This document shows positions 1 to 64,000 of a stretch of DNA of 64,000 nt, in pieces. A model generated the notes under the pieces. The model did no database searches. It was given only the letters and a program-made list of their open reading frames with translations, and was not told the origin of the DNA. Numbering within the stretch: position 1 is the first letter of the stretch; the number at the start of each line of letters is the position of its first letter. A program made the translations under genes and the position numbers. Source of the DNA: an uncultured Armatimonadota bacterium (GTDB lineage: Bacteria > Armatimonadota > Fimbriimonadia > Fimbriimonadales > Fimbriimonadaceae); NCBI GenBank assembly GCA_903899015.1, contig CAIUHP010000018.1, forward strand, positions 1 to 64,000, read 5' to 3'.

Positions 1-372
1 AATATAGCACTGAACGATATTGTCGTCGGCGTCAATCTCTAAGTAGAGTTCAGCCATGCTCATCGTGACTTCGACCTCTTGATAGTAAATCTGGGTGCTC
101 TCGAACGCAAAGTGAGGGTCACGATTAACAATGAGGAGGTTATGTCGTGGGACTCGAATTTCGAGTGAGCCTGGGAAAATTCCGATTTCTTCAGCAGGAC
201 TGTCTTGCAGAGTGACGTAAGCAGTTAGTTCCCCACCTTGATCGTTGCCAAGCCAGCCTCTTGCGCGCTTAAGGCTCACAAAGAGTCGGCTTGCAAAAAC
301 CTCTTCTCCATTATTAAAAAGGGTCGTGGTATCCCAAGTTCCTTGGGTTTCGAAAATCAGGCTGTTCATCAT
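1..372 (-). CDS. Hypothetical protein, C-terminus cut by left edge
   Basis: An open frame of 124 codons without a stop runs from two tandem ATG codons (370-372 and 367-369) to the left edge, so the C-terminus is missing. The visible part starts MMNSLIFETQGTWDTTTLF and alternates short hydrophobic and charged stretches, suggesting a small beta-rich soluble protein. It has no signal peptide, membrane segment or motif I recognise. It lies 72 nt downstream of galE on the same strand and could be the last gene of that operon or independent. No clear Shine-Dalgarno is visible. The long stop-free frame in step with its neighbours is the main support; function is unknown. Confidence 0.55.
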   Translation of the reverse strand, partial: MMNSLIFETQGTWDTTTLFNNGEEVFASRLFVSLKRARGWLGNDQGGELTAYVTLQDSPAEEIGIFPGSLEIRVPRHNLLIVNRDPHFAFESTQIYYQEVEVTMSMAELYLEIDADDNIVQCYI

Positions 373-444
373 GATATTGATATTCGTTTAACGGTATTTG
401 AGCGTTGCAGCACGCTTGAAAGACAAAGGCGAGCAAGAAGTAAT

Positions 445-1425
445 TTACTTCGTATAGCCGTTAGGAAACGACTTCCTCCAATCCCAGGCGCTTTGAACCA
501 TAGATTCTAGATCCGTAAATTGAGGATCCCAGCCTAGAATGCTCTTGGCTAATTCAGAGCTGGCCACGAGCACCGCAGGATCTCCTGGGCGACGTTCTCC
601 GGATACGATAGGGATGGGATGACCAGTCACCTTTCGAGCGGTTTCAATGACTTCTAAATTCGAATTTCCCGTGCCACTTCCAAGATTGAATGCCGCTGAT
701 TCCAATTGATCGATCTTCTTAAGTCCAAGCAAGTGAGCCTGGGCAATGTCAGAAATATGAACGTAATCTCGAATACAAGTTCCGTCTTTCGTGGGATAGT
801 CCGTTCCAAATAAAGTGAGATCTTTACGTCGACCTTGGACAACTTGAAGAAGCAAGGGAATCAAATGTGTTTCCTTTGCTCGATCCTCCCCTTGGGTAGA
901 AGTTGCTCCGCAGGCGTTGAAATATCGGAAGGAAACGTGTTTGAGTCCAAAGGCTTTGCGATACCAGGTCAAAGCTTTCTCAAACGCCAATTTCGTTTCG
1001 CCGTAGCTGTTCACCGGCCTTTGAGTGTTGGTCTCCGTAATTGGAATACGATCGGGCTCACCAAAGACGGCTGCAGTCGATGAAAAGATCATTCTGCTTA
1101 CGCCTGTTAACCGCATTCCCTCTAAGAGGTTGATGCCACCCTGAACATTGACCGAATAAAACTTTCCTGGGTCGATTACAGATTCTCCGACCGCTGCTTC
1201 GGCGGCAAGATGAACGACCGCATCAAACTGTTCAGCCTGAAAGATAGCAAGTACCTTGCTCGCATCGACAATGTTTGCTTCGATGAATCGTGCCCTCGCA
1301 GGAACCGCGGCTTCGTGACCGTATCGCAAATCGTCTACGACGACAACATCATGCCCTTCTTCGACCAGACTTGTCGCAATCACACTACCAATGAATCCGG
1401 CCCCACCGGTCACCAATACTCGCAT
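445..1425 (-). CDS. galE: UDP-glucose 4-epimerase
   Basis: Extended short-chain dehydrogenase that interconverts UDP-glucose and UDP-galactose (or the N-acetyl forms) in the cytoplasm, supplying precursors for the polysaccharide. The NAD-binding GGAGFIG is at residues 7-13, the catalytic Ser/Thr stretch near 115-117, and the YxxxK pair is Y141/K145. At 326 aa it has the usual GalE length. Its start overlaps the stop of the gmhB-like gene by one base (TAATG), indicating translational coupling in the leftward sugar operon. Substrate range, Glc only or also GlcNAc, cannot be read from the sequence. Confidence 0.9.
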   Translation of the reverse strand: MRVLVTGGAGFIGSVIATSLVEEGHDVVVVDDLRYGHEAAVPARARFIEANIVDASKVLAIFQAEQFDAVVHLAAEAAVGESVIDPGKFYSVNVQGGINLLEGMRLTGVSRMIFSSTAAVFGEPDRIPITETNTQRPVNSYGETKLAFEKALTWYRKAFGLKHVSFRYFNACGATSTQGEDRAKETHLIPLLLQVVQGRRKDLTLFGTDYPTKDGTCIRDYVHISDIAQAHLLGLKKIDQLESAAFNLGSGTGNSNLEVIETARKVTGHPIPIVSGERRPGDPAVLVASSELAKSILGWDPQFTDLESMVQSAWDWRKSFPNGYTK

Positions 1426-2039
1426 TATCGAATCCCCTTTACGTGAGTTAGAATTGCAGGCACCGCTTCGAGCAAGTTATCGAATACTTTCCAGCGTCCT
1501 GCGCCGAGCGACACGACTTGTTGTTCCTGCTCGGCACCCATTCCTGACCGGACAAGCATACCTGTGGCCCCCGCCGCATCCGCAGCCTGTAGGTCCCTCA
1601 GAGCATCCCCGACCATCACTGAACTGGCCAAGTCGAGATGATGTTCTAATGCAGCCTGCACGAGCATCCCCGGTAACGGCTTCCGGCAGGTACAGCCTTC
1701 TTCTGGAGCATGGGGACACATATATCCCGCGACGATCGCAACTCCTTGGTCGCGATATGCGTCAATCATCTGATCGTAAAGCTTCCTGGCGACTTCGAAG
1801 GAGACCACTCGTCTACCGATGCCCGCTTGGTTTGAAACAATCACCATCGGAACTCCAGCTTCGGTAAGGATGCGTCCCGCAGTTACCGAACTTGGAATAA
1901 TCTCAACATCATCCCACGACTTCACATAGCCGGGCCGGTTCTCTATCAGCACCCCGTCACGGTCGAGAAAGAGCGCCGGGGTCTTCCGAGCGGGACTTGG
2001 ATCACTCATTGATGCTGAGTGTATCCCAGATATCTTCAT
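1425..2039 (-). CDS. gmhB: D,D-heptose 1,7-bisphosphate phosphatase (HAD IIIA)
   Basis: HAD-family histidinol-phosphatase-like enzyme. In the family, GmhB dephosphorylates glycero-manno-heptose 1,7-bisphosphate on the way to ADP- or GDP-heptose. The nucleophile motif DRDG is at residues 26-29, the structural zinc ligands of the GmhB loop are C108, H110, C116 and C118, and the motif-4 aspartate is in GDALRD near 145. The ATG at residue 11 (MSDPSPARK) is a plausible alternative start. The rest of the heptose pathway (gmhA, hldE) is not in the window, so the substrate is inferred from family. It sits 6 nt after the lhgO-like gene. Confidence 0.82.
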   Translation of the reverse strand: MKISGIHSASMSDPSPARKTPALFLDRDGVLIENRPGYVKSWDDVEIIPSSVTAGRILTEAGVPMVIVSNQAGIGRRVVSFEVARKLYDQMIDAYRDQGVAIVAGYMCPHAPEEGCTCRKPLPGMLVQAALEHHLDLASSVMVGDALRDLQAADAAGATGMLVRSGMGAEQEQQVVSLGAGRWKVFDNLLEAVPAILTHVKGIR

Positions 2040-2045
2040 CCTCGA

Positions 2046-3245
2046 CTAGCCGAGATGGGGCTCAAGCTTCTGGATGATATGGTCTCCAATCGCAAGCGAA
2101 GCGGTCGCTGCGGGTGAAGGAGCATTCACCACGTGGAGAACCCTCTTCGATTCGGTGAAACTGAAATCATCTACCAGTGCGCCGTCGGGAGCAACTGCTT
2201 GAGCTCGAATCCCGGCTGGAGCAGGAACGATATCCCCCGCTTTAATCTCAGGAATGAGTTGTTGAAGCGATCGAACAAATAGAGATTTGCTTGCCGATCT
2301 CATCATCTCTTGAAGGCCCATTTTCATGTGCTTGCCAGCGAGTTTACGGAACCCGCTGTAACCAAGGGTCTCCATTAGATCGGCGACATTCAAGTCGGTT
2401 TTCTTATAGCCTTCTCTCGCAAAAGCTAGAACCGCATTGGGACCGCACTCAACACCACCAAGAACCATGCGCGTAAAGTGAACCCCCAGGAATGGGAACG
2501 AAGGATCTGGAACTGGATAGATAAGATGCTTGCAGTAGTGCTCTGCTTCCGGTTTTAATTCAAAATACTCCCCGCGAAATGGGACGATCATGGCTTGTGG
2601 AACTTGGCCCGAACTCCGAACCAATCTATCCGAGTGTAGCCCTGCGCAGTTCACCACGACGGGAGCGCTGAAATCTCCAATAGTTGAGGTGACAGTCACA
2701 TCCTGTTCCGACTCTTTCACTCCTGTCACCATCGCGTCAAAAACGATTTCGTGACCACGGTTCAGCAACTGTTGGACTAGAACTCGACACATGCCCACAT
2801 AGTCAACAATGCCCGTCTCAGGAACAAAAATAGCTTTGATACCTGCGACATGGGGTTCATGCTCAAGTAATTCCGTTCGATCGATTAACCGGCACGCAAT
2901 GCCGTTGTCTCTTCCCCGCTCGTAAATGTTTGTGAGTCGCCCCACCTGCGAATCGTCAATGGCGACGATTACTTTTCCGCAACGCTCGAATTTGACCCCG
3001 TGCTCTTCACAGAATGCCTCTAGCTGTAAACGACCCGTTCGGCAGGTGATGGCTTTAAGTGACCCTGGCTTGTAGTAAATGCCAGAGTGAATGACTCCCG
3101 AATTCCTTCCGGTCTGGTGGAGACAAATGTCTTTCTCTTTTTCAAGAAGAATGATCTTTTTGTGAGGATATCGGTTCGCAAATCGAAAGGCGGCGGATAG
3201 TCCAACTATCCCGCCGCCAATGAATATTACGTCGCCCGATTTCAC
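2046..3245 (-). CDS. lhgO: L-2-hydroxyglutarate oxidase-like FAD oxidoreductase
   Basis: DAO-fold FAD-dependent oxidoreductase. The dinucleotide-binding GGGIVG lies at residues 10-15, followed by LHQTGRNSGVIHSGIYY, the conserved Q-T-x-R-N-S-G-V-I-H-x-G-I-Y block of the LhgO/L2HGDH family. The 399-aa length is typical. Known members oxidise L-2-hydroxyglutarate to 2-oxoglutarate. It overlaps the upstream SDR-fusion gene by 4 nt and precedes gmhB by 6 nt, so it is embedded in the polysaccharide operon. That setting hints at a role on a sugar-derived hydroxy-acid, which is inference only. Confidence 0.82.
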   Translation of the reverse strand: MKSGDVIFIGGGIVGLSAAFRFANRYPHKKIILLEKEKDICLHQTGRNSGVIHSGIYYKPGSLKAITCRTGRLQLEAFCEEHGVKFERCGKVIVAIDDSQVGRLTNIYERGRDNGIACRLIDRTELLEHEPHVAGIKAIFVPETGIVDYVGMCRVLVQQLLNRGHEIVFDAMVTGVKESEQDVTVTSTIGDFSAPVVVNCAGLHSDRLVRSSGQVPQAMIVPFRGEYFELKPEAEHYCKHLIYPVPDPSFPFLGVHFTRMVLGGVECGPNAVLAFAREGYKKTDLNVADLMETLGYSGFRKLAGKHMKMGLQEMMRSASKSLFVRSLQQLIPEIKAGDIVPAPAGIRAQAVAPDGALVDDFSFTESKRVLHVVNAPSPAATASLAIGDHIIQKLEPHLG

Positions 3246-4828
3246 CTAACGGTGACCTGGTCCTGCGTGGGCTGAGGCTGCGCCTCATGGTAGCTGTTCT
3301 CGATGAGTGACTTGAGCCAAGCAACATCGGTCGTCAAGTACTTCTGACCTTCCTTGTTAGTAAGGAACTGAACGTTGCTGTAGCGGTCGTCTCGATAGTC
3401 AGAAACCAGACCGTCTTGGAACGCTTTGATAACCTGAGCAATACCGGCTTCGAGTGTCCACTGTGGCTTGTAGTTCAAGCGCTGAGCGATCTTAGTGAAT
3501 CGAACTCGGTAGTTTCTGCGATCCTTATCACCGAGACTGCAAATGCACTCTGCGGTTGGAACTTGTCGCTGAATCATCACTCCGAGTTCACCCAGAGTCT
3601 TATTCTGTTCTTCCGAACCTACGTTGAAGATCTGACCACGGACGATGTCGATCGGAGCTTCGAGGACTGCAAGGATGGAGGAGGCGGTGTCATCGACGTG
3701 AACGAACGGTCTCCACTGATCAGCACCGAAAACGGTGATCTTGCCATCGACGATTGCCTTCGCAGTCAACAAGTTGACAACGAGATCGAACCGAGTTCGT
3801 CCAGACAAACCATAGACGGTTCCGAATCGAAGAATCGTGGTTGCGAATCGATCGCTGTTGAAAGCGCTGAGAACCTTCTCGGATTCGATCTTGCTTCTGG
3901 CGTAGAGAGACACTGGATTGAGTGCCGATCTTTCGTCGAGAATCTCGTCACTTGCGCCGTAAACGCTGCACGTGCTAGCAAAGATAAAGCGCTGAACTCC
4001 GCGAGCTTTTGCGACTTCAGCAATCATTCGAGTAGCAGTCAAGTTGACTTCGATCGTGAAATTTTCATCAAGAGCGCATGCAGGGTCGCCTACAATTGCC
4101 CCGATGTGAATAACTGCATCCACGCCGTCCATTGCCTTAACGACCTTATCGAGCTGCCTGAAGTCCCCTCGAATAACTTCGAGATTCTCGTGATTCAGGA
4201 GATCAGCTACTGGCTCTTCGCCGTACATGAATAGATCGAACAGTCGAACTTTGTGGCCACGCTCAAGAAGCTTTGGTAGGAGAGCAGAACCAACATAGCC
4301 TGCACCGCCGATTACCAAGACCTTTGGTGCTTCGAGCACGGATGGCAAAGAGTTTTCCTGAACTCGCTCGTTATCGAGAATAGCTTTCCAGATTGTTGAC
4401 CAAACTCGAGATCCTGCAAGCATCGCAACCGCTACGAAGTAGGAGGTTAGGAGCGCACTTCTAGGTAGAACCATTGCGGTTGGGAAGAAGTACGACAACG
4501 CGGCGACGATCAAGAAAACGACGGTAACTGCCTGTGCTACGATGGCAACCTTGTACTTGCCTCGATAGCCGCGGCCCCTAGTGTAGAAGCCAAAAACGTA
4601 GAAAATACCTAGCGCAAGCAGTGTTATCAGTGGTGACCATGGCGCGTAGTGACCGAGAAGCTGTGCGAAAGCACCAGATGAAGTTGGCTTAGAACCGGCT
4701 TCCTGCACTAAGATGCTACTTACCAAACCGGCGAAGATAGCCGAATTCAGCATGAGTGCATCAGCAAAGCACCTTAAAGCGATATCGATCCAGCGGTTTC
4801 TAGCTAAACCGGGTTGCTCTTTTGTCAT
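3242..4828 (-). CDS. Membrane-anchored NAD-dependent epimerase/dehydratase (CapD-type TM domain + extended SDR)
   Basis: Two-part protein of 528 aa. About residues 20-143 form four predicted membrane helices and include LPRSALLTSYF...AGSR, which resembles the transmembrane domain of CapD/PglF/FlaA1-type dehydratases. Residues about 170-490 form an extended SDR with GGAGYVG at 174-180 and an active-site Y309/K313 pair. This SDR half looks like a GalE/UDP-sugar epimerase rather than the CapD catalytic domain, so the combination is unusual. A GTG at 4855 opens the frame, but the ATG at 4828 is preferred because AAGG lies about 6 nt upstream. It overlaps the LhgO-like gene by 4 nt. The reaction is probably epimerisation or dehydration of a nucleotide sugar at the inner membrane. 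Confidence 0.75.
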   Translation of the reverse strand: MTKEQPGLARNRWIDIALRCFADALMLNSAIFAGLVSSILVQEAGSKPTSSGAFAQLLGHYAPWSPLITLLALGIFYVFGFYTRGRGYRGKYKVAIVAQAVTVVFLIVAALSYFFPTAMVLPRSALLTSYFVAVAMLAGSRVWSTIWKAILDNERVQENSLPSVLEAPKVLVIGGAGYVGSALLPKLLERGHKVRLFDLFMYGEEPVADLLNHENLEVIRGDFRQLDKVVKAMDGVDAVIHIGAIVGDPACALDENFTIEVNLTATRMIAEVAKARGVQRFIFASTCSVYGASDEILDERSALNPVSLYARSKIESEKVLSAFNSDRFATTILRFGTVYGLSGRTRFDLVVNLLTAKAIVDGKITVFGADQWRPFVHVDDTASSILAVLEAPIDIVRGQIFNVGSEEQNKTLGELGVMIQRQVPTAECICSLGDKDRRNYRVRFTKIAQRLNYKPQWTLEAGIAQVIKAFQDGLVSDYRDDRYSNVQFLTNKEGQKYLTTDVAWLKSLIENSYHEAQPQPTQDQVTVR

Positions 4829-5090
4829 TTTTTTCCTTCGTTCTAAAAAAAGCACTTAATCCTCTCGCTAGCCGCACTGCCGGGTCGAGACGCAAGTGAA
4901 ATACGTCGGAATTTCTCCCTCTCCGGGACCGATGAATGGAGTATACACCCTGTTTGGCCATCTTACGGCAAACGGGACCATATCCCTAATAGACAACTTG
5001 CCGATTACAAAGTTTATCTTAATCGTCCGCTAACCTACGATTACCCGTAATTTTTACCAAAGGCTGAATGCAAAAGACGAATCAGCATGA

Positions 5091-5109
5091 ACGGTTGATA
5101 GCCAACCGT
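5091..5109 (-). terminator. Hairpin just downstream of the GT4 gene
   Basis: Perfect 7-bp stem ACGGTTG / CAACCGT with a 5-nt ATAGC loop, 4 nt past the leftward GT4 stop codon. No clear U-tract follows on the minus strand, so it may be a weak terminator or an mRNA 3'-end stabiliser. The 285 nt between the two genes contain no other supported gene. Confidence 0.35.
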
Positions 5110-5113
5110 CCGA

Positions 5114-6361
5114 TTATCTCTTTGACCACGAATTATTAGCCAATTCAATATGGTCAACGAACTGATCGGCTAAAAGCCGACGATCAAACTTAGATTCTGC
5201 TAACTTTCGAGATCGTCGCCCCATCTCTAATCTTTCTTCTGGGCTCAACCGTGAAATCGCCTCGATTTGATCAGCTAATGAGGATGGGGTTTTAGGATCT
5301 GCAAATGCCCCACAGCCCGATTCGTCGATAAGGTCTCGCACCCAACCTTGGTGGTTCACCAATACCGGGATGCCGTAAGACAGATAGTCGAAGAACTTGT
5401 TTGGTGAGCTACCGTAATAGAAACAGGGAATATCATCAAGGATCATCAATCCGAGATCTGCCTGGGTCATCAACTCCTGAAGTCGATTCTTGGGAATTGG
5501 ACTGTAGAAACGAACGATGTTCGATAATCCTTCATCGGATACACGCTTTTGGATAGCGGCTTTTTTTGCCCCTTCACCGATGAGAACGATTCGAATGTGA
5601 TCCAATCCTCTCGATTGAAGCGTACTTGCCGCATCAACCAAACTATCCAGTCCGTTCGCATATCCATGCGCGCCGGTAAACGCCGCGACAAAACTTCCAG
5701 GTTCAATGCCTTCAAGATCGAAGTTCCTTGTATCCGAAGGTTGAACCATCTCGTTATCGCTTCCATTTGGAATCATCGCGATGAGATTTGCAGGCACTTT
5801 CTTCTTCGTGAAAGCATCTACCATTCCAGGGGACAATGCGATATAGCGATCTGCAGCCCGATAGGCTAAGGTTTCAAGAAACCCGATCAAGCCTAAAACC
5901 ACTGGGTTTTTGATGATTCCCATCGACTTCGGTGACTCGGGCCATGGGTCTCTAATTTCAAACACGAAAGGTTTCTTCCGGAGCCGAAATACTTTCATGG
6001 CGATCCCAGGAATCGCAGCCGTAAGCGGCGCTGAAGTCGCAAAAAGAAGATCGTAATCGAGTTTGATCGCGAGAGTCGTACTTCGCGCGGCATATCTGGC
6101 AAAAACCATCACCCTCTTGGGAAATGAAAGCTTATTCGAGTAGGTCATCTGGTATTCGATGACATGGATTCCGTCCACCATTCCTGAACGGACTCCGTTC
6201 TGAAACTCGGACGTTATTCCGGAATTCGCGATACTATTCGAGGCGCAAACGATCGTCACTTCATGGCCCCGCGCGATCAAGCGGCGCGCCATTTCATAAG
6301 ACCGAGTTCCTGTAGCTCCGGACCGAGTCGTGAAGTGTTGGTGGAAGTAAAGAATCTTCAT
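5114..6361 (-). CDS. Glycosyltransferase family 4 (WbuB-like)
   Basis: Cytoplasmic or peripheral GT-B transferase of 415 aa that adds a sugar to the lipid-linked repeat unit. The N-terminus MKILYFHQHFTTRSGATGTRSYEMA is typical of WbuB-like enzymes. The C-terminal donor site is visible as SSPNKFFDYLSYGIPVLV, with Asp where many GT4 enzymes have Glu. Its start overlaps the heparinase-fold gene by 4 nt (ATGA type), so the two are co-translated. The order bi-domain oxidoreductase, heparinase-fold protein, WbuB-like GT is recurrent in bacterial exopolysaccharide loci. Donor sugar is unknown. Confidence 0.88.
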   Translation of the reverse strand: MKILYFHQHFTTRSGATGTRSYEMARRLIARGHEVTIVCASNSIANSGITSEFQNGVRSGMVDGIHVIEYQMTYSNKLSFPKRVMVFARYAARSTTLAIKLDYDLLFATSAPLTAAIPGIAMKVFRLRKKPFVFEIRDPWPESPKSMGIIKNPVVLGLIGFLETLAYRAADRYIALSPGMVDAFTKKKVPANLIAMIPNGSDNEMVQPSDTRNFDLEGIEPGSFVAAFTGAHGYANGLDSLVDAASTLQSRGLDHIRIVLIGEGAKKAAIQKRVSDEGLSNIVRFYSPIPKNRLQELMTQADLGLMILDDIPCFYYGSSPNKFFDYLSYGIPVLVNHQGWVRDLIDESGCGAFADPKTPSSLADQIEAISRLSPEERLEMGRRSRKLAESKFDRRLLADQFVDHIELANNSWSKR

Positions 6362-8379
6362 GCCGTTTCAATCGGAGTTCCAGCGCTCTTTGCGATACGA
6401 AATCCATTCCAAGTGTAGTTGTCGTTACCGTCAACTGCGAGCGGTGTATTTCCAACCGTCGTGATCCATCGGAAACTAGTCGCGCTCTCAGTCGTAAACT
6501 TCAAAAGGTCAATCGGAACAACTTCGCCGTAAAACAGGCTCGCAACGGTTTCCAAATTGTCTAAGTTTCCTGGAATCAAACCTCCACTCATCGGAACTGA
6601 ACAAGCAACCGATACGCGAAGGTTGAACCGATCTGAATAAGCAACTAAATCTTTGGAATTCCAGTGACCGCCTTGGTTGAGTCTCCAGCGCAAGGCAAAT
6701 TGTGTTGTTTGGCCCGCTGAAAGTAGTAGGTCATCTACTACCAACCACTCGTCTCCGGACACGATGATTTCTCGACGATGAACGACTCCATCGTTCAAAG
6801 AGTATCCGTAATGTTCGCCTGCAAAACGATTTCCAGCCGAGTCAAATCGAATCAGCTTCGACTTCGTCCAATCCAGCCAAAGGAATCGACTTCCCTTTGT
6901 CATTTGACTGTGACCGTTTACTTCAATCGTGCTGTGGGCAGGCGTGCTCTTCAGATAATTGCCGGTGTCTTTAGGATCATAGTATTGAAACGTTCCTGCG
7001 TCAGGAAAAACATTTTCGCCGTTGACCCAGAGATCCAATGCCAGCATGTCTGCATGATTCGGTCGAGTATTGAAGGTGTGACATCGAACTAATCCAAAGC
7101 TATTTGTCCCTCTTAGACCAAAATAACCGCTTTTCTTCGCTTCGAGAACAGCAGGAGCATGAGCTCTTTTCTGGGGTTTAAGACCGAGCCAAGCCAACTC
7201 TTCATCCCACGGGCCCGCATCGTAATAGCGCGAATCCGAAACAACCACCGCAAAAGCCTGAACGACTGGTCGAAAGTCCAAGTATCCACAACCATTCAAC
7301 GCGAAGATATTTGCTCCGTCATTAGCCCCATAGTTTGGAACGAACCCAGATGCAGGATCAGTCACTTGTGCCAAAAATTGTGATGCCGATTGTAATCGCT
7401 TGATCGTCTCCGGAGCACAAGTCTCACCGCAAGACTTCTCCGCATACAAGAAGATGAGCGCATCTCGAATCGCGAGTCTCTCATATATAAATGAGTGCTG
7501 GATGTAGGCCCCATCCGTAAAGAACTGGTCTTGAATCTGTTGTTCGAAAAGGGTTCTGCCTTTGGTGGCCCATTGGGAGGCACCAACCTCGGAAGGTAAG
7601 GCTTTGCCGGCCAGATAGAGCGCGACCGCTTCGCTAATTCCGTGGTTATTCCTTTGGGACAGCGCGTAATCAATCGCAATCAGAACCCGATCCGTAAGTT
7701 TGCGGAAGGTCTGCCAGAGCTTGCCCATTCGTTCTGGAGTTGAGCATTTAGCGTCACGAAATGCTCCCGCAGCAAAAGCAAGCGCGAACATTTTGAAGGA
7801 TGACTCCTGCCCGCACTTCCAATTAACACCGGTATTAGGAGGATTGTGAAGTCGCCAGTCGTCCAAAAGACTCCAGAAACCTTCGACGTACTTTTCATCA
7901 CGCGACGCAGCATAGGCTCGAGCCAGACCATACACCCAATCAAACCGGGACGGCTCCCAAATCCACTTGACGTCTCCCTGGTTGAGATCAAAGTCGGGGA
8001 CCTTACTCCAGTGAACGCTTGGTGTCTCAAAATTGGTGAATGGATTCTCTCGCCAAGTCGGGGGAACTTTCTTCCAATAATGAGAGAAGTAGAGAACCTC
8101 CCTTTGCAAGATCCGATCGCCGGCCGCAATTGCTTCGTTCGGATCAGCAATCGCCCTTTGAACTTCACCGATGCTAATTTGAGAAAACGGGTTCCGAATC
8201 AGGGCAACGTCTGGAACTGAGACATCTTTCCATTCTCCAACCGGAGAGGACTTGACGTAAAACCCGGTTCGCAGTCGGTATTTGTGAATTCCAAATCGAA
8301 CTAAGCTTGGCGCTCCTAAAGCTGCCAAAACCGGAACCAGCTTCTTAATTCGATTGATTCGCTTTAAGACGATTGCCAT
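6358..8379 (-). CDS. Heparinase II/III-family protein
   Basis: 673-aa protein with an N-terminal alpha/alpha barrel (about residues 80-390, with WKCGQESSFKMFALAFAAGAF and NNHGISEAVALY blocks) and a C-terminal beta-sandwich heparinase II/III-like domain (about 420-650, with TRPNHADMLALDLWVNGE). In heparinase/alginate-lyase families the N-H-x and H-A-D residues take part in lyase catalysis. There is no obvious signal peptide, which is common for members coupled to polysaccharide synthesis. It is co-transcribed between the bi-domain oxidoreductase (6-nt gap) and the GT4 gene (4-nt overlap). A role in editing or processing the polymer is inferred. Confidence 0.85.
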   Translation of the reverse strand: MAIVLKRINRIKKLVPVLAALGAPSLVRFGIHKYRLRTGFYVKSSPVGEWKDVSVPDVALIRNPFSQISIGEVQRAIADPNEAIAAGDRILQREVLYFSHYWKKVPPTWRENPFTNFETPSVHWSKVPDFDLNQGDVKWIWEPSRFDWVYGLARAYAASRDEKYVEGFWSLLDDWRLHNPPNTGVNWKCGQESSFKMFALAFAAGAFRDAKCSTPERMGKLWQTFRKLTDRVLIAIDYALSQRNNHGISEAVALYLAGKALPSEVGASQWATKGRTLFEQQIQDQFFTDGAYIQHSFIYERLAIRDALIFLYAEKSCGETCAPETIKRLQSASQFLAQVTDPASGFVPNYGANDGANIFALNGCGYLDFRPVVQAFAVVVSDSRYYDAGPWDEELAWLGLKPQKRAHAPAVLEAKKSGYFGLRGTNSFGLVRCHTFNTRPNHADMLALDLWVNGENVFPDAGTFQYYDPKDTGNYLKSTPAHSTIEVNGHSQMTKGSRFLWLDWTKSKLIRFDSAGNRFAGEHYGYSLNDGVVHRREIIVSGDEWLVVDDLLLSAGQTTQFALRWRLNQGGHWNSKDLVAYSDRFNLRVSVACSVPMSGGLIPGNLDNLETVASLFYGEVVPIDLLKFTTESATSFRWITTVGNTPLAVDGNDNYTWNGFRIAKSAGTPIETA

Positions 8380-8385
8380 TCTGAG

Positions 8386-10509
8386 TTATTTAGAAAGCTG
8401 GATCTGGTCAACAGCATCAAAAACCGCGTTGGTGACTTCGACAATTTCATTCCAAGGAATCGGTGATCCCGTGCCGGCTTTCACACTTTGGATAACCGCG
8501 GCAACCTCCGCATTGTGACCCTTATCTTGTTTACTGAGCTTCATGGTATTCAGCCCCGCCCAACCATATCCTGTTAAGGATCGGAAGTTATCCATTTGGA
8601 GCACCTTGCCATCCACGTAGACCTCGACTCGCTCTTTTGATAGCGATTTGTGTCCGGAGGAAAGGTAGTGGACGGTACCCATCGAACCATCGCTAAATCG
8701 AAGCGTGATCGTAACTTCGTCGTCAATTGGAACGCCCGATTGGTCGCGCGTGCTAGTGGCAGTTACTCCAACAATGGGCTGGCCAACTAAGTATCGGACG
8801 AGATCGACAAAGTGACAGCCTTCACCAATAATTCGACCTCCGCCAACCGCGGGATCGTGAGTCCAGTGATTTCTAGGTAAGGCACCCGAATTGATAGTCA
8901 TAACGACACTCTTTGGACTCGTTGTCGCAGAGAGCATTTGGCGCATCTTGATCGAAAGAGGAGAAAACCTTCGATTAAATCCGACCATGACATAGGGAGA
9001 GGGCAAGCTACCTACTAGCTCCTGGAGAGTAGACAATTCTTCTCGTGTGATTACGAGTGGCTTTTCAACGAAAACTCGTTTGCCCGCTTTCAGCGCTCGC
9101 TGAACAAATTGGGCATGAGTGTCATGCCTTGTCGTGATAAAGATCGTGTTCGTTTCAGAGTCATCGAAGAGTTCGTCAAGCTTAGTTGTCGAACGCTCAA
9201 ACCCGAATTTCTTACCCAGATGCGTGCTGGTTATTCCCTTACTAGAAGCAATCGTTCTAAGTCGAGCTCCCGCCGCCTTCAAGGCGGGCAACATAACAAG
9301 ACCGGTGAAACCACCTGCTCCGATTAATCCGACTGAAACATCGGGAACGGAAGGAGGATTCTCAGGTTTCGGAAGAGAAACGGTTCGGTCCAGAATGCCA
9401 GTCTCGGAAGACTTATATTCCAGAACAAGTCCCATTGTTCCTTTAGCACCCGCACCGTAAGCCTCGACCGCATTATCGAAAGAGTATCGATGGGTTATGA
9501 GACTCTTCAGATCGAGCCGACCCGCACTTACGCTTTGAAGAATGGCTTGGAAGTTCCTTTGCTCGGTCCAGCGGACAAATCCAATCGGATAATCCACACC
9601 TTGAATTTCGTAAGTTTCGTCGTATCGCCCCGGACCATAAGAGCAGGAGACTTGAAAAGAGAGTTCTTTTTCGTAGAAGTCCTCTCGGGATAGCTCCAGT
9701 CCCGTCACACCGACCAGAATGATGCGTCCTCGTTTTCGACACATGAGTGCAGCTTGGTGAACAGGCTCGTTGCTCTTGGTCGAAGCAGTGATGATCACTC
9801 CATCAACTCCGTGACCGTGAGTAGCTCCGAGGGCAGCAGCAACCGGATCACCGCCCGCTGAAAGGTCTACGACGGAGGCTCCGTAGGATGCCGCGCGTTC
9901 ACACTTCTCGGAACTGTAATCAATGCCAATCACGTTACAGCCCTGAGCCAGCAAGATTTGAGTCGTGATGAGGCCGATCAAGCCTAGGCCAGTTACGACG
10001 AACGTCTCCCCGAAAGTTGGGTTGACTAAGCGCGTTCCTTGTAACGCAATCGACGCGACGACGGTAAAGGCGGCTTCGTCAAATGAAACGTTCTCAGGAA
10101 TGACTGCGCACAGATTCTCAGGAACGACAACGTACTCAGAATGAGGTCCGTTCGAGATCACTCTGTCGCCGACCTTGAATCCGTGGACACCCGCGCCTAC
10201 TTCAACAACCGTTCCCGCATTGGAATATCCCAATGGAATTGGTTGGTCAAGCTTGGAACGAACCGCTTCGATCGTTGGCATCAATCCATCGGTCTTCACT
10301 TTCGCGATGACTTGGGCAACCTTTGCGGGTTGTTGCCGAGCCTTATCGAGAAAATTGGCACGACCGAAATCTACGAGCATCTTCTCCGTTCCAATTGAGA
10401 CGAGGCTTCTCTCCGAACGAATTAAAAGAAAACCGCGACCAGGCGTCGGTACAGGGATGTCGGCAAGGATTGTTTCACCGTTGCCAAGGTTTTGGAGAAT
10501 CTGCTTCAT
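8386..10509 (-). CDS. Bi-domain oxidoreductase (zinc-type dehydrogenase + Gfo/Idh/MocA)
   Basis: Fusion of 707 aa. Residues about 1-360 are a medium-chain alcohol-dehydrogenase-like domain (PLGYSNAGTVVEVG, then VTGLGLIGLITTQILLAQG). Residues about 390-705 are a Gfo/Idh/MocA domain with VGLIGAGGFTG and the signature VEKPLVIT. This architecture is known from many O-antigen/exopolysaccharide clusters, usually beside a heparinase-fold gene as here (6-nt spacing). It is presumed to perform redox chemistry on a nucleotide sugar in the cytoplasm, but its reaction is not established. A 115-nt gap with a strong hairpin separates it from the upstream wecC-like gene. Confidence 0.88.
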   Translation of the reverse strand: MKQILQNLGNGETILADIPVPTPGRGFLLIRSERSLVSIGTEKMLVDFGRANFLDKARQQPAKVAQVIAKVKTDGLMPTIEAVRSKLDQPIPLGYSNAGTVVEVGAGVHGFKVGDRVISNGPHSEYVVVPENLCAVIPENVSFDEAAFTVVASIALQGTRLVNPTFGETFVVTGLGLIGLITTQILLAQGCNVIGIDYSSEKCERAASYGASVVDLSAGGDPVAAALGATHGHGVDGVIITASTKSNEPVHQAALMCRKRGRIILVGVTGLELSREDFYEKELSFQVSCSYGPGRYDETYEIQGVDYPIGFVRWTEQRNFQAILQSVSAGRLDLKSLITHRYSFDNAVEAYGAGAKGTMGLVLEYKSSETGILDRTVSLPKPENPPSVPDVSVGLIGAGGFTGLVMLPALKAAGARLRTIASSKGITSTHLGKKFGFERSTTKLDELFDDSETNTIFITTRHDTHAQFVQRALKAGKRVFVEKPLVITREELSTLQELVGSLPSPYVMVGFNRRFSPLSIKMRQMLSATTSPKSVVMTINSGALPRNHWTHDPAVGGGRIIGEGCHFVDLVRYLVGQPIVGVTATSTRDQSGVPIDDEVTITLRFSDGSMGTVHYLSSGHKSLSKERVEVYVDGKVLQMDNFRSLTGYGWAGLNTMKLSKQDKGHNAEVAAVIQSVKAGTGSPIPWNEIVEVTNAVFDAVDQIQLSK

Positions 10510-10583
10510 AAATGAGAAAATAGGTTCTAGGCGCTCAGTGCGACCAGACGGATCAATCGAAAATCAGCAACCGAAATCATGCC

Positions 10584-10607
10584 GTTTTGACTCTATCGAG
10601 TCAAAAC
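10584..10607 (-). terminator. Perfect 10-bp hairpin after wecC
   Basis: Stem GTTTTGACTC / GAGTCAAAAC with a TATC tetraloop, 18 nt past the wecC stop on the minus strand. No U-tract follows in that direction, so partial termination, attenuation or transcript processing between wecC and the bi-domain gene is possible. Confidence 0.4.
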
Positions 10608-10624
10608 TTCACATGTCTCGGAGC

Positions 10625-11860
10625 TCACGAAACATTCAGCCCACAGTAATCAAGAACGGGTTTACCTGACAATTCGATGTTCCGAAATTGTTTATGCTTG
10701 ACGAGAATGACAACGATGTCCGCACTTGTAAGCGCCTGATTGAGAGACGACAGTGGAATGCGTGGGTGCGATTCGATATTCGGTTCAACCGCGAGAACGC
10801 TGTGACCGTCATGCAAGAGTGACTCTACAATTTCAAGAGACGGAGATTCTCGTAAATCGCCAATATCTGGCTTGAAAGCAAGGCCAAGACAGGCAATCAC
10901 TGGAACGCGTCCATTTGTAGCTTCGAACTCTTTCGCTCGCTGAGAAATCTGATTAGCAACCCAAACTTGCTTGCTATCGTTGACCTCCCGAGCCGTCCTT
11001 ATCATGCGAGCAAGGGGAGGATTTTGGTGAACGATGAACCAGGGGTCCACCGCGATGCAATGCCCACCAACACCTGAACCAGGCTGGAGAATCTTTACCC
11101 TCGGATGTCGATTCGCAAGTTCAATAAGCTTCCAAACATCAATTCCCGCCTCGTCGCAAAGCATAGATAGCTCATTGGCAAATGCGATGTTGACGTCTCG
11201 ATAGCTATTCTCGACGAGTTTCGCCATCTCCGCCGTCTTGCAATCAGTTCCTAGAACTGTCCCGTTAATGAATGTCTCGTAAAACGACTTGATTCGTTCG
11301 GTTGCTTCCGGAGTTGCTCCACCTACGATTCGGTCGTTTTGGACAAGCTCCGTCATGATCTTCCCCGGAAGCACCCGCTCCGGGCAGTACGCAATGGACA
11401 ACGTCGAGGTGTCGACACCGGCAGCTGCAAGTGTTTCAGCAACGAGATGGGTCGTTCCAACGGGCGAAGTCGACTCTAAAATAACGATGTTGCCTGGCTG
11501 TACGAAGGGAGCAATCGATTGAGCAGCCTGCACAACTAAGTCGACATTTGGCCGGGGCGGGTCCGTATCGTTGTGAAAAGGAGTAGGCACGCAAAGAATG
11601 AAAACATCGGCGGCTTCAGGCTTTAGCGACGCCTTGAGAGTTCCTTTGCTGACCGCAGATCGAACATAACTGTCCAGATCTGGCTCATCAATATGAATTT
11701 TCCCCTGATTGATTTCGTTTACTGCGTGTTCATTAATGTCGACGCCGTGAACGAAATATCCGTTGGATGCCAACAGAGATGCGGTGGGGAGACCTATATA
11801 ACCTAGCCCAACAACGCAAATCTTACTAATCGAATCTCCCATGAGGCTCAATTCTGACAC
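10625..11860 (-). CDS. wecC: UDP-N-acetyl-D-mannosamine dehydrogenase
   Basis: Nucleotide-sugar 6-dehydrogenase that in the WecC family oxidises UDP-ManNAc to UDP-ManNAcA with two NAD+. The Rossmann motif GLGYIG is at residues 18-23, YCPERVLPGKIMTELVQNDR at about 158-177, and the catalytic cysteine C268 lies in GSGVGGHCIAVDPW, the WecC-type signature. It is 411 aa, the usual length. The frame opens with GTG at 11860; ATG at 11842 (MGDSISKICVVG) is equally plausible and gives the more typical N-terminus. The partner UDP-GlcNAc 2-epimerase is not in the window. The polymer probably contains a uronic amino sugar. Confidence 0.88.
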   Translation of the reverse strand: MSELSLMGDSISKICVVGLGYIGLPTASLLASNGYFVHGVDINEHAVNEINQGKIHIDEPDLDSYVRSAVSKGTLKASLKPEAADVFILCVPTPFHNDTDPPRPNVDLVVQAAQSIAPFVQPGNIVILESTSPVGTTHLVAETLAAAGVDTSTLSIAYCPERVLPGKIMTELVQNDRIVGGATPEATERIKSFYETFINGTVLGTDCKTAEMAKLVENSYRDVNIAFANELSMLCDEAGIDVWKLIELANRHPRVKILQPGSGVGGHCIAVDPWFIVHQNPPLARMIRTAREVNDSKQVWVANQISQRAKEFEATNGRVPVIACLGLAFKPDIGDLRESPSLEIVESLLHDGHSVLAVEPNIESHPRIPLSSLNQALTSADIVVILVKHKQFRNIELSGKPVLDYCGLNVS

Positions 11861-11994
11861 AGGTAGGGGCCTACTTCCTGTTAAGTCACAGTAAAAATGC
11901 CGTAAGTCCCATCATGCTGCAGGGCGCTACTTTATCAATCAATGAGTCAGGAAAGTCGTTTTTTGCCCGTTCCTAGATGACGCAACTGAACCGA

Positions 11995-13323
11995 TTAGTT
12001 GTGGGTTCGGGTCTGTCCAAAATCCCAAGCTTCGTTTAACTCCTCAACCAGCATCGGAAGAGTTGCACTCAGGCTAAAGTGATCTAAGAATCGCTTCCTG
12101 GCCGCCATTCTTAAGGCTTCGCCTGAATCACTCGTAATGCGCTTGAACACATCAATTACGGCATCTACTGCCTTCTCGGCCGGATCGTCCGTTGACAACA
12201 GGCAACCGACCGATGAGTCGACGACGTCAGCCGTTCCGCTTGCCCCTGCTGCCACACACGGTAATCCCATCGATAGCGCCTCAAGAACGGCGATAGGCAG
12301 TCCTTCCCATTTGGCTAGGTGAAGGAACAGGTGGGGCCGAGTCTTCGCAATTTCGCCTCGTACTTCTGACGCTGCAACCCAGCCTGTGAAGGTCACTTTA
12401 AGTTTAGGATTGGCTTGGGCAAATTGCTCCTTCAACTTCGGCAGCTCGGGTCCGTCACCGATATGAGTCCACTTGACCGACTTGATTTCAGGATGTTCCG
12501 AGAGCATCTTGCAAACCTGCCCGACAAGAGTCACTCGTTTATAGTCGCTCACGTAGCTACATGAAACGATCGAAAGTTCGTCGTCGCTCTCCGGACGAGA
12601 CTCGAGCGCACCGTAATCTGGTCCACCCAGCAAGAGTGTTTTCACCTTTGTAGCTGGAACCTTGACGTCGTCGATCAGGAAGTCCGTGCCTGCATCGCAG
12701 ACGGTCCAGATCTCATCTAGCATATTAATATACGGATAGCGCATCAGGGCCAACTGATTGCCTCGTTCCTCTGAGAACAAATCGTGTCCGTGAGCGCGAG
12801 CCACGATCGAGCCGATTCGACCGCTCTTTCGGAGATTTCGGTCAGCGACATATCCAATCGCAAAAAGCCAAAAGTGGTAGACCAGCGCTTTGCTTCCCGC
12901 AGGAACCATCTTTTTCAGATGCTTTGCTACCATCAAGTCAAATCCGATGGTGATAATCGATCTTAGGGTGCCTCGAGGGCTATCAGGAACACGTACCTTT
13001 TGTCCAAGAACTTTCGCTCGCTGAATGTCCGGAATCAAAAATGGAAGATAGAAGAGGCCAATTGTGAAGAGAAAGCACTTCCCAGCCGGAGACGCATAGA
13101 GCCTGGCAGGAGCACTTAGAACTTCCGCACCGTGTGGGCAAACCACATTGTCTTCTACTTTTGTGGCGATCGGGACAACGATGACCCGGTCAAACGTTGC
13201 CATCAAAGTCTCCATCTCGCGCTCAACAAATGGAGCGGTATTCACCGCACACGGATAAGCCCCCGTGTAGAAAATCAGTGTTCGACCCTTTGTTGAGGAG
13301 TTATTTGACGTTGAGCTTGCCAT
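11995..13323 (-). CDS. Glycosyltransferase family 4
   Basis: 442-aa GT-B transferase, presumably acting on the lipid-linked intermediate. The N-terminus has a Ser/Thr/Asn-rich stretch and then LIFYTGAYPCAVNTAPFVEREM, a pattern of colanic-acid-type GT4 enzymes. The C-terminal domain has VTFTGWVAASEVRGEIAKTRPHLFLHLAKWEGLPIAVLEALSMGLP, including the E-x7-E type donor site (WEGLPIAVLE). It is the first gene leftward from the divergent 401-bp gap and is separated from wecC by 134 nt that carry no gene. Acceptor and donor are unknown. Confidence 0.87.
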   Translation of the reverse strand: MASSTSNNSSTKGRTLIFYTGAYPCAVNTAPFVEREMETLMATFDRVIVVPIATKVEDNVVCPHGAEVLSAPARLYASPAGKCFLFTIGLFYLPFLIPDIQRAKVLGQKVRVPDSPRGTLRSIITIGFDLMVAKHLKKMVPAGSKALVYHFWLFAIGYVADRNLRKSGRIGSIVARAHGHDLFSEERGNQLALMRYPYINMLDEIWTVCDAGTDFLIDDVKVPATKVKTLLLGGPDYGALESRPESDDELSIVSCSYVSDYKRVTLVGQVCKMLSEHPEIKSVKWTHIGDGPELPKLKEQFAQANPKLKVTFTGWVAASEVRGEIAKTRPHLFLHLAKWEGLPIAVLEALSMGLPCVAAGASGTADVVDSSVGCLLSTDDPAEKAVDAVIDVFKRITSDSGEALRMAARKRFLDHFSLSATLPMLVEELNEAWDFGQTRTHN

Positions 13324-13724
13324 ACAGTTGGTGAGTTGTACCTCACCCGATTCGAGTTCCCTGCTCGGTAAGTCCGCAATGATTCAGATGCCCTAGAAAA
13401 GGCAATTCTGAGTGTGTCTTTTTGCTGCCTAAGTTTGTTACCAAACGGAGTTCATCGAATCACGTGAATTCTGAAGACAAATTTGTGACCACTCAACTGT
13501 ATTGCATCATCCAACTCCCGAAGGACAGGTCAATAGGCCCAAGTCTCTTCCGGTGATGCTGTGAGTTTTCAAAGAAAGATGACTATCCAACCGGTTCAAG
13601 GAACACTCGCGTGTTCACAAGGTTCAATAAAATCGTAGAAGATGGGACTGGTTCGACCAGAACTAGTCGCATGACATGTTGTCGAGCGAACTGCTCCGCA
13701 GAATTAGCCTTGAAGTGAAACCCT
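13324..13724. other. Divergent intergenic region between the two polysaccharide half-loci
   Basis: A 401-bp gap between the leftward GT4 gene and the rightward DUF4091-like gene must hold the promoters of both half-loci. It contains two small dyads: GAACAC-TCGC-GTGTTC (13601-13616) and CTGGT-TCG-ACCAG (13648-13660). Either could be a regulator site. I see no open frame with coding character and no convincing -35/-10 pair. Confidence 0.4.
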
Positions 13725-16199
13725 ATGCAGACGTTAACAAATAAGTGGACCAACCAAAGAGGCAGAGCTACTCGGCCAAATCATACAAAGCTTTACCTGG
13801 TCGCGATGGGCATCGTAATGCATACGTTTGTTCAAGCTTCACCCGGTTTTGCCGCATACTCTGCGCACCAAGGGAATTTGCATTCCATGAAAGTGACGAC
13901 AGAACCTTCCGCCAGCGTCAATCTTTCCTATCCTTTGTCCATTAGGTTGCTTTTAGCAACCTCGATGTTAGCCTCCTGTGCACCTCCACCCGTTCAAGCG
14001 AACAATCTCGCTGCGGGTAGACCCATGGTTTACTCGCCAGCGCCAAACTACCGGCTAACAACGAGCCCAGATGACCCAATGAAGTTGACGGACGGTCAAA
14101 TTGCTCCCACAACCATGTGGCATAGCAAGCTGACAGTTGGTTGGTCAAACGTCACGCCGGTCTTCTTGTCGATCGACCTTGGGATTCCTCAAGAAATTGA
14201 TTCTTTAGACATGACGTCTGCCGGTGGCGAAGCCGGCGTCAAGCTTCCCCGAGGAATTGAGGCCTACGGTAGCAACGATAACCAGAACTGGGAACGCCTC
14301 GGAGGTTTATCCTTACCCCCTGGGACTCAAACACCCACGTCCTATCAGAGGGTGTTGTACACATTGTCGAACATCGCCAAAACCTGCCGCTACGTGAGGT
14401 TTGCCGTTGCTTCCGCCGGTGATTACTACTTTTTCACGGATGAGATTCACGTTTTTGGCGCAGCCAGTGGGTCTCACCCGATTCAACCGACCATCACTGA
14501 TGTCGCAAAAGACCTTCCTCTTGCGCTAGCGAAGCACCTATCTCGAACCCGTGTAGCGGGGCAGATTGCTTCTCTAGGTTCGATTGGCGAACAGTTTAAG
14601 GCAAGTCACCCCAATCACCTCGCGAACCCAAATCCACTTTGGGCTCAAATTGCTCATGCAAAAGGGTTTGGAGATTTCAAACTCTGGAAGAAGGATCGAA
14701 TGGCTCCGCTTGGAATTCATGATTTTCCAGGATCCAATGAGCAGGCAGCTAAGGTTTCCGTTCGCCTATTTAAAGGCGAAAAACGAGGCGATGCGTTCCT
14801 CATCTCAAATTCTCTCGAAACGCCTTCAACCATCCGGATTAAAGCAGGATCGTCGGCTTCGGAGCCAAGGTTCCTCCGTATTGCAGCATGCCCTTGGACG
14901 GCTACGTTTGGAGGGCAGGAAATTTCAGATGCTCTTCCCTACCAAGCAGCACAAAACGGAGAATGGACATTTGATGTCGAACCAGGTTCAACTACCCGAG
15001 TTTGGGTCGAGGTAGATGGTTCTCTCGTCCCAATCGGTAAGACTAACCTACAACTATCGGTCAGCACAAAGTCAGCCACTATTGGAACAGTTCCAGTTGC
15101 CATTAGCGTTTCGCCGGTAGATATTGGCACCCCAACGATGGCCTTAGGCAGCTTCGACTATATCGACGTATTCGGCAAAGAAAGAGGCTTGCTTCCTATT
15201 TCGGAAACCGAATTCTGGAATATGGTTAAGGACATCCCTATTACGGTGGACTGGCTTCACCCAACGAGTCTCCCAACCCCCAAAGCCGAGCAGTTTGCTG
15301 GTGCTACCGTTAATGGCCTCGATTTCGCCCGAATCGACCGATGGATCGGATTGACACCGGGCCTCAAGTACCGAATGTTCTTTCTGAATGCTCGAGAAAA
15401 CTTCGCAGGTGCAGCGATGGGAAGCCCCGAGTTTTCGCAGAAAGTTGGTGCCTGGGCTAAAGCAGTTGGAAACCATGTACACGCAAAGGATCCAAACTGC
15501 AAGTTTGGTGTGCTGTTGGTAGACGAACCTTCAACCACGAAACAGGCTGAGATCATCACCTCGTGGGCCACAGCGATCAAGGCCGCAACCAATGAAGTTC
15601 TTATTTACGAAGATCCCTTCTTCACAAACCTATCGGATCCCGCCATCAAGACAGCACTCGGTCTCTGCGACATGCTGTGCCTGAATCAGACTTACATCAT
15701 GAAGAGGTATCCCGACCTCATCAGCCAGTACGTTCAAGCTGCCAGCGGAAAGGAACTGTGGCTTTATGACACCGTTCCAGACCCCAAGGAGCTTGACCCT
15801 ACTGACTACTATCGGCTCTTTGCATGGCGAGCCTTCGCAAACCAAGCAAAAGGAATCGTCTACTGGTCGTTTACGGATGTGGGACCGAACCAGGACGCTT
15901 GGGCGGAAGATGCTTCTATTCGACACAGCTACAGTCCCCTTTACTTAGGCAGCCATCTCGCGACGAGTCTCCACTGGGAAGCCATTCGCGATGGACTGTG
16001 GGATGTTCAACTGTTCAAAACTCTCGCTACTCGTTCAAGGCACACTACCCTTGAGAACGACGCCAACGCAATCTTGGCGGAAGTGAACGATTTGGCAAAT
16101 GGTCGGTCGGGAGCTAGCCCTTGGCAGGATGAAACCGACAGTCAGAAAGCAGAAGCTCTCCGTGTAAGGGCTACCGCCCTTCTTGAGCGACTGAAGTAA
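13725..16199 (+). CDS. Secreted discoidin-domain protein with DUF4091-like glycoside-hydrolase fold
   Basis: 824-aa exported protein. After the leader, residues about 93-245 look like an F5/8C (discoidin) carbohydrate-binding domain (IDLGIPQEIDSLDM ... EAYGSNDNQNWERLGG ... FTDEIHVFG). Residues about 460-790 resemble a DUF4091-type TIM barrel, ending ELWLYDTVPDPKELDPTDYYR and GIVYWSFTDVG. Two leader candidates exist: the full start, with a Sec-like segment at residues 22-44, or the internal ATG at 13887, whose product has a lipobox-like LLLATSMLASC. It precedes the exporter gene and ends in a strong terminator. A surface enzyme that trims or binds the exported polymer is the likely role, by inference. 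Confidence 0.7.
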   Translation: MQTLTNKWTNQRGRATRPNHTKLYLVAMGIVMHTFVQASPGFAAYSAHQGNLHSMKVTTEPSASVNLSYPLSIRLLLATSMLASCAPPPVQANNLAAGRPMVYSPAPNYRLTTSPDDPMKLTDGQIAPTTMWHSKLTVGWSNVTPVFLSIDLGIPQEIDSLDMTSAGGEAGVKLPRGIEAYGSNDNQNWERLGGLSLPPGTQTPTSYQRVLYTLSNIAKTCRYVRFAVASAGDYYFFTDEIHVFGAASGSHPIQPTITDVAKDLPLALAKHLSRTRVAGQIASLGSIGEQFKASHPNHLANPNPLWAQIAHAKGFGDFKLWKKDRMAPLGIHDFPGSNEQAAKVSVRLFKGEKRGDAFLISNSLETPSTIRIKAGSSASEPRFLRIAACPWTATFGGQEISDALPYQAAQNGEWTFDVEPGSTTRVWVEVDGSLVPIGKTNLQLSVSTKSATIGTVPVAISVSPVDIGTPTMALGSFDYIDVFGKERGLLPISETEFWNMVKDIPITVDWLHPTSLPTPKAEQFAGATVNGLDFARIDRWIGLTPGLKYRMFFLNARENFAGAAMGSPEFSQKVGAWAKAVGNHVHAKDPNCKFGVLLVDEPSTTKQAEIITSWATAIKAATNEVLIYEDPFFTNLSDPAIKTALGLCDMLCLNQTYIMKRYPDLISQYVQAASGKELWLYDTVPDPKELDPTDYYRLFAWRAFANQAKGIVYWSFTDVGPNQDAWAEDASIRHSYSPLYLGSHLATSLHWEAIRDGLWDVQLFKTLATRSRHTTLENDANAILAEVNDLANGRSGASPWQDETDSQKAEALRVRATALLERLK

Positions 16200-16210
16200 T
16201 CGTTCATTCG

Positions 16211-16263
16211 AACCGTGACCTGTTTTGACTTGAGGATTTTCGATCAAGACAGGCACGGTTTTT
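16211..16263 (+). terminator. Rho-independent terminator after the DUF4091-like gene
   Basis: Stem AACCGTG-(A)-CCTGT-T-TTGA paired with TCAA-G-ACAGG-CACGGTT, with a T-run after the 3' arm (TTTTT through 16263). It starts 12 nt after the stop codon, so the DUF4091-like gene is probably its own transcription unit. Confidence 0.75.
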
Positions 16264-16285
16264 CACGGACAGAGATAGACCCGTA

Positions 16286-16323
16286 AAGGGAACCATTCCG
16301 GTCTTGGAATTGTTGGTTCCCTT
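16286..16323. other. Long hairpin of unknown role
   Basis: AAGGGAACC / GGTTCCCTT outer stem and ATTCC / GGAAT inner stem, with a GGTCTT apical loop and a small asymmetric bulge (TGTT). No U-tract follows. It lies between a terminator and the exporter gene, about 200 nt upstream of the exporter start. Confidence 0.4.
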
Positions 16324-16526
16324 GATTCCATGAAAAAGAGGCCATTCGGCCCAAAGACTTTGTTCGAATCGGCATTACAATTCATAGTGAGACCGAACCC
16401 AAATAACACTCTCGAGAGAGATTCCCAGACTCATCGTCACGATCTATAGCGTCCTGGCAAATTAGCGAGACCCTGGCAGGTATTATTAGGCGGCTTCAAA
16501 GTCGCGTTTCACGAATTCCATTACCC

Positions 16527-19500
16527 ATGAAGACCTCTAAGACGCATCGTAGGCTAGGCCTCACTTCTCGTCGTATCCTCGGTGTCACCACCGTCCTTGT
16601 GCTCGGCGCTTTCATCTTTGGAAGTGGACTTGCTGAAGGCGGAATTGGCGGCCAGACAACTGGTGGCTTGGATGACAAAACCAAGGATAAGGGCACTACT
16701 GGTACGACGGGTACGCCACCACCGACCGTCGTTTCTGGAGGTGGCACGGCTGGAACGGCAGGCGGAGTTACAACTGGAACATCTGCGGGAGCGCCCACTG
16801 GCGGACCAGGCGCGGGCGGTGGAATCAGTCCGGCCGCGGCTCAAGGTGCGGGTGGCGCGGGTACCACGGGAGCTCAAACGCCTCTCATTATTAATACGGG
16901 TAATCAGCCGGGGACTCAAACAAACCCTAATCCTCAGCTTCCAATTGCTCCTGCATCCGAAGTAGCCAAGATCCTTTCAACCCACAAATTCACGGGAGCT
17001 CATGACTTCCCGCTCTTTGGTTATTCGAACTTTGAGAGTGCGCGAACCGGTGTTGCCGCCCGACAGGCATCCATCAACAACCCGACCTACCTTAACTCTT
17101 TGAACCCGACAATTGGACCAGTCGGCCCGACAGTTCTCGGTACGGCCAGCATCAACAACCCGACGCCAGAGCGCTACCAACTTGGCCCAGGCGATTCCTT
17201 TACGATGCGAGTCGCAAGCCCAACCCAAGAAGCGGTGTCCCACGACATGGTTGTGGACTCATTGGGTTCGGTAACCGTTCCGGAAACCGGTGACAAAGTA
17301 GTCGTTCGCGGTCAGACCCTTGCTCAGCTTGAGGGAACGCTAAAAACTGCAGTTCGCCGAGGACTACGCGACGCAACGGTTACGCTTCAGCTTAAAGAAC
17401 TACGAAGCATGACGGTTTATATCTTTGGCGAGTCGTTCGCTCCAGGTACTTACCAAATGCCTTCGATCATGTCGCTCTTTAATGCGATCTACATGTCGGG
17501 TGGTCCAAATGAAAACGGAAGTATGCGCCGAATTCAGCTTCGCCGAACAAACGGAACGATCCACGAATATGACCTTTATAAACTGATGGTCGATGGGGAT
17601 CGAAACCAGGATGTCCCACTACAGCCAGGAGATGTTATTACGATTCTCCATGCTGGTGATCGAATCTCTCTCGGCGGAGAAGTGACTCAGCCCGCCATTT
17701 ACGAACTTAAGAAGGGAGAAACCTTCCACGACCTTCTCCACTGGGGAAGCGGGATCAAGCCAAGCGGCGTCGGCCAGAAGATTTCGATCGAAAAGACGGT
17801 TAGCGGTACGGAGCGACAGCTAATTGACGTTGACTCAGTCATCAATGACAAGCAAAACAACCCAGTCTTGCACGACGGAGACGACGTAACCGTCTACAGC
17901 ATCCGAAAGGAACTCGTTAACGAAGTCATCATCGAAGGACCTGTCGACCAACCTCACCACTACGGTCTCAAGAACGGAATGACCGTTGCTGACCTTATTG
18001 ACATGTCACGCGGCCTCCTTCCAGAAGCTTATGGTGAGAGAGCAGACCTTTTCCGAAGGAACGACGACGACACTCATAAGTTGATTCGAATCGATCTTCA
18101 GAAAGCACTCAAGCGCGATCCTTCTGCAAACCTTGTCCTCAAAGAAGACGACCGATTGGTCATCTACCGACAAGATGCGATTCAGTGGATGGGTGATCGC
18201 AAAGTTGAAGTTAAGGGTGCGGTAAATAAAGGTGGCACGTTCTATCGAGCGGACAACCTTTCTGTTCGCGACATCCTCTTGCAGGCTGGTGGTTTGGCGC
18301 CGGCGGCTTATCCACAACTTGCATTCCTTCAGCGAACTAATCTGGACGGCACGGTTGGACCGCTCTTCAAGATCAACTTGATGAAGGCTCAAGCCAACGA
18401 CCCTCAGCACAACATTGTTTTCCAAGATCGGGACGTTCTCACGATCTTCACGGTACAAGAAGCAAGCTTTATTGCGGACCAAACAGTTTCAATTAAGGGT
18501 GCCGTCCAAAAGCCAGGCACATTCCCGCTGAGCCCAGGTATGACGGCTCGAGATGCGATCTTGCTGTCCGGCAGCCTGCTTCCAACTGCAAACGTCACCG
18601 CGGCATTCATTCAACGAACGAACTTGGATGGAACTCCTGGCCCTCTAATCACCTTCAATTTGATGAAGGCCCTTCAGGGATTGCCTTCGGATAACCCAAC
18701 GCTGTTCTCGAAAGACCAAATCAGCGTCTACACGAAGGATCAACAGGACTTCCGACCAAAACAGGTTGTCAACATTATTGGAGCTGTTCAGACTCCAAAC
18801 GAGTATGTGCTCTCTGAAGGCATGCGAGTCCATGACCTGCTTTACCTGGCAGGCAAGACCCTTCCTACCGCCACTACTGAGCGCGCCTTCCTTCAACGAT
18901 TGAACCTGGACGGTACGTTTGGTGAAATGAAGATCATCAACATCGATAAGGTGTTGATGCTCGACCCTGCGAACGATATTGAGCTCAAACCCGGCGACAA
19001 GCTCAATGTTTATACGAAGGATCAAGTTGCCTATCGTCCCGTACAGACGGTTACGATCAGTGGCGCCGTCCAGAAGCCAGCATCTTATCCACGAGCGGAA
19101 GGAATGACGCTCCAAGATCTACTCCGATTGGCAGGTGGACCGACTCCTCGAGCCAGTGATCGACTTGAGATTGCTAAAGCCCGCGTTCCTCAAGGAACAC
19201 TCATTCAGCGATTCGCTTTGCAAGATATGATGGGACCAGCCGGTAACAACATAAAAATCGAGGACGGCGATATCGTTGCCATTCCAGAAGATGCTCGCAT
19301 CATGGAAGCTCCGATGATGGTTACCATTGCAGGAAATGTTGCCAATCCAGGACCCTATCTCGTTTCATCAACTCACGAGCACCTTTCGTCGCTCCTGAGA
19401 CGAGCAGGCGGGCTGCTTCCAGAAGGATTTGCTAAGGGAGCATCGTTCCTACGTAAGCCAGAATTCCTCACGACGGACGCACAAACGCGACTCGCGCCAA

Positions 19501-20168
19501 GAGTTCTCGACGTACTATCGAAGGTACAAGCGGACGAATACAAGCGAGCAGTTGCCCGAAGTGAAGTCGATAAGATGCGAGCGATTGCAGATGCTAGCAA
19601 GCAAGGTCAGCCATCGGTGAACTTGTCTGCTACAGGAAGTCCTGTCCCGACGACAAGCAATCCAACCGCAGGTGCGAATCAGTTAGGCTCGCTGCCAGCA
19701 GTAACCCCAGCAAGACCGCTTCTTCCTGCCGACCTGGCACCGGGCGGAAACTTGAACATTAGCATCGAGAATGCTCTTCGCCATCCGGGCGGAAGCGACG
19801 ACGTGATTTTGAGAGATGGCGACACGATCTTCATTCCTCAAACGCCGGTGTCGATAACCCTGTCGGGAGCGGTCATTGCACCGTCTGCGGTTAAGTTTGA
19901 GCCAGGCAAGAGTCTTGCCTACTACATCAACCGTGCGGGTGGATTCACGAATGATGCGGCGAAAGATCAGATCATCGTGATCCGAACTTCAGGCAACCTT
20001 CTGAAGGCAAGCATGAGCACTCGACTTGAACTAGGCGACACGATCTTTATCCCAACTAAGGTTGAAGTGGATCACCTCCACGATAAGTCATCTGACTTCA
20101 CAAACTCGTTGGCTCAGATCACGAATGCTGGACTTCTCATCGCGGTTGTCCACGCGCTGGTCAAGTAG
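16527..20168 (+). CDS. Giant polysaccharide export protein with about nine SLBB domains (Wza-like)
   Basis: 1213-aa secreted protein, about three times longer than Wza/KpsD. Residues 1-37 are a signal peptide; 38-130 are Gly/Thr/Ala-rich low complexity. A Poly_export domain spans about 215-295 (RYQLGPGDSFTMRV). SLBB modules begin near residues 296, 378, 468, 555, 650, 745, 840 and 930, and a last one near 1110 (VSITLSGAVIAPSAVKF). Modules 4-7 share VxIKGAVQKPGTF-like and FLQRTNLDGTxGP-like blocks, spaced about 95 residues. The C-terminal segment (NSLAQITNAGLLIAVVHALVK) could form an outer-membrane helix as in Wza. It is followed by the Wzz-, Wzx- and Wzy-like genes. A long periplasmic conduit is the likely role. 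Confidence 0.88.
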   Translation: MKTSKTHRRLGLTSRRILGVTTVLVLGAFIFGSGLAEGGIGGQTTGGLDDKTKDKGTTGTTGTPPPTVVSGGGTAGTAGGVTTGTSAGAPTGGPGAGGGISPAAAQGAGGAGTTGAQTPLIINTGNQPGTQTNPNPQLPIAPASEVAKILSTHKFTGAHDFPLFGYSNFESARTGVAARQASINNPTYLNSLNPTIGPVGPTVLGTASINNPTPERYQLGPGDSFTMRVASPTQEAVSHDMVVDSLGSVTVPETGDKVVVRGQTLAQLEGTLKTAVRRGLRDATVTLQLKELRSMTVYIFGESFAPGTYQMPSIMSLFNAIYMSGGPNENGSMRRIQLRRTNGTIHEYDLYKLMVDGDRNQDVPLQPGDVITILHAGDRISLGGEVTQPAIYELKKGETFHDLLHWGSGIKPSGVGQKISIEKTVSGTERQLIDVDSVINDKQNNPVLHDGDDVTVYSIRKELVNEVIIEGPVDQPHHYGLKNGMTVADLIDMSRGLLPEAYGERADLFRRNDDDTHKLIRIDLQKALKRDPSANLVLKEDDRLVIYRQDAIQWMGDRKVEVKGAVNKGGTFYRADNLSVRDILLQAGGLAPAAYPQLAFLQRTNLDGTVGPLFKINLMKAQANDPQHNIVFQDRDVLTIFTVQEASFIADQTVSIKGAVQKPGTFPLSPGMTARDAILLSGSLLPTANVTAAFIQRTNLDGTPGPLITFNLMKALQGLPSDNPTLFSKDQISVYTKDQQDFRPKQVVNIIGAVQTPNEYVLSEGMRVHDLLYLAGKTLPTATTERAFLQRLNLDGTFGEMKIINIDKVLMLDPANDIELKPGDKLNVYTKDQVAYRPVQTVTISGAVQKPASYPRAEGMTLQDLLRLAGGPTPRASDRLEIAKARVPQGTLIQRFALQDMMGPAGNNIKIEDGDIVAIPEDARIMEAPMMVTIAGNVANPGPYLVSSTHEHLSSLLRRAGGLLPEGFAKGASFLRKPEFLTTDAQTRLAPRVLDVLSKVQADEYKRAVARSEVDKMRAIADASKQGQPSVNLSATGSPVPTTSNPTAGANQLGSLPAVTPARPLLPADLAPGGNLNISIENALRHPGGSDDVILRDGDTIFIPQTPVSITLSGAVIAPSAVKFEPGKSLAYYINRAGGFTNDAAKDQIIVIRTSGNLLKASMSTRLELGDTIFIPTKVEVDHLHDKSSDFTNSLAQITNAGLLIAVVHALVK

Positions 20169-20174
20169 TTGCTA

Positions 20175-20205
20175 GGGTCAGTCAACTCGAAAAGTTGACT
20201 GACCC
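20175..20205 (+). terminator. Perfect 13-bp hairpin between exporter and co-polymerase genes
   Basis: GGGTCAGTCAACT / AGTTGACTGACCC with a CGAAA loop, 6 nt after the exporter stop. No U-tract follows. Because the next gene starts 29 nt later, it probably sets differential expression by partial termination or by protecting the 3' end of the exporter transcript. Confidence 0.5.
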
Positions 20206-20234
20206 AACTGAATTAAACGACACATTAAAAACAG

Positions 20235-21530
20235 ATGCCATCAGAAACGAATTCAAACGAGATTGACCTTCGTGCATTTCTTGTTCCTCTCAAAGGCAAG
20301 AAAAAGTTCATGTGGTCCTTTACAATCGGTGGCGCGATTGCAGTTTTGGCCTATACCATCATCATTCCTGCCCAATGGAAAGCCGATGTTACGATCCTTA
20401 CCGTTCTACCGTCGGATCTTAACGGTTCCGCTGGCACTTCCCTTGCCGCAGCCCTGAGCCCGAGCGCACCTGACCCATTGCAGGTCTTGGAAGGTGTGAT
20501 TACTAGTAGAAGGTCCTTCGATTTAATTATCAGCCGCACTCACGTAGGTCGACGCGATCTAGAGAACGGATTCAAGGTTGACCGTCAGAATAAAAAAGCG
20601 CTGATAACCTTGTCATGGGAAGACACCGACAAGAAAAGAGCCCTTGCAATCGTGAAGGGGGGAGTGGACGGAGCAACCATGCTCCAACACGAGATCGAAT
20701 TTTCCTCAGCTGCACTGCAGGCCAAGTATTTAGAAGATTCGGTTCATGAGCAAGATCAGAAGCTCCGCGATGCCGAACAGACTCTCGCGGACTTTGAGAA
20801 GCACATGAAGGCTCCTCTCAATCCAACGGACCCAACTTCTGTGGGTGCCTACCTTAAAGAGAAAAAGGATTTAGAGATGGAACTTGGGCAAGTAAATGCT
20901 CAGCTCAAACTCGCAGCTTCTCAAGCAAACCTTTTACCGACCAATCCAAATCTACCTTCGCTGGTGCCTACTACCGAGTTCTATCGAGACAAATTGATTC
21001 AACTCGAATATGAGTTGCAGGTCGCTGAGACCTCTTTTGGCCCGGCGGCACCAAAGGTCGTTTCTCTGAAACGAAACATTGAAGTCGCAAAGAAGACTTT
21101 GAACGACGAAATTGCTCGGTACCTTCAAAGCGTTGCGATCAACCTAGATCCACAGACTGCGAAGTTGCAGGCTCAGAAACTTACTATCTCGTATCAGTTG
21201 GACATTGTTAAAGATCTTGCTTCGAAGGCTCCTGACGAGGCCGTTCAATTGGCTCGCTTAGCTCGAGAAGTTGTGATTGTCGGAAATGTATCCAGTTCCC
21301 TTCGGGCTAAGTGGGAAGAAGCTAAAGTTGCCGCACAGGTCGACCAAGTCAAGTGGGCAGTTCTAGAGCCTCCCTACATCGAAGATAAACCGACAAACAA
21401 GCGATACGCTCGAAACCCATTTATGGGAGCTTTAGGCGGCTTTTTCGTCGGCGCCGCGATCCTAAATATCCGCAGCAGACGATCAGCCAAGAAAGCATCG
21501 CTAACAGGACCGGATGGAACCGCAACCTAA
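20235..21530 (+). CDS. Chain-length determinant / polysaccharide co-polymerase (Wzz/GumC-like)
   Basis: 431-aa inner-membrane protein with one helix near residues 28-48 (FMWSFTIGGAIAVLAYTIII), a large periplasmic region rich in coiled coil (about 150-330, for example LEDSVHEQDQKLRDAEQTLADFEKH), and a second helix near 392-412 (FMGALGGFFVGAAILNI). No Walker motifs or tyrosine-kinase tail follow, so it is the kinase-less PCP type. It sets chain length and contacts the exporter. The last 17 nt overlap the flippase gene, indicating tight coupling. Confidence 0.85.
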   Translation: MPSETNSNEIDLRAFLVPLKGKKKFMWSFTIGGAIAVLAYTIIIPAQWKADVTILTVLPSDLNGSAGTSLAAALSPSAPDPLQVLEGVITSRRSFDLIISRTHVGRRDLENGFKVDRQNKKALITLSWEDTDKKRALAIVKGGVDGATMLQHEIEFSSAALQAKYLEDSVHEQDQKLRDAEQTLADFEKHMKAPLNPTDPTSVGAYLKEKKDLEMELGQVNAQLKLAASQANLLPTNPNLPSLVPTTEFYRDKLIQLEYELQVAETSFGPAAPKVVSLKRNIEVAKKTLNDEIARYLQSVAINLDPQTAKLQAQKLTISYQLDIVKDLASKAPDEAVQLARLAREVVIVGNVSSSLRAKWEEAKVAAQVDQVKWAVLEPPYIEDKPTNKRYARNPFMGALGGFFVGAAILNIRSRRSAKKASLTGPDGTAT

Positions 21531-23064
21531 AGAAGAGCACGCATCTGATTCTGCAATAAGGAAGAGGCTATTCAAAAATAGTGGCCTCATTATGGGTTGC
21601 CGTGTAGTAACGGCAACCACTTCCCTTCTCGCAGTGCCATTCATGGTCTCACGACTGGGAATGGATGGCTATGGCACTTGGGAAGCAATCATGGCGATCG
21701 CCGCGATTTGCGGAATGTTCCAACAGTCGGTGGGTGGCACGCTTCTTTGGAAGATTAGCCAGGCCCATGGAATCAACGATCTCGACACGATCCGACGCAT
21801 GGTTCGACTTGGCGTCACCGCGATTCTCTTCTTATCGGTCGTTATCACACCCATTATCTGGCTCGCATCGAATGGACTGGTTCACTTCTTTAACGTGCCA
21901 GATCGGTACGTCCAACAGGCAGTGTGGATTGTCCCAAGTGTGGTGGGAGCGACCATCCTGTTTGGCATCAATGATGTCGTTGGGATGTCTATCGCTGGCA
22001 GCCAAAAAACCGGCATTGTAACCATCGTCCAGGCAGTGACGTTGGTTGTGAACTACACAACCGCGATCCTATTCATTGTCAACGGCTTTGGGCTGAAAGG
22101 CAACATCTTCGGTTTGATTACCGGTGCCCTGGCTGGTTCTTGTTGTTACTTCTTCATTAGCCGGAAGAACGTAAGTGGCCTATCGCTCATCCCAGCCATC
22201 CCCACAAAACACGAGCTTCACGAAATGAGCCGTTATTCGGCTTTACTCTTTGTTGGCTTTAGTTCGACTGCCTTGCGCGATCAGACCGATAAACTCGTCC
22301 TGGCGCGGTATGCCAGTCAGGTTTGGGTTGGCCAATACGGTGTCGCCGGTCGCCTTGCCTCGCTGGTCATGGAAGTGGCCCGATTCTTCTATATGCCCTT
22401 GCTGACTGCTGCGGGCGCCATGCACGCGGCCGACAACTGGGGCGGCGTCAGAAGAATCTATTCCAACATGATCATGATGGTCGGGTGCGTCGCTGGCACC
22501 GTCACGGTTATCGTTGCGGGCCTACACGAACGCGTGGTCATGCTGTGGTTTGGGAAGGCAATTCCCGAAACCGGGATCATGATTCTCATTCTCCTTGCCG
22601 GAAATGCCTTTGCGGTTATACTCACTGGGCCCGGAACAGCCATTTGTCGTGCGATCGGTAAGGTTTGGGTCGAGACGTCTTATGTCGTGATCAATCTAGT
22701 TGGCAATATTTTGCTGACCATAGGCCTTGTCATTTGGCTGGGCCCCATTGGAACGGTCATTGCTTCTGGTTCGACATGGGCAATATCTGCGGTTGCATTC
22801 ACCTTCTTCCTGCATCGAGTAGTAGACCTGCCAAGCGAAGCAACCTCAAATGCCCGAAAGTTCATTTGCTTGGTGGTCGCATGTTCCGGTTTAGTCTTCT
22901 TCATTTCTAAAAACGTCCCCCAGGCGCACAATCGACTTGAAGCCTTGGTGAGTCTTATGGTTCTTGGCACCCTGTCGGCGGTGATCTATCTCGGCCTGTC
23001 AATGGTGCTCGGGATTCTTCCTAAGTCGTCACTCGAGAAAATTATTAGGCGCGGTAAAGCATAA
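21514..23064 (+). CDS. Polysaccharide flippase (Wzx/MATE-like)
   Basis: 516-aa polytopic membrane protein with about 12-14 predicted helices and the N-terminal pattern VVTATTSLLAVPFMVSRLGMDGYGTWEAIM, typical of the polysaccharide biosynthesis protein branch of the MOP superfamily. It would translocate undecaprenyl-linked repeat units across the inner membrane. It starts inside the last codons of the co-polymerase gene and ends 4 nt before the GT2 gene, so it sits in the core of the rightward operon. Confidence 0.87.
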   Translation: MEPQPKEEHASDSAIRKRLFKNSGLIMGCRVVTATTSLLAVPFMVSRLGMDGYGTWEAIMAIAAICGMFQQSVGGTLLWKISQAHGINDLDTIRRMVRLGVTAILFLSVVITPIIWLASNGLVHFFNVPDRYVQQAVWIVPSVVGATILFGINDVVGMSIAGSQKTGIVTIVQAVTLVVNYTTAILFIVNGFGLKGNIFGLITGALAGSCCYFFISRKNVSGLSLIPAIPTKHELHEMSRYSALLFVGFSSTALRDQTDKLVLARYASQVWVGQYGVAGRLASLVMEVARFFYMPLLTAAGAMHAADNWGGVRRIYSNMIMMVGCVAGTVTVIVAGLHERVVMLWFGKAIPETGIMILILLAGNAFAVILTGPGTAICRAIGKVWVETSYVVINLVGNILLTIGLVIWLGPIGTVIASGSTWAISAVAFTFFLHRVVDLPSEATSNARKFICLVVACSGLVFFISKNVPQAHNRLEALVSLMVLGTLSAVIYLGLSMVLGILPKSSLEKIIRRGKA

Positions 23065-23068
23065 ACGT

Positions 23069-23896
23069 ATGGACAATCAGCCCTTAGTTTCGATAGTAAC
23101 TCCGGTTTACAATGGCTCTCAATTCCTTGAGGAAATGATTGAGTCTGCTCGCGAGCAAACCTATCCCAACATCGAGCACGTCATCATTGACGACGGGTCG
23201 ACAGATGGCGGGAAGTCCGTCGCTATTCTCAAGAAATATCCCCATCTAAGATGGTGGAGTCGCCCGAACATTGGGCAATACGCAACTCAAAACGAACTTT
23301 TCCGCGAGGCGAAAGGAGTGTGGGTTACCGCAAATGGCCAGGACGATCGATACCACGATAAGTATGCGATCGAACGCATCGTGGACCATGCGAGGAAGCA
23401 TCCCGATGCGGACGTGATTCACGGAATCACTCACATCATTGATGAAGAAGGAGAGCACTTCCCTTTCCAATATCCTCAAAAATTCCCTTATTGGACGCTT
23501 CAATACAGCTTAAATATTCGGCATTGTTCCCTGTTTGCGAAAACCGAACTGATGTTGAAGCACGATCTGTTTTTCAATGAGAGCCTTAAGTACACCGGAG
23601 ATGCAGACTGGATCTTCCGCTTACAGCTTGCGGGTCTTAAGTTTTCAAGGGTGAATAAATATGTGTCTGACTATCGACATCACCCTGAGCAGTTAACCAC
23701 GATTGCCAATCGAAACCCGGTCGCTTGGGCCGCGAGAGACGCGGAAGATAAACGACTTCAAACCCTTTACGGCCCGAATCCACTCATTCGGAAACTCGTG
23801 ATGAGTTGGGTTAACTTTGAGAAGAGGAAGCGCGTTGCGAGTCTCTTACTAAAAGGTTATCGTCGAAGCGACAATGGTTGGATTAAACAACGGTAG
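23069..23896 (+). CDS. Glycosyltransferase family 2
   Basis: 275-aa GT-A transferase. The N-terminus is PLVSIVTPVYNGSQFLEEMIESA, followed by IDDGSTDGGKSVAILKKY. The metal-binding region is NGQDDRYHDKYAIER, with Q-D-D in place of the common D-x-D, and the acceptor/base region is TGDADWIFRLQLAGLKF. No membrane helices. It lies 4 nt after the flippase and 10 nt before the polymerase, consistent with adding one sugar of the repeat unit. Confidence 0.88.
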   Translation: MDNQPLVSIVTPVYNGSQFLEEMIESAREQTYPNIEHVIIDDGSTDGGKSVAILKKYPHLRWWSRPNIGQYATQNELFREAKGVWVTANGQDDRYHDKYAIERIVDHARKHPDADVIHGITHIIDEEGEHFPFQYPQKFPYWTLQYSLNIRHCSLFAKTELMLKHDLFFNESLKYTGDADWIFRLQLAGLKFSRVNKYVSDYRHHPEQLTTIANRNPVAWAARDAEDKRLQTLYGPNPLIRKLVMSWVNFEKRKRVASLLLKGYRRSDNGWIKQR

Positions 23897-23906
23897 CCGT
23901 TTCTAG

Positions 23907-25307
23907 ATGAATGTGAACCCTGCGATGAACCAATCTGACGCCACTACCCTAACGGCTCCTGTCGAACATAAGCGATTTATCGTGAATGTTGATACGGTGG
24001 TTGCGTCGATTTTGATATTCCTCCATATCGCGTTACCTCTCGACCTTGGAGTCCCGGGGTTGAACCTAGGAAAGACCATATCTCCGTCGATCGCGGCATC
24101 ACTTTTCTCATTCATCATCATTTGGTACACCTCCAGGGGAAAGGTGTTTCAGGGCTTTCGAAAGCCGTTTGCAGCCCTCTTTTCCGTTTTCATCCTGCTA
24201 CTAGTAGTTGAGGTATTCCAAGCTCCCGACGCATTCATTGCGATGTCTCACGACCTGCGAATGTATTTCGTATTTGTCGTCAACTATGTGATTTTCGTGT
24301 ATCTCGTCGAGCGCTACGGTTATCGATGGATGACGAGAACGATTCTCATTGGTGGCTGCTATGCGGCCGTGTTGGCAATTGGAGAAATTGCCGTCGGGCG
24401 AATCCCAATCTATCAGAAATTTGCAGAAGCGGCGATGGCTGCGGGAGTCGATACTGACTCCAGTTCTGGCATTGGAGTCGACTTCTTCCGGGCATCCGGA
24501 ACAATGGGGAACCCCATTTTCATGTCCATCTTGATGGGCGTGTGTATTCCATTTGTGTTTGAGCTTCGATCCAGCATCCTTAGGTTTTTGATTATTGCTC
24601 TCCTCCTTGGTGGAGCGGCGGCGACCATTTCCAGGACAATCGGTCTATGCCTCATCGTACTGATGATTGGCTGTTCGCTGGTTTACACAAGGAAATTCTG
24701 GATCGCAATGGGATCGATTGTCGGGGCCTTTGCCTTGGTCGTTGTCATCGCAGGTGATGCGCTAACGCAAGAGCCCCATGTCATGGTTTGGGAAGAGCGA
24801 CTTGGTCTTGCATCAAGTTCTGGGTCGAGCGGAAGTGATGCGAACGTTGTGCTTCGTGCTAATAACTCCAAGATGCTCATTCAGCAAGTCACCGAGCACT
24901 CAAATCCACTTCAGGTCCTTTTTGGACACGGATCGTGGACGGCTGGTTGGATTGCGAAAACGGAAGACGGCGGATTCGGTACCGCCGACGACACGCCGGT
25001 CACAATTGTTTACGAAGAAGGCGTCATTGGGATCTTCCTCTTTTACGGAGTGTTCATCTATTCGCTCTGGAAGAGCCGCCGATATGCCCGCAAGACCCTT
25101 CATTGGTACAACGGCTTTGCTCTGGTAGCGTGTGGATTTGGAACTAATTTCGAGGTTCTGTCGATGTTTAACATTGTCGCAGTGGCCTCCATCGCGATCG
25201 TAACTGCATCGAAAATTGGTGGAAGTTCGGAGCCTTCATTACTCTTGAAGGAAGTCGACTCCATCCCGGAAACACCTAGCCTAGAACCTGCTGTTTCACG
25301 CGAATGA
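23907..25307 (+). CDS. O-antigen polymerase/ligase-like membrane protein (Wzy-like)
   Basis: 466-aa protein with about 10-12 predicted helices, among them SILIFLHIALPLDLG, FVVNYVIFVYLVERYG and FLIIALLLGGAAATISRTIGLCLIVLM. The large loop near residues 275-360 (VLRANNSKMLIQQVTEHSNPLQVLFGHGSWT) fits the Wzy_C/O-antigen ligase pattern with conserved R and H. Its place after Wzx and GT2 supports a polymerase role, though ligase activity cannot be excluded. The stop overlaps the phosphatase start by 4 nt (ATGA). Confidence 0.83.
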   Translation: MNVNPAMNQSDATTLTAPVEHKRFIVNVDTVVASILIFLHIALPLDLGVPGLNLGKTISPSIAASLFSFIIIWYTSRGKVFQGFRKPFAALFSVFILLLVVEVFQAPDAFIAMSHDLRMYFVFVVNYVIFVYLVERYGYRWMTRTILIGGCYAAVLAIGEIAVGRIPIYQKFAEAAMAAGVDTDSSSGIGVDFFRASGTMGNPIFMSILMGVCIPFVFELRSSILRFLIIALLLGGAAATISRTIGLCLIVLMIGCSLVYTRKFWIAMGSIVGAFALVVVIAGDALTQEPHVMVWEERLGLASSSGSSGSDANVVLRANNSKMLIQQVTEHSNPLQVLFGHGSWTAGWIAKTEDGGFGTADDTPVTIVYEEGVIGIFLFYGVFIYSLWKSRRYARKTLHWYNGFALVACGFGTNFEVLSMFNIVAVASIAIVTASKIGGSSEPSLLLKEVDSIPETPSLEPAVSRE

Positions 25308-25807
25308 TCCGAGTAGTCTCTCGGTATCCTCTAATGACTGTGCGAGTTCTTTGTGTTTGCTTAGGAAACATCTGTCGAAGTCCAATCGCAGAAGGCATTT
25401 TACGAAGGCAAGCTGTGGAGTGCGGGCTGGAATTAGAGATTGATTCTGCTGGTACCGGCGACTGGCACGTGGGAGATCGCCCCGATCCTCGTGCGATTCG
25501 CGCTGGCGAGGCTTGCGGCTGTCAAATGACAATGGTAGCCTGCCAAATTCGCTCCTCAGATTTCGAAGAGTTTGACTGGATTTTGGCTATGGATCACAGC
25601 AACCTTCAGAATCTCTATCGCTGGCCCGAAAGCAAGCCTGAAAAGGTCCACCTGATTCGGTCTTTCGATTTGTCAGCTTCGAGCACTGAAGTTCCCGATC
25701 CGTACTACGGCACCTATGCCGACTTCGAGGAAGTCGTCGACATGCTTGAATCCGCATGCCGAGGCTTCCTCAGGCATATCGCCGCACAACCTCCCGAAGA
25801 CTATTAG
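25304..25807 (+). CDS. Low-molecular-weight protein tyrosine phosphatase (Wzb-like)
   Basis: Cytoplasmic phosphatase. The P-loop C-x5-R signature is CLGNICRS at residues 19-26, followed by PIAEGILRR, and the general acid is in VPDPYYG near residue 130. In capsule loci such enzymes dephosphorylate the BY-kinase Wzc, but no such kinase is in this window. The start used gives a 4-nt ATGA overlap with the polymerase gene. The ATG at 25334 (MTVRVLCVCLGN) gives a more usual N-terminus. The 3' end overlaps the convergent gene by 4 nt (stop codons interleaved at 25804-25807). Confidence 0.9.
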   Translation: MIRVVSRYPLMTVRVLCVCLGNICRSPIAEGILRRQAVECGLELEIDSAGTGDWHVGDRPDPRAIRAGEACGCQMTMVACQIRSSDFEEFDWILAMDHSNLQNLYRWPESKPEKVHLIRSFDLSASSTEVPDPYYGTYADFEEVVDMLESACRGFLRHIAAQPPEDY

Positions 25808-26781
25808 TTAGGAGTGCCGGGCATCACAACGTCTTTAAGGCCAAAATACGGGTCTTTGTAGGGAATCTTTAGGATGGTTTGAAGAACCGCGTCACGGGCC
25901 TGTGCAGGAGTTGGAAGAACCGGATCTGAGGCCAACCAAAGGTGAATGATCGGGCGAACCCGAACCATGTTTGTCCGGGAATCGTTTGCCAAGATCCTAT
26001 TCTCAAGTTCAACCTTCGACATATCTCCCGTTCCGCCACCCGTTACAGTTCCGATAACTTCACTGGGAGTCATCGGTCTTAAGCTTAAATCACTTACTTG
26101 AAGCGCCGCGGCCGTAAACTTTTGCTTGTCGGGAGAATCGGCACGAAACTCTGAGCGGGCACCCGCGAACGGCTGGGCTCCGATGAGTTCAAGGGTTGGA
26201 GACTCGACAACCGCTTTCGTCGCCGTTGTCAAAGATAGCGGCACCATATGTCCCCTTGACCGATGATAGGCAACGACGGATGCCGCATCTGCGTGGACGA
26301 GTTGATCAATGGATTCCTTAATCGCCGGGATGAAGTCTTTTGCGGTGTAGATTCCCGGGAAAGCATCCACCACCTTACCGTCCGGGTTGCAGAGGTACAT
26401 GACCGCGTTCCCGCGAACAGTCCGGGTGATCTTTTTGCCATCGCCGAAATCAATGTTGATTTTAGGGACCTCGCGAACCATCTCCCAGGCAGGAATCACC
26501 TCTTCCGAGACGAGCTTCTTGAATTCAGGGTCCTTAAAGAGGGTGGCCCTGAGGGTTCGAGCGTTAGCGCACGGCATTTCTTCATCGAGGTGGCCAAACA
26601 TGCTCAGCAGTAGGATCGGCTTGTGTGTCTGCTTCGCCTCACCAAGAGCATCCGGGAACGTGTTGTACCAACCAATCCCGTTCACGGTCGTCTTCCGGGC
26701 CTTCCCCGTCGACCACGCAAGACCGATCGTCGTCAACAGCGCCAGCCCCAAAACGCTTCCAATAAGAGTTTGCTTTTTCAT
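25804..26781 (-). CDS. Secreted thioredoxin-like protein of unknown function
   Basis: 325-aa exported protein. The signal peptide is MKKQTLIGSVLGLALLTTIGLAW; the ATG at 26781 is preferred over an upstream start at 26814 because it opens directly with the signal sequence. Residues about 35-160 resemble a thioredoxin fold, with WYNTFPDALGEAKQTHKPILLLSMFG and GNAVMYLCNPDGKVVDAFPGIYTAKDFI, but the usual CxxC is absent; one Cys follows in EEMPCANA. The C-terminal half (about 170-325) is unrecognised. It is convergent with the phosphatase gene. Function is unknown; a redox-inactive or single-cysteine periplasmic protein is likely. Confidence 0.65.
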   Translation of the reverse strand: MKKQTLIGSVLGLALLTTIGLAWSTGKARKTTVNGIGWYNTFPDALGEAKQTHKPILLLSMFGHLDEEMPCANARTLRATLFKDPEFKKLVSEEVIPAWEMVREVPKINIDFGDGKKITRTVRGNAVMYLCNPDGKVVDAFPGIYTAKDFIPAIKESIDQLVHADAASVVAYHRSRGHMVPLSLTTATKAVVESPTLELIGAQPFAGARSEFRADSPDKQKFTAAALQVSDLSLRPMTPSEVIGTVTGGGTGDMSKVELENRILANDSRTNMVRVRPIIHLWLASDPVLPTPAQARDAVLQTILKIPYKDPYFGLKDVVMPGTPN

Positions 26782-26856
26782 AATCGAGTGTCCGTGTTGT
26801 GTCGGACGAAACAAAGCCGCTCGCGTTACGTCTGTTTGGGTATCTTAAATCTAGTT

Positions 26857-26932
26857 GGGGATGTAGCTCAGTTGGGAGAGCGCTGCAATCGCACTGCAGA
26901 GGTCGTGGGTTCGAATCCCATCTTCTCCACCA
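26857..26932 (+). tRNA. tRNA-Ala (anticodon CGC)
   Basis: A cloverleaf of 76 nt with encoded CCA. The acceptor is GGGGATG with CTTCTCC, including the G3-U70 alanine identity pair and one U-U mismatch at 6-67. The D arm is GCTC...GAGC, the anticodon stem CTGCA/TGCAG has loop ATCGCAC giving CGC, and the T arm is GTGGG-TTCGAAT-CCCAT. Confidence 0.93.
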
Positions 26933-27079
26933 ATTACCCTCACTCTGGTTCGGTAGTTCTAAAAGTTCCTAAATCTCAGTCTCTCTCTCAAACGAATGAG
27001 AAGCCTCAAGCACTGCAATTGCGCTTTTGACGTTGCCTTTTTGTTTCTTGCCTTTATTAGAATCCCAAGGGAATCGGTA

Positions 27080-27161
27080 AACGGAGGCAAAAACCACCTC
27101 CGGCTACAGGGGCTCGAGTGTTCGGGTGGAGGAGGCCGTCGATAGAGGTCCGATGGTTCGG
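27080..27161. repeat. 82-bp intergenic direct repeat, unit 1
   Basis: Begins AACGGAGGCAAAAACCACCT and ends GGTCCGATGGTTCGG. It matches unit 2 with about seven substitutions and no indels. Its head carries the inverted repeat CGGAGG...CCTCCG, able to form a small hairpin. Confidence 0.75.
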
Positions 27162-27206
27162 AGAAAGGCGGGTGTGGACTTACACTGATTCGGGTGTTGA
27201 AAGCTT

Positions 27207-27288
27207 AACGGAGGCACAAACCACCTCCGGCTAAAGGGGTTCGGGTGTTCGGGTGGAGGAGACCGTCCATAGTGGTCCGATGGTTCGG
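27207..27288. repeat. 82-bp intergenic direct repeat, unit 2
   Basis: Starts 127 bp after unit 1 with AACGGAGGCACAAACCACCT and ends GGTCCGATGGTTCGG. It keeps the CGGAGG/CCTCCG dyad. The spacer between units is not conserved. Confidence 0.75.
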
Positions 27289-27301
27289 GTTTTGCAAGCG
27301 A

Positions 27302-27313
27302 AACGGAGGCACA
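27302..27313. repeat. Truncated third repeat unit
   Basis: AACGGAGGCACA matches the head of units 1 and 2 and then diverges (GACACTTC). It lies 95 bp after the start of unit 2. Confidence 0.5.
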
Positions 27314-27441
27314 GACACTTCAATTTTAGCAATCTTTCTGTATTTAGATCTTCCCAGCCGCATAAGATTCACGTGGTGTTAAATGCGAGGTTTAGTGGCT
27401 CTTAAGTAGAATTACGGTCTACGTAAGTCCCGATTCTTCTT

Positions 27442-28188
27442 ATGCGCAAAGCTTTCACTCTCATCGAACTCCTTGTAGTTATTGCAATTATCGCCATACT
27501 GGCCGCAATCCTCTTCCCTGTTTTTGCCAGAGCAAAGTCGGCAGCCAAGAGTTCAGCGTGCGCATCGAACCTCAGGCAGGTAGGAATTGCTTTGAGCCTC
27601 TACCGAAGTGACAGCGACGACGGCTATCCCAATAACGGAGATCCTTACCTTTGGTTTGGAAGACACTTTCGGTGGCCTATCATGCCGTATCTCGGCATCG
27701 GACAACAGCAGAAGGCGGGAGATGTTACTGCGAAATCAGGAGCACCTCAAATTCTAACTTGCCCTGAAGATCCGACCGCGAATTCTCAATTCGACGGCAC
27801 ATCGTATGCCTATTCGGCATCTCTCTATCACTCGGTTGATCAAATATCTTCCTATACAATCCAATCATTGGTCAATGCGACGCTTCCAGTCGAAACGACT
27901 TGTGTAACTCAAACGGAATCGTTGATGGCAGACCCTGCACGAAAGATTGTCGTTGAAGAATGGCTCACCGCCCATCGTCATCCCGGGGCACCGCTTGGCT
28001 TTTGGGGAGTCCAAACCAACTATTCTCAACCTGGTGAAGGCCGTTGGACTGGCTCACGGAATGCAGTTTTCGGCGACGGACATGCCCATTTGACTCCCGC
28101 ACAAGCGCAGGTGCCTTCGATCCAAGATTGCCCCGATATGAACTTGACCCCAGGAGGAATCAGTGGCAGCGATTTGCATGGGAATTGA
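27442..28188 (+). CDS. Pseudopilin-like protein with type IV prepilin leader
   Basis: 248 aa. The class III leader MRKA precedes [21 protein letters not shown], the classic N-terminal helix; Ala occupies -1 where Gly is more common. The Glu at +5 is present. The C-terminal domain contains [12 protein letters not shown] and [11 protein letters not shown], features shared by the large pseudopilin families of Planctomycetota/Armatimonadota. It should be processed by a prepilin peptidase and sit at the cell envelope. No pilus assembly genes are nearby, so it is a lone pseudopilin of unknown role. Confidence 0.85.
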
Positions 28189-28272
28189 CCTGGCGAATCT
28201 ACCTAAAGCGAATGGTCTTAAACGCCTGTTCAAGCACCGCATTTGGAGTGCCCATTGAATGAGTCCCAACGG

Positions 28273-28304
28273 CCCGATTCGAGTCGGAGCGGCAAGGAAT
28301 CGGG
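28273..28304. other. Inverted repeat upstream of the GT-C gene
   Basis: CCCGATTC / GAATCGGG, 8 bp with a 16-nt spacer, 24 nt before the GT-C start codon. No U-tract follows. It may be an operator or leader hairpin. The adjacent GGTTCGAACC is itself palindromic. Confidence 0.3.
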
Positions 28305-28328
28305 GTTCGAACCTGCTACACTTTCGCC

Positions 28329-29978
28329 ATGACTGTTGAAGGATCTAGCGGTACCCAGGTAAAAGGTCTCGCCCCCAAGCACATCAAGCTACTCACCATA
28401 CTTCTTGGAATTCTCGTCCAAGCCCCTGCGTTTTATCTGGCTCGATCCCGATCTCCATTTGATACCGACGAACTCGCTCTTGGTCTAAGCGTTGTTCATA
28501 CCTGGATTGGTGTTCCACTCCTTTCACTTGCATGGCCAGCATCCCTTCACGTGGTTTTGGGTCAGTTTTATGTGGTTGGAACGTTCGCCACTTCTCACGG
28601 AGGCCATTCACTATCTAGCCTCGGACATCATCTCGCGGGCATCTGCGCCGATCCGTACGGATTGCTCAGCTTCATGCGATATCTGACGGTCATTCTGGCC
28701 GCCGGGGCCATAACGGTACTTGCACGGCACCTTCTCAAGAAAGGGATGCCATGGTGGTTAGTGGTCGCTGTTTCGGCAGCTTTAGCAGTTCAACCGAACG
28801 TGATGCACCACACAATGACCGCAAAAGGGGACGGTCCCGGAATTTGGCTTGCGGTGATTGCCATGGTCATGGCCGTCAGCGAGCCAAAGGTTAAGCCGGT
28901 TTGGATTGGAACCGTGCTCGGCTTGATGTTTGCTTGCCGGCTTAGTTATTTCCCGATTGCCGCGATTGTAGGCATCATGGCGATTGTTGCCCGCTATGGA
29001 GAAACAAAGCCCTTAGCGGTCATCAAAGAAGCCGTTCCCGCCTTCTTTATCGCGTTCCTCTTACCCACCCCTTTCATTTGGGCGGATCCTCTCCGCTACA
29101 TGAAAAACGTGCTGGTTCATATATTGGAAACTGGCCCTCGGTTTGGAATGAAGACTGCTTTGATCTTCCAATGGCACATGATGGGCCCTGGCATGACGGT
29201 CCTGATTCTGTCGTTGGTCGCGTTTGCCGTCCTTCAAAGGAGATGGTTGACTCTTGTTCTTTCCGCTGCGTTAGCTGGCTTCTTCATCATGGCCGTTGCG
29301 AAGCAGTCTAGCTACTACGATCGCTACCTCCTGCCTACCCTGCTCATGATCCCCATGATCTTGATTGATCTGAATTACGAGAACAAGTCTAAGTTGCAAT
29401 TGGGATGGGCAGCCGCCGTAACTGCGGTTTGTGCGGTCCTTGTTCCTCAGTGGGTCAAGGCAGATATTGATCATGTGAACTCAAGCGTTCGGGATCAGAA
29501 CACCTACAAAGAAGCAGTCGCAGCGGCGATCGCAGCCTCTGCAAATGGTAAGTCTCTCATCCCCCTCAACATCCTGACTCGCGGAGTCGGAATTGAAGAC
29601 AATATGTCGCCTCAAGCTGCAAAACGGGTCGAAAACGACGCTTTGAGAGCCTATGCGACCCAGACTCGTATTGCATACGATAAGAACGATCTCCTGCCGC
29701 TCAAAGACGCGGTTGCCGAACGTGAAAGGGGATTGATTGCCCAAATGCGGTTGGTTGAGTACTACACCAAGGGCAAAGCCGATATTCAACTGTGGGATCC
29801 AGGTGATTCGGGACGCTTTGGTTGTGTTACGGAAGACAAAGCGGTCGCCTTGCTTCAAAAGGGTCAAGCCAATGCGATGTTGATCCCGGTCGAGGACATA
29901 AGCAAGTTCCCTGGATTAAAGGTCAGTCAAACGTTCAGAGATCTTGCATTGGTGACGGCAACCAAAACCCTTCCCTAA
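28329..29978 (+). CDS. GT-C-fold membrane glycosyltransferase (GT39/ArnT-like)
   Basis: 549-aa integral membrane protein with about 10-11 predicted helices. After the first helix comes SRSPFDTDELALG, an acidic D-x-D-E motif in the first periplasmic loop that is characteristic of GT-C enzymes using polyprenyl-phosphate sugars. The C-terminal 170 residues are soluble and probably periplasmic. It converges on the GtrA/GT2/CofD-fusion operon across a shared terminator, which suggests it is the final transferase using the sugar flipped by GtrA. Donor and acceptor are unknown. Confidence 0.75.
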   Translation: MTVEGSSGTQVKGLAPKHIKLLTILLGILVQAPAFYLARSRSPFDTDELALGLSVVHTWIGVPLLSLAWPASLHVVLGQFYVVGTFATSHGGHSLSSLGHHLAGICADPYGLLSFMRYLTVILAAGAITVLARHLLKKGMPWWLVVAVSAALAVQPNVMHHTMTAKGDGPGIWLAVIAMVMAVSEPKVKPVWIGTVLGLMFACRLSYFPIAAIVGIMAIVARYGETKPLAVIKEAVPAFFIAFLLPTPFIWADPLRYMKNVLVHILETGPRFGMKTALIFQWHMMGPGMTVLILSLVAFAVLQRRWLTLVLSAALAGFFIMAVAKQSSYYDRYLLPTLLMIPMILIDLNYENKSKLQLGWAAAVTAVCAVLVPQWVKADIDHVNSSVRDQNTYKEAVAAAIAASANGKSLIPLNILTRGVGIEDNMSPQAAKRVENDALRAYATQTRIAYDKNDLLPLKDAVAERERGLIAQMRLVEYYTKGKADIQLWDPGDSGRFGCVTEDKAVALLQKGQANAMLIPVEDISKFPGLKVSQTFRDLALVTATKTLP

Positions 29979-30001
29979 CTCAAAACGAGAACCGCCTAAC
30001 A

Positions 30002-30037
30002 ATAAAAAAGCTCCTTGAATCCAAGGAGCTTTTTTAT
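30002..30037. terminator. Bidirectional rho-independent terminator
   Basis: Perfect 16-bp stem ATAAAAAAGCTCCTTG / CAAGGAGCTTTTTTAT with an AATC loop. A-tract and T-tract flank the GC core on both sides, so it terminates both the rightward GT-C gene and the leftward GtrA operon. Confidence 0.92.
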
Positions 30038-30062
30038 TTGCCAAGTAAGTCGTGCTTTCGCC

Positions 30063-30515
30063 TTAATCGCCCGATACTTTTAGAATCTGCTGAGCCTTGT
30101 CTGGCATTTCTGCGTGGAAAACGAATAGCCGTCTGCCTATGAAATTCCAAACAAGCACGCCAGGCAGAGTAATGACCTTTGCCATGACCGGGGAGACGTG
30201 CGCCACACTCACAAGCACCGAAACCGCACCTGCGGTTAGGATCAGGCCGACAAGCGAGACCAGCCAAAACCTTAGGATCTCTTCTTTAGCAGAATACTTC
30301 CCTCTCTTGAACGCCACGCTGTACGACAAGAAGTAGTTGAGCAGAGTCGCGATAATAAAGCTGAGGGTCGCAGCAACAACGAGGGGTACGTTCTGTCGAA
30401 TAAACACCCAGAAGGTGCCGAAATCTGCGACTGATGAAATGCCACCAACGACGGCATAGACCAGAAACTGAATAACGAGAGTCTTTTTGTCGGAACCGGT
30501 TGAATTACTCATCAA
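30063..30515 (-). CDS. GtrA-family membrane protein (putative polyprenyl-sugar flippase)
   Basis: 150 aa with four predicted helices; the segment FLVYAVVGGISSVADFGTFWVF followed by ATLSFIIATLLNYFLSYSVAF is the GtrA signature, including the N-Y-x-x-x-x-x-x-F near the second helix. In O-antigen modification GtrA is thought to flip undecaprenyl-phosphate-sugar made by GtrB. It is the last gene of the leftward operon, 3 nt after the SDR gene, and ends next to the bidirectional terminator. Confidence 0.88.
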   Translation of the reverse strand: MMSNSTGSDKKTLVIQFLVYAVVGGISSVADFGTFWVFIRQNVPLVVAATLSFIIATLLNYFLSYSVAFKRGKYSAKEEILRFWLVSLVGLILTAGAVSVLVSVAHVSPVMAKVITLPGVLVWNFIGRRLFVFHAEMPDKAQQILKVSGD

Positions 30516-30518
30516 TCT

Positions 30519-31427
30519 TTATTGTTGTGACTTAGCGAGTTCCATGAGCTCTTTAAGCCCCTCTTCGAACGAAACCTCAGGCTTCCATCCCAAGCGGGTT
30601 GTAATCCGCTCGATGTCAGCTAACGTCACTTCGGCATCTGCCTTTCGGCGAGGAGTGAATAGCTTTTCATCGGTCGTGATCATATCTGCCAGTTCGAGAA
30701 TCGAAATATTCGTTCCGCTTCCCACATTAAACACGACTGATCGTTGGCTGCTTTCATAAGACATGATATTCGCAGAAACGACGTCCCGAACATGTATAAA
30801 GTCCCGTCGCTGGAGACCATCTCCGTGGATTTCAAGCTGAGAACCTTCTGCCCATTTTTGCAAGAAGATGCCTAAAACGAGAGCATATGCTCCAACTCGA
30901 GGTTGCCTCGGACCATACACGTTGAAATATCGCAGCGCGACGACAGGAAAGTCGAATACGCGATCGAACATTAAAGCGTATTCGCTGCCTACGTGCTTGG
31001 ACAATCCGTAAAAATTCAGGAAGTCCGGAGGAGTTCTATCTTCGTGGTGAGGTGCAGGTTGACTTCCATAGTATGTGGATGAACCGCTATAAATAATTTT
31101 GCCCACGCCGTTATCACGGGCTGCCATCAAAACATTTTGAGTGCCCACAATATTGACTTGCGTGCACGTGTCAATCGCATCCAGTGAAGGTCCTGATCGA
31201 GACATGGCTGCACAATGGAAAACACCATCCATTCCCTCGGTGGCCTTTTTACACGTCTCGAAGTCGCAAATATCGCCTTCAATGAACTCGGCATCAGGGT
31301 GGACCCACTCTCTAAACCCATAAACGAGGTTATCGAGAACTCGAACGGAATATCCCTTGGCAATTAAGCCTTCAACCAAGTGACTTCCGATAAAGCCTGC
31401 GCCGCCAGTAACTAGAACTTTTTTCAT
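30519..31427 (-). CDS. NAD-dependent sugar epimerase/dehydratase (extended SDR)
   Basis: 302-aa cytoplasmic extended SDR. The N-terminus is MKKVLVTGGAGFIGSHLVEGL with GGAGFIG at 8-14. Catalytic region SGSSTYYG and the YGLSK pair are followed by VALRYFNVYGPRQPRVGAYA, a block common to UDP-glucose 4-epimerase-like and UDP-uronate epimerase-like enzymes. It is part of the CofD-fusion operon, so it should act on that operon's nucleotide sugar. The exact substrate cannot be called. Confidence 0.85.
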   Translation of the reverse strand: MKKVLVTGGAGFIGSHLVEGLIAKGYSVRVLDNLVYGFREWVHPDAEFIEGDICDFETCKKATEGMDGVFHCAAMSRSGPSLDAIDTCTQVNIVGTQNVLMAARDNGVGKIIYSGSSTYYGSQPAPHHEDRTPPDFLNFYGLSKHVGSEYALMFDRVFDFPVVALRYFNVYGPRQPRVGAYALVLGIFLQKWAEGSQLEIHGDGLQRRDFIHVRDVVSANIMSYESSQRSVVFNVGSGTNISILELADMITTDEKLFTPRRKADAEVTLADIERITTRLGWKPEVSFEEGLKELMELAKSQQ

Positions 31428-31467
31428 AAATGGATAGATGGAACTCTCTTATTAAATGCGGTTTAAA

Positions 31468-32226
31468 TCAGCCGACCTTTGACCGATATAAGTCTCGGAA
31501 GAACTTCAAATCATCTTGGGTGTTGATGCCACGATTCTCATCGGGATCGGCAACCAAGACCTGATTGTAGTGCCAGCCCTTCTTAGCAAGAAAAACTAAA
31601 AACGGTAGGAAATTGATCTCGTTGGTGAGTTTGCCCGATTCGGCCGAAGCTAAATACTCCTTCCAGACCTCGTCCAACCCCTCGGTCGAGAGAAGGAACG
31701 TTCCGACATCACTGAATCCGGTCGGATGGCAAACATCTCCCTCTCTCGACTGAAGGATATTGACCAACTGGCCCTCAGGCGACATCACATATTCGACGTA
31801 AGGGTTTTTTGCAGTGACCAAAGGCAAGGTGCAGCAAGGTCGAGGAGATGCCAAGTGGGCTTCGATACACTTCCGAATCGTTTCACTTGACACGTGGAGC
31901 TGATCTCCCCACATGATCAGAATATTTTCTGCCTCAAATCTGGCAGGGTAGTCACCGAAAATCGCGTCTCCCATGCCCCTTGGCACTTCTTGAACGCTTG
32001 CAGTTACGCAGAGCATTCCCTTTCCATTTTTCTCGTTGTGTTGGATGAAAAGTGGCAATCCAGATGGGGAGACAACCGCATGAATGTTGTCGACAAAAGG
32101 CTCGAGTTTTGATCTCAGGAAGTCCCATATCGTGAGCCCGTCAACGACTTCAACAAGGAGCTTCGGAACGTCTTCACCAAGTCGAGACCCTTTTCCAGCG
32201 GCAGGGATGATGGCACTAAATTTCAA
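31468..32226 (-). CDS. Sugar-phosphate nucleotidyltransferase (MobA-like/NTP transferase)
   Basis: 252 aa. The glycine-rich nucleotide loop is IIPAAGKGSRLGEDVPKLLVE and the metal-binding Asp is in LIMWGDQLHVS. Such enzymes make NDP-sugars from sugar-1-phosphate and NTP. The frame extends upstream to 32286 but would overlap the HAD gene by 64 nt; the TTG at 32224-32226 overlaps the HAD stop codon as TTGA and gives a start just before the fold (MKFSAIIPAAGKG). It fits a pathway in which the HAD enzyme handles the sugar phosphate first. Confidence 0.8.
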   Translation of the reverse strand: MKFSAIIPAAGKGSRLGEDVPKLLVEVVDGLTIWDFLRSKLEPFVDNIHAVVSPSGLPLFIQHNEKNGKGMLCVTASVQEVPRGMGDAIFGDYPARFEAENILIMWGDQLHVSSETIRKCIEAHLASPRPCCTLPLVTAKNPYVEYVMSPEGQLVNILQSREGDVCHPTGFSDVGTFLLSTEGLDEVWKEYLASAESGKLTNEINFLPFLVFLAKKGWHYNQVLVADPDENRGINTQDDLKFFRDLYRSKVG

Positions 32227-32888
32227 GGACGCACGCTCATTGTATTTTGAATTTGAGATTTGAGGGTCAGCAGATCCTCGAACCAATAATTGGTTACCGT
32301 CTTGATGTCGGGGTTAAAAACTCCGACGACCGCAAGTCCAGCGGCTTGGGCTGATCGGATCCCTGCGAGCGCATCTTCAAAGACAATGCATTTTTCAGAA
32401 CTTGCGTTCACATTTCGCATCGCCAATTGATAGCAATCTGGAGCAGGCTTGCCATGCTTTACGTCATCAGCCGTTACCAACTGATCGAGAAATTGATCCA
32501 GCTTCGTGCTCTTCAAGGCTACTTCGACCGATTTGCGGCTGCTACTCGTAACGAGTTGAACTCCCTTCTGAAGATTCTTCAATAGTTCAAGCAATTCAAG
32601 CGCACCAGGCATCGCCTCAAGCTCACCGTCGTTCACCAATTGGCGATAGAGCGCCTGTTTCTGAGTCGTCAATTCTCGCCCAAGATCAGAATCTCCGTCA
32701 ACCATTTGGGTAAAAACCTCAAGGGTGGTTTTGCCGGTTACCTTGTCGTAGTCAAAGGCCTCGCTGTGCTGAGGAACTTCTCGATCGATAACGGCTTGGT
32801 AGGCCCTCGCATGAAGGGCCGATGAATCGATCAGCGTTCCATCAAGATCAAAAAGGAAATGCTGGTGCTCAATGACCTCTCTGTTCAA
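32223..32888 (-). CDS. HAD-family hydrolase (beta-phosphoglucomutase-like)
   Basis: About 221 aa. The nucleophile motif FDLDGTLIDSS is close to the N-terminus; motif II is VTSSSRKS, the lysine is in KHGKPAPDCYQ and motif IV is VFEDALAGIRSAQAAG, as in phosphatases and beta-phosphoglucomutases with a cap domain. The TTG at 32886-32888 is preferred: it overlaps the upstream stop as TTGA and has GGAG about 7 nt upstream. A GTG at 32933 would lengthen it by 15 residues and overlap the fusion gene by 49 nt. It may isomerise or dephosphorylate a hexose phosphate for the next enzyme. Confidence 0.8.
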   Translation of the reverse strand: MNREVIEHQHFLFDLDGTLIDSSALHARAYQAVIDREVPQHSEAFDYDKVTGKTTLEVFTQMVDGDSDLGRELTTQKQALYRQLVNDGELEAMPGALELLELLKNLQKGVQLVTSSSRKSVEVALKSTKLDQFLDQLVTADDVKHGKPAPDCYQLAMRNVNASSEKCIVFEDALAGIRSAQAAGLAVVGVFNPDIKTVTNYWFEDLLTLKSQIQNTMSVRP

Positions 32889-34849
32889 CGGAAGACTCCA
32901 AACAGATTCTTGAGTCCTCGATTGAATCGCCACTTGGGCCGTGTGAATCCAGTGTAGGTTCGGTAGCGAACGGGCATCTCAGCAATTTCCACCTCGTGGT
33001 GAACCAGTTCCTTTGTCACTTCTACCGGCGTGTTCGGTAAACGATCTGTCAGCACCTTTGCCAGCGAAGGTGAGATGCGGCTCTTTCGATAGAGTCGGAA
33101 CCCGGTGAGAGGATCCGAGAAGAACATTCCTACTCTTAGTGCTAACAGTGCACTCACTAAGAACGATCCGAACCAACTCATTCGGAACATCGGGCCGCCT
33201 TCTCCGTATGCCGCATGGAGCGAATTGTGGAATTGACGGCGACTCTGGGTTCGCGAGCCATGAAGAGCTCCAAATCGACTGCTTTGAAGTAGGCGCATGC
33301 CGAGAATAATGTCGCTAAGGTTATATTCACCATCCCCGCTCAGAGTGGCAAAGAATTCAGGCTTTCCGCTGACGACCCAATCTTGAAGGGCCGCAATCTC
33401 AGGGAAGGGTTGATCACTCTTGCTAATCCGCATCGTGATGTTGGAAGGCAGCCCCTTAACGGTGGGAAGAGACTCAACGTTCATGACGACATCGACTTGA
33501 TCAAAATAGTCCGACCATGGAATCTCTAGCATTTCCTGGATCAGAGGATCAATGCCAAGGTTTCTTCCGCCCAAATCAATAAACAGGCGCAGATCCTGCT
33601 TATCTCGGCCACTGGTTTCGAAGAGTTCGATCACGCGATCAGAAATCGCAAGTCCACTGTGAACCATCGGCTTGGCAGGATTAGCCCATTTACCCCGTAG
33701 AAGAGTAGCACCCTTGTAGCTCGAAATTGGTTCGCCATCTGGCTGACCGAGTTTGATGCCATCCGGCAAATCTTCCGCAGTCTCGGTATAGAAAATATGC
33801 GTGATGCCCTTGCGCGAGTTGGTTTCATCTCCGAGGCAGTGCAGCGATTTATCCACCAAGCCAAGACCGGTAGTTGCCTGAATGTCGTGATCCTCTTGGA
33901 TGTTGGCAACAAACGCTTTGACCGTAGCTGGGCTCGAAAGAATCGCTTCACTGGCAATCAAATAGCTGGGTAGCAACGATGAGTGCTGAGTTCCTGGACC
34001 GTAAATAATGATGTCCGCTTCTTGCAAGGCCTTTATTGCCTGAATCGACGGCTCGGTTTTCATCTCTTGCGAACGCAGCCATGCCCGTTTTTCTTCAATA
34101 GGCTTGTCCGCGATCGCGAGCCAGCCTTCCTTGCTGGGTTCACATTCCATGAAATAGAGGTCAAGAATTGGAACAGCTGATTGCGGCCCGACGATGACCG
34201 CTTCACGAGGCATTAATTCCCCATCAGTCTTAAGGGCAACAAGAGTTCTGGCTTCACCTTTACTCACGTTAATCAAACGTGACTTCGAGCCAGCGACCTC
34301 TGACATCAGGCGAGCCGCCTCGTTGAAATCGTTTCCTTGTTCGAGGAATGCTCCCGCGAAGACGAGGTTACCGAGAGAGCAATCGACAAACTCAAAGCTC
34401 ACTTCTTTGATTCGTTTGTCATAAAATCGGAAGAAATGTCCTAAAAGCCCACGGATGCGGTCTCGGGTTACCGTGTCGATAGAACTGAATTGGTCGAGCA
34501 AAGTCTTCTTAAGCCCTTCCATTGAGCCACTATCGACAAATGCTCGAAACGCTTTTAGGTCGTCAGCCGAGAAGTCTTCCGGCAGACGAAACTCAATAAG
34601 CTTCTGGAGTGCGTATTGCTCGGCAGAATACAGGTCGAGCAGATAGGAAAGGTTTTTGCGGAAGTCCGACGGACCAAGCATTCCTGGGACGAAGTCTCGA
34701 AGTGCTCCGGTTGAAAGGCCATCATCGTATGCGTTTACAAGCAAAGACAGATTGACTTCTGGCCTGCGTAGTAGCGCCCGAATGAGGGTTGCACTGCCGC
34801 GTCCTCCACAGAACAGGCATACGTTTTGAGTGTATTTTTGAGTCGTCAT
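32885..34849 (-). CDS. CofD/YvcK-like domain fused to a GT2-type glycosyltransferase domain
   Basis: 654-aa cytoplasmic protein with two halves. Residues about 8-390 match the CofD/YvcK family: GG at 15-16, DDGLSTG at 42-48, GPSDFRKN at 59-66, GNL at 160-162, GPGT at 284-287 and VANI at 314-317. Residues about 430-654 resemble the catalytic part of polyprenyl-phosphate GT2 enzymes: ATLSGDGEYNLSDI near 501-514, GSR at 531-533, DPLTGFRL at 579-586 and EMPVRYR at 624-630. Known CofD transfers phospholactate to a deazaflavin; YvcK binds UDP-sugars. The start overlaps the GT2 stop by 4 nt and its stop couples to the HAD gene. The reaction is unknown; nucleotide-sugar binding or transfer is inferred. 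Confidence 0.82.
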   Translation of the reverse strand: MTTQKYTQNVCLFCGGRGSATLIRALLRRPEVNLSLLVNAYDDGLSTGALRDFVPGMLGPSDFRKNLSYLLDLYSAEQYALQKLIEFRLPEDFSADDLKAFRAFVDSGSMEGLKKTLLDQFSSIDTVTRDRIRGLLGHFFRFYDKRIKEVSFEFVDCSLGNLVFAGAFLEQGNDFNEAARLMSEVAGSKSRLINVSKGEARTLVALKTDGELMPREAVIVGPQSAVPILDLYFMECEPSKEGWLAIADKPIEEKRAWLRSQEMKTEPSIQAIKALQEADIIIYGPGTQHSSLLPSYLIASEAILSSPATVKAFVANIQEDHDIQATTGLGLVDKSLHCLGDETNSRKGITHIFYTETAEDLPDGIKLGQPDGEPISSYKGATLLRGKWANPAKPMVHSGLAISDRVIELFETSGRDKQDLRLFIDLGGRNLGIDPLIQEMLEIPWSDYFDQVDVVMNVESLPTVKGLPSNITMRISKSDQPFPEIAALQDWVVSGKPEFFATLSGDGEYNLSDIILGMRLLQSSRFGALHGSRTQSRRQFHNSLHAAYGEGGPMFRMSWFGSFLVSALLALRVGMFFSDPLTGFRLYRKSRISPSLAKVLTDRLPNTPVEVTKELVHHEVEIAEMPVRYRTYTGFTRPKWRFNRGLKNLFGVFR

Positions 34850-35589
34850 ATGTTTGCGATTTGGAGAACTTTCACGCGAATCAGGAACTGCCTCATTCCG
34901 ATGTAGAGAACAAAGAGAAGGCGATGGGTGGCCCCTTTAACAACCTTCAGGCTGCTCTTGCCTTTCACTCGTGATCGATGTTCGACATTCACTTCGACAA
35001 TCTTCGCTCGTTTTTCGAGCAGCTTGGACGTCATTTCAGTGGAGTAGTTCAACCCCTTAGCCTCAAGGTTGAGCGATCGAAGTAATTTGCCTTCGACCAC
35101 TTTCAATGCGCAATTGAAGTCTTTGAGGTGCGAGCCGTGGAACATATTGGCAACAACGCCACTTGACCAGGATCCAAAGCGAGCAAATCCTGAATCTAGC
35201 TTCTTGTGCCTCACACCCGCCGCAACGGTTGCCTGATCCGCCTTAATGCCTTCCGCTAATTTGACTACCTCTTCAATCGGGAATTGACCGTCGGAATCGA
35301 TCAATAAAACCCAAGGCATGGTCGTATGGGCAATCGCAGTAGTAAGGGCAACTGCCGCACCTTGGTTTTTCTCTAACGTGATTGGTTTGAACTCAGGAAT
35401 CTCTTTCGCTAAGTCGGTGAGTATCTGCCAAGTATTGTCCGTGCTCCCGTCGTTACAAATCACGATTTCGAACGAATCCAGCCATTTCTGAGTTCGCAAG
35501 AAACTCACCCACTCATTGACAATTTCGGTGATGCCATCCTGCTCGTTGTAGGCGGGGGCTGCGAGAGATATTTGACGAACTTCTAGCAT
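34846..35589 (-). CDS. Polyprenyl-phosphate glycosyltransferase, GT2 (GtrB/DPM1-like)
   Basis: 247-aa GT2. N-terminal APAYNEQDGI, CNDGSTDNTW, catalytic IDSDGQFPIEEV near residues 97-108, and C-terminal NYSTEMTSKLLEKRAKIVEVNVEHRSRVKGKS match dolichyl-phosphate mannose synthase-like enzymes that charge undecaprenyl phosphate with a sugar. Unlike GtrB it lacks a clear pair of C-terminal helices; only one weak hydrophobic stretch (THRLLFVLYIGMRQFLI) is seen. It is the first gene of the leftward operon and overlaps the CofD-GT2 fusion by 4 nt. Confidence 0.86.
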   Translation of the reverse strand: MLEVRQISLAAPAYNEQDGITEIVNEWVSFLRTQKWLDSFEIVICNDGSTDNTWQILTDLAKEIPEFKPITLEKNQGAAVALTTAIAHTTMPWVLLIDSDGQFPIEEVVKLAEGIKADQATVAAGVRHKKLDSGFARFGSWSSGVVANMFHGSHLKDFNCALKVVEGKLLRSLNLEAKGLNYSTEMTSKLLEKRAKIVEVNVEHRSRVKGKSSLKVVKGATHRLLFVLYIGMRQFLIRVKVLQIANI

Positions 35590-35956
35590 GATTCCTTAGG
35601 GCGACAATTATGGTCGTCGCGTCCTGCTAACCTTATTATGGGGAAATTCCACCTCATAAGCAGCAGAAGGAGCATCCCAAAAGCTTCTGCTTCCAGGGAA
35701 CTGCCTTGCCAGGTTAGTATATTCCCTGAACTCGAGGTCTGCTGTGATCCTCTCACTAAAGTAGGCATTTAAACTCAGCCAATCTTAACGTTTCGTTATC
35801 GGTTACTGGCGCGCATTTTCACATCCAGAACACTGAATAGGCCTTTAAGACCTATTCCAAGTTCGCCTGAGAGAAAAAGAGCTTCCCATGTATGCTGGCC
35901 GATTATGGGGTGACATACGGTTAGGACCAGTTCTTAGGTGATAATCTCACATCATC
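35590..35956. other. Divergent intergenic region between glycan operon and GH95 gene
   Basis: 367 bp carrying promoters for both directions. Visible dyads are AGCAGAAG / CTTCTGCT (35662-35691, 14-nt spacer) and GAATAGG / CCTATTC (35835-35857, 9-nt spacer). A TAACGTTT element around 35787-35794 resembles the AAACGTTT core seen near the LacI gene. No gene is supported. Confidence 0.4.
35835..35857. promoter_or_regulatory. Candidate operator upstream of GH95
   Basis: GAATAGG-N9-CCTATTC, a perfect 7-bp inverted repeat with one-turn spacing, 100 nt before the GH95 start. The size and spacing suit a dimeric regulator; the protein is unknown. Confidence 0.3.
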
Positions 35957-38413
35957 ATGCCGCTCCTTTGGTTGTCTTGCTTAGCTGTTCTGGTGCCGTG
36001 TATGAAGGATAAACCTATGCCTTTCACTGATGAGAATCGCTTCGATCCATCTACCTTTATGTGGTTTTCAGCACCGGCAGCCAAATGGGATGAGGCGCTG
36101 CCAGTTGGAAACGGTCGCCTGGGTGCAATGGTTTTCGGCACCGTTCTCGAAGAGCGCATTCAACTCAATGAAAGTACCTATTGGACGGGCGGCCCTTACT
36201 CAACGGTCGTGAAAGGGGGCCATGAAGTTCTGCCCGAACTTCAAAAACTCGTCTTTGAAGGCAAGTCCCTCGAAGCACACAATCTCTTCGGGCGCAAGCT
36301 CATGGGATATCCGGTTGAGCAACAGAAGTATCAAAGCTTGGCCAACTTACATCTGGCTTTTCACCCTGCGGGAACCGTTAAGGAATACACGCGTGACCTC
36401 GACTTGGCAACGGGAACGAGCCATGTTTCCTACACACTGGGCGGTATTCGGTATCACCGAGAGACCTTTGCAAGCTATCCAGATCAGGCAATCGTCATCC
36501 ACTTGACCGCCGATCATCCGGGAGCGATCAGCTTCAAAGCCAACCTTCGAGGAGTGAGAAATCAAGCTCACTCAAACTACGGAACGGATTATTTCAGAAT
36601 GGACGCAGCCGGTTCCAACCAACTGGTGGTGACGGGCAAATCGGCAGACTATTTGGGAATCCCTGGAAAGCTGAAATACGAAGGACGAATTCAAGCAACC
36701 CATGAGGGTGGGTCTATCAAGACAGTCCGTACCGACCTTATTGTCGAGGGCGCCAACTCAGTAACCCTTGTCTTCGTTGCCGCAACCAACTTCGTCAATT
36801 ACAAGGATGTCTCGGGCGACAGCCACAAGCGAGTTGAAGCAGACCTCGCACGTCTGAGTGGCAAGGGATTCGAGATCTTAAAACACGACGCGGTGCAAGA
36901 CTATAAAAGCTATTTCGATCGGGCCAGTTTGAGTCTGCCCATTAACAAGAATTCCTTCCTTCCAACCCCCGAGCGCAAAGTCCGTTACCAATCGGAAACC
37001 GATCCCAGTCTTGCGGCTCTGACCTATAACTTTGGTCGATACATTCTGATCTCCTCTTCTCGCCCAGGGGGCCAGCCAGCCAATCTCCAAGGGATCTGGA
37101 ACGACGACATGAATCCAGCATGGGATTCGAAATACACAACGAACATCAACACCGAAATGAATTATTGGCCAGCAGAGTCGGCCAACCTCGGTGATCTGAC
37201 CGAACCACTTTTTAGACTGATAAAGGAAGTGTCGGATCAAGGTTCCAAAGTGGCCAAAGAACACTATGGAGCTCACGGCTGGGTGTTTCATCAGAACACC
37301 GACTTATGGCGAGTTGCGGCCCCGATGGATGGCCCCAGTTGGGGCACTTTTACAGTTGGCGGCGCTTGGCTCTGCACCCACTTGTGGGAGCACTATGCTT
37401 ACACTGGAGACAAAGCATTTCTCAAATCTTCCCTTCCCTTATTAGAGGGCTCAGTTCTCTTCTTCCTCGATTTTCTTGTCCAGCACCCTAACGGGAAATG
37501 GATGGTTACGAATCCATCTACTTCACCGGAAAACTTTCCAAATGGTGGCAACAATGGTCCATTTTTTGACGAAACAACTGGAAGCATGCAGCCGGGCACA
37601 ACCATCTGCGCAGGGTCTTCAATTGACATGCAAATCCTTCACGATTTATTTGGTTACTACCTAGCCGCCGTCAAAGAACTTGGCATTCATTCAAAGGTGG
37701 CAGACCGCGTTAAGGAAGTTCGGGAGAAGTTAGTTCCCCCTCAGATTGGCAAAGACGGTTCCCTCCAAGAATGGTCGGAAGATTGGAAATCACTCGAAAA
37801 GAACCATCGACATTTTTCCCACTTGTATGGTCTTTATCCTGGACGGGTGCTTGTCGAGAAGCAGACACCCGCTCTTGTCAAGGCATACAAACAGGTTCTT
37901 GAAGAACGCGGAGATGGTGGCATGGGCTTCTCCATGGCCTGGAAAATGGCTCTTTGGGCACGTCTTGGAGACGGCAACCGATCGAACAAGATTTTCAAGA
38001 ATTATCTGAAAGATCAAAGTTGCATCCAAATGTTTGCCCTGTGTGGAAAGGCACTGCAAGTAGACGGAACCTTGGGCGCAACCGCTGCACTCACTGAAAT
38101 GTTGATCCAATCACACGAAGGAAATATCCATCTGCTTCCCGCCCTTCCTTCCGATTGGGCATCCGGGCAATTCAAAGGGGTGTGCACCCGTGGTGGCTTT
38201 GTAGTTGACCTCGACTGGGCCGACGGACGCGCACAATCCGCGAAAATAATGTCCAAGAATGGAGGGCTTTGCCGGATAAAGGTCAAAGGTGAAGCCACCG
38301 TAATGGTTGCGGGAGAGCCGGTAGCCACCAAGATCAACTCGAACGGAACCTTTGAATTCCCAACGGAAAAGAATAAATCCTATATCCTTAAGTTTCTTGC
38401 CCATGCCAAATAA
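35957..38413 (+). CDS. Glycoside hydrolase family 95 (alpha-L-fucosidase/galactosidase)
   Basis: 818 aa. After a short hydrophobic N-terminus (PLLWLSCLAVLVPC), GH95 hallmarks appear: FSAPAAKWDEALPVGNGRLGAMVFG, LNESTYWTGGP, the central GIWNDDMNPAWDSKYTTNIN and INTEMNYWPAESANL with the two catalytic Asn of the N-x-N pair, and LYGLYPGRVL. GH95 enzymes cleave alpha-1,2-L-fucosyl or L-galactosyl linkages by inversion. The N-terminus could be a weak signal or lipoprotein leader, but Pro before Cys and the lack of positive charge make export uncertain. It overlaps the DPP-IV-like gene by 11 nt. Confidence 0.87.
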   Translation: MPLLWLSCLAVLVPCMKDKPMPFTDENRFDPSTFMWFSAPAAKWDEALPVGNGRLGAMVFGTVLEERIQLNESTYWTGGPYSTVVKGGHEVLPELQKLVFEGKSLEAHNLFGRKLMGYPVEQQKYQSLANLHLAFHPAGTVKEYTRDLDLATGTSHVSYTLGGIRYHRETFASYPDQAIVIHLTADHPGAISFKANLRGVRNQAHSNYGTDYFRMDAAGSNQLVVTGKSADYLGIPGKLKYEGRIQATHEGGSIKTVRTDLIVEGANSVTLVFVAATNFVNYKDVSGDSHKRVEADLARLSGKGFEILKHDAVQDYKSYFDRASLSLPINKNSFLPTPERKVRYQSETDPSLAALTYNFGRYILISSSRPGGQPANLQGIWNDDMNPAWDSKYTTNINTEMNYWPAESANLGDLTEPLFRLIKEVSDQGSKVAKEHYGAHGWVFHQNTDLWRVAAPMDGPSWGTFTVGGAWLCTHLWEHYAYTGDKAFLKSSLPLLEGSVLFFLDFLVQHPNGKWMVTNPSTSPENFPNGGNNGPFFDETTGSMQPGTTICAGSSIDMQILHDLFGYYLAAVKELGIHSKVADRVKEVREKLVPPQIGKDGSLQEWSEDWKSLEKNHRHFSHLYGLYPGRVLVEKQTPALVKAYKQVLEERGDGGMGFSMAWKMALWARLGDGNRSNKIFKNYLKDQSCIQMFALCGKALQVDGTLGATAALTEMLIQSHEGNIHLLPALPSDWASGQFKGVCTRGGFVVDLDWADGRAQSAKIMSKNGGLCRIKVKGEATVMVAGEPVATKINSNGTFEFPTEKNKSYILKFLAHAK

Positions 38414-40577
38414 GTCACAACCATCAAGTTCACTTACTCTTGAGAACATCTTCGTCAACGGAACGTTTGATCCCAAGAGCTACGGTCCACTTCGTTGGAT
38501 GAGTGACCAATCTAGTTACACCACGCTTGAAGTCAACCGTAAGAAAGAACAGGAAATCGTTCGGTACGAGGCATTAACCGGGGCAAAGACTGTTCTAGTT
38601 GGGAAATCGATGCTGACTCGGGATGGTGCCAGTGACCCCATAAAGATCAAGGAGTACGAGTGGTCAAATTGCATGACTCAACTTCTGATCTTCACAAACA
38701 CCCAACAAGTTTGGCGACAGCACACTCGGGGCGACTACTGGATTCTTAACTTAGAATCGGGCGATCTCAAGCAGGTTGGTATCGGGCTCGAAGAAAGCTC
38801 CTTGATGTTCGCGAAGTTCTCACCCGCCGGAGATCGAGTTGCGTTCGTGAGTAAGCACAACGTGTTTGTCGAAGATATTTCGAATGGAACGCGAGTCCAG
38901 CTGACGCACGACGGTAGCGATAAGATCGTTAACGGAACCTTTGACTGGGTTTACGAGGAGGAACTTGGGTGCCAAGACGGTTTTCGATGGAGTCCCGATG
39001 GCAAAACTATTGCCTATTGGCATTCGGACACCACCGATATAGGTTGCTTTACGCTTATTGACAACATCTCGGGGAACTATTCAAAGACGATCCCCCTTCC
39101 CTATCCGAAAGTTGGAACCAAACTATCCGCCGTCAAGATCGGGCTCGTTTCTGCCCAAGGTGGTGCGACTCAGTGGCTCGATATTCCAGGGGATCCCTCA
39201 AATAACTACCTGGCGAGGATGGATTTCATTCCAAACTCCAACGAGCTCATGATTCAGCAACTGAATCGTCAGCAGAATACGCATTGGGTTTGGATCGCAA
39301 AAGTCGATGATCTAAGCCTCACAAACCTGCTCACCGAGAAAGACAATGCTTTTCTCGATCTCCACGACAGCGTCCAATGGATCGACGACGAGAAGTGGTT
39401 CACATGGATAAGCGAGCGGGATGGCTGGCGACATCTGTACCGAATTTCGCGGGATGGGAAGAAAGTTAAGCACATCACCAAGGGTGAGTTTGACGTGGTG
39501 AGTGTTTGTTGTATCGCCCCCAAAACTGGATGGGTCTACTACATTGCCTCTCACACCAGCTACTTAGACCGTTATCTTTATCGAAGTCGCATCGACGGCA
39601 CCGGTCACGCAGAACGCATCACTCCCCTCAACCTAGTGGGACACAACTCCTACCAAATTTCTGAAAGCGGAGAGTGGGCGATTCACACATTTAGCAGTGC
39701 CATCACGCCGACCATCATCTCCCTTGTCCACTTGCCAGAACATATCCAGGTCAAAGTCTTGGAAGGTAACCGTCCCCTCCAAAAGAGGGTTGATCAACTC
39801 GGACTAAGAGCGAAGGAGTTCTTTAAAGTCGATATTGGCGATGAGACTTTGGACGCCTACATGATTAAACCAATCAAGTTCGATCCAAAGAAGAAATATC
39901 CCGTCATTTTCTATGTTTACGGAGAACCGGCTGGATCGACGGTTCAGAACAATTGGTCGAGTAAGGACATCCTTTGGCATCAATATCTTGCCCAGCAAGG
40001 CGTAATCACGATCAGCATTGACAACCGTGGAACAGCCACACCAAGGGGGCGAAAGTGGAGAAAGTCAATCTATCGGAAGATTGGGATTTTGGCGACCGAG
40101 GACCAAGCCAAGGCAGCTAAGAAGATCTTTTGCATGTTCGAATTTATCGACTCAACTCGAGTCGGTGTGTGGGGATGGAGCGGCGGTGGTTCGATGACGC
40201 TGAACTGTATGTTCCGTCACCCGGAAATTTATAAGACGGGCATCGCGATCGCCTTCGTTGCCGACCAAAGGCTTTACGACGCGACCTATCAAGAACGCTA
40301 TATGGATCTGCTTGAGAAAAATGAAAAGGGATACATCAGTGGTTCACCGATTCAATACGCGAAGAATCTTAAAGGCAAGCTCATGATTATCCATGGCACC
40401 GCTGACGATAATGTCCACTACCAGAACTTCGAGAAGCTAACAAATGAACTCATACGGCTCGATAAGGAGTTTTCGATGATGTCGTATCCGATGAGAGCCC
40501 ACGGAATAAGTGAAGGGGAAGGCACCGCTCTTCATCTGAGAAAAACCATGGACCGATTCTGGAAAGAGAACCTTTAG
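38403..40577 (+). CDS. Dipeptidyl peptidase IV-like serine peptidase (S9B)
   Basis: 724 aa from the ATG at 38403, which overlaps the GH95 stop by 11 nt; an upstream ATG at 38352 would overlap by 62 nt. Residues about 60-470 form the DPPIV_N beta-propeller (TFDWVYEEELGCQDGFRWSPDGKTIAYW, including the Glu-Glu motif that binds the substrate N-terminus). The C-terminal alpha/beta hydrolase has the nucleophile in GWSGGGSM, Asp in HGTADDNVHYQN and His in MRAHGISEG. No signal peptide is visible. It removes N-terminal dipeptides. Coupling to a fucosidase suggests glycopeptide use. Confidence 0.88.
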   Translation: MPNKSQPSSSLTLENIFVNGTFDPKSYGPLRWMSDQSSYTTLEVNRKKEQEIVRYEALTGAKTVLVGKSMLTRDGASDPIKIKEYEWSNCMTQLLIFTNTQQVWRQHTRGDYWILNLESGDLKQVGIGLEESSLMFAKFSPAGDRVAFVSKHNVFVEDISNGTRVQLTHDGSDKIVNGTFDWVYEEELGCQDGFRWSPDGKTIAYWHSDTTDIGCFTLIDNISGNYSKTIPLPYPKVGTKLSAVKIGLVSAQGGATQWLDIPGDPSNNYLARMDFIPNSNELMIQQLNRQQNTHWVWIAKVDDLSLTNLLTEKDNAFLDLHDSVQWIDDEKWFTWISERDGWRHLYRISRDGKKVKHITKGEFDVVSVCCIAPKTGWVYYIASHTSYLDRYLYRSRIDGTGHAERITPLNLVGHNSYQISESGEWAIHTFSSAITPTIISLVHLPEHIQVKVLEGNRPLQKRVDQLGLRAKEFFKVDIGDETLDAYMIKPIKFDPKKKYPVIFYVYGEPAGSTVQNNWSSKDILWHQYLAQQGVITISIDNRGTATPRGRKWRKSIYRKIGILATEDQAKAAKKIFCMFEFIDSTRVGVWGWSGGGSMTLNCMFRHPEIYKTGIAIAFVADQRLYDATYQERYMDLLEKNEKGYISGSPIQYAKNLKGKLMIIHGTADDNVHYQNFEKLTNELIRLDKEFSMMSYPMRAHGISEGEGTALHLRKTMDRFWKENL

Positions 40578-41638
40578 ACGTCTGGCAAAGCGGTTCGAAA
40601 TGGAGCAGTCTCCCGGGACCTGCCGGATAAAAACCGTCGCTCTACCAGGAGCCAGCTAAGGTATCCCAACCCAAAACTAATGAGTAATGAGAATCCCATA
40701 AGGAGCCAAGGACCGAGGTTTGGGAGATACCAAAGCAGTAACTTCTCGGTGGGCCACCCATATAGATACACCCCGTAGGAGATGTCAGGCAGATTTCGGA
40801 ACCAGTTGAGTGAAGGAGTCTCTCGGTTAGCAAACCAGAACAAAAGGTACGAACCGGGCACCGCGATGGCTATTTGAGCGAGGGCAGGGATAAACAACAA
40901 TCCGATCATGAGGAGCAATGCTCCGGCTGCGACACGATCATCCCACCGAATCCGATCTTCGAACAAGCAATAGGTTGCGCCAATGCCAAAAAGAGCTAAG
41001 AAGTGCAGGGAGTGAGATACATCTGGCACGATCAAGTGTGCCCAGTCCGGAACTTTCACCTCGGTCATGCCGGGCACATAACTCAGACCTATCGCCACGA
41101 GGGCAACCCCCAGCCAAATCCATTTCTTATGAGTCAGACCGAAAATGCCGAGCACCGCGACAAGAAGATAACAACGGAACTCGTAAGCAATCGTCCAAAG
41201 CGAGCCATTGATGTTCGCAAAATAGGTTCCTCTAAACACAGGGGGGCAATAGGGCCCCACCAGAAACAGCAAGCCACTTAAGAATTTTCCTAGACCCAAG
41301 TCCTCAAGAAAGGTTGATGAACCCGCTAAGGGTCCAACCAAAAACACGCTGATGCACGAGGCGACGATGAAACCGGGATAAATACGATTGATCCGTTTCC
41401 GTAAGAAACTCGACAGGTGGGGATTTCGAATCCAACTCTTAACTATCAAAAACCCGCTAATGAGAAAGAAGCCGTCAACCGCAACTTCTCCCATGAGTGT
41501 TGTCCCAAAAATGCAGTGAAACAGTTCACGGTGTACGTCTCCGTCAACGAACGCGGTTGCGTGCGATACGATCACTAAACTCGCAAAGATCAAGCGGAGG
41601 CAATCGAAGTTATTTGACCGCCTGGCTACCGCTACCAT
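40574..41638 (-). CDS. Acyltransferase family 3 (OafA/YrhL-like)
   Basis: 354-aa membrane protein with about ten predicted helices. NNFDCLRLIFASLVIVSHA contains the conserved R and H of the acyltransferase-3 family, and FFLISGFLIVKSW and RINRIYPGFIVA match its next conserved blocks. Members O-acetylate or succinylate surface polysaccharides using cytoplasmic acyl-CoA. It is convergent with the peptidase gene (4-nt overlap of 3' ends) and transcribed alone. It may modify the polymer of region I, but that is inference. Confidence 0.87.
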   Translation of the reverse strand: MVAVARRSNNFDCLRLIFASLVIVSHATAFVDGDVHRELFHCIFGTTLMGEVAVDGFFLISGFLIVKSWIRNPHLSSFLRKRINRIYPGFIVASCISVFLVGPLAGSSTFLEDLGLGKFLSGLLFLVGPYCPPVFRGTYFANINGSLWTIAYEFRCYLLVAVLGIFGLTHKKWIWLGVALVAIGLSYVPGMTEVKVPDWAHLIVPDVSHSLHFLALFGIGATYCLFEDRIRWDDRVAAGALLLMIGLLFIPALAQIAIAVPGSYLLFWFANRETPSLNWFRNLPDISYGVYLYGWPTEKLLLWYLPNLGPWLLMGFSLLISFGLGYLSWLLVERRFLSGRSRETAPFRTALPDV

Positions 41639-41765
41639 CCAACACCTAGTTTAACAATCACACTCGCTCGTCCAGACGAACCTCTCAAAGGAGGCGTAAC
41701 AATTGACTAGTCTTTCATGAGATGAAATTCGACTTCAATCGCTACAGGAAGAACATTCTAGCTAC

Positions 41766-41897
41766 TTATGCAGATTCGCGCGAGACAAGAACATAGATGA
41801 CAGGAAGCACGACGAGTGTAAGAATGGTAGCGCTGATCAACCCACCGATAATCACGATCGCAAGAGGCTTTTGCGTATCAGAACCGATGCCCGTTGA
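41766..41897 (-). pseudogene. C-terminal remnant of a CusA/CzcA-type RND efflux pump
   Basis: The minus strand encodes 43 residues plus TAA: STGIGSDTQKPLAIV, then IIGGLISATILTL, then VVLPVIYVLVSRESA. This is the conserved end of the last transmembrane segment of heavy-metal RND transporters (G-x-G-x-x-x-Q-x-P-L-A, then L-x-V-L-P-x-x-Y). The rest of the roughly 1000-aa gene is missing; upstream in this frame the sequence degenerates and meets stops (near 41918-41926). It lies in the 356-bp gap between the acyltransferase and GH36-like genes, the rest of which holds nothing I recognise. Confidence 0.75.
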
Positions 41898-41994
41898 ATA
41901 TGAATAACCAGTGCGTTCCCACTTGCCTTAAGGCTACACCGTTAGAGCTTGGAGAGCATCATATTTAAGAACGGCTTACCACCTGGATCCGTCC

Positions 41995-43695
41995 CTAATC
42001 GCCAAACGGCCAGGCGCCAGTCTCGCCCATCCATGAAAATTCCGTTGTTTTGCCCCGCAATTTCCACCGATGTGGGCAATCTGAATCGAGCCAATCTAAG
42101 GGCTCACCGACAGGTTGCGGTCTAGAAGCTAATTCCAGTGCCTTCTTTAGCGCGACCTTATGCTTTGGTTCGACTACCGACGGCTCGATAGCTACAAATA
42201 AAGCCGCACTACTTTCCGAAACAAGTCTAAGCCACTGTTCTACAAGGTTCCAAGGCACCGCCTTCGTAATCGAGACAATGTCAGGATCGGCCACATAAAA
42301 AGCTCCATGTTGAGCAGCTCTGAAAGCAAGCGTATTCACGCCCATGCGACGGTTGCGGTTCCAACTTCGACCGCTCGTATCATCCCCAATACGCTGGATT
42401 TCGTGGTACCCGGTCGCCAGGTGGCTGACCGTATTGCATCCGATGAGACGGACATCTCCTGCGGCATGTCGGATGGTTTGATACAGATCTGTCAATACCT
42501 CCGCGTTTGTTTTCGATCCATCGTGCAAATGCCACCCATCGCGAGTCGGCGAGGCCCCCATTTCGAAGCCCCACAATCCTAATAGATCCCAAGTCGAGAA
42601 ATCATGCTTGACCATCTCGTAGCCCCAATCTGCGAATCGGCGAATGTGTTTCGCAACGTGCTCATGTACATCGGGAATTGTTGGGTCGAGGTAGTTCTTA
42701 TCGCGTGAAAGGCTCCACGATGCGGGCGAATCAGAAAGGGGCGTTAATGGTCGAAACCAAATTCCTGGCCTCACGCCTAAACCTTTGAGTCTGGACGCGA
42801 ATGCCCCCATATCTCCAAACCGAGGGTTACCTTCCCACGGCCCGTGACCAAACTTTCCGTTAAAGGGCCCCATCGCCCAACCCTCGTCGATAACCGAGTA
42901 AGGTCGATTATCTGAGTTTGGAGAAAGCTCAGAAATTAAACCACTCACGCCCGCGATCAACTCAGCACTGTTGTTCCCATAGGCGTAATTCCAGTCGTTT
43001 GTGCCGTAAATGGGCTTATCGGGCAGACGCGGAGCTAGACACATCTGCTTGCAGAACTCTTGAGTTGCAGTGAAGGGACGCTCGTCTTGATTGCCTGAAC
43101 GAAAGATAACTTGCGCAATTTCCAGCGTCCGGGAGCCTAGATTGACAGGAACGCCTCCGCTTCGAACATCGGTCCAAAGGCTTACTCCTTCGGCGTCAGC
43201 GTTCCAGAAGCAAAAGGCTTTAGGATTCGTTCGCACTCCAAACCCGTGAGTGCGTTTGCCATCGAAAGCCATGAAGTACCAAGGCATTGTTCGGCCAGGA
43301 ACTTCTCCTCGCCATTCTAAATCAGCATACGATCTTTCCCAATGGTCTCCCAAGTATCCTTTGATAGACCGTAAATCAGCGTGCCACCGAAATTGAATTC
43401 GCGTCACGATCGGAGCACCGCTTAATCGAAGGTGTACGGCTCCTTCCTTAACTTCCATCCCGATCTCGACTCCCGATCCGGACCAAATTCCAGTAGTCGA
43501 CTTCGTTAGGGCGATCTCATGATTTTCCGAGCCGAAGGCGCGAACCATGTCTGGAAAACGAATAATCGAAGGGGAAATTTGAGTGGATTCCATAGTGGTC
43601 AGGGCTAGGGCACCAACTGGACTCGTGGCAAAAGCAGCAGCGGCTGCTCCCTTCAGTAGATCACGTCGGCTTGTTTCGCTTGATTCAGGTTTCAT
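41995..43695 (-). CDS. Tat-exported GH36-like alpha-galactosidase
   Basis: 566 aa with a twin-arginine leader: TSRRDLLKGAAAAAFATSPVGALA. The TIM barrel follows with YSVIDEGWAMGPF, RPGIWFRPL and the nucleophile region MVKHDFSTWD; the candidate acid/base Asp is in RIGDDTSGRSWNRN. These are features of GH36/GH27-type retaining alpha-galactosidases and related GH-D clan enzymes. Export in a folded state suggests a cofactor-independent but Tat-dependent periplasmic enzyme. It lies next to an RND remnant and 83 nt from the GNAT gene. Confidence 0.8.
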   Translation of the reverse strand: MKPESSETSRRDLLKGAAAAAFATSPVGALALTTMESTQISPSIIRFPDMVRAFGSENHEIALTKSTTGIWSGSGVEIGMEVKEGAVHLRLSGAPIVTRIQFRWHADLRSIKGYLGDHWERSYADLEWRGEVPGRTMPWYFMAFDGKRTHGFGVRTNPKAFCFWNADAEGVSLWTDVRSGGVPVNLGSRTLEIAQVIFRSGNQDERPFTATQEFCKQMCLAPRLPDKPIYGTNDWNYAYGNNSAELIAGVSGLISELSPNSDNRPYSVIDEGWAMGPFNGKFGHGPWEGNPRFGDMGAFASRLKGLGVRPGIWFRPLTPLSDSPASWSLSRDKNYLDPTIPDVHEHVAKHIRRFADWGYEMVKHDFSTWDLLGLWGFEMGASPTRDGWHLHDGSKTNAEVLTDLYQTIRHAAGDVRLIGCNTVSHLATGYHEIQRIGDDTSGRSWNRNRRMGVNTLAFRAAQHGAFYVADPDIVSITKAVPWNLVEQWLRLVSESSAALFVAIEPSVVEPKHKVALKKALELASRPQPVGEPLDWLDSDCPHRWKLRGKTTEFSWMGETGAWPFGD

Positions 43696-43777
43696 AGGGT
43701 AGGTGCTGGGATCGAATAAAACGTCATTCAGATGCTTCGCCAGTATACGGAGTGGGATGCTGATTGCTTGCGGATCA

Positions 43778-44284
43778 TCAGTTCAAATTTAGAACCATAT
43801 ACTCTTCGTCAAAGTACCTTCCCCCATATTTAGCGGCGTTCTTCTCGTATCCATAGGATTGAAAACCAAATGAGGAATACAGTCGCCTTGCCGGTTCGTT
43901 GGTCGAGTTAATTCCAAGTTGAATTTGCTCTAGTCCAGGAAACTTTTTCGCTTCCTGCAGCAGGAATTCGATAATGGCCTTTCCAACCCCTTTTCCTCGG
44001 TAATCCGGATCGACATACATGCCGTAAATATTGGACTTGTGCCGAGATTTCGTGCCTGTCTGCCGTCTGAATGTGGCAATGCCAACCAGCAAACCATCTC
44101 CTTCGAATGCTCCGACCGTAAAGTTTGAATCCGAAGCCAAGATCCTTGCCTGCTGCTGTGAAACAGTAAAGCCAACCTCATCTTCGTGAGCGGCACCGAA
44201 GGAATCCGGACTTTCTAGAAGCCCCGTCAGTCGCAATTTGTGGTGAGCTTCTGCATCTTCAATACTCAGAATGCGAACAATCAT
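43778..44284 (-). CDS. GNAT-family N-acetyltransferase
   Basis: 168 aa, single GNAT domain. The acetyl-CoA binding motif A is YVDPDYRGKGVGKAIIEFLLQEA (R/Q-x-x-G-x-G/A), and the later block LGINSTNEPARRLYSSFGFQSYG is typical of motif B. The substrate may be an amino sugar, a small amine or a protein terminus; the sequence does not decide. It lies alone between divergent genes. Confidence 0.85.
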   Translation of the reverse strand: MIVRILSIEDAEAHHKLRLTGLLESPDSFGAAHEDEVGFTVSQQQARILASDSNFTVGAFEGDGLLVGIATFRRQTGTKSRHKSNIYGMYVDPDYRGKGVGKAIIEFLLQEAKKFPGLEQIQLGINSTNEPARRLYSSFGFQSYGYEKNAAKYGGRYFDEEYMVLNLN

Positions 44285-44386
44285 CCCAACACACTACACC
44301 AGGTTCAAGCATGACAACGAGAGGCTGCGATCATCGAATACAAAAAATCTGATTTCTGATGCTTTAGCGCGGCCCTCTCAACCGCT

Positions 44387-44392
44387 TATAAT
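44387..44392 (+). promoter_or_regulatory. Candidate -10 element for the tricorn-like gene
   Basis: Perfect TATAAT, 45 nt upstream of the start codon. The best -35 match is poor (TTTAGC about 18 nt upstream), so this is a weak promoter call. Confidence 0.3.
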
Positions 44393-44436
44393 TGCGTGGT
44401 TCCTGAATCATACGTTCGCTTTATAACCCCACACCA

Positions 44437-47400
44437 ATGATGAATCTCACGATACTTCGTTCGGCGCTTGCCATACTCCCCGCGTTTTCCTACCCGGCAG
44501 TGCATGAAAAGCCTCTACTTGGAATTTCTAAGGCCCAGGAGTCTGCCGTTCGCGGCTTTTATCGTATGCCCACGATCCATGGACATTCGGTGATCTTTAC
44601 CGCCGAAGGTGACTTGTGGCGGGTTCCGGATTCCGGTGGCGAAGCCCAAAGGCTTACTTCCCACCCAAGTGTGGAATCTCATGCGACGGTCTCTCCAGAC
44701 GGAAAATGGATCGCATTTACCGCCGCTTATGAGGGACCAAACGAAATTTACGTGATGCCGATCACAGGTGGCCTGCCAATCCGGTGCACCTATGAAGGTG
44801 GTAACGCAACTGCGGTCGGTTGGACTCCTGGTGGCCAGATTCTTTACACGACGTCCAAATATTCGACCTTACCGAATGTCCAGGTTTGCACCGTCGATCC
44901 CATTACTCGCCGCCAAAGCTTGCTTCCTCTCGCACAGGCCAGCGATGGAACCTATTCGGACGATGGAAAACAATTCTTCTTCACACGCATGCCCTTTCAA
45001 GGTAGTGAAACGAAGCGATATCAGGGTGGAACGGCTCAAAACATTTGGCGATGGGACGGCGGTTCCAGCGAAGCCAAACCCCTAACATCCGATTTCAAAG
45101 GAACCAGTAAAACGCCCATGTACTGGAATGGGCGGATCTATTTCGCGTCTGACCGAGACGGCGTGATGAATATTTGGTCGATGGACCGAAATGGTCATGA
45201 CCTCAAACGCCATACCCACCACACAGACTATGACGTGCAATCTCCGAGTCTCTCGGAAGGGAAAATCGTTTACCAATATGGTGCGGACGTTTTTGAATTG
45301 GACCTCCAATCCGGTCAGGATCGACTTATTCCCATCACGTTAGCTTCCGATTTCGATCAGATGCGTGAAAGGTGGGTCAAGAACCCTGCAAGTTGGATAT
45401 CGTCGGCTCATATATCCCCCGACGGGTCCAAGCTTGCGTTAACAGCGCGTGGCGAAGTTTTCGTTGCTCCGGTCAAGGTGGGCCGCCTCATTCAGGCAAC
45501 GCGCGGCAAAAATGTCCGCTATCGAGAAGCCCAATTTACGTCCGATGGAAAGTCATTACTTGCCTTCTCTGACGAAAGTGGCGAGGTCGAACTTTGGAAA
45601 CTTGACCCCATGGGCACCACCAAACACGCGCCCGAGCAATTAACTAAGGACGGGAAAATTCTGCGGTTGCAAGCGGAAGGATCCCCCGATGGCAAGTGGA
45701 TCGCTCATACCGACAAGAGTCACCGACTTTACTTGTACGACGTAGCGACCAAATCGAACAAGGTGATCGTCACTTCCAACGTTGACGATATTTCGGATCT
45801 GGTCTGGTCCCCGGATAGTCGATATCTTGCCTATCGTGAATCGGCCACAAATCAATTCGATCAGCTCAAACTTTACACGGTTGCAACCGGAACGTCGGTT
45901 AACGTCACCACCAATCGATTTAATAGTTCCAGTCCTTCATTCTCGACGGATGGCAAGTTCCTGTACTTCCTGTCCGATCGAAATTTGCGAACGTCGGTAG
46001 GATCACCGTGGGGAACCCGAGCTCCTGAACCTTACTTCGACAAACAGCAGCAAATCTGTTTTGTAACTCTTCAGAAAGGCACTCGCTCTCCATTCCAACC
46101 TGATGACGAACTTACAAAACCTTCGGTCACCGCGAAGGGCCCAGTTCCCGCCGTAGATACTGATGACCTTGCATCTCGGATCGCCTTTGTGCCAATTCCC
46201 GCTGGGAATTATCGCAACCTCACCGTTTGCGGCGATCACCTATTCTTCGAGGCAGGTGATAGCGGTCCGTCCAGCCTCCAATCCGTTACGATTCGCAACC
46301 ACAACATCAAAGCAGACACGGTGCTTCCAAGTGTCATGACTTATGAAACCAATTTCGACCACAAGAAGATTTTAGCGACGACACCATCTGGATTCCTCGT
46401 TTTCGAAGCAAGCGGCACGCCGCCCGACACGGGAGAGAGCCGAGTCAATCTCGATGGTTGGACTTTCTCATTTTCTCCGAAAGAGGAATGGCAACAAATG
46501 TTTGATGATGCCTGGCGGCTGCATCGAGACTACTTGTACGCTCCTAACATGCAGGGCGTCGATTGGCCAGCGATGCGAAAGAAGTATCGCCCGCTAGTCG
46601 ATCGCGTTACGGACCGATATGAACTGTCTAACGTTCTTGCTCAGATGGTCGGAGAAGTTTCTCTTCTCCACACGTTTGTTAGTGGCGGAGAACAAAGGCC
46701 AGGCACCGATGCCGTCGAAGTTGCATCCCTTGGCGCTATGTGGGAAAAGGTGCCAAGTGCAGGCGGATACCGACTCACGAGAATCTATCGAAACGACCCC
46801 GACGTTCCAAACGAGGCGGGACCGCTCGTGCGACCCGATGTTGACCTTAAAGAAGGCGATGTCATCTCCGAAATCGATGGCGTACCAACTCTTTCTGTCG
46901 ATAATGCCGCGGAACTGCTCCGAATGAAATCGGGCAAACAAGTTCGCATTGCGGTTTATCAAGGAGGCGACCGAGCAAAACTCAAAGAGGCTGTCATTCT
47001 CCCCATTTCGGCTGGTCAGGACCATAACCTGCGCTACTCGGACTGGGAGTTCAGCCGCCGCCAGGCCGTTGAAAAAACGTCCAACGGATCGTTCGGATAT
47101 GTTCACCTTCGAGCGATGGGAAATACCGACTATGACCAGTGGGAGAGGGATTTCTATCCCGCCTTCGACCGAGAAGGCTTGATCATCGATGTTCGGCATA
47201 ACAACGGTGGCAACATTGACAGCTGGATTCTAGAAAAGCTACTCAGAAAGGCATGGATGTTCTGGAACCAACACACTGGCCAGCCTAACAGCAACATGCA
47301 GTTCGCGTTCCGAGGAAAAGTTGTTGTGCTGTGCGACGAGGAAACCGCTTCAGATGGAGAGGCCTTCACGGAAGGCTTTCGCCGTCTCGGTCTCGGCAAG

Positions 47401-47712
47401 GTCATTGGAACCCGAACGTGGGGCGGTGAGGTTTGGCTTTCTGGCTCGAATCTCCTTGTCGACCGAGGTGTTGCAACTGCCGCCGAATATGGAGTCTATG
47501 GACCGGAAGGCAAATGGCTCATCGAGGGCCATGGCGTCGATCCCGACATCATCGTAGATAATCTGCCGCATGCGACATTTGAAGGTCAGGATGCTCAGCT
47601 AGAAGCAGCAATCAAGTTCTTGAAGGAAGAGATTGCCAAGCACCCCAATCCAGTGCCAGCGGCTCCGGCATTCCCAGATAAATCGTTCCCGCCCCATAAA
47701 AAGGGCAACTGA
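44437..47712 (+). CDS. Tricorn-like S41 peptidase
   Basis: 1091 aa. The leader MMNLTILRSALAILPAFSYPA suggests export. Two beta-propeller regions span about residues 45-330 and 340-560 with repeated SPDGKWIAF, TSDGKSLLAF and SPDSRYLAY blades. A PDZ domain lies near 760-850 and the C1/S41 core near 880-1060, with the nucleophile Ser-Asp in DEETASDGEAF and GxRTWGGEVWL following. The conserved H is in EVSLLHTFVSGG, where a neighbouring Ser of archaeal tricorn seems replaced by Leu. Tricorn degrades oligopeptides; here it may process peptides in the catabolic region. Confidence 0.86.
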   Translation: MMNLTILRSALAILPAFSYPAVHEKPLLGISKAQESAVRGFYRMPTIHGHSVIFTAEGDLWRVPDSGGEAQRLTSHPSVESHATVSPDGKWIAFTAAYEGPNEIYVMPITGGLPIRCTYEGGNATAVGWTPGGQILYTTSKYSTLPNVQVCTVDPITRRQSLLPLAQASDGTYSDDGKQFFFTRMPFQGSETKRYQGGTAQNIWRWDGGSSEAKPLTSDFKGTSKTPMYWNGRIYFASDRDGVMNIWSMDRNGHDLKRHTHHTDYDVQSPSLSEGKIVYQYGADVFELDLQSGQDRLIPITLASDFDQMRERWVKNPASWISSAHISPDGSKLALTARGEVFVAPVKVGRLIQATRGKNVRYREAQFTSDGKSLLAFSDESGEVELWKLDPMGTTKHAPEQLTKDGKILRLQAEGSPDGKWIAHTDKSHRLYLYDVATKSNKVIVTSNVDDISDLVWSPDSRYLAYRESATNQFDQLKLYTVATGTSVNVTTNRFNSSSPSFSTDGKFLYFLSDRNLRTSVGSPWGTRAPEPYFDKQQQICFVTLQKGTRSPFQPDDELTKPSVTAKGPVPAVDTDDLASRIAFVPIPAGNYRNLTVCGDHLFFEAGDSGPSSLQSVTIRNHNIKADTVLPSVMTYETNFDHKKILATTPSGFLVFEASGTPPDTGESRVNLDGWTFSFSPKEEWQQMFDDAWRLHRDYLYAPNMQGVDWPAMRKKYRPLVDRVTDRYELSNVLAQMVGEVSLLHTFVSGGEQRPGTDAVEVASLGAMWEKVPSAGGYRLTRIYRNDPDVPNEAGPLVRPDVDLKEGDVISEIDGVPTLSVDNAAELLRMKSGKQVRIAVYQGGDRAKLKEAVILPISAGQDHNLRYSDWEFSRRQAVEKTSNGSFGYVHLRAMGNTDYDQWERDFYPAFDREGLIIDVRHNNGGNIDSWILEKLLRKAWMFWNQHTGQPNSNMQFAFRGKVVVLCDEETASDGEAFTEGFRRLGLGKVIGTRTWGGEVWLSGSNLLVDRGVATAAEYGVYGPEGKWLIEGHGVDPDIIVDNLPHATFEGQDAQLEAAIKFLKEEIAKHPNPVPAAPAFPDKSFPPHKKGN

Positions 47713-47732
47713 CGCACGGATCCCGCATCCGT

Positions 47733-47766
47733 CAAATAGGCTGAACCGAGACGTTCAGCCTATTTG
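47733..47766. terminator. Hairpin between convergent genes
   Basis: Perfect 14-bp stem CAAATAGGCTGAAC / GTTCAGCCTATTTG with loop CGAGAC. It overlaps the stop codon of the leftward regulator and lies 21 nt past the tricorn stop. AT-rich ends on both sides suit bidirectional termination. Confidence 0.7.
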
Positions 47767-48632
47767 AATTCGGCTTGGACTTTTTCAACAAATTCCGTAT
47801 TGATGATCAATTTGCCACTAGCCCACTCGAAATTGGCGGTTTTCAAGTAAGGGCGAAGCGTGTTGTCTGACATGTTCAGACACTCTGCGAGAGCGTTTTG
47901 CGAAATCGGATGCCTGAAGGTTTCACGCTCGGAATCAAACTCGACGGTTGACTTGATACCAATAAGATTTCTCACGAGGCTCTTCACTCGCTCTTCGTTG
48001 CTTTGGAGGGCAAACATGGATTGCTGAAGCCACCGGAAATCCGCATCTCGGCTCTTTGCCAATGCTTTCGAAATCGCGTCAATCTTCAGGATCTCCAAAG
48101 GGTTGTTGATATGGATCACACATCCAGGTTGGATGCAAACGACCATCTCCACCGTCCTTGGTTTCCTGGAATCAGTCCGACTCGTTACTCCCGATGGTCG
48201 CCCATCGACGGTTGACATAAAAGCGTTCGAGCTGGCAATAAATCCTGACCGAATGGGCTGAAAAGCCGGAAGGAGGCTGGCAATTCTCCCACTCTCCACC
48301 CTGCCCCAAACTCGCACGTATCGCCCATCGACGACCAAGAATGCTTCCTGGTGTTGAGAATCAAATGGGAGAACGACCTGCCAAGCATTGTATTCCCGTA
48401 GTTGCTGTCCTACAAGCTGATTTCTAAAAGCCTGAAACTCTTCCTGAGTGGGCTCGAAATCCCATCTTGCAACGGCATCCGTTACCGATTCCCCGTTGAC
48501 GGAATCGTATGCATACGCAAATTGTGATTCTGGGTCGAAAACGGACGGCCAATAGGATGACAACGGAGCAACTCTTCCCTCATCACGAGGGACGGCGTTT
48601 TCGATATAGGAGTTTCTTCGCGATATGCTCAT
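47760..48632 (-). CDS. Putative Crp/Fnr-like transcriptional regulator
   Basis: 290 aa. The central part (about 95-190) has beta-roll-like spacing (YVRVWGRVESGRIASLLPAFQ ... MVVCIQPGCVIHI), then a long helix with LAKSRDADFRWLQQSMFALQSNEERVKSLVRNLI as in Crp dimer helices, and a C-terminal winged helix with NALAECLNMSDNTLRPYLKTANFEW. The fold is therefore Crp/Fnr-like, but no cyclic-nucleotide signature is visible and the ligand is unknown. Its start faces the GH29 gene across a 518-bp region with inverted repeats, one 56 nt upstream, so autoregulation is plausible. Confidence 0.6.
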   Translation of the reverse strand: MSISRRNSYIENAVPRDEGRVAPLSSYWPSVFDPESQFAYAYDSVNGESVTDAVARWDFEPTQEEFQAFRNQLVGQQLREYNAWQVVLPFDSQHQEAFLVVDGRYVRVWGRVESGRIASLLPAFQPIRSGFIASSNAFMSTVDGRPSGVTSRTDSRKPRTVEMVVCIQPGCVIHINNPLEILKIDAISKALAKSRDADFRWLQQSMFALQSNEERVKSLVRNLIGIKSTVEFDSERETFRHPISQNALAECLNMSDNTLRPYLKTANFEWASGKLIINTEFVEKVQAEFK

Positions 48633-48687
48633 GTCTTCTTAGCAAGAATTCTTTTCCATGTTTTCAGTGCATCGAAATCATTTTTCG

Positions 48688-48700
48688 CATGAATTTCGTC
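48688..48700. promoter_or_regulatory. Candidate regulator box 1
   Basis: CATGAATTTCGTC matches the box at 48871-48883 (reverse complement CACGAATTTCGTG) at 11 of 13 positions and lies 56 nt upstream of the Crp-like gene. Confidence 0.35.
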
Positions 48701-48824
48701 TTATATCTAAATACGGAATGATCTCCTAGAAACCAAACTCGCCTGTTAGAGTGAAACGGTCGTAGAAGTGCTGATCGTTGCACCTTCTATTCTATGATTC
48801 CCTCGAACCACCAAACAGGTAGAC

Positions 48825-48832
48825 AAACGTTT
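48825..48832. promoter_or_regulatory. AAACGTTT palindrome, candidate LacI operator
   Basis: AAACGTTT with a central CpG, the half-site form typical of LacI/CcpA-type operators. It sits upstream of GH29 and matches the core of the 51305-51314 site next to the LacI gene. Confidence 0.35.
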
Positions 48833-48870
48833 CCAGACGAAATTTTCTCGTGGAAAGATTCAAATATTTG

Positions 48871-48883
48871 CACGAAATTCGTG
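48871..48883. promoter_or_regulatory. Candidate regulator box 2 (perfect inverted repeat)
   Basis: CACGAA-A-TTCGTG, a perfect 6-bp inverted repeat with one central base, about 270 nt upstream of the GH29 start and 240 nt from the regulator start. Confidence 0.4.
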
Positions 48884-49150
48884 TAACATACTTTTCAGAT
48901 GGTGTCGGGGCTGATCTTGATCAGGTTTTGACTTTCATGGATTGAATTCATCTGGACCAAACCGGACGTACTTTCTGCAGAAGAGGGCGAAGTACGTTCG
49001 GGCCAAATCGTAAACATTGGGACACACGCGAAGAGAACCGTGGGAGGGTGGCCTCCTGTTTCGGCTTTTCTTCGGAAATACGTCATCCGTACATACGATT
49101 AAACTCTCTCGCCACATACTGATAGGAGCGATTGAGTACCCTCAGAATCG

Positions 49151-50197
49151 ATGCGAAACGATGTTCTTTCCCACTCGACAACGACGTCAGCCGACAAGCC
49201 AGCTTGGCTAATCGACCGGCTCAAGTGGTTTAAAGAGCAGGAGTTCGGAATTATTCTCCATTGGGGGCTTTATGCCTTCTGGGATTGTTGCGAGAGTTGG
49301 CCACTCGTGCCGGAAGATACTTGGGCACGGGGCGAAATGAAGTGCTGGATTGAACGGGACCGGGATTTAGACCGATTCCAGCGGGATTACTGGAATCTCA
49401 ATAAACAATTTAATCCCGTTGACTTTGATCCCGACGCTTGGGCAGCAGTATTCGCGGAATCGGGCGCCAAATACGTTTGCTTTACAACCAAGCATCACGA
49501 CGGGTTCTGTATGTGGGACACCGCAACAACCGACTACAAGATTACGGGACCTGATTGCCGCTTCCATACCCACCCGAAAGCCGATGTGACCAAACATCTT
49601 TTTGACGCACTTCGACGAGCCGGATTGGGGGTTTCTGTTTACTTCAGTAAGGCGGACTGGCACTGCCCTTATTATTGGAATCCGGAACCAAAACCTTTTC
49701 ATCGCGGTGCAAACACGTTAGATCGCCCTGAAATTTTCGAAAAGTTCGTTCAATACACACATGAGCAAATTCGAGAATTGCTTACCAATTACGGAAAGAT
49801 CGATATTCTTTGGCTTGACGCCGGCTGGGTTAAAGACAAAGAAGACATTCGCATGGCTGAAATTGTCGAGATGGGGCGAAAATTACAACCAGGATTGCTA
49901 GTCGCAAATCGCACGGTAGGCGATTTTGAAGACTTCGTAACTCCCGAGCGCGAAATTCCAGACGAAGCTCTGCCAGATGCATGGGAAGCATGTTTGCCCT
50001 TGGGACCTGATTGGAAGTACACCGAAGGTCAACCCTTGAAGTCTGCTGAGACGGTTTTCGAAGAAATCCGTACCACAAATGAGCGGGGCGGAAATTTTCT
50101 TCTCGGGATTGGTCCGAAATATGATGGAACGATTACAGTCGAAGATCAAGCTATTCTAAGAGAAATTGGACGCCTGAGACGCAATACTGGAAGATAG
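49151..50197 (+). CDS. Alpha-L-fucosidase (GH29)
   Basis: 348 aa, the length of a catalytic domain without accessory domains. KWFKEQEFGIILHWGLYAFWD, VCFTTKHHDGFCMWDT and the nucleophile region KIDILWLDAGW mark GH29; the C-terminal GGNFLLGIGPKYDGTI is also conserved. No signal peptide, so it probably acts in the cytoplasm on imported oligosaccharides, removing alpha-L-fucose. The LacI-family gene follows 15 nt downstream, which suggests local regulation by a fucosylated ligand. Confidence 0.88.
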   Translation: MRNDVLSHSTTTSADKPAWLIDRLKWFKEQEFGIILHWGLYAFWDCCESWPLVPEDTWARGEMKCWIERDRDLDRFQRDYWNLNKQFNPVDFDPDAWAAVFAESGAKYVCFTTKHHDGFCMWDTATTDYKITGPDCRFHTHPKADVTKHLFDALRRAGLGVSVYFSKADWHCPYYWNPEPKPFHRGANTLDRPEIFEKFVQYTHEQIRELLTNYGKIDILWLDAGWVKDKEDIRMAEIVEMGRKLQPGLLVANRTVGDFEDFVTPEREIPDEALPDAWEACLPLGPDWKYTEGQPLKSAETVFEEIRTTNERGGNFLLGIGPKYDGTITVEDQAILREIGRLRRNTGR

Positions 50198-50212
50198 ATC
50201 ATCAAGCTACCC

Positions 50213-51259
50213 ATGAGGGAAAAACGACGCCCGAACGAAAAGAGTAGAGCGACGCTAAAAGAAGTCGCCAATGCGGTTGGAGTTTCCATCTGTACGGCTT
50301 CTGTTGTCCTGAACAATAGTCATTCGGGATCGAGAGTATCGGAATCGACGCGGGCAGCCGTCATTGAGGCGGCCCGAACGCTCGGTTATCGAGCTAATCA
50401 GCTCGCTCGGTCACTTCACGCCGGCCACACCCATGTTCTCGGGGTCGTGCCAGCTGCTACGGATACGAATATCCTGCTTGGTCCCCATCTTCAGCATGTT
50501 CTAAACGGCATAGTCAATGAAACCGAAGTCCATGGCTACGACTTGTCCCTGATTACCCGGTGCGATCAATCCAAGCCGTCCGATTTACTCGACGCCTTGC
50601 TGGGAGGCCGAATGGATGGTGTTATCGTCGTTGCACCGCGATCAAATTCGCGATTGATTCCCTTGCTTAGAAATGAGAAGCTTCCCATGGTTGTCATAGA
50701 TGGCGATCCTGACCAGTGCGACAACATTTTTGAGATCGACAACGAAGCATCCGTTTTGAATGCGATCAGATATATTCATTCACTCGGACACACGAAGATT
50801 GGGCACATTGCTGGCCCACAGGATCTGTATGCGGCACGCATTCGAAAAGATGCGTTCTTCCGAGGCATGAGCATGCTAGGCATTCCCTTGCGAACAGAAT
50901 GGCTCCAAGTTGGACTCTTTGACGTCGTTTCCGGGGAAGAGGCGATGAATCGCATTTTAAAGAACGACGATTTACCTACCGCAGTCTTCTGTGCGAACGA
51001 TGAAATGGCCTTTGGTGCGCTCAACGCAATGCATTCAAAGGGATTGAGGGTCCCAGAAGACATCAGCATTATGGGTTTCGACGATGTTCCGGTTGCATCT
51101 TTGACTTCCCCGCCACTCACTACGATCAAACATCCAGTGGACGAAATTGCACGGGCTGCAACAGCCGCGCTCATAAATTACATTGAGGATGGCACTCCGA
51201 TCACCAGCCGCACATTCTTAGGCAGTTTGGTTGAACGTTCTTCGACAGGTAACTTGTAG
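50213..51259 (+). CDS. LacI-family transcriptional regulator
   Basis: 348 aa. The N-terminal HTH and hinge are ATLKEVANAVGVSICTASVVLNN at about residues 13-36, with LGYRANQLARSL at the hinge helix. The periplasmic-binding-like effector domain follows (GVIVVAPRSNSRLIPLL, IGHIAGPQDLYAARIRKDAF, and VFCANDEMAFGALNAM). It likely represses the GH29 operon and/or the downstream pseudopilin operon. A TAAACGTTTA palindrome lies 45 nt past its stop, before the pseudopilin gene. Confidence 0.9.
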   Translation: MREKRRPNEKSRATLKEVANAVGVSICTASVVLNNSHSGSRVSESTRAAVIEAARTLGYRANQLARSLHAGHTHVLGVVPAATDTNILLGPHLQHVLNGIVNETEVHGYDLSLITRCDQSKPSDLLDALLGGRMDGVIVVAPRSNSRLIPLLRNEKLPMVVIDGDPDQCDNIFEIDNEASVLNAIRYIHSLGHTKIGHIAGPQDLYAARIRKDAFFRGMSMLGIPLRTEWLQVGLFDVVSGEEAMNRILKNDDLPTAVFCANDEMAFGALNAMHSKGLRVPEDISIMGFDDVPVASLTSPPLTTIKHPVDEIARAATAALINYIEDGTPITSRTFLGSLVERSSTGNL

Positions 51260-51304
51260 AGGCTAAGCCTATTAGAAAACCCACAATTTTCCCTATATCG
51301 TGAA

Positions 51305-51314
51305 TAAACGTTTA
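51305..51314. promoter_or_regulatory. Candidate LacI-type operator
   Basis: TAAACGTTTA, a 10-bp palindrome with central CpG, in the gap between the LacI gene and the pseudopilin gene. LacI-family operators commonly have this form. The nearest downstream start is the pseudopilin TTG at 51455. Confidence 0.45.
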
Positions 51315-51454
51315 ACCTCTTAACATAGATGAGTATCGGACCCAAATGGTGGGTCAGAGACGTTCTGATCGGATCGCCCTTGTTGCGTCGATTCTTGAGG
51401 ATCGGTCACGAGGCGAGTCATCGCCATTATACAAACCAACGGAGGTTAACGCAT

Positions 51455-52312
51455 TTGATTAAAAGAGGATTTACTCTCATTGAGCTTCTCGTAGTAATTG
51501 CAATCATTGCAATTCTCGCTGCAATCCTATTCCCAGTCTTCGCTCAGGCCAAGCTCGCTGCCAAAAAGACGGTGGCTCTCAGCAACGCCAAGCAAATCGC
51601 AACGGCCAATTTCATCTATCAGGGTGACTCTGATGACAATCTCATCAAGTCCTACTACGGGTTCCCGGCTGACTGTAGCTCGTGGGGAGGCACGTACTAC
51701 AACTGGAAGTACGCCCTTCAGCCTTACATCGCTAAGAGCAATGGCCTCTTGACGGACCCAACAAACCAATTCACGGACAAGCAGTATTGGACACAGGCTT
51801 ACACCGACGGAAGTGATGCTAGCCGAGTATTTACTCCACAGAATTACGCCGTGAATGATGCAATTATTGGTTTTGCAAACGGTGCTTGCGCAGGTGCACA
51901 GTGGTGCCCACCCGGCCTATCAACGGCAGATGGGCTAGACGATCCTGCAAACACAATTACAATCCTACCAAACCGATCACAGTGGAATGACCTGAAGTTC
52001 GTCTTCATCAGCCCAACCTATGACGGTGGCCCTCCCGGATGGTGCGACACGATCAATGGCGGACCAAGCCAGGCATGCCCGGCTGCTGGAAAGGGTCCAA
52101 TCAACACAGTTGGAAAGGTTTCATCATGGGTCTTTGCTGATGGTCACGCGAAAGCTGTGAACATCCTTCAGACTCTTCAAACCAACAGCCCAACCTCGGA
52201 CATGTGGGGAACCAAGTACTACGTGGTTAATCCAATCACGGGTGGCTCGGCTGTGCCCACTCAGCAAGATCGAATCAACATTGCCGCTGCGGCATATCCT
52301 GAGTACAAGTAA
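51455..52312 (+). CDS. Pseudopilin-like protein with type IV prepilin leader
   Basis: 285 aa from TTG at 51455, giving [26 protein letters not shown]. The start is chosen because GGAGG lies 9 nt upstream and the short leader fits prepilin peptidase (Gly at -1). An ATG at 51329 would add 42 residues before the leader, which is atypical. The Glu at +5 is present. The C-terminal part has [24 protein letters not shown] and a W-V-F-A-D-G-H-A motif. It lies downstream of the LacI gene, likely under its control, and upstream of a small lipoprotein. Confidence 0.87.
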
Positions 52313-52329
52313 GCTCAGGACGATCTAAT

Positions 52330-52358
52330 GCCGACTTCAAACTTCGTTTGAAGTCGGC
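52330..52358 (+). terminator. Rho-independent terminator after the pseudopilin gene
   Basis: 13-bp stem GCCGACTTCAAAC / GTTTGAAGTCGGC with loop TTC, followed by TTCTTA. It lies 17 nt past the stop codon and before the lipoprotein gene, so read-through must supply the downstream genes unless they have their own promoter. Confidence 0.7.
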
Positions 52359-52378
52359 TTCTTACCAGATAAACTCTC

Positions 52379-52585
52379 ATGAAATCGTTCGTTATCATTT
52401 TCTCGGTAATTATTCTAGGTTCCGTTGTCGCTGGATGCAGTGGCGATAGCGTTCAAACAATTGACAAGCCTTCAACTGCCGTTGATCCGCCCAAGAACTC
52501 TTCCAATTGGGCCATCAAGAACAACCCCAATATTCCAGATGCCGCGAAGAAGGCCATGCTGGGTCAACAGGGTGGTCCTAAGTAA
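52379..52585 (+). CDS. Small lipoprotein
   Basis: 68 aa with a clear lipoprotein signal: MKSFVIIFSVIILGSVVAGC, lipobox VAGC with C20 as the modified residue. The mature part is only 48 residues and Asn/Pro/Lys-rich (IKNNPNIPDAAKKAML). It is tucked between the pseudopilin and the halogenase-like gene. No function recognised. Small lipoproteins next to pseudopilins recur in related genomes as far as I recall, but I cannot verify this here. Confidence 0.75.
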   Translation: MKSFVIIFSVIILGSVVAGCSGDSVQTIDKPSTAVDPPKNSSNWAIKNNPNIPDAAKKAMLGQQGGPK

Positions 52586-52604
52586 AATTTAAGAGATCAG
52601 TGCT

Positions 52605-54344
52605 ATGAAGCTTGATGTCGCAATCATTGGCGGTGGACCCGGCGGGTCCACTTGCGGTTCGTTTCTTAAGAAATATAAGCCGACTCTCAAAGTCGGCATT
52701 TTTGAACGTGAATCTTTCCCGCGCGATCACATCGGCGAAAGCCAACTCCCAGTGATCAGCTCCATTCTTCACGAGTTAGGAATTTGGGATAAGATCGAAG
52801 CCGCTGATTTTCCCATCAAGGTAGGCGGTACTTACCGTTGGGGAAAGACGGAAGATCTCTGGGATTTTCATTTCCTACCAAATGGGATCTTTGACGAAAA
52901 GCCTCGCCCAGGCAAGTACGAAGGGCAACGACTAGAAACAGCCTTTCAAGTAGATCGTGCGGTCTATGACAAGATTCTTCTCGACCATTCTCGCGACCTA
53001 GGCTGTGACGTGTATGAGTCGACCGGCGTTCGCGAAGTTCAGCGAGATGGTGACAAAGTATCCGGCCTCATTCTAGAAGATGGCACCAAAGTAGAAGCGC
53101 GCCACTACATCGACGCAACCGGACATGTTGGACTGCTGCGCCGAGCAATGGGGGTCGAGATTGACGAACCCAGCACTCTAAAGAATGTCGCTTTTTGGGA
53201 TTACTGGCAGAATGCGGAATGGGCAGTTACCCTCGGAATTGGCGGAACTCGAATTCAAGTGATGTCGGTTGGCTACGGTTGGCTTTGGTTTATACCGCTT
53301 AGCCCAACTCGAACATCCATCGGTTTCGTTTGCCCAGCCGATTATTACAAGAAGACCGGTTTGAAGCCTCAAGAGCTTTACAATCGAGCCATCCAAGACG
53401 AGTCACGCATTCGTGGATTGGTCAAGAACGCTACCGCAGAAGGGAAATTTAGTACCACAAAAGATTGGTCTTTTGTGGCCAAAAGAATGGCGGGCGAGAA
53501 TTGGATGCTCGTAGGAGAGTCGGCAGGTTTTGCAGATCCGATCCTTTCGGCGGGCCTTAGTCTCACCCACGCTTCAGGCCGCGAGGCAGCCTTTACGATT
53601 ATCGAGATGGATCGAGGTGGAGACAAGCAGTGGCTTCGTGACGAATACTTTGAGAGGAATAAGCGTCGCATCTATCAGCACATAAAGTTTGCCGATTACT
53701 GGTATGCCGGCAATCAGCACTTCAACGACCTTCGCGAATACACACGTGAAATCGCCCGCGACGCAGGTCTTGAACTCGATGCAGAAAAAGCATTTCAGTG
53801 GCTCGGTACCGGAGGCTTCATTGAAGAAGATCTGGGAATCGGTGGATTTGGAACACTCGGATTCACTGCCCTTCAACAAGTTGCCAATCGGCTTTCTGAC
53901 GAACCGGCCAAGAGCGCTTTCGGCGGATATAACGGGTTTGTATTGAACTTTGATGGCGCCAAGAAGTGCCAAGTTCCCCACTATGAAGCAGGACGAGTAT
54001 TGCCCGTTCCAGCATGGAGCCGAAATGGAAAAGTTCTTCCGTTAAGCGGTCTCATCGGTTACCTCGTTAAAGGCTTGGAAAGTAATCCCGCCATTAACTC
54101 GGCGCTCGTTGCGATGGAACGAGATCTTCGAAAAGTTGGCATTCGATACGATCGTGCTATCCACGATGGAGCAATGCAATGCTTAGAAGCCTTGATCCGT
54201 GACGGCTGGGTTGATTGCCGAAAGTACAAGACAGGAGAAGTACTCCCTGGAGAACTTCCTGCCGAAAATAGCTTCTTCCAAGTCAACCACGACGCTTCGT
54301 TACCAGTTGGTCGGAGGTCGGCTTCACTTGTAGAGAGTGACTGA
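52605..54344 (+). CDS. Flavin-dependent halogenase-like oxidoreductase (tryptophan-halogenase family)
   Basis: 579 aa. N-terminal FAD motif GGGPGG at residues 9-14 and ERESFPRDHIGESQLP, both typical of the halogenase branch. A halogenase-like W-x-W-x-I-P motif occurs as WLWFIP near residue 226. The lysine often equated with the hypohalous-acid lysine would be in WGKT near residue 85. No signal peptide. Family members halogenate aromatic or phenolic substrates using reduced flavin, but many homologues are oxygenases; substrate unknown. It lies 19 nt after the lipoprotein gene and before GH16. Confidence 0.75.
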   Translation: MKLDVAIIGGGPGGSTCGSFLKKYKPTLKVGIFERESFPRDHIGESQLPVISSILHELGIWDKIEAADFPIKVGGTYRWGKTEDLWDFHFLPNGIFDEKPRPGKYEGQRLETAFQVDRAVYDKILLDHSRDLGCDVYESTGVREVQRDGDKVSGLILEDGTKVEARHYIDATGHVGLLRRAMGVEIDEPSTLKNVAFWDYWQNAEWAVTLGIGGTRIQVMSVGYGWLWFIPLSPTRTSIGFVCPADYYKKTGLKPQELYNRAIQDESRIRGLVKNATAEGKFSTTKDWSFVAKRMAGENWMLVGESAGFADPILSAGLSLTHASGREAAFTIIEMDRGGDKQWLRDEYFERNKRRIYQHIKFADYWYAGNQHFNDLREYTREIARDAGLELDAEKAFQWLGTGGFIEEDLGIGGFGTLGFTALQQVANRLSDEPAKSAFGGYNGFVLNFDGAKKCQVPHYEAGRVLPVPAWSRNGKVLPLSGLIGYLVKGLESNPAINSALVAMERDLRKVGIRYDRAIHDGAMQCLEALIRDGWVDCRKYKTGEVLPGELPAENSFFQVNHDASLPVGRRSASLVESD

Positions 54345-54397
54345 GGCTTACTGGCCCGGATGCCTGATACGTTGCAACATTTTCCTTCCTAATCACA

Positions 54398-55162
54398 ATG
54401 TCACTCGCAACCACTAAATCTACTTGGATCCTCACATTCTCCGATGACTTTGATGGTCCAGCCGGCTCACCGCCATCGTCCAAGTTTTGGAATCACAATT
54501 TGGGCGGTGGCGGCTGGGGAAACAATGAACTCGAGAGCTACACGGACGGTAGTTCTAACTCTTTCCTCGATGGAGACGGTCACCTCATCATTGAAGCGAG
54601 GAAGGAGAAAACAACGGGCACCGATAAAATTGAGCGTGAATATTCTTCGGCAAGACTCGTTTCAAAAGGAAAGTTTTCTCAGAAATACGGTCGGATTGAA
54701 GCGAAAATCAAAATCCCTCAGGGACAAGGAATTTGGCCCGCATTTTGGATGCTGGGAGAGAATATTGATGAGGTAGGATGGCCCGTTTGTGGCGAAATCG
54801 ACATCCTAGAATCCATTGAAGTTGTCGCCAAGACCGCATTTGGCACCCTTCATGGTCCTGGATACTCAGGGGACTCAGCCATAACAAGAAAATTCGAGTC
54901 CAAGATTGCTCTCGCCGACGATTTTCACATCTATGCCATTGAGTGGAGCCAAAACGAGATTCGATGGTTTATCGACGAGCACTGCTACTCGACGGTAACA
55001 CCTGAAACCGTGAAAGGACAGGATTGGGTTTTTGATCAGCCGTTCTTCATGATTCTAAACCTCGCAGTCGGCGGCAACTGGCCAGGCAATCCAGACAGCA
55101 CGACGACGTTTCCGCAACGATTGATCATTGATTATGTGAAGGTTTACAAAGAATCGGTTTGA
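54398..55162 (+). CDS. Glycoside hydrolase family 16
   Basis: 254 aa. The catalytic motif is GEIDILES with nucleophile E133 and acid/base E138 (E-I-D-x-x-E), within WPAFWMLGENIDEVGWPVCG. This is the beta-glucanase/agarase-type GH16 fold. No signal peptide is present; upstream codons in frame reach a stop within 33 nt without a start. A cytoplasmic endo-enzyme is unusual. The product may act on imported oligosaccharides or reach the envelope by another route. It follows the halogenase-like gene after 53 nt. Confidence 0.87.
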   Translation: MSLATTKSTWILTFSDDFDGPAGSPPSSKFWNHNLGGGGWGNNELESYTDGSSNSFLDGDGHLIIEARKEKTTGTDKIEREYSSARLVSKGKFSQKYGRIEAKIKIPQGQGIWPAFWMLGENIDEVGWPVCGEIDILESIEVVAKTAFGTLHGPGYSGDSAITRKFESKIALADDFHIYAIEWSQNEIRWFIDEHCYSTVTPETVKGQDWVFDQPFFMILNLAVGGNWPGNPDSTTTFPQRLIIDYVKVYKESV

Positions 55163-55385
55163 GGGTATCTGCGACTTTTAGCTTGAGCTCTCAGCCAAAT
55201 TCTTAAGGCCATCCGTCGGTCATCAAAAAAGAGTCCAATTCGTTTCTTTCGAGATTTCCAAAGGAACGAGGATTATTTTTCCGATGCCTCTAAAATAAGT
55301 CGGAACACAAATGGCGTAGCTTTCGCCTCCATAGTGTCGTGGCCCTCGGTAAATCAAACCGTTCGGTTGGGGCAGGAGAGTCAAA

Positions 55386-56051
55386 ATGCAAACACACATC
55401 TATGCGTCATTCGCGGACCCGAAGTCGGCAGAAAGAGCAGCGGGCGCCCTCTTAGATAATGGAGTTCAAGCAAGCGACCTGACCATCATTCAACACCACA
55501 GTGGAGAAACAAACCCGATACCGATGCCCGTTTCTTCACCCGCCATTGCGGAATATCAGCCTGTAGGTGCGTTCATAGATATGCCGCCTATGCCTGAAGA
55601 GACCTTGATGGATGCCGAAGATGAAGCCAAATTTGGCATTTCCACCACAACCGTCGGAGATGCCGAAATTGGGGCGTTCAAAGGAGCTGGCTGGGGCTTA
55701 GGTCTAGGAGCTGTCGCTGCCCTAGCCGTGCTTTTTATTCCGGGATTTGGACTCGTCATCGGTGGAGGCGCACTGGAAATTGCTCTCGGTGCAACAGCGG
55801 GCGCGACTGCGGCTGGAGCGGTCGCTGGCGCAGTTACTGGCTACCTCAAAGATCAAGGATTTGAAGATTCCGATGCTCAGAAGTATATGGATATCGTAAG
55901 TGGAGGAGGTGCCATCCTTTCCCTTGCATTGCCCTCTGGCAAAGTTTACGAGCCTCAAGCGTGGGAGATCATCTCCAAGTACAACGGGATTCCGTTCACG
56001 GAACAAGAGGCTGTTCGCACAACCGCTTACCGAGCGTGGATGAGCGACTGA
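55386..56051 (+). CDS. General-stress-type protein with Gly-rich hydrophobic domain
   Basis: 221 aa. The N-terminus MQTHIYASFADPKSAERAAGALLDNGVQASDLTII matches the YflT/heat-induced stress type ferredoxin-like motif. Residues about 98-155 are a Gly/Ala-rich hydrophobic pair (GWGLGLGAVAALAVLFIPG, GGALEIALGATAGATAAGAVAGAV), likely membrane-inserting. A GGAGA Shine-Dalgarno lies 7 nt before the ATG. It is preceded by a 223-nt gap and followed by a strong structured gap. Role unknown; stress or envelope-associated. Confidence 0.7.
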   Translation: MQTHIYASFADPKSAERAAGALLDNGVQASDLTIIQHHSGETNPIPMPVSSPAIAEYQPVGAFIDMPPMPEETLMDAEDEAKFGISTTTVGDAEIGAFKGAGWGLGLGAVAALAVLFIPGFGLVIGGGALEIALGATAGATAAGAVAGAVTGYLKDQGFEDSDAQKYMDIVSGGGAILSLALPSGKVYEPQAWEIISKYNGIPFTEQEAVRTTAYRAWMSD

Positions 56052-56125
56052 GCGGCGCGAGTGCCGTGAGTAAGGTGCCGTGCTACGCCAACTCGCTTAC
56101 GGTCTTCCGGTAGGCAGGACAAACT

Positions 56126-56195
56126 ATCGCCGTCTTTCTAAAGGGATATTCTCAACTTTCCTCTCCCTTTGAAAACGGCGATCGTCTCACGATCG
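56126..56195. other. Two overlapping, mutually exclusive hairpins between convergent genes
   Basis: Hairpin A (56126-56182) pairs ATCGCCGT-TTTC-AAAGGGA with TCCCTTT-GAAA-ACGGCGAT, about 19 bp with two bulges. Hairpin B (56179-56195) is CGATCGT-CTC-ACGATCG. They share CGAT, so only one can form. No U-tract is present. They may stop transcription from either side. Confidence 0.45.
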
Positions 56196-56255
56196 ACCAA
56201 ACGACAGCCCTGCTTGTTCCCGGCAAGCCCCATCCAACGTTAAAAGTTCAGAGCT

Positions 56256-58898
56256 CTAAGGTTCTCGTGCGAACATTCGGGCGAGTTCGGCAGGACTTAT
56301 TTGCTGCTTAGGCTCGAACCTCTCCGAGAGCAAATAGGACTTGATGGATTGCTCCAGTTGACGTGCGGCTGGTCGAAGCGCCAAATCCTCAAAATCGATT
56401 GCGGTAACCAGAAGTTTTCCAGTCCCAACTCGAGCTTCGAAGATTGTTCCGAGCTTGTCGTTGCGCTCGTATCGGTCGATTACCTGAAGCAGAGGGCGAA
56501 AATCACCCGCTAATTCATTCAGGTTGAGCGCTTTGGAGCGAGTGAGGATGTCCCACCACTGCCAATCCGAATGTCCCTCGGTAGGAAAATCGCCGAAAAT
56601 CGGATGGTCGGCATCGATCAGGGTCCCCATTGTTCCGACCTGTTCCTTGAAATGAATCGGGGACCAGAAAGCAGGAGCGAAGCGCCCCGGAATTCCGCTC
56701 CATATGCGGTTGGGATTGATTCGTAGCCAGACATTCTTACCGTGCGCGAATGCTTCAACTACGTCTTGCCGATAAAAAGGAGCAACCAAAATCGAAGCGA
56801 GTGCGCTAGGTTCGGTTGCTTGAGGCAAAAGCCAAAATGGCCATTGATTGCGCCCATAGGGTTCGCCAACAAGCTCGATGTGATATTGAGTACACGTCGG
56901 TAAGCCAGCTAATGGTATCTGGAGAGTTCCAAAAGAATTTATGCCCTCTGCGGAGAGCATTTGAGCGCCCAGATCGCCACTAGCCAGCACGCTACCATCG
57001 CGATCAAGTACTCGCCAAGATAGTGCACACGTTTCGGGCGCTCCACAGTGAAAAACGTGTACATTGCCAGTAAAGACTTCATCTTCGAGCCAAACGAACT
57101 TGTCGACGCTGAGTAGCGGAACTGTAGACGCGCAAAATTGTCGGAAGGTTGTGGCATCGATGAATCCCTTCTCTTCCCAGAATGCATCCAGCATTCCGAT
57201 CGTTGCCGTACCTTGGCCCGGGAAGTCGGTCAATCCAAGAAGCTGATATCCAGACAACCCACGAGTACGAAGCAGCGTTTCGATCTCTTCCTTGTAGAGT
57301 TGTGCGCTAAGCTTGCCGGAGGCTTCTACGAAATCAGATACTTGGTCAAGCATGCCCCGTTTAGCCAGCATCCGAGCGATTTCAGTGAAGTTTCTCGCTT
57401 CAAGTACTCCATCATATCGGCTGGCGTGATGAACATCTGGGAACACCGCCCATTCCGCAACTTCGTGGGAAATAACCGGACGGTCAAATTGGTCCGCTGC
57501 TTCATTACAATTTACGGATGTGTTTGGCTGATCTCGATCGAATCGAGAACCCACGCCAAACCAAGTACTTCCACGTAACGGGCGATTCTCCGGACCAGGC
57601 TTTCCATTGTCCGCTTGAACATAGAAATCACAGACTGGGCTTAAGTGAGTTCCTTGAGCTGAGAACGTGTAGATGCGATTAGGATAATCGCTCTTCAATT
57701 CCTCGATCAATGCATCGACGGCAGGTTCCGAACCATAGAACGAAATCTCGTTCCCTAAGGCAAACAACAGAAAAGAGGCATGATGCCCGTACTCACGCAA
57801 AATTCGATGAGCTTCCCGTCGACAAAAATCCATGAGGATCTCGTCGGAAGATATCGCCCACAAGCCAGTCCAGACCGGCAATTCGACTTGCAGGATCAAA
57901 CCTAGTTCATCAGCGGCAACAAAAGCTGCCTCCGGAGGGCACCAAGAGTGGAATCGGATGTGATTGAGCCCGAACTCTTTTGCCTTACCGAGGACTTTCT
58001 GCCATTCTTCCACCCGAGTCGGCGGATATCCAGTTTTAGGAAACACGCAGCATTCAAGCGTTCCTCTCAAAAAAACCGGTTGGTCGTTTAGAAGAATCGA
58101 CTTCTCGTCGCACCGAATCGTCCTCAAGCCTACTTGTCGAGTCACCTCACCGCCATTCAATCGGACGGTAACGTCAACTAGATTTGGAGAATCGGGATGC
58201 CATGGAGCAAAGTCTTCGACTTTGACTGACGTGCTAAAAGCCTCGCCGACTTGGCAAGGCACGGTGTGAATGACGAGGCGGCCTTGAGATCTCAGTTTCA
58301 TCGAAACCTCACCCGTTTCTATAGCCAGCCCCGAAATCTGAACGGCATCAATCCCCGATACGATAACAAGGTCCTGGATGGCAATCTCTTCGCGTGTGAT
58401 TTGCATCGCACCGATCACACCGTTCCAATTTGTTTGGGTCCAATCGGTTAAGGCGTGGCCGATCCGCCCGATTGGGATGTGAGGAGTGTTGTCAATGCGT
58501 AACGTGATTCGGTGGTGGCCAGCGTGGCTGACAGCAGGAATGGCAAATCGGTGAGGAATGCTTAAGCTATCTTGCCGACCGAGGTAAATCCCATCAAACC
58601 AAACATCGCAAAACCAGTGGCACCTTTCAAGTACGAGGCAAAGTGGCTCACCCGTCCAATCTTTAGGTAGCTCAATTTCTTTACTGAACCATGCTACGCC
58701 GGTATAGCGCACCTTACGCGATAGCCCGCTGAGGTCACCGGAAGCCGTATTGACTTCTCCGAGCCCGTTCTCGTCAAGTGAGCCAGGAAGTTCGACGATA
58801 GAATCCAGCTTAGATTCAAACCATCGATAACTTTGTCCAACATCGTCTGGATCAAGTGAGCATTCCCATTTTCCCGCCAAATCGAGGCACTGCTTCAT
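56256..58898 (-). CDS. Glycoside hydrolase family 2 (beta-galactosidase/glucuronidase-like)
   Basis: 880 aa. The sugar-binding domain at 1-150, an Ig-like domain near 180-250 (PWHPDSPNLVDVTVRLNGG), and the TIM barrel from about 270 (GTLECCVFPKTGYPPTR, NHIRFHSWCPPEAAF, acid/base in LFALGNEISFYG, nucleophile in RPVISHEVAEWAVFP). No signal peptide. It cleaves a beta-linked terminal galactose, glucuronate or similar residue. It starts 4 nt inside the DUF5107-TPR gene, so the two are coupled. Confidence 0.87.
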   Translation of the reverse strand: MKQCLDLAGKWECSLDPDDVGQSYRWFESKLDSIVELPGSLDENGLGEVNTASGDLSGLSRKVRYTGVAWFSKEIELPKDWTGEPLCLVLERCHWFCDVWFDGIYLGRQDSLSIPHRFAIPAVSHAGHHRITLRIDNTPHIPIGRIGHALTDWTQTNWNGVIGAMQITREEIAIQDLVIVSGIDAVQISGLAIETGEVSMKLRSQGRLVIHTVPCQVGEAFSTSVKVEDFAPWHPDSPNLVDVTVRLNGGEVTRQVGLRTIRCDEKSILLNDQPVFLRGTLECCVFPKTGYPPTRVEEWQKVLGKAKEFGLNHIRFHSWCPPEAAFVAADELGLILQVELPVWTGLWAISSDEILMDFCRREAHRILREYGHHASFLLFALGNEISFYGSEPAVDALIEELKSDYPNRIYTFSAQGTHLSPVCDFYVQADNGKPGPENRPLRGSTWFGVGSRFDRDQPNTSVNCNEAADQFDRPVISHEVAEWAVFPDVHHASRYDGVLEARNFTEIARMLAKRGMLDQVSDFVEASGKLSAQLYKEEIETLLRTRGLSGYQLLGLTDFPGQGTATIGMLDAFWEEKGFIDATTFRQFCASTVPLLSVDKFVWLEDEVFTGNVHVFHCGAPETCALSWRVLDRDGSVLASGDLGAQMLSAEGINSFGTLQIPLAGLPTCTQYHIELVGEPYGRNQWPFWLLPQATEPSALASILVAPFYRQDVVEAFAHGKNVWLRINPNRIWSGIPGRFAPAFWSPIHFKEQVGTMGTLIDADHPIFGDFPTEGHSDWQWWDILTRSKALNLNELAGDFRPLLQVIDRYERNDKLGTIFEARVGTGKLLVTAIDFEDLALRPAARQLEQSIKSYLLSERFEPKQQISPAELARMFAREP

Positions 58899-61800
58899 GA
58901 CCGAGAAATCTCCTTCAGCAAATCTTGAGCGGCCACATGATTCGGGTCACGTTTCAGAACGTCTTGAAGCCAATCGATCGCTTCGGCTTGGTTACCAAGT
59001 CCAAACGCTGATTGCGCCAATAGGAAATGGGCGGTGATGGTCTGCCGAGCCTGGATATCCTCATTGAACAGAAGCATGGTTGGCAACGATGTCGCAAAGT
59101 AGTCGATCTTGGCCGGGGTTATCTCCAACTGCTTTGCATAGTCGGCAAGATCCATGAGAAGTCTTGAAGCTTCCAAATCTCGAGCTAAGCGCTTGAGCGC
59201 GGTGGCGCGGTAATAAGTCATTTCTGAGAAGGTTTTCACTGCCATGTCTTGGAAATCACCTCGAAATTCGGCAGCGCGTTTCCATTCTTGCTCTGCTTGT
59301 TCTTGCTTGCCACACAATGACAAGGCATCCCCAAGTGCCACCCAGAGATCACTAGCATTCGCCAGAAGGTGTCGTGCCTCGCCAAGGTTCGGTGGCGTCG
59401 ACAAGGCTGTTTGGAGTAACTGAACGGCTTGTTCTTGATTTCCTTCCGCAATCGCTTTTTTCGCGAGCAACATGTAGGTACGCGAGTGCTGGCCAAGAGC
59501 GATGCCCTCCCCACCTTCCCACGGAGCAAATTGCCGATGGCTCAGAATGTCCAAATTTGCTTCTGGTTGGTCAAGGCTGTTCTGTAATGAGCAGATCTCC
59601 AAACTGAGATCGTCCCTGATTTCCCAACTGGTTTTAAATCGCGATAGTTCTTTGAGTCTCTCTTCTGGCCCCACGCCGATCCGTTTCCAAAGTTGGTCAC
59701 GTTCAAAGAGAACCCGTGCATCTCCAGGGTTGGCCGCAATCGCTTGATCGTAGGCCTGTCTAGATCGATCGAAATAATGAGAAACGTTAAAGTAGGCTAT
59801 TCCAAGATTTCGCCATGCGATCGCGTTGGTCGGTTGAACTCGAACTGTTATCTCCCAGCATCGAATCGCCTCGGCGTATCTACGCCGATCGTAGTAGAGA
59901 TTTCCCAGCAAGTAGGATGCGATAGCATCCTCTGGAGCGGTTGCCAATCTCGCTTCCAGCGCCAGCATCTCCTCAAGCCGATGTGGGAATACGTACTTCG
60001 TGTTTTCGACCGATATCGTTGAATCGTGAGTCAAGTTTCGCAAGACGATTTGAATCATCGCATGGTCTGGGCCTTGCTTGAGAACTTCAATCGCTTCTTC
60101 CATCAAGCCAAAAGCAAGGTAGTCGAACGCGAGATCCAGATAGTTTTGAGGATCGCGCCGCATCGTTCGCTCGAAGCTATCAGAGAAGGCTTTATCCACA
60201 AGCATCCCCTCAAAAAGCGTTCCGTGGTCTAAAGGATCCCGTCGAAGCACGCCGTTGATAACTTGCTTCGAGCCTTCTGCATCCCCCGACCGACGCAAGA
60301 GTGCTGCCTGAACGACCTGAATCGAGTTTGCTGCGCCAAGAGTTGTTGCAGCCGTTTCGAGCAGCGATTGACACAAGTTCCAATCCTCTTGACGCCCGGC
60401 AATCCGGGCAAGACCAAGATTTGCGGGGCCTGTATATTCGTAGTTCCACGCGGCTTTCGCAAATGCACCTCGAGCTTCGTCTAGTTGATTCAGATATTCG
60501 AAAGCAAGGCCAAGATGATAGAACGCTTCCCCGTCCATTGGGTTCGGATTCCGTTCTTGGTGGCGAGAAATTGCAAGTTTCAAATGGTGAATCGCAGTTA
60601 GGAATTCCCCTCGCCGAAGCTTCCACCGACCCAGGCCCTGGTGACATCTTGAATCTCCGGGATCTCGTTTGATACCCTCGTACCAATAATCTTCCGGCAT
60701 CCGAGTGGCGTGGCGATACTGCTCCAGATGTAATCCGGTGAGATAAAGCTCCTCATTGGAATTCACTTGCTCGGGAAGCAGCGGCTCGGTTGCCGGTTGG
60801 GGAGCTGAATCACTTGTTCTCGACTCAAGTTCTGATGGACTTGGTGCGAATAAGAGGACTTTCCCATCGGAACTTCGAATCTCGATTGAAACGTCGTCGG
60901 TGGCAGAATCCAATTCGATGGAGGTCGGATTTTGAACAGATAGGCTCAAAACTTCCGATTTGAGTGGTCCATCTGCGTCGGCAATAGTGACCAACGCATC
61001 TTTGATATCCTTGGTAACGCAAATTCCAACTCGTACGCGGTTGATGGTCTTCGCACGAGAAACGGCAATATCTGTCGTTGCCATGATCGGAACCCCAATT
61101 CCTTGGATGGGGTACCAGAATTGACTGAAACACTTGGTTTCATGGGGAGCTAGGAACGAGAAATCAGGTTGGTTATCGGTATAGACGCCAGCCATGAGCT
61201 CAATATAGGGACCACCACTGTCGGTTAAATTTCGATCCCAGGCGTAACCGAATTCGTGATTGCCCCAAGTCCATTGCTTCTTTCCTGGCGCAATGTGTCG
61301 ATCCGCCCAATGGACGAATCCAGCGTTCACTGCATGGTCGTAGCCTCCAAAGAAATCGAACTGCGTATCCAGGATCATGTATGAAGTTGGAACTGGGATA
61401 TTTGCGTACCAATCAAGACGATCGGGAGAATAGGATCCGTCAGGGACGAAATCGGATGGAGACTCATGGGCAGGAACTCCTTCCTTTGCGCGTTCACCAT
61501 AGTGAACTCCGTAATAGTCGCCGGAAACGTTGGGAAATGTGACGATCGCCCTTTTCGCGTGGTCAGCCACATATCGCACGTCCGGTGGGAAGAACGATTG
61601 ATACCTTTCGTGAACCCGGGCCGCCACGTTTGCCCACCACAGAAATGTTTGAGTAAGCGGTGTTCGATTGTAGAGTCTCGCCTTGAGCTCGATTAAGCTG
61701 GAATCAGGGCGCAGACAGATTCCATGCATCCCCTTCATACGATTCATTGCGTCATGTTCGCTGAGCCAAATCGTTTTGCTTCCGTCGGCTGACTCTTCAA

Positions 61801-62245
61801 TGGACCATGAGCACGGCATATAGGTGGAAGGTCGGTGGTGTTGGGGCCAGTTGAATTCCACGCCACCGGAAATCCAAGGACCAGCCAATCCAACCAAAGC
61901 GGGCTTAATCACGTCTTGCCGATAGAAGAAGTCGTAATTTGTCTTCTTATCAAAACCTATCTGAATACGGCCACCGATCTCAGGCAAGACCATCAGATAC
62001 AGAAACTCGTTTTCGATGTGGAGCGCTTGGTATTCGTGATCGCTTTTAGTGGACGAAACGCGATCGATAAACGGAAGAAGATAGACCTTTCCGCTACTTC
62101 CTTGATAGACCCTCTTCTCCAAGAACATTGGATTCGGATCGGCTTCCTCAGGTAAGTAAGTCGGGATCGTTACCGGTTCATGCCAGGCCTGAACACCTGA
62201 TTGAATGCCACGTATAGCTTGGCACTGCTTTGTCGTTCCACTCAT
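58895..62245 (-). CDS. DUF5107 domain protein with TPR repeats
   Basis: 1116 aa. Residues about 40-370 form a galactose-mutarotase-like beta-sandwich of the DUF5107 type (FLYLMVLPEIGGRIQIGFDKKTNYDFFYRQDVIKPA, WISGGVEFNWPQHHRPSTY). Residues about 540-1110 contain many tetratricopeptide units, for example YHLGLAFEYLNQLDEARGAFAKAAW and AIDWLQDVLKRDPNHVAAQDLL. No signal peptide is visible. The family is common beside glycoside hydrolases; here it overlaps GH2 by 4 nt and lies 3 nt downstream of GH30. A substrate-binding or scaffolding role is inferred. Confidence 0.8.
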   Translation of the reverse strand: MSGTTKQCQAIRGIQSGVQAWHEPVTIPTYLPEEADPNPMFLEKRVYQGSSGKVYLLPFIDRVSSTKSDHEYQALHIENEFLYLMVLPEIGGRIQIGFDKKTNYDFFYRQDVIKPALVGLAGPWISGGVEFNWPQHHRPSTYMPCSWSIEESADGSKTIWLSEHDAMNRMKGMHGICLRPDSSLIELKARLYNRTPLTQTFLWWANVAARVHERYQSFFPPDVRYVADHAKRAIVTFPNVSGDYYGVHYGERAKEGVPAHESPSDFVPDGSYSPDRLDWYANIPVPTSYMILDTQFDFFGGYDHAVNAGFVHWADRHIAPGKKQWTWGNHEFGYAWDRNLTDSGGPYIELMAGVYTDNQPDFSFLAPHETKCFSQFWYPIQGIGVPIMATTDIAVSRAKTINRVRVGICVTKDIKDALVTIADADGPLKSEVLSLSVQNPTSIELDSATDDVSIEIRSSDGKVLLFAPSPSELESRTSDSAPQPATEPLLPEQVNSNEELYLTGLHLEQYRHATRMPEDYWYEGIKRDPGDSRCHQGLGRWKLRRGEFLTAIHHLKLAISRHQERNPNPMDGEAFYHLGLAFEYLNQLDEARGAFAKAAWNYEYTGPANLGLARIAGRQEDWNLCQSLLETAATTLGAANSIQVVQAALLRRSGDAEGSKQVINGVLRRDPLDHGTLFEGMLVDKAFSDSFERTMRRDPQNYLDLAFDYLAFGLMEEAIEVLKQGPDHAMIQIVLRNLTHDSTISVENTKYVFPHRLEEMLALEARLATAPEDAIASYLLGNLYYDRRRYAEAIRCWEITVRVQPTNAIAWRNLGIAYFNVSHYFDRSRQAYDQAIAANPGDARVLFERDQLWKRIGVGPEERLKELSRFKTSWEIRDDLSLEICSLQNSLDQPEANLDILSHRQFAPWEGGEGIALGQHSRTYMLLAKKAIAEGNQEQAVQLLQTALSTPPNLGEARHLLANASDLWVALGDALSLCGKQEQAEQEWKRAAEFRGDFQDMAVKTFSEMTYYRATALKRLARDLEASRLLMDLADYAKQLEITPAKIDYFATSLPTMLLFNEDIQARQTITAHFLLAQSAFGLGNQAEAIDWLQDVLKRDPNHVAAQDLLKEISRS

Positions 62246-62248
62246 AAG

Positions 62249-64000
62249 TTATTTGAAAGCTACTCGTCGACTCGTTTCGGGATACAAACCCGAGACGGGT
62301 GAAATCGACCATTTCTGCTCGGCCCCGTTATACCAATCGTGAATTGCAACGTCGGGCCAACCATTACCTCGGCTCGGATTTTCAGTCAGACATGCGGTTG
62401 GGTAGCGGTAAGAATCGATCCGAAATGTCCCATCAACTTGAGGGGAGATTTTCCAAGGCAGGGTGGTGTCTCCGTTGTCGGACCACTGCAGAACTGGAAG
62501 GTGATTAGCCGACGAATCCCAGAGCGCAGCATAGAGTCCTGAATCTCGATTACAAAGCTTATACCAACCGTCGCCGGTGCCTTCTATCCGCCATTGCTCA
62601 TCAAATCCCCCGTTCGAAGCGGTGGTTGTAAGTTCGGTGCCCTGATCCCAACTTCCCCCCGGAACATCGAGTAGTTGATTCGATTTGGATGACTTCAAAG
62701 TCTGGAAACCACTGAATGTCTTGCCTGCGAATGAGCAGCCGTTGATGACGAGGGTCGTTACTGAGTGGGCCGGGAGACTGACTGAAAATGCTTTCTTGGA
62801 GACAGGAACATTCGGCAAAGAAGCCAGATTCTGGTTTGGAGACGTCTGAGTGACCGAAACTACTGATCCGAGTCGCTTAAAGCGTGAAAGATCGTAACTG
62901 GCAACCTGATCAGAATCACTCACCGTAACGATCACAACTTGGCTTCCATTGATGACGCAAACGGAGTTAGGCTCGCTAATGGAGATAAATTTGGCCTTTG
63001 GTCGAATGAACTGAGAAAACTGGGCGAACGCGTAATACTTACGATTGACGGTAAATGTTTGGGACCGAGCATTCAAGTCCATGTCGATACAGCCCCAGCC
63101 GGAGCCTCCATCGATGACTTGCCAGTACACCCAGGCAGTAGGCATCATTTCTCGAAGGTCTTTGACCATTTGGTGGGCGGTTGTCATGCCAGTAGCATCA
63201 CCGTCGCCATACTCGCTCATCCACAGTCGCTTGGCATCCCGAGTTGCCCGATGATTGACCCAATGCTGAGATGTTCCTCCATAACAGTGGGTGTTCAATC
63301 GGTAAACGGCAGCCTTGGCTTCGGTCGACAACGCGTCCCACGATGTAACCGCCCAGTTATTGAGTGACTCATCGGAAGCAGCTATTTTTGTTGATAGCTT
63401 GGCTTTTGCGAGCGAAGCCTGGGTCGCAAGAATGAGTTCATTCTGTTTTTCGCCAGGGCTAACGTGACATCCTTCCTGACGATTTTTGTAGGTCCACCAG
63501 TTTGCCGCTGGCTCATTCATGGGCTCAAGCGTCTCGAACTTGATGCCCCAATTATCGCGGAAGTGTTTGGTAACGGTAGCCAGATAATCCGTAAAGTCAT
63601 TGAGCTTATCCGGATTGAGATTATCGCCACCACCGACGGCTCCAGTCACCGAGCCGCTTAGGGTCATGAAGTACGGAGGTGAGTTAGAAAACGCTTCGAA
63701 CTTGTTTGCCCCAAGGTGCACTCCACGATCTAAAACCCATCGCTGAGCTGCATCAGCCGTCCAATCGTACTTGCCGTCGGGAGACATAAAGCCAGGGACA
63801 CGGGCTCGCTGCTCCATGAAGTTCAGACTGGGGTCTTCGCCTCCGCCGATGTTGTAGCGCAGGATGTTTAGTTTCAACCCTCCTAAGACCTTGTCGACGA
63901 GTTGGGTACGCAAGGGTTCAGGATAATCACCGACGATGTGAGCCCACCAAGCAAGAGAGGTTCCAAATCCTTCCCAAGTTTGATATTGAGCGGATGGGTC
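62249..64000 (-). CDS. GH30-like endo-beta-glycanase with C-terminal ricin-type lectin, N-terminus cut by right edge
   Basis: The frame runs open past a TTG at 63913 to the window edge, and the extra residues (SAQYQTWEGFGTSLAWWAH) continue the GH30 barrel, so the true start lies beyond 64000. The acid/base Glu is in LEPMNEPAANWW and the nucleophile Glu in LWMSEYGDGD. This resembles endo-beta-1,6-galactanases. The C-terminal about 150 residues form a ricin-type beta-trefoil with QTLKSSKSNQLLDVPGG and Q-x-W repeats. It is the upstream partner of the DUF5107-TPR and GH2 genes (3-nt and 4-nt junctions). Confidence 0.85.
   Translation of the reverse strand, partial: DPSAQYQTWEGFGTSLAWWAHIVGDYPEPLRTQLVDKVLGGLKLNILRYNIGGGEDPSLNFMEQRARVPGFMSPDGKYDWTADAAQRWVLDRGVHLGANKFEAFSNSPPYFMTLSGSVTGAVGGGDNLNPDKLNDFTDYLATVTKHFRDNWGIKFETLEPMNEPAANWWTYKNRQEGCHVSPGEKQNELILATQASLAKAKLSTKIAASDESLNNWAVTSWDALSTEAKAAVYRLNTHCYGGTSQHWVNHRATRDAKRLWMSEYGDGDATGMTTAHQMVKDLREMMPTAWVYWQVIDGGSGWGCIDMDLNARSQTFTVNRKYYAFAQFSQFIRPKAKFISISEPNSVCVINGSQVVIVTVSDSDQVASYDLSRFKRLGSVVSVTQTSPNQNLASLPNVPVSKKAFSVSLPAHSVTTLVINGCSFAGKTFSGFQTLKSSKSNQLLDVPGGSWDQGTELTTTASNGGFDEQWRIEGTGDGWYKLCNRDSGLYAALWDSSANHLPVLQWSDNGDTTLPWKISPQVDGTFRIDSYRYPTACLTENPSRGNGWPDVAIHDWYNGAEQKWSISPVSGLYPETSRRVAFK

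Follow-up and report, generated by a model that had tools for sequence, protein, structure and literature searches.

The locus lies in a window of 64 kb, the whole stretch of DNA that was analysed, and is built around a single minus-strand ORF, running from 34849 down to 32885, which has an ATG start and zero internal stops and encodes a protein joining a CofD-type domain to a GT2-like domain. The genes around it, and its two domains, are as follows.

34846..35589, minus strand: complete GT2 of the polyprenyl-phosphate type (PAYNE and DSDGQ motifs), overlapping the fusion gene by 4 bases
32885..34849, minus strand: CofD(GlmR/YvcK-like)-GT2 fusion protein of 654 aa (CofD aa 6-408, GT-A aa 415-654)
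33626..34834, minus strand: CofD/GlmR-like domain of the fusion (aa 6-408), in which DD 42/43 and N316 align with the DD and N of canonical YvcK
32888..33607, minus strand: GT-A/GT2 domain of the fusion (aa 415-654), predicted ArnC/DPMS-like fold with eroded donor motifs ([ST]GDG for DxD, no PxYNE)
32223..32933, minus strand: HAD hydrolase/mutase of the beta-phosphoglucomutase family, with its catalytic motifs preserved
31468..32286, minus strand: MobA/GlmU-like sugar-1-phosphate nucleotidyltransferase (NTase), with AAGxGxR, PK, WGD and the late Asn all kept
30519..31427, minus strand: NAD-dependent sugar-nucleotide epimerase/dehydratase (SDR)
30063..30515, minus strand: GtrA/DPMS-TM family membrane protein (E 3e-20) with 4 predicted TM segments
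28329..29978, plus strand: multi-TM protein (about 8 TM), candidate GT-C transferase, a convergent neighbour

The GT2, fusion, HAD, NTase, SDR and GtrA genes share one strand, and their ends overlap or abut; the true start of the NTase probably lies downstream of the listed TTG. The GtrA protein is a candidate flippase for a polyprenyl-phosphate sugar. We infer that the convergent multi-TM gene is also part of the cassette, comparable multi-TM genes being present beside several related cassettes. The cassette showed no homologue of a kinase or an isomerase.

A preliminary description had proposed that a CofD/YvcK half is joined here to the C-terminal catalytic part of a polyprenyl-phosphate GT2, and every motif it named in either half could be located in the ORF: DDG (42-44), GPSD (59-62), GNL (160-162), GPGT (284-287) and VANI (314-317) in the first, and SGDG (504-507), GSR (531-533), DPLTGFRL (from 579) and EMPVRYR (624-630) in the second. 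The CofD half is borne out both by Pfam, where PF01933 matches aa 10-337 (E 2.6e-22; 79.8 bits against a gathering cut-off of 30), and by an AlphaFold2 model of the fusion built with 53 homologues (mean pLDDT 90.2, pTM 0.75). In this model, aa 6-408 adopt the YvcK/GlmR fold (2hzb and 2o2z, Z 34.6, 2.2 A over 295 residues), and CofD/FbiA align with the same half at Z 20-21 (both VIA-align 2). HHalign places D42, D43 and N316 on the DD and N of canonical YvcK; these were matched to D40, D41 and N198 of Listeria GlmR by motif, the alignment partner being canonical YvcK and not the Listeria protein. The fusion scores below the curated NCBIfam cut-offs for both GlmR/YvcK (TIGR01826, 71.8 bits against 196) and the GAK-system CofD-like family (TIGR04357, 63.6 against 340), and its CofD half carries a large helical insert at about aa 95-150. 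A canonical YvcK is also encoded in the same genome (C25, E 2.5e-108).

The second half is less easily recognised. Because aa 340-654 have no Pfam match, even at E 10, the GT assignment had rested on motifs; this half alone also found no match among PDB sequences. A search for both domains in one protein with HMMs, which the preliminary description had suggested, succeeds for PF01933, but PF00535 does not reach its cut-off in the fusion, though it is matched in distant relatives. In the model, the expected GT-A fold is present and spans aa 415-654 (VIA-align 2: ArnC 9bhe, Z 17.6; DPM synthase 5mlz, Z 16.7; GtrB 9nyd, Z 15.0), and the start of the domain, earlier put at aa 430, is corrected to near aa 415. 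Profile-profile comparison with HHalign relates this half to the family of the adjoining GT2 gene (E 3.4e-20), and a BFVD fold search with the fusion model returned matches almost exclusively to GT-A glycosyltransferases.

Searches with the lone fusion sequence found zero relatives among 291 genomes from its phylum (at E 1e-12) and zero matches in collections of genome contigs and viral contigs. Relatives surfaced only after a match in a 462-kb uncultured jumbo phage gave a two-row alignment, from which the patterns D[DN]G[LK]STG and LGPSD[LF]RKN were derived and used to search bacterial genomes. This returned 221 bacterial relatives, 80 of which were fetched for analysis. Full-length CofD-GT fusions are encoded in about 28 independent bacterial assemblies at 38-47% identity; the fusion is therefore real, and a sequencing error or a chance frame joining two genes is ruled out. 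By record title, the carriers belong to Myxococcota/Deltaproteobacteria, Binatota, Alphaproteobacteria, Gammaproteobacteria (Legionella, Bradyrhizobium sp. CSA207 among the names in these last groups), Cyanobacteriota/Melainabacteria, Bacteroidota, Verrucomicrobiota and Bdellovibrionota, labels that are individually soft, as many of the records are metagenome bins. Two plasmid candidates were set aside: the CofD protein of a Sinorhizobium plasmid (L023) is short, only distantly related and not accompanied by the cassette, and the NTase match on a Hyphomicrobiales plasmid turned out to be ordinary GlmU/GlmS.

In a tree built from the CofD domain, phages (support 100), a distant bacterial clade of 17 rows (96) and Actinomycetota (98) come out as separate groups, and fusion proteins of the type in the window form a further one. 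The Armatimonadota fusion sits in a 22-row clade (support 95) whose other rows come from Proteobacteria, Myxococcota and Binatota. Members of the distant clade are accompanied by a radical-SAM gene and a methyltransferase gene. In the window, the operon is flanked by a GH95-DPP4 gene pair, which a relative from the same genus (G005) keeps at 71% and 66% identity; the operon was not found in the 15 kb beside the pair in G005. Since this relative has the pair without the operon beside it, and the search of 291 genomes from the phylum found no relative of the fusion either, the distribution points to horizontal acquisition. Base composition does not hint at a foreign source (GC 49% for the operon versus 50% for the window).

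The gene neighbourhoods show that the fusion is no isolated oddity and belongs to a conserved, widespread cassette consisting of a GT2, CofD(-GT), a HAD protein and an NTase of the sugar-1-phosphate type, often with an SDR epimerase. Among the 58 related bacterial loci with enough flank, an NTase lies within 3 kb in 56, a GT2 in 55, a HAD gene in 48 and an epimerase in 19. Around canonical YvcK, examined as a control in 20 loci of about 16 kb from related genomes, the corresponding counts within 3 kb are 0/20, 1/20, 0/20 and 0/20. CofD is moreover the common partner in three kinds of fusion, to GT, to HAD, and to NTase plus GT2. The first kind includes a protein with an intact Glycos_transf_2 domain (L068); the second is seen in phages and in an oral Propionibacterium (L107), where the NTase is itself fused to a GT4-type enzyme; and the third is represented by NTase-CofD-GT2 triple fusions of 932 aa (L067) and 963 aa (L085), in which all three domains score above Pfam cut-offs. 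Because a cassette with HAD and NTase surrounds the fusion, its function can be narrowed to the making and using of an activated sugar.

What, then, does the fused GT domain contribute? Motif comparison across the close clade of the fusion reveals the loss of PxYNE, of the DGS motif and of the first DxD Asp, the DxD now reading [ST]GDG; GSR.QSR.QF, SDPxTGxR and E.PV.YR are almost invariant, with [ST]GDG.Y likewise kept. The second domain of the distant clade is an ordinary Glycos_transf_2 (above the Pfam cut-off in L063, L067, L068, L085 and L101), with the motifs P-A-L-N-E, D-G-G-S-T-D, F-P-S-D-G-E-Y, GSR and SDPLTG. Actinobacterial homologues, which end at about residue 400, lack the GT domain, so that this domain is dispensable for the module. 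We read the motifs and the model as those of a domain that would have lost the usual nucleotide-donor site and kept its acceptor side. As PxxNE, DGS and the first DxD Asp are lost in close relatives, it is probably no ordinary catalytic GT2; of the earlier proposal for this half, the polyprenyl-phosphate-type GT-A fold is upheld by the model, and an ordinary catalytic role probably is not. It could still be argued that the domain is a functional glycosyltransferase for polyprenyl phosphate whose donor site is unusual, the fusion serving only to channel NDP-sugar from CofD, given its ArnC/DPMS/GtrB-like fold, the strict retention of [ST]GDG.Y, GSR, SDPxTGxR and E.PV.YR, and the intact domain of distant relatives. 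We consider this unlikely: the loss of the donor motifs runs across the close clade, an intact GT2 gene adjoins in nearly every locus, and Actinobacteria manage without the domain. With acceptor-side residues kept and donor-side motifs lost, the fused GT domain would more likely dock the lipid or the partner GT2 than act as an ordinary glycosyltransferase.

A second form of the module is found in jumbo phages. Relatives are encoded on 33 IMG/VR contigs, and our phage analysis covers 29 loci, two of which (L115 and L116) are near-duplicates. In all 29, a CofD-HAD protein of 544-639 aa adjoins an NTase of the cassette family. Pfam recognises CofD in 28 of 28 of these proteins, and a HAD model is reached only by some. 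An AlphaFold2 model of one of them (pLDDT 91.7, pTM 0.90) has a YvcK-like region at aa 1-360 (Z 31.9) followed by a HAD fold at aa 362-624, closest to alpha-phosphoglucomutase (4bnd, Z 18.9) and then to phosphomannomutases (Z 17-18). Phage CofD usually has Asn in place of the second Asp of its DD pair. The neighbours, whose counts are lower bounds as contig flanks are cut, include a T4 beta-glucosyltransferase-family gene in at least 23 of the 29 loci (PF09198 matched by 21 of 21 proteins tested), a TAGT-type (TET-associated glycosyltransferase) gene in 4 others (one member tested), a thymidylate-synthase homologue in at least 20, a small kinase-like gene in at least 20 and a guanylate-kinase-like gene in at least 12. 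An Asn-to-Asp switch in the thymidylate-synthase fold marks dCMP hydroxymethylases, and in the phage homologues the position of the thymidylate-synthase Asn is occupied by an Asp, invariant across 18 proteins and shared with RB69ORF048c, which is annotated in its record as similar to dCMP hydroxymethylase. On the strength of this Asp and of the glucosyltransferase-family genes, the jumbo phages that bear the cassette probably carry glycosylated hydroxymethylcytosine DNA. Shewanella phage Thanatos likewise encodes a sugar pyrophosphorylase of its own, for the pentose that its cytosine bears (PMC12838424).

In jumbo phages as in many bacterial phyla, genes or domains of the CofD/GlmR type keep company with a phosphohexomutase-like HAD and an NTase of the sugar-1-phosphate type. 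We propose that CofD-GT is the hub of a sugar-activation cassette, in which CofD, HAD and NTase yield an activated sugar, and we put the probability of this reading at roughly 55%. The functional statements made here all draw on sequence, predicted structure and gene order, from which we infer that the three proteins would jointly convert a phospho-sugar into an activated (nucleotide) sugar. The HAD protein would make or trim the sugar phosphate, the NTase would load it onto a nucleotide, and CofD would perform a phosphoryl- or nucleotidyl-transfer on the phospho- or nucleotide sugar at the Asp-Asp/Asn site common to GlmR; its exact step could be bisphosphate or sugar-1-phosphate synthesis, a second nucleotidyl transfer, phosphosugar transfer, or sensing. 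In the bacterium, the sugar, possibly epimerised by the SDR, would be put on polyprenyl phosphate by the separate GT2, flipped by GtrA in its lipid-linked form and used by a membrane transferase, and in phages the same module would provide the sugar that is put on hydroxymethylcytosine DNA.

Supply of an activated sugar is favoured because it is the sole common denominator of the bacterial lipid-linked and the phage DNA-glycosylation loci. That the substrate is a sugar phosphate is supported by the two different HAD types that fill the HAD slot, both closest to phosphohexose mutases. Listeria GlmR makes UDP-GlcNAc from GlcNAc-1-P and UTP, and its D40A/D41A/N198A mutant has uridyltransferase activity reduced about 100-fold (PMC10128056); a transfer role for NTase and CofD is suggested since the NTase is intact and the DD/N of CofD, needed in Listeria GlmR, align with canonical YvcK. 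Several points count against sugar activation: a pathway that has an NTase would seem to have little need of a second, GlmR-like nucleotidyltransferase, the epimerase occurs in only a third of loci, the HAD protein could be a phosphatase instead of a mutase, actinobacterial members have no GT domain, and the second Asp is usually replaced in phages.

The similarity of the CofD half to CofD/FbiA (Z 20-21) raises the question of whether it is instead a soluble phosphoglycosyl transferase that moves phospho-X from NDP-X to an acceptor with release of NMP, the acceptor being, in bacteria, either a glycan or a polyprenyl phosphate to which the fused GT-like domain binds, and in phages a hydroxymethylated base or its sugar. 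CofC, the MobA-like nucleotidyltransferase of F420 synthesis, makes the donor for CofD, and the NTase would supply NDP-X in the same manner; the existence of NTase-CofD fusions and a GT half that keeps acceptor-side and loses donor-side residues would also fit. We nevertheless hold this to be improbable, for the bacterial and the phage acceptors alike: structure and motifs are nearer to GlmR than to CofD (Z 34.6 versus 20-21), the operon includes GtrA and a complete GT2, which typically go with monophosphate sugar lipids, and the phages already have T4-type glucosyltransferases for sugar transfer. The proximity to GlmR could in turn mean that the domain is a non-catalytic nucleotide-sugar sensor gating the GT2 or NTase in the way that GlmR of B. 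subtilis acts on GlmS; that protein binds UDP-GlcNAc and interacts with GlmS or YvcJ (PMC7525490). We think a sensor quite unlikely, as the domain retains the GPGT motif together with the Asp-Asp and Asn positions, CofD is fused in three ways to pathway enzymes, and every form of the module has it, even that of phages, for which a need for feedback sensing is difficult to see.

Returning to sugar activation, we offer tentatively, as something short of an even bet, that the cassette represents an undescribed activated-sugar route with a GlmR/CofD-type catalytic step, HAD and NTase, serving both bacterial lipid-linked glycosylation and jumbo-phage DNA hypermodification, the GT fusion being one of several ties of the hub enzyme to its partners. 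We found no description of the fusion or the cassette in the open-access literature on CofD/YvcK, in keeping with the initial impression that the pairing of CofD with GT2 had not been described; the domains are known, and their combination, spread and phage link appear to be new. GlmR/YvcK proteins affect cell-wall synthesis in many bacteria, and whether they act as enzymes or sensors is still argued. Fusion and gene order here tie the GlmR/YvcK fold to HAD and a sugar NTase both in bacteria and in phages, making a catalytic role testable with few proteins. Under sugar activation, many jumbo phages would be expected to bear sugars other than glucose on their DNA, and many bacteria to have an unknown surface glycan.

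Among known systems, the ADP/GDP-heptose pathway uses a kinase, the HAD phosphatase GmhB, an NTase and an SDR epimerase. After its first step, it has the same order of enzyme types as the cassette (HAD, NTase, SDR epimerase, glycosyltransferase), with a sugar-phosphate kinase where the cassette would have CofD. GlmR/YvcK (UPF0052; 2hzb, 2o2z, 2ppv) has the same fold as aa 6-408 (Z 34.6) and shares the GG.G, DDG.STG, GNL, GPG and N motifs, including the DD/N of the Listeria GlmR uridyltransferase activity; the fusion differs in its sub-cut-off TIGR01826 score, its helical insert, its GT domain and its gene neighbours. CofD/FbiA 2-phospho-L-lactate transferase belongs to the same Pfam superfamily (fold Z 20-21), and F420 synthesis likewise pairs it with the MobA-like CofC, but it is more distant from the fusion than GlmR, and no sign of F420 synthesis is seen at the cassette. 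ArnC, dolichyl-phosphate mannose synthase and GtrB (GT2) share the GT-A fold of aa 415-654 (Z 15-17.6), and a complete GT2 and GtrA adjoin the fusion; unlike these enzymes, the fused GT has no Pfam match, has lost its donor motifs and forms the soluble C-terminal domain of a CofD protein. Finally, the arabinosyl-hydroxymethylcytosine module of RB69 comprises ORF53_52c, ORF055c and ORF003c and includes proposed UDP-arabinose genes (PMC6024577). ORF53_52c was considered as a relative of the cassette and rejected, as it joins an NTase to a kinase-like domain and has no CofD. The phage CofD-HAD and NTase pair occupies the place of the proposed UDP-arabinose genes. As in the jumbo phages, the RB69 module sets an NTase beside a dCMP-hydroxymethylase-like gene and a glycosyltransferase, with a special DNA sugar donor as its proposed product (PMC6024577). 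However, the NTase of RB69 is paired with a kinase-like domain (as a fusion) and a SIS isomerase, whereas that of the jumbo-phage and bacterial cassettes is paired with CofD and HAD.

In the window operon, the annotated reading frames overlap by about 49 bases at 32885-32933, between the CofD-GT2 fusion and the HAD gene, and by about 64 bases at 32223-32286, between the HAD and NTase genes. Alignment suggests that the NTase would truly start downstream of its first listed start codon, and the HAD perhaps likewise. The pair of genes adjoining the operon is kept in G005, a genome of the same genus, where the 15 kb beside the pair are without the operon. This pair and the related loci (L-numbers) are as follows:

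Window 35957-40577: the adjoining pair, a GH95-like alpha-L-fucosidase gene and a DPP4-like peptidase gene
L064-L111: GT2-CofD-HAD-NTase cassette, Streptosporangiaceae and Actinomadura
L067 7194-9992, L085 1679-4570, L091, L108: NTase-CofD-GT2 triple fusion, one chain
L107 7992-11788: CofD-HAD gene, then NTase-GT4 gene, oral Propionibacterium
L063, L066-L068, L084, L091, L093, L098, L101, L108, L109, L113: distant CofD-GT2 clade with extra companion genes
L024-L032, L114-L138: jumbo-phage CofD-HAD and NTase cassette

The four-gene cassette appears common in Streptosporangiaceae and Thermomonosporaceae, where its product may be a cell-envelope glycan; a GT4-type gene joins it at least once. The triple fusions (925-963 aa) occur in Bacteriovorax, Patescibacteria, Nitrospina and others. 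A radical-SAM protein (~500 aa) and/or a methyltransferase (~310 aa) accompanies the distant clade, and therefore a modified sugar or lipid is suggested.

Next to the jumbo-phage cassette lies a gene of the T4 beta-glucosyltransferase family, along with one of dCMP-hydroxymethylase type and others that resemble dNMP kinases. GenBank jumbo phage LR756500.1 (L024) and IMG/VR contig IMGVR_UViG_3300025030_000039 (L028) carry an identical CofD-HAD protein at identical locus positions. The phage cassette probably represents an undescribed pathway of DNA-sugar modification.
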